Of a stretch of DNA of 21,418 nt, positions 1 to 21,418 are shown piece by piece. Below the pieces are notes generated by a model. That model did not search any database. It was given only the letters and a program-made list of their open reading frames with translations, and was not told the DNA's origin. Source of the stretch: a virus. The DNA lies in the IMG/VR virus record IMGVR_UViG_3300027714_000154, positions 1-21,418 of that record; one strand, given 5' to 3'. The position numbers and the translations under genes were made by a program. Within the stretch, counting starts at the first letter, position 1, and the number at the start of each line of letters is the position of its first letter.

Positions 1-247
1 CCTGTAAACTCCAATATGCGGCACTTAAATTCTTTTGACCAGTAACTCTTTTTAGTATACCACCCATTCTAGCGTCAAATGATCTTTTTCTAGCAGGTAT
101 GTTCTTCTTAATGCTCATTTCCTTAGAACCGAAATTAACTTTCTTTACATTACCTGTTTTTTGATCTTTAACAAACACTTTAAACTTTTTAACATCACCT
201 CTACTAGGTTTGTTTAGTTTAACTTCTCTGCCTTGATATTTTGCCAT
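1..247 (-). CDS. Conserved small basic phage protein, partial (3' end beyond left edge)
   Basis: The reading frame opens with ATG at 247 and is still open at base 1, giving 82 visible residues beginning MAKYQGREVKLNKPSRGDVK. It is strongly basic (many Lys/Arg), with a core KKVNFGSKEMSIKKNIPAR and an aromatic YWS near the visible end. I recognise this as a small conserved protein of marine phages with no assigned function. Relatives as I recall them end soon after a YWS-type motif, so only a few residues are probably missing. The gene follows the 71-aa gene after 8 bases and has only a weak ribosome binding site, so it is probably translated by coupling. It is the most promoter-distal gene of the leftward block visible here. 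A nucleic-acid-binding role would fit the charge, but that is inference. Confidence 0.8.
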   Translation of the reverse strand, partial: MAKYQGREVKLNKPSRGDVKKFKVFVKDQKTGNVKKVNFGSKEMSIKKNIPARKRSFDARMGGILKRVTGQKNLSAAYWSLQ

Positions 248-255
248 ATTGTCAA

Positions 256-471
256 TTAATTAGTGTTTACTTGGCAACCCCAAGCGTGTACATAATAATC
301 ATTATGTTTAGTAACTTTTCCAGTCATTTTTCCGCTATCGTCATAAATATTTACATATTGTATTATATTTTTAATTTCCATAGCTTCGTATAACTCACTA
401 CAAGTTTTATCGACAGGTACTGTGTAAACAAGAGTACCAATACTTAAATATATAATTAATAAATATTCCAT
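256..471 (-). CDS. Small secreted or membrane-anchored hypothetical protein (71 aa)
   Basis: The protein has a hydrophobic N-terminus (MEYLLIIYLSIGTLVYTV) that could be a signal peptide or membrane anchor. A polar region of about 50 residues with two cysteines (in DKTCSELY and WGCQV) follows and could form a disulfide outside the cytoplasm. Its ATG shares one base with the stop codon of the upstream HTH gene (TAATG), which indicates translational coupling. I do not recognise a family. Similar small Cys-containing secreted proteins occur in phage accessory regions. A role in the envelope is inference from the signal sequence only. Confidence 0.6.
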   Translation of the reverse strand: MEYLLIIYLSIGTLVYTVPVDKTCSELYEAMEIKNIIQYVNIYDDSGKMTGKVTKHNDYYVHAWGCQVNTN

Positions 472-773
472 TAATCAATAAATGGTAAAGGCTGACTGTA
501 TATATTCTCATTAGGATTATCTGACTGACCTAACATATTCTTACCTAAAAAGATTTGCATAGTAACATTTCCGCCCTCTGCTGACTTCCATTGCATCTGT
601 CTTAACCTTAATTTACTCTCGGCTCTCCCTTTTGTCAGAAATTCCGAATAACTCTTTTCAATTAAGTCTGCACTACAACCAAAGAACTCGCTAATTTCTC
701 TATTATTACAGCCAAATCTTGCTAATGTTTGTATCTCTTTAGTGTCTATTTTATATTTTTTAGGTCTTGCCAT
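471..773 (-). CDS. Helix-turn-helix protein resembling a phage small terminase subunit
   Basis: The 100-aa protein begins MARPKKYKID. Residues about 13-40 form a helix-turn-helix-like segment (ARFGCNNREISEFFGCSADL). A C-terminal stretch follows, RQMQWKSAEGGNVTMQIFLG then KNMLGQSDN, which I recognise from small proteins annotated as small terminase or HTH proteins in many phages. The length is short for a full small terminase, which normally also needs an oligomerisation domain. A good ribosome binding site (GAGGAAGAT) sits just before the ATG at 773. No large terminase is visible, but the left end of the window is cut. It could equally be a transcriptional regulator. The family resemblance is fairly firm and the packaging role is uncertain. 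Confidence 0.65.
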   Translation of the reverse strand: MARPKKYKIDTKEIQTLARFGCNNREISEFFGCSADLIEKSYSEFLTKGRAESKLRLRQMQWKSAEGGNVTMQIFLGKNMLGQSDNPNENIYSQPLPFID

Positions 774-809
774 ATCTTCCTCTTTTTTAAACTGTTTGTA
801 TCAGTTCCG

Positions 810-1697
810 CTATTGCGTAATTTTAAATAGTTTTAAGCCATATTCATTTGGCTCTTGTTTAATATTTAGGTTATCTTTTTTTATTAGTCTATTATTTTTT
901 TTAAACTTTGTGTAATCAACATAGTGATGCCATCTTCCAAATCTCCAAGTAATTCTAGAAACATCTGGGTGTAATTGTACTTGCATACGAGATTTAGGCA
1001 TTGTACCTTCTTTAGAATAAAAAGCCTCTGTGTTACCACCTTTGATAGCTTGTGTTGTTATTTTTTCTTGTAAGAAAGCATTAAACTGTACTGTACACCA
1101 ACCTGCTTTTAGCATCTGTAATGATAAATCTGTATCTTCGTTATATCTTCCACGCCATTTAAAAGGCATATCATTGCGTATTAAGTTACAACTATATATT
1201 CTAGTATTAACTGCAAATGGAGGAAATTTATTCGCATTTCTATCAGTTACAAACATACTGTATTGTGGCCCTGCCATAGCAATATTTTTATATCGTAAAA
1301 CAAAATCTTCCATTACTTTAAATGGTGTACCATCATAACATTTAATTCTTTGATTTTTATTAAATCTAATAAACGATTTTATATTATCGTCCATAACCCA
1401 ATGCCAATCATAACCATTATTAATAGAATGTTGCCAAGCAAAATTCCTTGCCGCACCTGGCCCCTTGCTTTTTGTATTTTCAAGATTATCGCAAGTATTG
1501 TAATTATCTTGATATGTTTTATCTAAAATTAATAATTTGTTTTCATCTATAACTTCTGCGTACTTATCATATTCTTGATCTTCAATAATAATACGATAGA
1601 AAACATTCATACTATCTAATGCTTTAGCAGTTAGCCTACTATCAGCACGACCTTTACTTGGAATATATAGGGGAAATTGTGGATTATTCTGTACCAT
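810..1697 (-). CDS. TET-associated-type glycosyltransferase (TAGT), predicted DNA-base glycosylation
   Basis: This 295-aa protein matches the TAGT family: N-terminal IPSKGRADSRLTAKAL (12-27), the acidic EDQEYDKYA, GPGAARN (79-85), the metal/nucleotide-sugar motif VMDDNI (101-106), WRGRYNEDTDLSLQMLK (181-197), GGNTEAF (220-226) and WRFGRWHHYVDY (251-262). In other phages TAGT enzymes are known or proposed to put sugars on 5-hydroxymethylcytosine made by TET/JBP dioxygenases, protecting DNA against restriction. No TET dioxygenase or cytosine methyltransferase is visible in this window, so the acceptor base is unknown. The gene overlaps the upstream ParB-like gene by 14 bases. Its ribosome binding site (AAAGGAT) is very close to the ATG, consistent with coupling. 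All expected motifs are present, and it is probably active. Confidence 0.82.
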   Translation of the reverse strand: MVQNNPQFPLYIPSKGRADSRLTAKALDSMNVFYRIIIEDQEYDKYAEVIDENKLLILDKTYQDNYNTCDNLENTKSKGPGAARNFAWQHSINNGYDWHWVMDDNIKSFIRFNKNQRIKCYDGTPFKVMEDFVLRYKNIAMAGPQYSMFVTDRNANKFPPFAVNTRIYSCNLIRNDMPFKWRGRYNEDTDLSLQMLKAGWCTVQFNAFLQEKITTQAIKGGNTEAFYSKEGTMPKSRMQVQLHPDVSRITWRFGRWHHYVDYTKFKKNNRLIKKDNLNIKQEPNEYGLKLFKITQ

Positions 1698-2304
1698 ATC
1701 CTTTGTCTTTTTTAACTTTTCTTGGTCTAAATGGAATATCTATAAATTTTGTTGCATCTGTATAGTCTTGACCAATTAATTTAAAGAACTTTTCTACAGC
1801 TTCTTTATTACCAAAGTTTATTATCAATCTTTTATATGGTGCTAGATTATCGTGATTAAATTCAGGCATATCTTGCCATTCTTCATCTGCATCTAACCAT
1901 TTTGAATTTGTATTATCCCAATTTAAAATACTATCTAATTCGTTGTTGTTAAAACCTAATTTACTTAGTTCAAAATTATCTTTTATAAGATCTTGAAATT
2001 CATTGTGTAATAAATCGTAATCCCATTCAGAATATTGATTAGTTTTATTATCTGCAATGCGATAACCTTTAGCTTTATCTTCTGAAATGTTAGCAACTAA
2101 TACTGGTACAGTATCTTCTTTAAGAATTTTTGCCGCTTCATACCTACTATGACCTGCAATAATAATATTGTTTTTATCGACTACTATAGGCTGTTGCCAA
2201 CCAAATTCCTTTATAGAGTTAGCAACCTTTTCAATATCAATCTTTTTTCTAGGATTCTTTGTATAAGGTTTAATATCTGTTAATTTAAATTGTTTAATTT
2301 CCAT
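1684..2304 (-). CDS. Stand-alone ParB-like nuclease-fold protein
   Basis: The N-terminal ~95 residues form a ParB/sulfiredoxin-type domain: LTDIKPYTKNPRKKID (8-23), IKEFGWQQPIVVDKNN (31-46), the hallmark GHSRYEAAKIL (51-61), VPVLVANIS and YRIADNKTN (81-89). This variant is the one normally fused to an N6/N4 adenine/cytosine DNA methylase in phages. Here the methylase is missing and residues about 150-206 instead form a small C-terminal domain (KRLIINFGNKEAVEKFFKLI) seen in stand-alone phage ParB-like proteins. It overlaps the glycosyltransferase gene by 14 bases and the metallopeptidase-like gene by 25 bases. No clear ribosome binding site is seen. ParB-fold domains can bind nucleotides or nick DNA. 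A role linked to DNA modification is inference from the neighbour. Confidence 0.8.
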   Translation of the reverse strand: MEIKQFKLTDIKPYTKNPRKKIDIEKVANSIKEFGWQQPIVVDKNNIIIAGHSRYEAAKILKEDTVPVLVANISEDKAKGYRIADNKTNQYSEWDYDLLHNEFQDLIKDNFELSKLGFNNNELDSILNWDNTNSKWLDADEEWQDMPEFNHDNLAPYKRLIINFGNKEAVEKFFKLIGQDYTDATKFIDIPFRPRKVKKDKGYGTE

Positions 2305-2630
2305 ATTACATAATCAGGATTATTTTTTTCAATTTCAGTATAATGTGTTGCCATACCATTTACAACATTTTCTTCGTTTTGACCATCTAATTGTCTGACG
2401 TAAAATATTGCGTGAAATAACTCGTGTTTGACTAAGTCGACAGCAATGCTACCACCATAATTAATTATATCTTTATCTAGGTATATTCTCATTGTTCGAG
2501 AATGAAACGATCCTTGCTGTTCAGCACATTCTTCAGAAATTTCACTTGGTATTTGTTCTAATGTTATTCTATAATGTGATAATCTAATAAATTCAGGTAA
2601 TTTTATTTCTGTCTTTGCGTCTTTTTTCAT
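2280..2630 (-). CDS. Small zincin-like metallopeptidase (HELFH)
   Basis: The 116-aa protein has a clear HExxH zinc motif, HELFHAIFY (69-77), preceded by a strand and helix (SIAVDLVK) and followed by EENVVNGMA, where a glutamate could be the third ligand. This layout (strand MRIYLD, helix with HExxH, downstream Glu) is that of small phage-encoded zincin-like proteins and of the ImmA/SprT-type fold. I chose ATG at 2630 over the in-frame TTG at 2636. Substrate and role are unknown. A distinct second metalloprotease-like gene (ArdC type) lies in the rightward block. The 3' end overlaps the ParB-like gene by 25 bases, so the two are co-translated. Confidence 0.72.
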   Translation of the reverse strand: MKKDAKTEIKLPEFIRLSHYRITLEQIPSEISEECAEQQGSFHSRTMRIYLDKDIINYGGSIAVDLVKHELFHAIFYVRQLDGQNEENVVNGMATHYTEIEKNNPDYVIWKLNNLN

Positions 2631-2664
2631 TTTCAAGATTGAATTTATACTTAGTTAAGAATAA

Positions 2665-2684
2665 ATGTAGCTTACAAACTACAT
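2665..2684 (-). other. Short inverted repeat between two leftward genes
   Basis: ATGTAG (2665-2670) and CTACAT (2679-2684) are perfectly complementary around an 8-base loop. The dyad lies in the 60-base gap between the 25-aa basic gene and the metallopeptidase-like gene. No U-tract follows on either strand, so it is not an intrinsic terminator. It may be an RNA processing element or chance. Confidence 0.25.
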
Positions 2685-2690
2685 AATAAA

Positions 2691-2768
2691 TCATTTATTT
2701 TTTTTCTTTTTCTTTTTTTTCATTGGTCTGCCTACTTTAGACCCATAAGTTCCCTTACCTTTTGGCAT
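2691..2768 (-). CDS. Very small basic phage protein (25 aa)
   Basis: ATG at 2768 is preceded by an AAGGA ribosome binding site about 7 bases upstream. The frame encodes MPKGKGTYGSKVGRP, then Met, seven lysines, Asn and Lys, and then stops with TGA at 2693-2691. I recall near-identical openings (MPKGKGTYGSKVGRP followed by a lysine run) in many marine phage genomes, which argues that this is a real gene and not chance. Its role is unknown. The size and charge suggest nucleic-acid binding or a virion-internal role, which is inference. It is the first gene after the promoter predicted at 2820-2849. Confidence 0.7.
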   Translation of the reverse strand: MPKGKGTYGSKVGRPMKKKKKKKNK

Positions 2769-2819
2769 AATATATCCTTATCTGTGAGTGGTTTGAATAC
2801 ACGAATGGTATTGTATAAA

Positions 2820-2849
2820 GTTATACCATAGTCTGTTTTGATAAGTCAA
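2820..2849 (-). promoter_or_regulatory. Predicted sigma70-type leftward promoter with overlapping dyad
   Basis: On the minus strand, TTGACT (2849-2844) and TATAAC (2825-2820) are separated by 18 bases, each one mismatch from the sigma70 consensus. The dyad TGGTAT (2806-2811) / ATACCA (2823-2828) overlaps the -10 element and could be an operator. The promoter lies just past the end of the DUF6456-like gene and would drive the basic peptide, metallopeptidase, ParB and glycosyltransferase genes separately from the divergent promoter region. Confidence 0.6.
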
Positions 2850-2852
2850 CAA

Positions 2853-3329
2853 TTAAATTGTATTTTTATCGAAAAAAACTTGAGCCTCGTCAATTGCTTC
2901 TCTAAACCTCTTGCCAAGATAAACTCTATCGACTTGATACATAGCTGAAGTTTCTTTTATAGTGTAATCTTGAACACAAATTCTATATAAAAAATTAGAA
3001 GCTAATTCACCTATATATTTGTTTAACTTTGATAGTCTATACATTGCGTCTATCCGGTCAGGTGCCATATCATTCCAACCGCTGATATCACCAACTTTAT
3101 TGAAATTTGATGTATAATTACCTATGCGGCTTTGTTCCCATAACCTGCGTACTCTTAAAGCGGTATAATATTGCTGAATATTAATAGCTTTTTTTGACCG
3201 CAATATATCTAAAGAAGATTCAGACATATTTATCATCACTACTTTGCCTTGTCCTTTGGCTTTTTCTTCTTTAGTGCCAATAAACTTAGGTCTGATATTT
3301 CTGCGATCTTCTTTTTTTAAATCTTCCAT
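2853..3329 (-). CDS. DUF6456-like helical phage protein
   Basis: I start this 158-aa protein at ATG 3329 and not at the in-frame TTG 3335. The N-terminal ~30 residues are basic and polar (MEDLKKEDRRNIRPKF). The centre carries a helical pair: SSLDILRSKKAINIQQYY and a tryptophan-containing LRVRRLWEQ. Residues about 95-155 form a C-terminal helix-turn-helix-like region, DRIDAMYRLSKLNKYIGELA followed by IKETSAMYQVDRVYLGKRFR. The arrangement resembles the DUF6456 domain of alphaproteobacterial phage proteins, thought to be DNA binding. There is no good ribosome binding site, and the ATG abuts the small dyad ACACAAAGTGT. It sits downstream of the replication protein in the same leftward unit. A replication or regulatory role is inference. 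Confidence 0.6.
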   Translation of the reverse strand: MEDLKKEDRRNIRPKFIGTKEEKAKGQGKVVMINMSESSLDILRSKKAINIQQYYTALRVRRLWEQSRIGNYTSNFNKVGDISGWNDMAPDRIDAMYRLSKLNKYIGELASNFLYRICVQDYTIKETSAMYQVDRVYLGKRFREAIDEAQVFFDKNTI

Positions 3330-3364
3330 ACACAAAGTGTACAGTATTCGTTTAAAACTTTCTA

Positions 3365-4150
3365 TTATATTTTTTCACCATCTATTAGACTAAAGGTAAT
3401 TCTATTAGTTCCATTAGAATATTCTATTTCGTCCCAAGTACTTCCGACCATTACATAGTCTTTAGGAACAGTATTAAATTTTTTTCTAAAATATTGATCT
3501 GGTGTTTGTACAAAAGGTTTTGCAGTTAGTTTATCTTCATCTAGATATCTTTCACCATTTAGCCAAGTAATAAAATGTGGAATATAATTAAAGTCTTTAG
3601 TATTATCACAAAGTTCATTATATTTTTCAATAAGATCGCTTCTTTTAACTTTATTTCTTATCTTTAAATATTTATCTTGAGCTTTCTTTTTAGAGCCTTT
3701 TTTAGCCCTTAATTGATTCCATAAATCATTAAATTCGCTTATATATTCTTTACCTTTATTTGTTAATTTATTATGTTTCATATCACTTGATGTATCATTT
3801 GGCATATCTTGATAGTCGTCATAATGAGTTATAGTAATAATATTTGGTGTATCAGCAGGTGTATTACTTGGTGTATTTGTTGTAATTGTGTAATTCTCTT
3901 TTAATCTATCTAAAAATCTTTGTACTTTTGATCTATTCCAATTAAAGGCTTTTGCCATATAACCAATAGAACAACATAATTGTCCTCTTTTTAAAACTAT
4001 TTCTTGATTTTGTATTCTATATCTTCGATCTGCAAAACTTGCTTCTAATAATATCCAAACAAATGCACCGATCTCGCAAAATGATCTGTCTTTTTTTTGT
4101 AATGCAGGGTGAGATAAAAGCCCTCTACCTATTTTGATGTAACCTCTCAT
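3365..4150 (-). CDS. Phage replication protein with N-terminal winged helix
   Basis: The 261-aa protein opens MRGYIKIGRGLLSHPALQ, the typical start of phage replication-initiator-like proteins. A winged-helix segment follows (IVLKRGQLCCSIGYMAKAFN then WNRSKVQRFLDRLKENY, about residues 51-88). After a Thr/Asn/Pro-rich linker (TNTPSNTPADTPN), a second domain begins near residue 135 (SEFNDLWNQLRAKKGSKKKA), with the IPHFITWLNGERY motif near 190-203 that in this family follows the FNDLW repeat-like helix. These features match DnaD/O-like initiators that recognise the origin and recruit a helicase. ATG 4150 is preferred. A GTG at 4156 in the same frame is possible, and a purine-rich AAGGAAAGG lies upstream of both. 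It overlaps the HNH-like gene by 26 bases. No helicase is visible in the window. Confidence 0.72.
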   Translation of the reverse strand: MRGYIKIGRGLLSHPALQKKDRSFCEIGAFVWILLEASFADRRYRIQNQEIVLKRGQLCCSIGYMAKAFNWNRSKVQRFLDRLKENYTITTNTPSNTPADTPNIITITHYDDYQDMPNDTSSDMKHNKLTNKGKEYISEFNDLWNQLRAKKGSKKKAQDKYLKIRNKVKRSDLIEKYNELCDNTKDFNYIPHFITWLNGERYLDEDKLTAKPFVQTPDQYFRKKFNTVPKDYVMVGSTWDEIEYSNGTNRITFSLIDGEKI

Positions 4151-4475
4151 AAACACTTTTCCTTTCCTTTAAGTATTCTATATGTTCCTTTGTAATTTTC
4201 TTACAAGGACTGTTAATTGCATAAAATATAGCAAATTCATAGGGATTGATATTAAATTTTTTATAAAATGTTAATTCACCAATATCTGTTTGCATTTTGT
4301 GATAATAATAATTAAAAGGTAAAACGCAATAATCACTTGGTTTTAAACCTGTACCACCATCACTTAGTATTCTTATATGACAAGCCTGTGATTCATACTG
4401 TTGACTTATAAGACAAGCCTTTTTTCTTATATAATTAAGATGTTTAATAGATCTATACATTTTTAAGTAGGGCAT
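4125..4475 (-). CDS. HNH-like (Ref/DUF968-type) nuclease-fold protein, possibly degenerate
   Basis: Residues 21-70 follow the pattern of DUF968/P1 Ref-type HNH proteins: CLISQQYESQACHIRI (the histidine of a CHIR motif at 33), GGTGLKPSDY (40-49), VLPFNYYYHKMQ (51-62) and GELTFYKK. In canonical members the VPL motif is followed by Cys and then an HH pair. Here those positions read FNYYYH, so one zinc ligand and the first of the paired histidines appear to be lost. The protein may therefore be catalytically weak or depend on an altered metal site. It is the first gene of the leftward block. The start could be ATG 4475, which lies inside a long dyad, or ATG 4460. Neither has a good ribosome binding site. 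A recombination role alongside the exonuclease is inference. Confidence 0.6.
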   Translation of the reverse strand: MPYLKMYRSIKHLNYIRKKACLISQQYESQACHIRILSDGGTGLKPSDYCVLPFNYYYHKMQTDIGELTFYKKFNINPYEFAIFYAINSPCKKITKEHIEYLKERKSVYERLHQNR

Positions 4476-4517
4476 AGCAGAAAGGACTTAACTTGGAGGA
4501 AAAGAAACTATGCCCTA
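4468..4517. repeat. 10-bp perfect inverted repeat in the divergent control region
   Basis: TAGGGCATAG (4468-4477) and CTATGCCCTA (4508-4517) are perfectly complementary with a 30-base spacer. In the leftward RNA, predicted to start near 4517, the arms would pair, would include the AUG at 4475, and would expose a pyrimidine-rich loop containing CCUCCAAGUU. On the plus strand the spacer holds a perfect ribosome-binding-site-like AACTTGGAGG (4490-4499) that is followed only by ATG CCC TAA (4510-4518). It could be a DNA operator, an RNA leader hairpin, or both. Confidence 0.55.
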
Positions 4518-4523
4518 AAAAAC

Positions 4524-4552
4524 ACTTTAAATTAGCCAAAAAATAATGTCAA
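4524..4552 (-). promoter_or_regulatory. Predicted leftward promoter of the divergent region
   Basis: On the minus strand, TTGACA (4552-4547) is a perfect -35 hexamer and TAAAGT (4529-4524) a 4/6 -10 hexamer, separated by 17 bases. Transcription would begin near 4517, at the outer base of the dyad 4468-4517, and would run into the HNH-like and replication genes. Confidence 0.55.
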
Positions 4553-4559
4553 TAAATAG

Positions 4560-4588
4560 TTTACAGATATACATAAACACTATTAAAT
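4560..4588 (+). promoter_or_regulatory. Predicted rightward early promoter with overlapping dyad
   Basis: TTTACA (4560-4565) and TTAAAT (4583-4588) are spaced by 17 bases. An imperfect dyad, AATAGTTTA (4555-4563) against TAAACACTATT (4574-4584) with a two-base bulge, covers the promoter and is a candidate operator. The promoter lies about 30 bases before the first rightward gene, which has a strong ribosome binding site. The -10 is only 4/6, so the exact hexamer is uncertain. Confidence 0.45.
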
Positions 4589-4618
4589 ATATCATATTAA
4601 CAAATCTTGGAGGATTAA

Positions 4619-4951
4619 ATGACAACATTAACTAAACTAGAAAAAAACTTAATAGAAGAAGCTATCAAAGGTACTGATGGATCTAACTCTTTTTTATTTT
4701 GTACTGCTTTACAAATTGGAAATAAATTAGGTTGGACTGCTAACCAAACTAAAGGTGTATATGGATCATTAGAAAAGAAAAATATAATTTCAATGACTGA
4801 TTGTATGCTTGAGGGTGGTATCGGTCAATCTGATGACAGAATAGCATATTGGTCTATGAATGTTCAAAGTGATGATGGAGAAAAATTTGAACCTTACAAA
4901 GACACAATAGAAAAAATGGAAAAATATCTAGCAGAAAGGGAGGTGGCGTAA
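4619..4951 (+). CDS. Small winged-helix-like protein, first gene of the rightward operon
   Basis: The 110-aa protein has an N-terminal helical region (LTKLEKNLIEEAIKGT), a helix-turn-helix-like segment around residues 27-57 (ALQIGNKLGWTANQTKGVYG then SLEKKNIISM) and an acidic C-terminus. The pattern is that of a small winged helix in which SLEKKNII is the recognition helix plus wing. CTTGGAGG lies 5 bases before the ATG. Position directly after the divergent promoter region suggests an early regulator, possibly of that region, which is inference. The gene ends with the codons for EREVA, and the ribosome-binding-site-like AGGGAGG lies within them. The next gene is separated by a small hairpin. 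Confidence 0.68.
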   Translation: MTTLTKLEKNLIEEAIKGTDGSNSFLFCTALQIGNKLGWTANQTKGVYGSLEKKNIISMTDCMLEGGIGQSDDRIAYWSMNVQSDDGEKFEPYKDTIEKMEKYLAEREVA

Positions 4952-4958
4952 GCCACCT
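4941..4958 (+). other. Intergenic RNA hairpin with GNRA-type tetraloop
   Basis: AGGTGGC (4941-4947) pairs perfectly with GCCACCT (4952-4958) across the tetraloop GTAA, which contains most of the stop codon of the upstream gene. No U-tract follows, so it is not a terminator. It lies just ahead of the AAAGGA ribosome binding site of the ArdC-like gene and may stabilise a processed mRNA end or affect coupling between the two genes. Confidence 0.45.
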
Positions 4959-4972
4959 TGAAAGGATTAATT

Positions 4973-5887
4973 ATGTCAAAATACGATTTAGAAAAAACTT
5001 CTGCAATAGCAAATAAAGTTATTGCACTAATGCAAAATAATAACGAGGAATGGTTTAAACCTTTTACTGGTGATTCAAAATATGGATTAGGTGTATTTCC
5101 TAGAAATATAAAAGGCAATACTTATAGCGGTATGAATTTATTTATACTACTTCTTGAAAACTACCAATATAAACAAAATACTTGGATCACTTACAAAAAG
5201 ACTAAAGAACTAGGTGGTCAAATTATTAAAGGTCAAAAAGGTACACAGATTAAATTCTGTGGCAACATTTCTAAAAAAGATAGTAATGGTGCTGACGAAG
5301 ATTACTTTGTAAATAAATGGTACACTGTTTTTAATTTAGATCAAACTAACTTAGAAGAAATTAAGCCTGAACTATTTCAAAACAATGAAAATGAAATGCC
5401 TTTAGATTTAATTCAAAGAGATCAAGCTGTTGATTTATTTATTAAAAATACAGACGCTCACATAGTTCATAATAAAACAGGAAAATGTTTTTATGTACCT
5501 AGTAAAGATATGATTAATATGTCGCCTTTAGATACTTGGCAATCACAGGCAGATATATCTAAGGAAACTTTTTATTATTCAACTTTATTACACGAGCTAA
5601 CTCATTGGACAGGTCATAAAGATAGACTTGCTAGAGATATTAATAATGGTTTTGGTACTAGTGCTTATGCGTTTGAAGAATTAGTCGCAGAGTTAGGGTC
5701 AGCAATACTTTGTGGTATGTTAGGTGTTTCTAAACAGCCTATGGCTAATCACGCACAATATCTCAATAATTGGATAACAGGTTTAAAAGAGCAACCACAC
5801 TTACTTTTAAAAGCCTGTACTCAATCACAAAGAGCATATTCATTTTTAAAAGATTTACAATCAAATGAAAAAAGGGAGGTAGCGTAA
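4973..5887 (+). CDS. ArdC-like antirestriction protein (ssDNA-binding domain plus zincin domain)
   Basis: This 304-aa protein has an N-terminal ArdC-type ssDNA-binding domain at residues ~1-120, visible as the helix after MSKYDLEKTSAIANKVIALM, then GVFPRNIKGNTYSGMN, WITYKKTKELGGQIIKGQKG and WYTVFNLDQT. The C-terminal metallopeptidase-like domain carries HELTHWTGH (207-215) and YAFEELVAELGSAILC (232-247), which supplies the third ligand. ArdC proteins of plasmids and phages protect incoming DNA from restriction. I start at ATG 4973 (AAAGGA upstream) and not at TTG 4958. A leading-region-like position second in the early operon suits an anti-defence role during genome entry. The end of the gene encodes KREVA and its stop overlaps the next ATG (TAATG). 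Confidence 0.85.
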   Translation: MSKYDLEKTSAIANKVIALMQNNNEEWFKPFTGDSKYGLGVFPRNIKGNTYSGMNLFILLLENYQYKQNTWITYKKTKELGGQIIKGQKGTQIKFCGNISKKDSNGADEDYFVNKWYTVFNLDQTNLEEIKPELFQNNENEMPLDLIQRDQAVDLFIKNTDAHIVHNKTGKCFYVPSKDMINMSPLDTWQSQADISKETFYYSTLLHELTHWTGHKDRLARDINNGFGTSAYAFEELVAELGSAILCGMLGVSKQPMANHAQYLNNWITGLKEQPHLLLKACTQSQRAYSFLKDLQSNEKREVA

Positions 5888-6081
5888 TGACAATACAGTT
5901 AGAACCGCAATGGAAATATAGAAATAGTGAAGATAAAGAATCAAACTTTACAAGATGGTGGCGTTGGAATACAGATGAGAAAAAACGACTACCAATTAAA
6001 CCTTATACTGAACAAGAGGCTAGATTAGTATTTGATGAAGTTATATTTCCTAGATTAACGGAGGCTGATTATGAAAAGTAA
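5887..6081 (+). CDS. Hypothetical protein (64 aa)
   Basis: A small polar protein rich in Trp and charged residues (WKYRNSEDKESNFTRWWRWN), ending PYTEQEARLVFDEVIFPRLT. Its ATG shares a base with the stop codon of the ArdC-like gene, and the ribosome binding site GGGAGG lies inside the ArdC 3' end, so the two are coupled. The last 11 bases overlap the next small gene. I do not recognise a family. Confidence 0.6.
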   Translation: MTIQLEPQWKYRNSEDKESNFTRWWRWNTDEKKRLPIKPYTEQEARLVFDEVIFPRLTEADYEK

Positions 6082-6190
6082 AGTATATTATGATCTTATG
6101 TATGAGATCGACCAAGATAAAGACCAAAGAACAGTCAAAGAATACTTAAAATTTTTTGAATATATAACTAAATTTATTAGGAGTTTATAA
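6071..6190 (+). CDS. Hypothetical very small protein (39 aa)
   Basis: The frame starts at ATG 6071, 5-7 bases after a strong GGAGG in the end of the preceding gene, and encodes MKSKVYYDLMYEIDQDKDQR, then VKEYLKFFEYITKFIRSL. It ends in a TAATG overlap with the next gene. The 11-base upstream overlap, the exact junction on both sides and a good ribosome binding site make it likely to be real. It is mostly helical and charged. The function is unknown. Confidence 0.6.
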   Translation: MKSKVYYDLMYEIDQDKDQRTVKEYLKFFEYITKFIRSL

Positions 6191-6420
6191 TGAAAAAACA
6201 TAGAAAAAAAGCAACACCGCAAGAAAATGGTTGGAAGTATTTTTCAATCAACTTAGATCTTATAGAACATAAAATAGTCAGAAAACAAATGGATTTATTG
6301 AGTGAATATACAGGCAAAACTAAGAAACAGTTGTTTAAAGAAATGTTAAGTGAAAGAATAAATAAAGAAATTAATGGAGGTTTTTATGAAAAAGTTAATC
6401 CTATGCATTTTAATGCTTAG
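6190..6420 (+). CDS. Small basic, possibly ribbon-helix-helix protein (76 aa)
   Basis: It begins MKKHRKKATPQENGWKYFSI. A strand-like KYFSINLD is followed by two helices (EHKIVRKQMDLLSEYTGK and KKQLFKEMLSERINKEI), an order compatible with a ribbon-helix-helix DNA-binding fold. The family is not recognised with certainty. Ribosome binding site AGGAG lies upstream, and the start overlaps the preceding stop (TAATG). Its 3' end overlaps the lipoprotein gene by 35 bases and contains that gene's ribosome binding site. A regulatory function is inference. Confidence 0.55.
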   Translation: MKKHRKKATPQENGWKYFSINLDLIEHKIVRKQMDLLSEYTGKTKKQLFKEMLSERINKEINGGFYEKVNPMHFNA

Positions 6421-6694
6421 TATCACAGCTTGTGCTTCAACACCTGTTATTGATAGTAGAGGTGGTAGTGGCAACATAGCTCACGATGCAGAAAGACAAC
6501 ACGACGATTTATATACTTGTTTAGCCATAGCTGATGATAATACCAATGATTTATTAGAGGTTACCAAGAAAGGTTATAATTGGGTGCTTAGACCTAGAAC
6601 ATTATGGTTAATGCCTGAACTAAAGGATAAGAAAAAAGAAATTATAACAGCTTGTATGAAAGGAAGAGGATTTAGTATCCTTACTTGGAAATAA
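6386..6694 (+). CDS. Phage lipoprotein with canonical lipobox
   Basis: The protein (102 aa from ATG 6386) starts MKKLILCILMLSITAC: two lysines, a hydrophobic core and a lipobox ending ITA-C at Cys16, where signal peptidase II would cut. The mature part has a DDLYTCLAIADDNT segment and ends ITACMKGRGFSILTWK, giving two further cysteines that might pair. The in-frame ATG at 6374 is rejected because GGAGG, the ribosome binding site for 6386, lies between the two. A lipoprotein in an early phage operon is suggestive of a superinfection-exclusion or receptor-blocking protein. Known examples work that way, but this protein has no recognised relative, so the function is inference. Confidence 0.72.
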   Translation: MKKLILCILMLSITACASTPVIDSRGGSGNIAHDAERQHDDLYTCLAIADDNTNDLLEVTKKGYNWVLRPRTLWLMPELKDKKKEIITACMKGRGFSILTWK

Positions 6695-6696
6695 TT

Positions 6697-6828
6697 ATGA
6701 CTAGAGATAGAATAGTATTTTATTGTAAAAAATGTGATGAGCCTTGCAAGAGTGACCAAATAAACGAGGATATGGTTTGTATAGATTGCCAAGATTTATT
6801 TATTGAATTAGGTGAATCAGATGAATAA
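6697..6828 (+). CDS. Small zinc-ribbon-like protein (43 aa)
   Basis: ATG 6697 opens a 43-aa frame containing CKKC (10-13), a further Cys17 and CIDC (28-31), the CxxC...CxxC pattern of a zinc ribbon. It lies 2 bases after the lipoprotein gene. The upstream ribosome binding site is weak. Similar tiny zinc ribbons are common in phage early operons, often of unknown function. The regular cysteine spacing makes a chance frame unlikely. Confidence 0.62.
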   Translation: MTRDRIVFYCKKCDEPCKSDQINEDMVCIDCQDLFIELGESDE

Positions 6829-6904
6829 CTACTTTACACCTTGGGGGAAAAAGGTAATATTAATAATAATTGGAGGAATAATATGTCTATACTTACTGAT
6901 GTAA
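6821..6904 (+). CDS. Possible overlapping membrane micro-protein (27 aa)
   Basis: A second frame beginning at ATG 6821 inside the zinc-ribbon gene encodes MNNYFTPWGKK followed by a 16-residue hydrophobic stretch ending CLYLLM. That is a single membrane-spanning helix with a positive N-side flank. AGGTGA lies about 5 bases before the ATG. It overlaps the zinc-ribbon gene by 8 bases and the exonuclease gene by 22 bases. The alternative is a chance frame, because ATA/ATT-rich DNA gives Ile-rich peptides easily. Confidence 0.38.
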   Translation: MNNYFTPWGKKVILIIIGGIICLYLLM

Positions 6905-7671
6905 ACTATCGCCATTCGGCAGGTAGTATTAATGGCTTTGTAGATAATTCACAAATAGAAATAGCTAAAAGAATTTTCAAAATAAGACAACTAGCAAATG
7001 ATAATATGATACGAGGTAATGTTAGTGAACACATTGCAAGATTTATATTAGCTAGAGATCCTGATGAAGCTACCTTGTTAAAATATACAGATAAAAAATG
7101 GGAAGAATATAAAGGGCAAACGAATGAGGCTAAATTATTTGCTTTGGAATGTGGTAAACAATTTGCTATTTGCTTAGAAGAACTGCAATTAAAAAGACCT
7201 CAAATATATCAAGAAGTATTCACAAAACATATTGAGGGATACAAGTTCAATTCAATAGGTTATGGTGATTTTACCTATACTAATTCAGACAAAGAACCTA
7301 TTTTAACAGTAGATTTAAAAAGCACAGCACGAGTACCAAGTGGAATAGATACTGTAGCAACAAATCATATTAGGCAACAAGCCTATTATTGGGGATTAAG
7401 TGGTAAGAAAAGGCGTTTTTCGCTTTTATATGCTTCAAATAAAAAGTATAACTATATAGAAATACCACAATCAAGATTAGAAGAAGATTGGGAAATAATG
7501 TTAAAAAACCAAAGATGGATTGAACGCATAGATAGTATGTGTTATTCCAAGCAAGATTGGTTAGATATGTTTCCTTTTCCTGACACTAATACTTTCTACT
7601 ATAAAGATAGTGGGGATTTTCAACAACGAATAATAACTCTCTTGAAAGGAGAACAAAATGCAGACAATTAA
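6883..7671 (+). CDS. PD-(D/E)XK exonuclease (RecB/Cas4/lambda-type nuclease fold)
   Basis: The 262-aa protein from ATG 6883 (TTGGAGG ribosome binding site; an upstream TTG at 6841 is rejected) shows the nuclease motifs in order: VSEHIARFIL with Glu49, GYGDF with Asp129, ILTVDLKST with Asp144 and Lys146 (the DxK core), then IRQQAYYWG (163-170), the QxxxY-type motif. The fold is that of phage recombination exonucleases and Cas4/RecB. It overlaps the SSB-like gene by 14 bases, and the pair looks like an exonuclease plus ssDNA-binding partner for phage recombination. A single-strand annealing protein is not obvious nearby. Confidence 0.82.
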   Translation: MSILTDVNYRHSAGSINGFVDNSQIEIAKRIFKIRQLANDNMIRGNVSEHIARFILARDPDEATLLKYTDKKWEEYKGQTNEAKLFALECGKQFAICLEELQLKRPQIYQEVFTKHIEGYKFNSIGYGDFTYTNSDKEPILTVDLKSTARVPSGIDTVATNHIRQQAYYWGLSGKKRRFSLLYASNKKYNYIEIPQSRLEEDWEIMLKNQRWIERIDSMCYSKQDWLDMFPFPDTNTFYYKDSGDFQQRIITLLKGEQNADN

Positions 7672-8230
7672 TTGTGAAATTACTAAAGTCTTTGACGCTA
7701 ACGAAAAAGGTATAGGCTTTGCCCTTAAACCTGATGTAGCTAGTGAAGAAATAAAAAACTTAACTAAATGGAATCCTAAGTTTTCAAATATAACTACTAC
7801 TTGGTGGCTTAATCAAAAACCACAACCGAAGTGGTTAATTGAGGGTACTAAAATTAAATTTAGTTGGTATGAAAAGAATGGTTATTTAAATATAGATCAA
7901 GCTAGTGTTGAGGTCGTTCATAACGAGGGTATTGAACTTGAAGATATTGAAGATGATCTAGACGATAGCTTTGATACCGATCTACTTGAAGCAGAAGCAT
8001 TAAAAGATTTAGAACAAAATGATAAATCTAATGTTACTAAACTTAAACCTAAAGCAGTAAATAATAATATTAATTCTAAAAAATTATCAAAGATACAAGA
8101 ATTAACTGATAATTATGGTGATGTATTTAAGATAGTTAATGCACACCCTAACTTAGTGTCGTTACCCTTAGAAGAAAAAACTAAGATAACAACTCATATA
8201 AATATAACTTTATCGCAACAAGGTTATTAA
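7658..8230 (+). CDS. Putative OB-fold ssDNA-binding protein with acidic linker
   Basis: Residues 1-95 are beta-rich and start MQTINCEITKVFDANEKGIG. They include TTTWWLNQKPQPKW and EGTKIKFSWYEKNGYLNIDQ, an arrangement compatible with an OB fold. Residues ~95-130 form an acidic segment (LEDIEDDLDDSFDTDLLEAE), and a basic/helical C-terminus follows. Phage SSBs often pair an OB domain with an acidic region. It overlaps the exonuclease gene, has a GGAG site in that gene's 3' end, and has no catalytic motif, which supports an SSB role. I do not recognise it by family, so the function is inferred. A 9-bp AT-rich dyad lies just after its stop. Confidence 0.6.
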   Translation: MQTINCEITKVFDANEKGIGFALKPDVASEEIKNLTKWNPKFSNITTTWWLNQKPQPKWLIEGTKIKFSWYEKNGYLNIDQASVEVVHNEGIELEDIEDDLDDSFDTDLLEAEALKDLEQNDKSNVTKLKPKAVNNNINSKKLSKIQELTDNYGDVFKIVNAHPNLVSLPLEEKTKITTHINITLSQQGY

Positions 8231-8235
8231 CATAT

Positions 8236-8261
8236 TTAATGTAATCTCATTTTTACATTAA
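8236..8261 (+). other. AT-rich 9-bp stem-loop after the SSB-like gene
   Basis: TTAATGTAA (8236-8244) and TTACATTAA (8253-8261) are a perfect inverted repeat around an 8-base loop. It begins 5 bases after the stop of the SSB-like gene and immediately precedes a stronger G/C-rich stem. The bases after it (TAGAGTGG) are not a U-tract, so it is not a typical intrinsic terminator. It might be a processing or stability element. Confidence 0.45.
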
Positions 8262-8263
8262 TA

Positions 8264-8313
8264 GAGTGGCAGGTGTTTTAGAACCTCCAAGTTTCCCCCC
8301 ACACTTGCTACTC
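8264..8313 (+). other. Structured RNA leader: 13-bp stem-loop with CCTCCAAGTT in the loop
   Basis: GAGTGGCAGGTGT (8264-8276) pairs along its full length with ACACTTGCTACTC (8301-8313). There are 13 pairs, two of them G-U (8268/8309 and 8272/8305), with a 24-base loop (8277-8300) that contains CCTCCAAGTT (8284-8293) and ends in a run of six C. It is far richer in G/C than its surroundings. It lies 5 bases before the AAGGAG ribosome binding site of the gene at 8331, so it is either a 5'-leader control element or a small RNA. The compensating G-U pairs suggest selection on RNA. No riboswitch family is recognised. Confidence 0.6.
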
Positions 8314-8330
8314 GCAATAAGGAGATTTAT

Positions 8331-8660
8331 ATGGACGAATTAACAATTTTAAAAAGTAAGTCTTATGATATTTGCATTAACGCAAGGCTATCAAAGACAG
8401 GTGTTGAATCTTTATTAAGGCAACGAGAAAGATTAAAGAGTCTACTATTTGTAGAGTATAGAAAAAAATGCTCGTCAGATAAAATGGCTGAACATTTATC
8501 AAAGGCTGATTATCGTTTACAAGATTTAGATGAAAAAATTAATACAGCTGATAAAGAGTATGCAAATAATTGGGGTCGTAAAGAGGCTCATATGTTAGAA
8601 TGTGAAATTACTAGATCAGAAATAGCAACGAAAAGGGAGGAACTAAAAAATGGTATCTAA
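8331..8660 (+). CDS. Coiled-coil hypothetical protein (109 aa)
   Basis: The protein is almost entirely helical and charged, with heptad-like runs in SLLRQRERLKSLLFVEYRKK and ADYRLQDLDEKINTADKEYA, and no catalytic motif. AAGGAG lies 6 bases before the ATG, and the structured leader 8264-8313 stands immediately upstream, so translation may be regulated. It ends by overlapping the next gene by 11 bases, with that gene's GGGAGG site inside it. I do not recognise a family. It could be an adaptor or a DNA- or ssDNA-associated helical protein. Confidence 0.65.
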   Translation: MDELTILKSKSYDICINARLSKTGVESLLRQRERLKSLLFVEYRKKCSSDKMAEHLSKADYRLQDLDEKINTADKEYANNWGRKEAHMLECEITRSEIATKREELKNGI

Positions 8661-9060
8661 AAAATTAATACTTGATAGACCTATTTGGAATGGTGGTGAA
8701 AGGTATGTAGGCATAGCAACTTACAGGCTACGAGATAACAGTTTAAGAGTTAGTTGTAGATATAGAAATAAAAGCGGCAATCCAATATGGCAAGGTGAAT
8801 TATTAGTAACAAAAAGATTTGCCGAGAAGTTCAGCACTAAAGAATATAAAACTAAAGGTGGTCAACCTTTTAAGGTGTATTTAATACCCCTAGACGATTT
8901 AATAGAATTTAACGATATGTTGAATGATAAGCTAAAAGCTCATCAATCTGTGACTAGCAGTACATATACAAAGGAAGAAATTAATAATTTACTTCTTAAA
9001 GACGCAAATATAAGAAAAATAGTTGAAATGTATCCCAACTGTCAAATAGATCCTGCTTAA
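8650..9060 (+). CDS. Hypothetical protein (136 aa)
   Basis: It begins MVSKKLILDRPIWNGGERYV. The N-terminal half is beta-rich (VGIATYRLRDNSLRVSCRYR, then GNPIWQGELLVTKRFAEK), and the C-terminal half carries an acidic helix (LIPLDDLIEFNDML) and NNLLLKDANIRKIVEMYPN. GGGAGG is the ribosome binding site, inside the end of the upstream gene, so translation is coupled. The family is not recognised. The position after the recombination genes is the only functional hint. Confidence 0.65.
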   Translation: MVSKKLILDRPIWNGGERYVGIATYRLRDNSLRVSCRYRNKSGNPIWQGELLVTKRFAEKFSTKEYKTKGGQPFKVYLIPLDDLIEFNDMLNDKLKAHQSVTSSTYTKEEINNLLLKDANIRKIVEMYPNCQIDPA

Positions 9061-9296
9061 TATAGCTGAATAGCGTTTAAACGCCTATATCTCTTAAATT
9101 AAAGCAATTTCTTATTTATAGACTGCTAGTATTACTTAACCTTAAAATAGCTCTAAAACAGCTTAATTAACAGCATTAATGTTCTATTAATGTTCTTTAC
9201 TTTAAAATTATTTTGTAATTTATTTATTTTTTTTGTTTACAACTTTTTTTAAGCACTATAAATTTAAATCAACAACAACATTACTTGGAGGTAAAA
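9061..9296. other. AT-rich non-coding gap with palindrome, tandem 11-bp repeat and T-rich tracts
   Basis: This 236-base gap holds no credible gene. It contains the perfect 12-base palindrome GCGTTTAAACGC (9073-9084), which is flanked by ATA/TAT pairs separated by one bulged base. A direct repeat ATTAATGTTCT occurs twice in tandem (9175-9185, 9186-9196), and a long T-rich stretch runs from about 9217 to 9250. The end carries a candidate promoter, TTTACA 9236-9241 and TATAAA 9257-9262, with short 15-base spacing. It could be an origin-like or promoter region. There is no stem followed by a clear U-tract. Confidence 0.45.
9236..9262 (+). promoter_or_regulatory. Candidate rightward promoter before the gene at 9297
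   Basis: TTTACA (9236-9241) and TATAAA (9257-9262) are spaced by 15 bases, shorter than ideal. A shifted -35 reading (TTGTTT, 18-base spacing) matches consensus less well. The gap and the strong ribosome binding site that follows suggest a separate transcription unit for the last four rightward genes. Confidence 0.35.
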
Positions 9297-9650
9297 ATGA
9301 TTAATAAAAAAACAATATCAATAGAAGAATACATAACAAAAACTTACAGCAAAAATCAAGAAAATTGTAATGATGATTATGGTTGTGTTTTATGTGGTAA
9401 AAAAATAACAAAATCAGCTAAATATTTTGTTATTTGCTCAATGAATCAACATAATGTTTATACTAAAAAAGATGTACTAGAATTAGGTTATAGTTTTATA
9501 GAAAAAAACGATAGTGGTTTTATGCACTGTTATCCAATAGGAAACGATTGTTATAGGAAATATGTTAAAGGCAATGAAGTTTTAGAAAGTGTTGTATTTA
9601 AACAATTTGCTGTAAGTTTTTGTGGCGAATCATTTAGGGAGGAAAAATAA
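9297..9650 (+). CDS. Cysteine-rich, probably zinc-binding hypothetical protein (117 aa)
   Basis: The protein has CVLCGK (Cys30, Cys33), a later Cys47, Cys78 and PIGNDCYRKY (Cys85, 80-89). The opening CxxC and the PIGNDC motif form the layout of a small zinc-binding domain that I associate with phage and plasmid early genes. The exact family is not certain. The start is ATG 9297, with ACTTGGAGGT 5 bases upstream; the in-frame TTG at 9285 lies within that site. The stop overlaps the next gene (TAATG), so these genes are co-translated. No function can be given. Confidence 0.66.
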   Translation: MINKKTISIEEYITKTYSKNQENCNDDYGCVLCGKKITKSAKYFVICSMNQHNVYTKKDVLELGYSFIEKNDSGFMHCYPIGNDCYRKYVKGNEVLESVVFKQFAVSFCGESFREEK

Positions 9651-9913
9651 TGTATATAAATAATAAAAAAAGAAAACTAGATTCAAGAGATTTAGATACT
9701 GTAGCTAATGCAGAATATTTCACTTGTATTTATTATAAAACAAAAAATAGATCATTAAGATCAGAACATAAAACTTATAAAGAAGCATATTTAAATGCAC
9801 TAGTTATGTTGTACAACAGTACAAGGGTAGGTGGTCAGGATTTAGATAAATGTAAATTTATGTTTTATGCTGTTCAGGGTACTAGTCAATGTCATATAGG
9901 AGGGTTAAAATAA
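9650..9913 (+). CDS. Hypothetical protein (87 aa)
   Basis: It begins MYINNKKRKLDSRDLDTVAN. The N-terminus is basic, a strand-like EYFTCIYYKTKN follows, then a helix (TYKEAYLNALVMLYNS) and a C-terminal strand containing KFMFYAVQG. It is coupled by TAATG overlap to both its upstream and downstream neighbours, and GGGAGGAAAAA lies before its ATG. I do not recognise a family. The alternating strands and one helix suggest a small alpha/beta fold. Confidence 0.62.
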   Translation: MYINNKKRKLDSRDLDTVANAEYFTCIYYKTKNRSLRSEHKTYKEAYLNALVMLYNSTRVGGQDLDKCKFMFYAVQGTSQCHIGGLK

Positions 9914-10191
9914 TGAAATATACTCAAGAAGAATTTAAAGAGATTATGAAAACAGAAAACTTTTATAATTTTAATCATGGAGGTTTTAATACTAATAAAG
10001 CTAGATCAATAAATAAATGTCCAATATTTAAAAGTTACATACCTTATAAGTCTTGGACGATTATAGTTGATGCTTATAAATATAACTCAGCAGAAGATTG
10101 GTGTAATTATTTTTTAGGATCTTGCTCTGTTAGTAAAATCAAAAAATTGCCTAATAATAAAATTGCTATTAGAGCAGATTATCAATGTTAA
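9913..10191 (+). CDS. Hypothetical protein (92 aa)
   Basis: The start is ATG 9913, preceded by AGGAGGG at a usable distance and overlapping the preceding stop. An in-frame ATG at 9889 is upstream of that site and is rejected. The protein begins MKYTQEEFKEIMKTENFYNF, continues with an Asn-rich NHGGFNTNKARSINKC, and has YKSWTIIVDAYKY and a two-cysteine C-terminal half. No family is recognised. It is followed 15 bases later by a small membrane protein gene. Confidence 0.62.
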   Translation: MKYTQEEFKEIMKTENFYNFNHGGFNTNKARSINKCPIFKSYIPYKSWTIIVDAYKYNSAEDWCNYFLGSCSVSKIKKLPNNKIAIRADYQC

Positions 10192-10206
10192 TAGAAAGGA
10201 ATTAAT

Positions 10207-10314
10207 ATGGAAGCACTATTATATTATTTCTTACTACCAACTCTAGGATTACTTATTGTAGTCCTAGCGGTGTTATTTATTAAAATGTTTAAAGAAGATT
10301 TTGGGGATCTTTAA
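10207..10314 (+). CDS. Single-pass membrane micro-protein (35 aa)
   Basis: ATG 10207, with AAGGA about 7 bases before it, opens a frame whose residues ~4-25 are hydrophobic (LLYYFLLPTLGLLIVVLAV) and whose C-terminus is charged (KMFKEDFGDL). This is a single membrane helix with a cytoplasmic tail. Its stop TAA shares the four bases TTAA (10311-10314) with the stop of the convergent leftward gene. The middle of the gene carries a strong 10-bp dyad (10243-10267). Function is unknown. Small phage membrane proteins include lysis regulators and inner-membrane anti-defence proteins, which is inference. Confidence 0.6.
   Translation: MEALLYYFLLPTLGLLIVVLAVLFIKMFKEDFGDL
10243..10267. other. Strong stem-loop inside the last rightward gene, at the convergent junction
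   Basis: CTAGGATTAC (10243-10252) pairs with GTAGTCCTAG (10258-10267) around a 5-base loop: 10 pairs, one of them U-G on the plus strand. On the leftward strand that pair becomes an A-C mismatch. The stem sits about 45 bases beyond the end of the leftward gene and 47 before the end of the rightward gene. It may slow polymerases meeting from either side, although a proper U-tract is missing (only GTTATTTATT follows on the plus strand). Confidence 0.4.
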
Positions 10315-10598
10315 TTAATCGTCAATGAAAAGCTACTTGGTGAGAAATTCTTATCGAGTAGTTCTTTATCTTCTAGCTCAGTAAAAAAAACCTCAGTATC
10401 TATTTCAACAGCACCATAAACATTTTCACAAGTGGCTCTAACTGTTTCTTCAAATTCGTTAGTGTGTTTACAAGTAGGATAGATATCTAAAAACTCAAAG
10501 CACCCTACAGCTAACTCTAAAGTTTTAATCGTGAATAAGACCTTAACCAAAGTAAATACATTATGTTCTTGGTGTAGAACAATATTTACTTTTTTCAT
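10311..10598 (-). CDS. Hypothetical protein (95 aa), last gene of the late leftward block
   Basis: It opens MKKVNIVLHQEHNVFTLVKV and has a helix-rich centre with three cysteines (VGCFEF, PTCKH, ATCENVYG) and an acidic C-terminal half (IDTEVFFTELEDKELLDKN). Its ATG overlaps the stop of the holin gene (ATGA), so it is co-translated with holin. The family is not recognised. Its position directly after holin and lysozyme suggests an accessory lysis protein, but the N-terminus is not a signal or membrane segment, so this is weak inference. Confidence 0.62.
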   Translation of the reverse strand: MKKVNIVLHQEHNVFTLVKVLFTIKTLELAVGCFEFLDIYPTCKHTNEFEETVRATCENVYGAVEIDTEVFFTELEDKELLDKNFSPSSFSLTIN

Positions 10599-10972
10599 TT
10601 TTTCTTCATTATATCAGCAGTCTTTAATCCGTAAATTGAAGCCACAACTCCAATGAATAAAGATTGATACCAAAAAGGTAGACTACCAAATTTATCGAAG
10701 AACATATCCAACTTAAATTGAATTTCAGGATCATTTGAGAACACCGACCATATTAATAATAATACTGGAGCAGATACCAAGATTAAAACAAACTCGTCTT
10801 TCCAACCTTTATCATTAGATTGTCTAACTTGTGCTTGATATTCAATCTCTCCACTTGCTTGTTTACTAGCGTGAAGTAAAGCGGCATCAGACATTAATAT
10901 TTTAGCTTTTTGTTTATTGGCAAATATAGCCGCACCAGTCTTTAAGACTGTAGGTAAAAGTGATAACCACAT
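10595..10972 (-). CDS. Three-transmembrane-type phage holin (GTA holin family)
   Basis: The 125-aa protein has an N-terminal hydrophobic segment (MWLSLLPTVLKTGAAIF), a polar stretch with the family-like HASKQASGEIEYQAQVRQS (34-52), then KDEFVLILVSAPVLLLIWSV (58-77) and, after SNDPEIQFKLDMFFDKF, a last segment from YQSLFIGVVASIYGLK (102-117). The KDEFVLILVSAPV...YQSLFIG pattern is that of the 3TM holin family known from gene transfer agents and alphaproteobacterial phages. Holins form holes in the inner membrane at lysis. It overlaps the lysozyme stop (TAATG) and the 95-aa gene (ATGA), and the three genes form a compact lysis unit. Confidence 0.85.
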   Translation of the reverse strand: MWLSLLPTVLKTGAAIFANKQKAKILMSDAALLHASKQASGEIEYQAQVRQSNDKGWKDEFVLILVSAPVLLLIWSVFSNDPEIQFKLDMFFDKFGSLPFWYQSLFIGVVASIYGLKTADIMKKK

Positions 10973-11403
10973 TATTTTATATTCCTTATAAGTGTTGAAA
11001 GTTCATAAGCTCTAGCAGGTGTTTGTTTAGCCCATCTACTGTCTATCATTTCATCTGCGGCTTTACTGTAATCTTCTTCCTGTAAGCCTTGTATAAACTT
11101 TATAAATTTCTTTAATCTTGGCAATCCTAATTGAAATGCCATTTCTATTAATACTGATTCCACCATTGGATCATATGGTATGTCTTTATCTTCTATTAAA
11201 TCGTGAGCATTATTAAATGCAATATTATAATCCTCTTCAAATACGCCTTGTAATTGTTCAGGTGAATATATCTCCCCAACAATAAAATTATCTTTTTCTA
11301 AAACTAAATGACCATAGCCCACAGTTTTATAACCAAGTGTATCCTCGTAAACTGTAGGACTAAAGCCCTCGTGGGATTTTATTCTTTGTTTAGTATCAAT
11401 CAT
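10972..11403 (-). CDS. Phage lysozyme (T4-type muramidase, GH24)
   Basis: The 143-aa protein has the complete T4-lysozyme active site with exact spacing: Glu12 (RIKSHEGF), Asp21 (YEDTLGY) and Thr27 (KTVGYGHL), against E11, D20 and T26 in T4. The rest also fits: FNNAHDLIE, SVLIEMAFQLGLPRLKKFIK and DSRWAKQTPARAYELSTLIR. It hydrolyses the MurNAc-GlcNAc bond of peptidoglycan. It has no signal peptide, so it needs the downstream holin to reach the wall. I start at ATG 11403 (not the in-frame TTG 11448), overlapping by one base the stop of the 31-aa membrane protein. The length is typical for the family. Confidence 0.93.
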   Translation of the reverse strand: MIDTKQRIKSHEGFSPTVYEDTLGYKTVGYGHLVLEKDNFIVGEIYSPEQLQGVFEEDYNIAFNNAHDLIEDKDIPYDPMVESVLIEMAFQLGLPRLKKFIKFIQGLQEEDYSKAADEMIDSRWAKQTPARAYELSTLIRNIK

Positions 11404-11498
11404 TAAAATATAACGATTGCTCCGATTGCTACAACTACTACTACCCAAAGTGAAACTTTGATATTAGCTGTTGCTATTGCTTTTTTAACTATTTCCAT
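11403..11498 (-). CDS. Small single-pass membrane protein of the lysis cassette (31 aa)
   Basis: ATG 11498 lies 5 bases after AGGAG and opens a frame with a basic helix (MEIVKKAIATANIKVSLW) followed by a valine/isoleucine-rich membrane segment to the stop. The stop overlaps the ATG of the lysozyme gene (TAATG). A good ribosome binding site and exact junction make it a likely real gene. A pinholin, antiholin or Rz/spanin-like role is possible from position, but size and sequence do not decide. The gene is separate from the 3TM holin downstream. Confidence 0.62.
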   Translation of the reverse strand: MEIVKKAIATANIKVSLWVVVVVAIGAIVIF

Positions 11499-11507
11499 AA
11501 TGTTCTC

Positions 11508-11879
11508 CTATTTAATTTTATACGGGTCGGTACTCATACGAGGTGTTTTTTCAGGCTGTATATTATTCCAAATATCTTCGATATTTTTTGTAATATAAGT
11601 TATTGCACTACCCATATATGAATCTTTTGTTAGTGTGTCGGCTATCTCTTTTAAAGACCAACCTGTTTGCAATAGTAATGAATTAGATTTGCCACTGGCT
11701 CTTAATTCTCTACCTAGTGTACTTTCTTCAGGCTTAACTCTTACCCATAAGGCATAAGGTGTAACGCCTGATTTTTCTACAAGAAAATTTATATTCACTG
11801 AAACTGTATAATCATCAATGTTTAATCTAATGTTTCTCGTTTCCATTCTTGCAGGAAGCTGTACTCTATTTTGTTCCAT
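11508..11879 (-). CDS. Hypothetical protein (123 aa)
   Basis: It opens MEQNRVQLPARMETRNIRLN, then a beta-rich region (DDYTVSVNINFLVEKSGVTP, YALWVRVKPEES) and a helical C-terminal half with LGRELRASGKSNSLLLQTGW and LKEIADTLTKDSYMGSA, ending NIEDIWNNIQPEK. Its start overlaps the upstream DUF3310 gene by 14 bases, so they are coupled. The helix GWSLKEIADTLT faintly recalls the TSCPD domain of ribonucleotide reductases, too weakly to assign. I do not recognise a family. Its place between the DUF3310 gene and the lysis genes gives no clear role. Confidence 0.6.
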   Translation of the reverse strand: MEQNRVQLPARMETRNIRLNIDDYTVSVNINFLVEKSGVTPYALWVRVKPEESTLGRELRASGKSNSLLLQTGWSLKEIADTLTKDSYMGSAITYITKNIEDIWNNIQPEKTPRMSTDPYKIK

Positions 11880-12078
11880 TATTAATTGCCTCTCGTTTTA
11901 ATTCTAAGCAATGAATAGCTTTATCTATATTCTCAATAGGATCGCCTTTTTCTCTTATAACATACTGAATAATATCTCCGTCTATCTTAGAAATATTATT
12001 TTGTATAAAAAAATCCATTGGTTGTATTTTAAAGTCTAGGTAATGTTTACCTGCTATTTGTTTTTTAAAAGCACTCAT
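11866..12078 (-). CDS. DUF3310 domain protein (70 aa)
   Basis: The protein fits the DUF3310 pattern closely: KHYLDFKIQPMDFFIQNN (11-28), with the family's 'YY...IQPIDFI' start, then GDIIQYVIREKGDPIENIDK (34-53), the 'IKYILR...ED..KA' core, and AIHCLELKRE. DUF3310 proteins occur widely in phages and are often linked to nucleotide metabolism by annotation, but their activity is not firmly established. Its ATG overlaps the phosphoesterase stop (TAATG). It is slightly shorter than typical but covers the full core. Confidence 0.8.
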   Translation of the reverse strand: MSAFKKQIAGKHYLDFKIQPMDFFIQNNISKIDGDIIQYVIREKGDPIENIDKAIHCLELKREAINNGTK

Positions 12079-12779
12079 TAAGGAACAACTTTATTCCATC
12101 TCCCGCCTTTATTCAAGACCATTGGTAATAATTTTGGTAAGCCATCAATAATAATCCCTGTACCGATTATAGGTCTGTCTTTAAAAAGTTTATTGTATTC
12201 GTAAGCCAAACTGTCCTTGTCTATTAAACAACCAACCTGTAATCCCCAATGTAAAGCTGTAGGATTACCCCAGTATTGGATATTGAACTTTGTATGAAAA
12301 TGCCCTTGCACTACATTCATTCCGTATTGTTGACCAAGTTTAAGAATATTAGCAGTCTTTCCGTGACAGAAATATATATCCTGTCCGTTACTTGCTTTAA
12401 TAATTATATCTTCGTGCCACTTCCAACCTTTTCCAACTTGTAAAAACTCGTTGTATTCTTTTATAAAGGCTTTAGGTAATCCGTGAGTTATGGCTTTTCT
12501 AAAAATTAAACTGCCGTGATTAGAATGTACTAAATCCATTTTAGGAAATAGGACTTCTAATTCGTGAATTGTTGCTAATGATCTTCTAAGCTCATCACCT
12601 GCACTAGCAAGATCAGGGTTTGGTGAATGGTACGATATGGCGTGGGCGTCTATCTCATCACCAATATTCAATATGCGTGTTGGTTTGTATTTCTTTTTGA
12701 TTGCCGTCAGAAACGGAATCATATCTTGATGATGGTGTGGTATGTGTTGGTCTGAAATTACGAGAATACATTTCTCCAT
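12078..12779 (-). CDS. Calcineurin-like metallophosphoesterase
   Basis: The 233-aa protein shows the metallophosphoesterase signature in order: DQH (Asp10, His12 in VISDQHIPHHH), GDEID (40-44), SNHGS (86-90, the GNH-type motif), FCHGK with His139 and GHFH (159-162). These residues would bind two metal ions and cleave a phosphoester. Relatives in phages include single-domain enzymes with unknown substrates. A ribosome binding site (GAGGG) precedes the ATG. The gene lies between the XhlA-like gene and the DUF3310 gene, an unusual place within a tail-to-lysis region. The substrate (nucleotide, RNA end, 2',3'-cyclic phosphate) cannot be told from sequence. Confidence 0.85.
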   Translation of the reverse strand: MEKCILVISDQHIPHHHQDMIPFLTAIKKKYKPTRILNIGDEIDAHAISYHSPNPDLASAGDELRRSLATIHELEVLFPKMDLVHSNHGSLIFRKAITHGLPKAFIKEYNEFLQVGKGWKWHEDIIIKASNGQDIYFCHGKTANILKLGQQYGMNVVQGHFHTKFNIQYWGNPTALHWGLQVGCLIDKDSLAYEYNKLFKDRPIIGTGIIIDGLPKLLPMVLNKGGRWNKVVP

Positions 12780-12792
12780 ATTTAACCCTCTA

Positions 12793-13011
12793 TTAAATTA
12801 ACAATAAATCTATAAAAGTTTTAACTGTTTCTGCAAATACTATAGTGAACATAAAACATAAAGCACCAATTACTTTCCATAAATTATTAAGACTAGATTT
12901 TATTTCTGAAATATTTATCTCAATATGGCGTAAATGATTAGTTTCAATCGTGCCAATTCTAGCCTCTAACCTTATTAAAGTCTCACTATTCTTCTGCGAT
13001 TGTGTCGGCAT
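12793..13011 (-). CDS. XhlA-like haemolysin, coiled coil plus transmembrane helix (72 aa)
   Basis: Starting at ATG 13011, which has GAGGAAG about 4 bases before it, the protein has a coiled-coil N-terminal half (TLIRLEARIGTIETNHLRHI with ISEIKSSLNNLW) and a C-terminal membrane segment (VIGALCFMFTIVFAE). This is the arrangement of the XhlA family, which anchors phage lysis proteins in the inner membrane. It overlaps the DUF6447 gene by 26 bases. The upstream in-frame TTG (13059) is rejected. It probably serves with the other lysis membrane proteins some 2 kb further on. The family match is by architecture, with sequence agreement moderate. Confidence 0.68.
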   Translation of the reverse strand: MPTQSQKNSETLIRLEARIGTIETNHLRHIEINISEIKSSLNNLWKVIGALCFMFTIVFAETVKTFIDLLLI

Positions 13012-13198
13012 CAGCTTCCTCTTTCGGTAATTCAGATTTAAGGATTGCTGTGTTAGCACCCTCTATCGTGTTAAGCCGATCAGTTTCTAGTATAAGTTTT
13101 GATCTTTCTTTTCCTACATACTGTAGTTGTGCGAAAGCTATCTTACCTTTGTCAGATAATTTAGTTTCGTCATATTCTTTGTTATCTAATGTGAACAT
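12986..13198 (-). CDS. DUF6447-like small coiled-coil protein (70 aa)
   Basis: It begins MFTLDNKEYDETKLSDKGKI, then AFAQLQYVGKERSKLILE and an acidic tail. The MF-T-D-G/N-KEYD start and the following LSDKGK...LQ/VGKE heptads match the DUF6447 family of alphaproteobacterial phages, which are short coiled coils of unknown function. Ribosome binding site GAGGG lies 7 bases upstream, within the end of the tail-fibre gene, and the start is 3 bases after that gene's stop. A tail-associated accessory or fibre-assembly role would fit the context. Confidence 0.72.
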   Translation of the reverse strand: MFTLDNKEYDETKLSDKGKIAFAQLQYVGKERSKLILETDRLNTIEGANTAILKSELPKEEADADTIAEE

Positions 13199-13201
13199 AA
13201 G

Positions 13202-14905
13202 TTATCCCTCTAGTGTTGTTACTCTTGCTTCTAAATCTTCTATTTTTGCCATAGCTTCTTGTAAAGCCTTAGTCAACATTGGTATCATAGCTGTAGTATG
13301 AATAGTTTTCATATTTTTTGTATTTTTAGCGTCACCAATTTCTTTGCCTTCAGGTAAATTTCCATCTGCGTCTTTATCTGCTTCAACATATGTTGGGTCA
13401 GGGTGTAGATTGCGTTCCTTAACTAAAGCAGGAAAAACAGTTTCAAATTCTTGTGCTATAAACCCAATATGCTTATGAGTTCTATTTGGGTGATGTTCAG
13501 CTTTCCAAGTAAAGTTTCTTACTTTCAAGGCTTTAATGTCATTCCATTTAGCAGTAGCATCAGCAATGTTTTCTTTAAGTCTTTCGTCTGAAGCGTTTGC
13601 GACACCATCTGCTAGAATATCACCTGCGGCATCAACGTGGAATCTTTCTGCACCTGTATCAGAACAAGAAATAAATTTATCTGCACCCGCACTATCAGGA
13701 GAACCACCAGTATAAGCTATAACTATTCCTCTAGGGTTATCAGCATCACTATGAATAATCCTTATAGCTTCTTTATTGTCATCACTACTTCCTATTTGCA
13801 AAGCCTGATTGTTATTATTTCCAGAATTTATTCGAGAATCACCATTAGTTTGAATACCATCACTAAATATTGCTAATCCATTAGCACTCATATCTAAATG
13901 TAAAGCTGTAAGATCTGAACCTCCATCAATTCCTTCAAATCTTATATCTTTATCTGATACTCTACTTTGAAATTTTACATTACTACCACTTGAGGTTACT
14001 CTTAATAATACTGTGTCTGATTCAGCCATTGTCATAACACCATTAACATTTAGTGTGCCACCTAAGTCAGTAGCAGTACCTATGTTAACGTGGTTTGCAC
14101 CACTATCAACAAAAATCATATTGGCATTACCATCAGATTCTACTCTGAAGTCATTTGCTGCATTACTTTCTTCATTAAATACAACACCTACTCCATCTCC
14201 AAATCTTGCAAACTCTTTTACTGCACCACCTATTAAACCAGCAATTTTTAATACACCATCTTCATCACCATCAGTAACATCATTTAAATCACCACGAACT
14301 GTTATGTAATCAATTTCTTCACTAGCACTATTTTCAGCAGAAAAAGTTATTTTACCAATATCATCACTATCTTCTGGTGAACTAGAGTTTCTAAATAATC
14401 TTAAATTAGGGCCAGAATTTGCATCAGCATCAGTTGTTATTAAAGTAAGTTGAGGTAAATTAGATCCATTTTGTACAACAATACCGCCATCAACATTTAA
14501 GTCTCCACCTAAATCATCAGAAGTATTAATGTTAACGTGGTCATTGCCAGCATCAACAAATATTGCGTGAGTCTTACCATTGGATTCTACTCTGAAGTCT
14601 ATGTCAGCACTTGATTCATTAAATACAGTTTCACCTGTGGAAATATTAAATCTGCCAGTAGCACCCAAACTTTCTAATTTATCCGAAGTAGCACCAATCG
14701 TAAGGATTGATACCCACGCATCATTGTCCTTGTTACGCATATACAGAATATTTCCATCAGAATCAAAATGCCACTGTGAAGGAAATGTGGTACTTGGTGC
14801 TGAGTTTCCCGCACTATTAGTCGCTAATGCTTGTAGCGAAGTATTTATCTCAGTTCTTGTGTTTGGGAACGTCTGATTGGCTACTGTAAAATCTGCTTGT
14901 GTCAT
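13202..14905 (-). CDS. Tail fibre protein with C-terminal S74 intramolecular chaperone
   Basis: This 567-aa protein is rich in Asn, Asp, Ser and Gly, with beta-helix-type fibre sequence. Residues 94-140 (VFNESSADIDFRVESNG to LGGDLNVDG) and 243-289 (VFNEESNAANDFRVESDG to LGGTLNVNG) are a duplication with period 149 residues. The C-terminal domain is the endosialidase-type intramolecular chaperone (peptidase S74): SDERLKENI (439-447), whose Ser439 and Lys444 form the self-cleavage dyad, VRNFTWK, HIGFIAQEFETVFPALV (479-495) and a final coiled coil (QEAMAKIEDLEARVTTLEG). The chaperone trimerises the fibre and is then cut off. An own promoter and ribosome binding site (CAGGAG) precede it. It should bind the host surface. 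Confidence 0.92.
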   Translation of the reverse strand: MTQADFTVANQTFPNTRTEINTSLQALATNSAGNSAPSTTFPSQWHFDSDGNILYMRNKDNDAWVSILTIGATSDKLESLGATGRFNISTGETVFNESSADIDFRVESNGKTHAIFVDAGNDHVNINTSDDLGGDLNVDGGIVVQNGSNLPQLTLITTDADANSGPNLRLFRNSSSPEDSDDIGKITFSAENSASEEIDYITVRGDLNDVTDGDEDGVLKIAGLIGGAVKEFARFGDGVGVVFNEESNAANDFRVESDGNANMIFVDSGANHVNIGTATDLGGTLNVNGVMTMAESDTVLLRVTSSGSNVKFQSRVSDKDIRFEGIDGGSDLTALHLDMSANGLAIFSDGIQTNGDSRINSGNNNNQALQIGSSDDNKEAIRIIHSDADNPRGIVIAYTGGSPDSAGADKFISCSDTGAERFHVDAAGDILADGVANASDERLKENIADATAKWNDIKALKVRNFTWKAEHHPNRTHKHIGFIAQEFETVFPALVKERNLHPDPTYVEADKDADGNLPEGKEIGDAKNTKNMKTIHTTAMIPMLTKALQEAMAKIEDLEARVTTLEG

Positions 14906-14922
14906 ATTATCTCCTGTTATTC

Positions 14923-14951
14923 TTTATAATGTATTCGTTTTGTTTTGGCAA
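14923..14951 (-). promoter_or_regulatory. Predicted promoter of the tail-fibre gene
   Basis: On the minus strand, TTGCCA (14951-14946) and TATAAA (14928-14923) are spaced by 17 bases, each one mismatch from the sigma70 consensus. It lies in the 47-base gap between the J-like gene and the tail fibre and would give a transcript starting about 10 bases before the fibre ATG, close to its ribosome binding site. Confidence 0.6.
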
Positions 14952-14952
14952 A

Positions 14953-17880
14953 TTAAATGGCTCTGCCTTGCCCTGTTGCAATATAGTCAAATGTTCTGTT
15001 TACAGTACCACCACTAGAATTAAAAAATTCTATGGTGAAACCTGTTGCTGATTTGCTTGTTACTGTAAAGAAATCACCTGTTGCTTGGTTTTGTCCTAAT
15101 ATAGTTACACTTGGCTCACTAAAGAAAGCATTAGTAAATGTTACTGCCTTACCACTTGTTGAAGTAGTTGAAGCAATGTTCTGCTCTTTTTCAGTACGGT
15201 CACCCATAAACAATCTTACTTGGCAATTATTTACTTTAGGTGTTGCTGATGAAACATTACTTGTTAAATTAATCTTAAATCTTGCATATCTAAAAGCATA
15301 GTTACCATCTTGAAATGGTCTAAATGCTGTAAAGGTAGAGTTATCATCACTTGTTGCAATAAATAATTTAGCGTCCATATCAACTGTAGATCCTGCACTA
15401 TCGAACAATCCACTAACGCTGTCGAATAAATTTGACATACTATCAAAATTATTTACATAATCTAAATAATCAACATTTAAAAAACTTGATACTCGACCTT
15501 GATATTTAGCACTCAAAGATATTTGATTAGCAAAGGTATAAGTGCCACTTGGTACAACTCCTGTTCCTGCGTCAAAAAAACCTGTCGCATCATCTATTGT
15601 CCCACTATGGGCGTCAAAAAGTCCAGATGAATCTAATATTAATGCTCCATCAACTGCAACTGTATCGCTGTGAGTTCCACTAAAGCCTGTTTCCTCTGTA
15701 ATAGTAGTTGCTAAAACTTGCCCTTGAAACTCTGATATAGTTCCAATTACACTTGTTTCAGTTGTTGATTCGTGTCCTAGTAAGTCAAATGCCTTGATAA
15801 AATATATTCCTGCTTTTGCAGGTACTATTACCGAGTTAGCAGGTGGACTTACTTTTTCAACTAATACTGTCGTATTTGGATAACTGTGAGTAGTGTCAGG
15901 GCTATAACGAATATGATAATAAGCTAAGTCTAAATCTGCACTAGGTGTCCAACTTAAAACTGCTGTTTGATCTTGGTAATCTATTGCAAAGTTTGTTACT
16001 TGTGCAGGTGGATCTTCAAAGCCTACTACATAATGATCTCCTGCGACATAGCCTGATTTATAACCTAAAGCATTTATAGATCTGACTTTTACATTGTAAG
16101 TTACACTACTTTCAACTGGTATTTCTCTTACTTGATTACTTGATATACCTGCTGTTTTATAAATTGAATCTGTGCTTTTCTTATATATAACTTCATACTT
16201 ATCGACAAAGAAGTCAGATGTACCTCTAAAGGTAACAGTCATTATTACATTTAGATTACCCTCAGTAACATTGACCGCAGTATCAGTTATTGAAACTAGT
16301 ACAGGTGCTTGAACAGTTCTTGGATCGGGTAAAAATGTTGTCGGCTGTGAGGCTGTTTCTAATTTAGTATTGTAAGTATAAGCGTCAGCAGAATACTCTA
16401 AACCTTTAACTCCAACTGAACCACTGTTTTGTAAAGTGATACCCATACAAATATAATTATTTGCACTAAAGCCTAAACCACTATGCGTTATTTGAAATAT
16501 ATCTCCAATGGCTAACTCCTGTGCTTCAGAGGTAGCATTAAAAGCGATTTGTAATCCTGCTCTTGATCTTTTTAAAACTAATTCAGCCATATCTTCTGCT
16601 TGGTATGGGCTTACAGTACAAGGCATAGACATTTCAAAATGCAATTCCTCATTATTATCATTAGCTAACATAGTTGCGTATTTAAAAGCACTACCAACAT
16701 TAGTTTCATCACTAGGCGGATAGATTGCTTCATCAGGTTGGAAGTTTTTTTCAGCATTATCAAACCTTGCTATAACTCTGTTGTATTTTTTTTGTTTACT
16801 TTCTCCAGTAACATTTACACTACCAATAATCATATCTTCCGTAATTGATAAAACACTTGACCCTGTACCCTCTACTTTAATTGTGTATAAACCACCACTA
16901 AAAGTAAAGAAAGCCCTCATAGATGATAATACTTTTTTTACATTATCAATTATTTTTGTCTTGTTACCTAAAGCAGTATGACACTCAAATAGTTTCTCGG
17001 TACTAGCACCTGTGTATGGTGTAATATCCGTATCACAAGTATTTTTAGCGGCTGTGAAAGCTGTGGTATCAATATCACTTGCAGATAAACCTTTACCATA
17101 ACGAGTTGAAGTTAGGTAGTCATACAAAACTAATGCAGGGTTTGCGGAGTACGCATAAGACGATCCACTTAAATCAGTAAGAATTTGTTTACCTTTAATA
17201 ACAAAGTTAATTTTAGGAATAGAGTTAAAAGCGTCAGAGTTATATTTTAACTTAAATACTGCGTGGCAAATACCTTTACCTGCGTGTGCAGAAGTCCAAC
17301 CTAATGAGTTTAATTCTGTAAAACCTCTTAAATTACCAATAGTTGCTCCATCATCTGTGCCATTAAAAAAAGCAAAGTTTGTTAAATAATGTGTTGTGTC
17401 TACATCTTCAACAGTTTCTATACCTGAATATACAGGGTGATCCGTTTCTAGAGTTAAACCTGATACTGCTAGAGGTGCAGTAGTACTGGCACTTGCTGAG
17501 CTTAAAATAGTTTGTTTTGTACCATAAGTTGAATCTGATCCAGTGTAAGTAGCATATAGAACATCATCAATATATAACTCAGTAAACCTTGCAACTTGAC
17601 CCTCACATATAGCAATAACCGCATATAGGAATTGATTGTCAGGTGATACTGCTAACCATACAATATTACCACCAACTCTACGAGTACCATAAATAACTGG
17701 TAAAGAATCATTTGAGTTTCTTTTATTGACCATTAAGCCATCGCCATTCAGCATAGCTTCAAAGTCAGGCATATCAGGCATATCAGGTATTAACCAACCA
17801 AATAAAAACTCGCCTATTTCTTCTATAATTTCTACAATAGGATCAAGTATATCTTTTACAATTTCTATTAACGCTCCCAT
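14953..17880 (-). CDS. Host-specificity / tail-tip protein J-like
   Basis: The 975-aa protein shows the marks of phage tip-attachment proteins: an N-terminal hydrophobic DPIVEIIEEIGEFLFGWLIP (13-32), then RNSNDSLPVIYGTRRVGGN (54-72) followed by IVWLAVSPD, the family motif that opens the J-type barrel region, later SANPALVLYDYLTSTRYGKG (a second family motif), then MLANDNNEELHFEM. Residues ~520-720 contain fibronectin-III-like repeats (VDKYEVIYKKSTD, AYYHIRYSPD). Near the C-terminus short repeats occur (GLFDAHSG, GFFDAGTG, NLFDSVSGLFDSAG). It forms the tail-tip spike that contacts the host. It lies 46 bases before the fibre gene and directly after the GNAT-like gene (GGAG ribosome binding site). 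Confidence 0.86.
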   Translation of the reverse strand: MGALIEIVKDILDPIVEIIEEIGEFLFGWLIPDMPDMPDFEAMLNGDGLMVNKRNSNDSLPVIYGTRRVGGNIVWLAVSPDNQFLYAVIAICEGQVARFTELYIDDVLYATYTGSDSTYGTKQTILSSASASTTAPLAVSGLTLETDHPVYSGIETVEDVDTTHYLTNFAFFNGTDDGATIGNLRGFTELNSLGWTSAHAGKGICHAVFKLKYNSDAFNSIPKINFVIKGKQILTDLSGSSYAYSANPALVLYDYLTSTRYGKGLSASDIDTTAFTAAKNTCDTDITPYTGASTEKLFECHTALGNKTKIIDNVKKVLSSMRAFFTFSGGLYTIKVEGTGSSVLSITEDMIIGSVNVTGESKQKKYNRVIARFDNAEKNFQPDEAIYPPSDETNVGSAFKYATMLANDNNEELHFEMSMPCTVSPYQAEDMAELVLKRSRAGLQIAFNATSEAQELAIGDIFQITHSGLGFSANNYICMGITLQNSGSVGVKGLEYSADAYTYNTKLETASQPTTFLPDPRTVQAPVLVSITDTAVNVTEGNLNVIMTVTFRGTSDFFVDKYEVIYKKSTDSIYKTAGISSNQVREIPVESSVTYNVKVRSINALGYKSGYVAGDHYVVGFEDPPAQVTNFAIDYQDQTAVLSWTPSADLDLAYYHIRYSPDTTHSYPNTTVLVEKVSPPANSVIVPAKAGIYFIKAFDLLGHESTTETSVIGTISEFQGQVLATTITEETGFSGTHSDTVAVDGALILDSSGLFDAHSGTIDDATGFFDAGTGVVPSGTYTFANQISLSAKYQGRVSSFLNVDYLDYVNNFDSMSNLFDSVSGLFDSAGSTVDMDAKLFIATSDDNSTFTAFRPFQDGNYAFRYARFKINLTSNVSSATPKVNNCQVRLFMGDRTEKEQNIASTTSTSGKAVTFTNAFFSEPSVTILGQNQATGDFFTVTSKSATGFTIEFFNSSGGTVNRTFDYIATGQGRAI

Positions 17881-18354
17881 TTAAACTCCAATACCATATT
17901 GACCACCAATTTTTCTAAAACCTAATTTTTCAAATAACATATCTTTTCTTTCCATATCTTTAGCATCACTCGTAGCCATAATTAAGGGTATAAGATTTTT
18001 TTCAGCTATTTGATTAAATTCCATAATTAGTTGTTTAGCGTTATCATAAGTTCTATGTTCTTCTTTAACAAAAAAGAAAGTGTTAGCTAACATTTTGCTT
18101 TCTGACCACCACCACTTAGTTATACTTCCACCAATAGCACCTATTATTTTTTGATCTTTAAATAACAATAAAACTAATTCTTGTGCAATAATACCTTTTA
18201 AATATCTAGCACCTATTTGTTTGTTGTAAGGTGGATAGATCGTATTAGCCTCATCAGGCATTAATACTAAAAGATTAATTAATTCTGCAATATTACTATC
18301 TTTAGCTTTAACTAAAATATAATCACTGTTCGTCAATTTTTTTACCCCATTCAA
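17881..18354 (-). CDS. GNAT-fold acetyltransferase-like protein in the tail-tip module
   Basis: The protein shows the GNAT order: helix α1 (NIAELINLLVLM), strands (LVLLLFKDQKIIGAIGGSIT), a strand TFFFVKEEHRT, whose EHRTYDNAKQLI fills the acyl-CoA-binding loop position (R/Q-x-x-G/A-like), then helix AKQLIMEFNQIAEK, LIPLIMATSD and the C-terminal FEKLGFRKIGG. The start is uncertain: no ATG is near, only TTG at 18354 or 18336. Both lie inside the end of the upstream tail gene, so it may use a TTG start with coupling. The slot before the J-like gene is usually held by an NlpC/P60 peptidase in similar tail modules. A structural or modification role is inference. Confidence 0.7.
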   Translation of the reverse strand: MNGVKKLTNSDYILVKAKDSNIAELINLLVLMPDEANTIYPPYNKQIGARYLKGIIAQELVLLLFKDQKIIGAIGGSITKWWWSESKMLANTFFFVKEEHRTYDNAKQLIMEFNQIAEKNLIPLIMATSDAKDMERKDMLFEKLGFRKIGGQYGIGV

Positions 18355-18892
18355 TATCTACCATCATAGCATTAGAAAATTCAAAAAACTTATCACCACT
18401 AAATATTTGTTGCTGTGAATTGTTATTAGTTCTTCTGCCTCGTTTCATTTCAAAGTTAGCCCAATGATTAGCAACTTGAATAGATATTGTACTCGAAGTT
18501 GTGTTTTCATTAATACTATACCCTGCTATGTAACCTAAAAATATTGTATAGGGGTTTGTAACCAATACACCTGCGTCTGTTAAATAGCCTCTTATAATCT
18601 CAACAGGTCGGTGAATGTGTTCGTTATTTAATAATAAACTTATAAATGTTTGACTAGCACCCTCTATGTCAAATGTAACATTGCTCGTTGCTATTTGACT
18701 AGATTCAGTAATTGATGGTATTTTTAATAATGACGCATCTGCTGTATATGTATTACCATCATAAGTAATATCAAAATAAGCTGTCGTTCTATAATAAATC
18801 GTACTACCAATAGTAAATTGAATTAAATGTATCTGATCTAAATGATCGGTAGCTAATTCTGTTTTTAGGGTAGAGTGTAAACCTCTTGACAT
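18323..18892 (-). CDS. Tail-tip protein, DUF2163-like (189 aa)
   Basis: The protein is beta-rich and follows the pattern of the DUF2163/BR0599 proteins that sit between the tail protein and the hub in alphaproteobacterial phages. Residues 1-17 (MSRGLHSTLKTELATDH) start a strand-helix region, QFTIGSTIYYRTTAYFDI, YDGNTYTADASLLKIPSI, NVTFDIEGAS, PVEIIRGYLTDAGVLV and IFLGYIAGYSI follow, and a C-terminal basic FEMKRGRRTNNN stretch ends it. Start ATG 18892 overlaps the preceding stop (TAATG). The 3' end overlaps the GNAT-like gene by 14 to 32 bases, depending on that gene's start. The assignment is by order and overall pattern, and is moderate. Confidence 0.65.
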   Translation of the reverse strand: MSRGLHSTLKTELATDHLDQIHLIQFTIGSTIYYRTTAYFDITYDGNTYTADASLLKIPSITESSQIATSNVTFDIEGASQTFISLLLNNEHIHRPVEIIRGYLTDAGVLVTNPYTIFLGYIAGYSINENTTSSTISIQVANHWANFEMKRGRRTNNNSQQQIFSGDKFFEFSNAMMVDIEWGKKIDEQ

Positions 18893-19491
18893 TATATAAC
18901 CTCAATAAAATCTAATTCGTATCTGTAAAATGCGTCTTGTCCTACTGTAAACTCTTGTACATCATTTTTCAATGCTACTGTGAACGGAACACTATCATAA
19001 GTTACTGCTTCGTTATTAGCTAATGCAGTTGTTAATGGTGGCTCTATCGTTACAGTTGCCGCATTACTTGATGATGTTACATCACTTATAACCATATAAA
19101 CTTTAGAATGACCTGCAAACTTTATAAAATCTCCTGCTTTAAATCTTCCTGCACCATTAGCACCAAAGGCGTCCATAGCTATTGTGGTATCAGCAACAGC
19201 GTGTACTCCATTCACTAATACTGATCCTGCTTCTGTTCCAAGTGAATCATCAATAATTGGTGGCGTATAAGTAAATGATTCTTTACGACCTCGTTGTGCA
19301 ATAATAAACGCAAAGATCGGAGCAAAACTTGCTCTAGTCATTGGCGGAAACGATACTGACATTTCCCATCTTTGATTTTGTAATTGTCTTGCTTGTCTAC
19401 GACCATTAATGGAAGTTGAAACAATAGTTGTTTGATTGCTCTTAATGTTAATGCCATTAGATATTGGACTTGTAGGAAATGCACCACTCAT
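18892..19491 (-). CDS. Distal-tail-like protein (DUF2460-type position, 199 aa)
   Basis: Residues 1-80 open MSGAFPTSPISNGINIKSNQ and include SINGRRQARQLQNQRWEMSV and a PPMTRASFAPIFAF helix followed by IAQRGRKESFTYTPPI, which is the shape of the DUF2460/distal-tail proteins placed after the tape measure. The second half is a beta-rich insert or domain (VLVNGVHAVADTTIAMDAFG, RFKAGDFIKFAGHSKVYMVI, TVTIEPPLTTALANNEAVTY), with a RYELDFIEVI end. Start ATG 19491 overlaps the tape-measure stop (ATGA). The distal tail protein would connect the tube to the tip and fibres. Confidence 0.68.
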   Translation of the reverse strand: MSGAFPTSPISNGINIKSNQTTIVSTSINGRRQARQLQNQRWEMSVSFPPMTRASFAPIFAFIIAQRGRKESFTYTPPIIDDSLGTEAGSVLVNGVHAVADTTIAMDAFGANGAGRFKAGDFIKFAGHSKVYMVISDVTSSSNAATVTIEPPLTTALANNEAVTYDSVPFTVALKNDVQEFTVGQDAFYRYELDFIEVI

Positions 19492-21418
19492 ACTAGTGCC
19501 GCCTGACCTTTGTTATTCAAAGCTGAGTTAATCATATTTACAATCTGTCCTCGTCTTGTATCTAGTAGATTGCCAAATGATTGTGCATCTACTGTGGTTA
19601 TATTAAAGTTTACTGTTGCACCACCACCACCACCAAGTTGATGATTAGGTGTAACTGATCCTGCGGTGTTAGGCGTAAATAATTCTGGCCCTTTTTCTCC
19701 AACTAAGAATGGACTGTTAGGTAATCTAGATCCCCCAAATTGAGCAGGTGGTTGTTGACTTGCAATTGTAGCTACCTGTATTGCACCCATAGCACCTATC
19801 GCAAATGCTAATGGTATATTACTTTCTCCTAATGCTTTAGTAATACCTTTAGAGGTATTCATTATGGCTTCACCAATATTCAATGCTTGGTTTAATCTAA
19901 ACATTTCTTTATTCATTCTAGCACCCTCTCGAAGAGTATGCCTAGCCATTCCTTTTAATTCTTTATCGTGAACATCTTGTGCTTTAATCTCGCCAAATTT
20001 ACCTGCTTTGAATTGCTCTAATGCTTTAGCTGATGCTTTTGCCTGTTCGTCTGCTACTCTTTTGGCATTTTCAATTCTTTTATTAGTGGCTTCAGTATCC
20101 ATTTCACCAATAGTAGCTAAATGATCAAACTCAAGTTCCTGCTTTAAAGCATTTATTTCAGCTAATTGAGCTAACTCACTATCTAATAATTCTTTTCCTA
20201 CTGTTTTCTTTAACTCTTGTTTAGCCAACAATTCTGCTTCGTGGTCATCAAGTATCTTTAATTCTTTTTGTAGTTTTTCTTCTAATAGTTTTTCTTCAGT
20301 TTTAAATCTATCCTGCAACTTGGAAATATTAGTAGGCATTGTTAATGCTTTTCTAAATTCCTCAAGTTTCGCTTTTGCGTCTTCAAAATTAAGTTGCTCT
20401 GTTGTCTTACGCATATGACTTGTAGCTTCTGCGTAATCAATTGTTGATTGTGTAGTTTCATCAATTTCATCTTTAAAACTTTTTAAAGTATCTTTAGCCA
20501 GTACGATACCTGCAACAACTGTAGCTATTGCACCAAAAATTAAATTCCTTTTCATTGCAAGACTTAAGCCATTAACAGCAAGTGCAGTGAAGTCAATAGA
20601 TAGAGCAATACCAGTCATAACTTTTGCAAACTTAAAGGCTATGATACCTGCGAATATTGCTTTTAATATGTCTGCATTTTGATATAAAAATTTCATTGCG
20701 GAAGCTGACATTTTAACTGCTTCTGCTAATGCTGTTCCAACTTGATCTGCAAATTGTTTTATTTGTTTTTCATTCTCAGCAAAAAATTTGTCTAAGTCTT
20801 TAAATTGGGTTTTTAACTCAGTAAAGAAAGTAGAGTTAACGTCATTTTGGAATTGGAAGAATTTATCCCCTATCATAGATAGAGTACCCTCAAATGTTTG
20901 GGCTAGATCATCTGTTGCTCCATCAAATCTACCACCTTTGCCAAAGGCTTTTTCAAATGCTTCAACTGTTTCTTTAACTGTAACTTTTGCACCACTTTTA
21001 AATCCTAGTAATGCACCAATACCTCTTTCTCTAAAGAGATCTGCGGCACCCACACCACTACTAAATGCTCTTTGTATTTGTTCAGAAGCACTAGCAAAAT
21101 CTAAACCTGATACTGCGGCAACATTACCTGTAATTTTTAATATTCTGTTTAGGTCGTCTGCGTCTTTAGCCACAACTGCTAATGATCCACTACCTTTTGC
21201 AATCTCTTGTAGTGAGAAAGGTACTTTACTTGCGAACTTAGTTAAGTTTTGAAATGCAATATTACCTTCTTTAACGCTACCAAATAAAAACTTAAATCTA
21301 ACTTTTAAGTTCTCAACTTCCTTACCAGTTTGAATAAGTCCTCTTATAGCAATGCCACCGCCTAAACCTGCTAAAGCATTTCTAACATTAAAGATTGAAC
21401 CCTTTAACCCATCAAATC
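19488..21418 (-). CDS. Tail tape measure protein, partial (N-terminus beyond right edge)
   Basis: The frame is open at the right edge, so the N-terminus is missing. The visible part is about 643 codons, longer than the piece that starts at the GTG at 21173. It has the TMP_2-type N-terminal region: GGGIAIRGLIQTGKEVENL, KFLFGSVKEGNIAFQNL, FASKVPFSLQEIAKGSG, then KDADDLNRILKITGNVAAVS, FASASEQIQRAFSSGVGAAD and ERGIGALLGFKSG. Hydrophobic segments at mid-length (FAGIIAFKFAKVMTGIALSI, FGAIATVVAGIVLA) could insert into the host membrane. A long coiled coil follows, then a Gly-rich region and a FNITTVDAQSFGNLLDTRRG end. It sets tail length and passes DNA into the cell. The stop overlaps the distal-tail ATG (ATGA). 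Confidence 0.88.
   Translation of the reverse strand, partial: FDGLKGSIFNVRNALAGLGGGIAIRGLIQTGKEVENLKVRFKFLFGSVKEGNIAFQNLTKFASKVPFSLQEIAKGSGSLAVVAKDADDLNRILKITGNVAAVSGLDFASASEQIQRAFSSGVGAADLFRERGIGALLGFKSGAKVTVKETVEAFEKAFGKGGRFDGATDDLAQTFEGTLSMIGDKFFQFQNDVNSTFFTELKTQFKDLDKFFAENEKQIKQFADQVGTALAEAVKMSASAMKFLYQNADILKAIFAGIIAFKFAKVMTGIALSIDFTALAVNGLSLAMKRNLIFGAIATVVAGIVLAKDTLKSFKDEIDETTQSTIDYAEATSHMRKTTEQLNFEDAKAKLEEFRKALTMPTNISKLQDRFKTEEKLLEEKLQKELKILDDHEAELLAKQELKKTVGKELLDSELAQLAEINALKQELEFDHLATIGEMDTEATNKRIENAKRVADEQAKASAKALEQFKAGKFGEIKAQDVHDKELKGMARHTLREGARMNKEMFRLNQALNIGEAIMNTSKGITKALGESNIPLAFAIGAMGAIQVATIASQQPPAQFGGSRLPNSPFLVGEKGPELFTPNTAGSVTPNHQLGGGGGATVNFNITTVDAQSFGNLLDTRRGQIVNMINSALNNKGQAALV

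Follow-up and report, generated by a model that had tools for sequence, protein, structure and literature searches.

Leader hairpins with loops complementary to ribosome-binding sites: candidate antisense RNAs in a group of uncultured marine phages

In a 21,418-nucleotide stretch of viral DNA (IMG/VR record IMGVR_UViG_3300027714_000154, positions 1 to 21,418; hereafter the window), two leader hairpins, A and B, both hold CCUCCAAG in their loops, a sequence exactly complementary to the ribosome-binding sites that precede T1 and T2, two other genes of the same phage. We propose, at a probability of roughly 0.6, that these hairpins are leader-embedded antisense RNAs that would mask the ribosome-binding sites of particular phage genes. 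Across the related phages that we compared, the loop cores are exactly complementary to the T1 and T2 sites over 8 to 13 nt overall.

Hairpins A and B in related phages

The two hairpins and their immediate surroundings in the window are the following.

8236..8261, plus strand: AT-rich stem of 9 bp, just 5′ of hairpin A
8264..8313, plus strand: hairpin A, a 13-bp stem (8264-8276 with 8301-8313) and a 24-nt loop (8277-8300), identified from folding, covariation and homologues
8283..8292, plus strand: loop element of hairpin A, ACCUCCAAGU, complementary without mismatch over 10 nt to the ribosome-binding site of T2 and over 8 nt to that of T1
8295..8300, plus strand: second loop element of hairpin A, CCCCCC (CUCCCCC in relatives)
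8331..8660, plus strand: gene directly 3′ of hairpin A, encoding 109 aa, a predicted two-helix coiled coil with no family match
4468..4517, minus strand: hairpin B, an 11-bp stem (TAGGGCATAGT/GCTATGCCCTA) and a 28-nt loop (z = −4.6)
4492..4500, minus strand: loop element of hairpin B, UCCUCCAAG, the exact 9-nt complement of the T1 ribosome-binding site
4524..4552, minus strand: leftward early promoter, TTGACA-17-TAAAGT, kept in relatives; its predicted start, at about 4517, is the first base of hairpin B
4128..4460, minus strand: first leftward gene, with weak HNH/DUF968 similarity and starting directly after hairpin B with no Shine-Dalgarno sequence between them

The first-pass annotation of this DNA had described hairpin A as a 13-bp stem with two G-U pairs and a 24-nt loop with six C, preceded by a 9-bp AT-rich stem and ending 5 nt before the ribosome-binding site, and this description proved correct to the base. 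The arms, GAGTGGCAGGTGT (8264-8276) and ACACTTGCTACTC (8301-8313), form 13 unbroken pairs of which two are G-U, and AAGGAG starts 5 nt past the stem. Both stems are present in the minimum free energy structure of positions 8200-8345 (z = −3.25), and the z-scores of hairpin A by itself (−5.2) and of the AT-rich stem (−6.0) are lower; in each of the three cases, 0 of 200 shuffles folded as well. Equivalents of the AT-rich stem, with other sequence, occur in four class I relatives (the class is defined below) and are absent from the others.

Using homologues of the genes flanking hairpin A, taken from IMG/VR, we found that nearly all homologous junctions (5′ of the 8331 gene, or equivalent) bear a hairpin with a different stem and a C-rich loop. 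In a 19-sequence MAFFT alignment, both sides have changed in 10 of the 13 pairs, and the covariation score is 0.523 versus 0.200 when shuffled (0 of 500), with slid registers reaching at most 0.13. The covariation that the first-pass annotation had named as the check on its claim is thus present across homologous leaders, and it bears out the view that this is a structured RNA selected at the RNA level. The annotation had drawn that conclusion from the G-U pairs, which in one sequence are weak grounds; it is the covariation that carries the claim. Of 38 records searched with a covariance model, about 30 yielded hairpin A, and four cultured relatives gave at most one marginal match; the carriers, about 30 in number, are related contigs from uncultured marine phages.

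Two classes can be told apart. In class I (the window and contigs G002-G010), the loop of hairpin A has the core ACCUCCAA, followed in most members by CUCCCCC, and a Shine-Dalgarno sequence separates the stem from the AUG. The class II loop has a single box, CUCCC(CC); its stem stops about 8 nt 5′ of the start codon, with no Shine-Dalgarno sequence in between. Class II hairpin A (for example, L041:3941-3991 and L008:597-652) opens with ATG, and in some phages this ATG has a good ribosome-binding site, AAGGAGTTTATGAGAGG, in front of it; the short reading frames that begin there are not conserved, and the real gene start is the one 8 nt past the stem. In three contigs (G024, G025 and G028; loci L046, L047 and L050), other genes separate hairpin A from the 8331 homologue, and hairpin A therefore marks the junction rather than the 8331 gene.

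Hairpin B was first picked up by the covariance model and a loop scan, and in relatives it was located with the leftward gene as an anchor. It is found, at the predicted transcript start, in 20 of 20 contigs holding the leftward gene, and again in most of a later contig set, in which the few exceptions are either cut at the site or too distant. The covariance-model matches to hairpin B in G009 and G010 fell in wrong places, and the true hairpins were located via the leftward gene. The 11 distinct stems of hairpin B are all paired over 8 positions (covariation sum of 380 versus a shuffle maximum of 158), and the window's copy differs from its nearest hairpin B relatives almost solely next to the core that complements T1. 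Like hairpin A, it has a single-stem rather than a three-stem architecture. No terminator-like site (GC stem and U run) was found at either hairpin.

The tail proteins of the window are nearest to those of cultured SAR11 siphophages, such as HTVC112P (about 39% identity). We can only guess at a SAR11-like host, because no relative of the 8331 protein family was found in bacterial genomes and none of the three neighbouring early proteins was found in cultured phages. Elsewhere in the window, a strong match to the TET-associated glycosyltransferase family (PF20691, E = 1.7e−43) adjoins a ParB-like gene (810-1697 and 1684-2304), which hints at DNA base modification.

Complementarity between loops and ribosome-binding sites

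The sites complementary to the loops, and the genes that they precede, are the following.

4606..4614, plus strand: T1 ribosome-binding site, CTTGGAGGA, 9 nt complementary to hairpin B
4619..4951, plus strand: T1 gene, the first gene of the rightward early operon, encoding 110 aa with no confident family match
6870..6876, plus strand: TTGGAGG, the ribosome-binding site of a nuclease-like gene (start at 6883), matching hairpin B over 9 nt in the window and over 10-11 nt in G002-G004
9236-9264, plus strand: promoter-like site of T2 itself, TTTACA-17-TAAATT, just 5′ of T2
9283..9292, plus strand: T2 ribosome-binding site, ACTTGGAGGT, 10 nt complementary to hairpin A
9297..9650, plus strand: T2 gene, the first gene past the conserved pair 8331/8650, with no confident family match

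The T2 slot is occupied by a different gene in most relatives, and it sits 910-1003 nt 3′ of hairpin A in most contigs and farther away where a gene is inserted. In the window, T2 is preceded by an AT-rich intergenic stretch of about 240 nt (9060-9297). Because the promoter-like site in this stretch is conserved in G002-G004, T2 probably has a transcript of its own, which would open with a short CAACAACAACATT leader. The T1 slot varies as well: in G002-G004 and G009, it holds an ArdC-sized gene with a start resembling that of the ArdC-like gene. In the window, this anti-restriction gene of the ArdC type (4958-5887) is the second early gene, and between T1 and it, right past a GGGAGG site, lies a perfect inverted repeat, GGTGGC-GTAA-GCCACC (4935-4957), a motif also present in relatives (for example, in L225 near 6300, on the hairpin A strand).

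Across phages, the type of the T1 and T2 sites switches with the type of the resident loop, though the genes in the slots differ. Loop and site match over 9-13 nt in G002, G004 and G009, and class II phages carry UGCCCUUUCGU or UUCGCCCUUUC in the B loop and GAAAGGGCA, AAAGGGCGAA or AAAGGCGAAU at the T1 and T2 sites. Two gene families occur under both codes. Members of the MTT(L/I)TKLEK family are preceded by CTTGGAGGA at T1 of the window and by AAAGGGCGAA or GAAAGGCGAAT at T1 and T2 of G019, and members of the window's T2 family are preceded by ACTTGGAGGT in the window and by GAAAGGCGAAT in G022. In contigs found after the idea was formed, loop and site again match, over 8-10 nt. The site of the nuclease-like gene, with a loop match of 7-11 nt, is judged from its sequence to be a probable further target of the hairpin loops.

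Because C-rich loops pair with any purine-rich Shine-Dalgarno sequence, the Shine-Dalgarno core was held fixed in our tests. Among class I GGAGG sites (n = 58), 48 match the A loop over 5-8 nt, and the ten that match over 10-12 nt are all T1 or T2. Among class II AAAGG sites, which include sites of a DnaD-like gene that are also coding sequence, 24 of 56 match the B loop of their own phage over at least 8 nt. Against the same class II B loops, matches of at least 8 nt were found at 1 of 138 sites in cultured relatives without hairpins and at 2 of 76 in class I contigs (3 of 214 in total). Duplexes of T1 with its own loop have a mean of −15.3 kcal/mol versus −11.9 kcal/mol for swapped loops (a difference of 3.4; 0 of 20,000 permutations), in a set in which the T1 start of G020 was misassigned. 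Against pooled sites of similar Shine-Dalgarno strength, a pool that includes other likely targets, T1 has a median rank of 6%; since the phages are related and the counts not independent, none of these loop/site figures is an independent probability. Shuffled A loops reach the energy of the T2 match in 0-33% of trials per contig, so that single contigs are not decisive and the weight lies in recurrence at the same places. The T1 sites of L247 and L249 match little above controls, and small hairpins at the target sites were no more stable than shuffles.

For the class II A loop, we found no convincing target, the high-ranking sites sitting inside conserved coding sequence. Two candidates, TGGGAGGATAAACA and TTTGGGGAGTTATAAA, were discarded for lying within the coding end of a conserved small gene. 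In many class II phages, hairpin B is complementary to a GAAAGGGC site of the DnaD-like gene in the leftward operon, but this site doubles as coding sequence for the preceding gene and was not counted in favour of antisense control. In G018 (L224, about 3400-3527, hairpin A strand) and its class II equivalents, the final codons of a conserved small gene for a membrane protein (METLLYYFLLPAFFGG...) include the ribosome-binding site for the gene that follows, and this following gene is a different one in nearly every phage.

Among the matches listed in a scan of viral contigs for the loop motif, almost all of those outside this group lack a comparable stem, the exceptions being a few in other contexts, such as L075 and L055. 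The cultured pelagiphages HTVC111P and HTVC202P (L175:4008-4058 and L174:4012-4060) have a 12-13 bp hairpin flanked by a promoter-like stretch and the first rightward gene. The loop of this hairpin (CUCUCUCU/UUCUCUC) complements the GAGAGA ribosome-binding site of that first gene itself, and GAGAGAG also occurs about 50 nt upstream. This hairpin is possibly an analogous but self-targeting device.

Competing readings and known antisense RNAs

The main rival to antisense control is that the shared sequences are DNA operators, copies of one repressor site close to the promoters of the leftward transcript, T1 and T2, whose overlap with Shine-Dalgarno sequences and loops is incidental. The B loop and the T1 site are indeed direct repeats on one DNA strand that flank the leftward promoter, and T2 too has a promoter-like site just 5′ of it. 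In addition, G-U compensation between the loop and T1 has no strand bias (223 versus 219 in all), and the pairing of loop and T1 as RNA is therefore not separately proven. A repeated operator would nevertheless not explain why covarying RNA stems keep the copies of hairpins A and B within a loop, why the other copies always lie at the Shine-Dalgarno position, the purine/pyrimidine polarity, or the matches with an internal one-base bulge (G020 and G025). We consider this reading unlikely, if worth keeping in mind.

Less probable again is control in cis: the hairpin, or pairing by its loop, would act at the ribosome-binding site of the gene just 3′ of it, 8331, and serve there either as a switch of translation or as a structured spacer in front of the start codon. 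The first-pass annotation had seen hairpin A as a leader element before this gene, and its position upstream of 8331 homologues, with the stem 5 nt 5′ of AAGGAG in the window, stands. The pairing that such control would need is short and not general: the A loop could form 4 bp with its own Shine-Dalgarno sequence in the window and 3-4 bp in most class I phages, although ACCUC/GAGGU could pair over 5 bp in L030 and L033. Neither class II hairpin A, between stem and AUG, nor hairpin B is followed by a Shine-Dalgarno sequence, and the genes that intervene in G024, G025 and G028 separate the hairpin from its supposed target. It is with ribosome-binding sites of other genes that the loop matches best, and the same loop core recurs in a second hairpin; the idea that hairpin A controls the 8331 gene alone is not supported.

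A third reading, which we rate as improbable, takes the structures for protein-bound or stabilising 5′ hairpins, with a loop bound by a phage or host protein and a match that reflects a C-rich sequence complementing a purine-rich one. A strong conserved stem at a transcript's 5′ end would suit this role, and the CCCCC element of the A loop had no convincing target among the sites scanned for loop complementarity. The matches, however, reach well past the Shine-Dalgarno core and are specific to T1 and T2 of the same phage, and the loops read CCUCCAA rather than CCUCCUU, the anti-Shine-Dalgarno sequence of 16S rRNA. That the conserved ribosome-binding sequences are recombination linkers, homology tags by which cargo genes are exchanged between slots and which have no regulatory role, is very improbable: one gene family does occupy slot T1 of one phage and T2 of another, but linkers account for the likeness of the T1 and T2 sites and not for their complementarity to hairpin loops.

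The first-pass annotation knew of no named family for hairpin A, in agreement with Rfam, which gave no match at the gathering threshold in the window or ten related contigs and chance matches only at a relaxed threshold. No description of hairpins of the A or B type was found in the literature searched, the coverage of which was incomplete.

The sar RNA of phage P22 is encoded opposite its target region, unlike hairpins A and B, which are encoded apart from T2, the short loop core alone being common to them. As antisense control by a phage of translation initiation in one of its genes, sar (PMC12197685) has the kind of role proposed for hairpins A and B. The c4 RNA of phages P1 and P7 is a structured RNA encoded by the phage; its loops complement the region of a phage mRNA where ribosomes bind, and translation of that mRNA is blocked (PMC12197685, PMC5320573). 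The A and B loops resemble those of c4 (RF01695) in being complementary to ribosome-binding sites of the same phage. In contrast to c4, which is about 77 nt long with three stem-loops, is processed by RNase P and targets ant, A and B each consist of one hairpin with a long stem, lie in separate leaders and have several proposed targets. The c4 covariance model had no match in the window at E ≤ 10, and, given this and their different architecture, A and B are not c4 members. In RNAIII of Staphylococcus aureus (PMC2837412) and sX13 of Xanthomonas (PMC3771888), C-rich hairpin loops pair with the G-rich ribosome-binding sites of several mRNAs, and the C-rich loops of A and B likewise complement G-rich start-site motifs. 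RNAIII and sX13 are free-standing, multi-hairpin sRNAs of the host, whereas A and B sit in phage mRNA leaders and, unlike them, have loops that changed sequence together with their targets. By analogy, A and B may work as the loops of c4 or RNAIII do, while belonging to neither family.

A possible loop-tag code and its meaning

From stems, complementarity and co-switching, which are read from the sequence, we infer the pairing, the repression and the direction of control. We hypothesize that the stem keeps the pyrimidine-rich loop of 20-30 nt unpaired, and that the loop core, either on its own mRNA or as a processed 5′ fragment, would pair with the Shine-Dalgarno sequences of T1 and T2 and block 30S binding; that of the nuclease-like gene would probably be paired and blocked too. 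Through hairpin B, which forms the 5′ end of the leftward mRNA, leftward transcription would be coupled to repression of the rightward operon; hairpin A, located inside that operon, would provide negative feedback. The complementary tag belongs to the ribosome-binding site rather than to the gene, and any gene in the T1 or T2 slot would therefore come under the same control.

More tentatively, and with the odds against it, we conjecture that loop and tags constitute an exchangeable private pairing code. The loop and the tags in the two cargo slots would co-evolve, and incoming genes would be controlled by the leader hairpins. Neither of two phages with unlike codes would respond to the hairpins of the other, much as in heteroimmunity, and each of the divergent early operons would regulate the other by contact between RNAs.

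If antisense control is the right reading, these hairpins would be an uncatalogued family of regulatory RNAs in marine phages, and an instance in which the pairing of an antisense loop with its target can be read from natural covariation. The loop/site pairs would also offer a compact, swappable set for studying how short pairing between a loop and a Shine-Dalgarno sequence controls translation. For the phages themselves, the arrangement suggests how mosaic genomes may keep newly gained cargo genes under control, namely by a tag in the ribosome-binding site.
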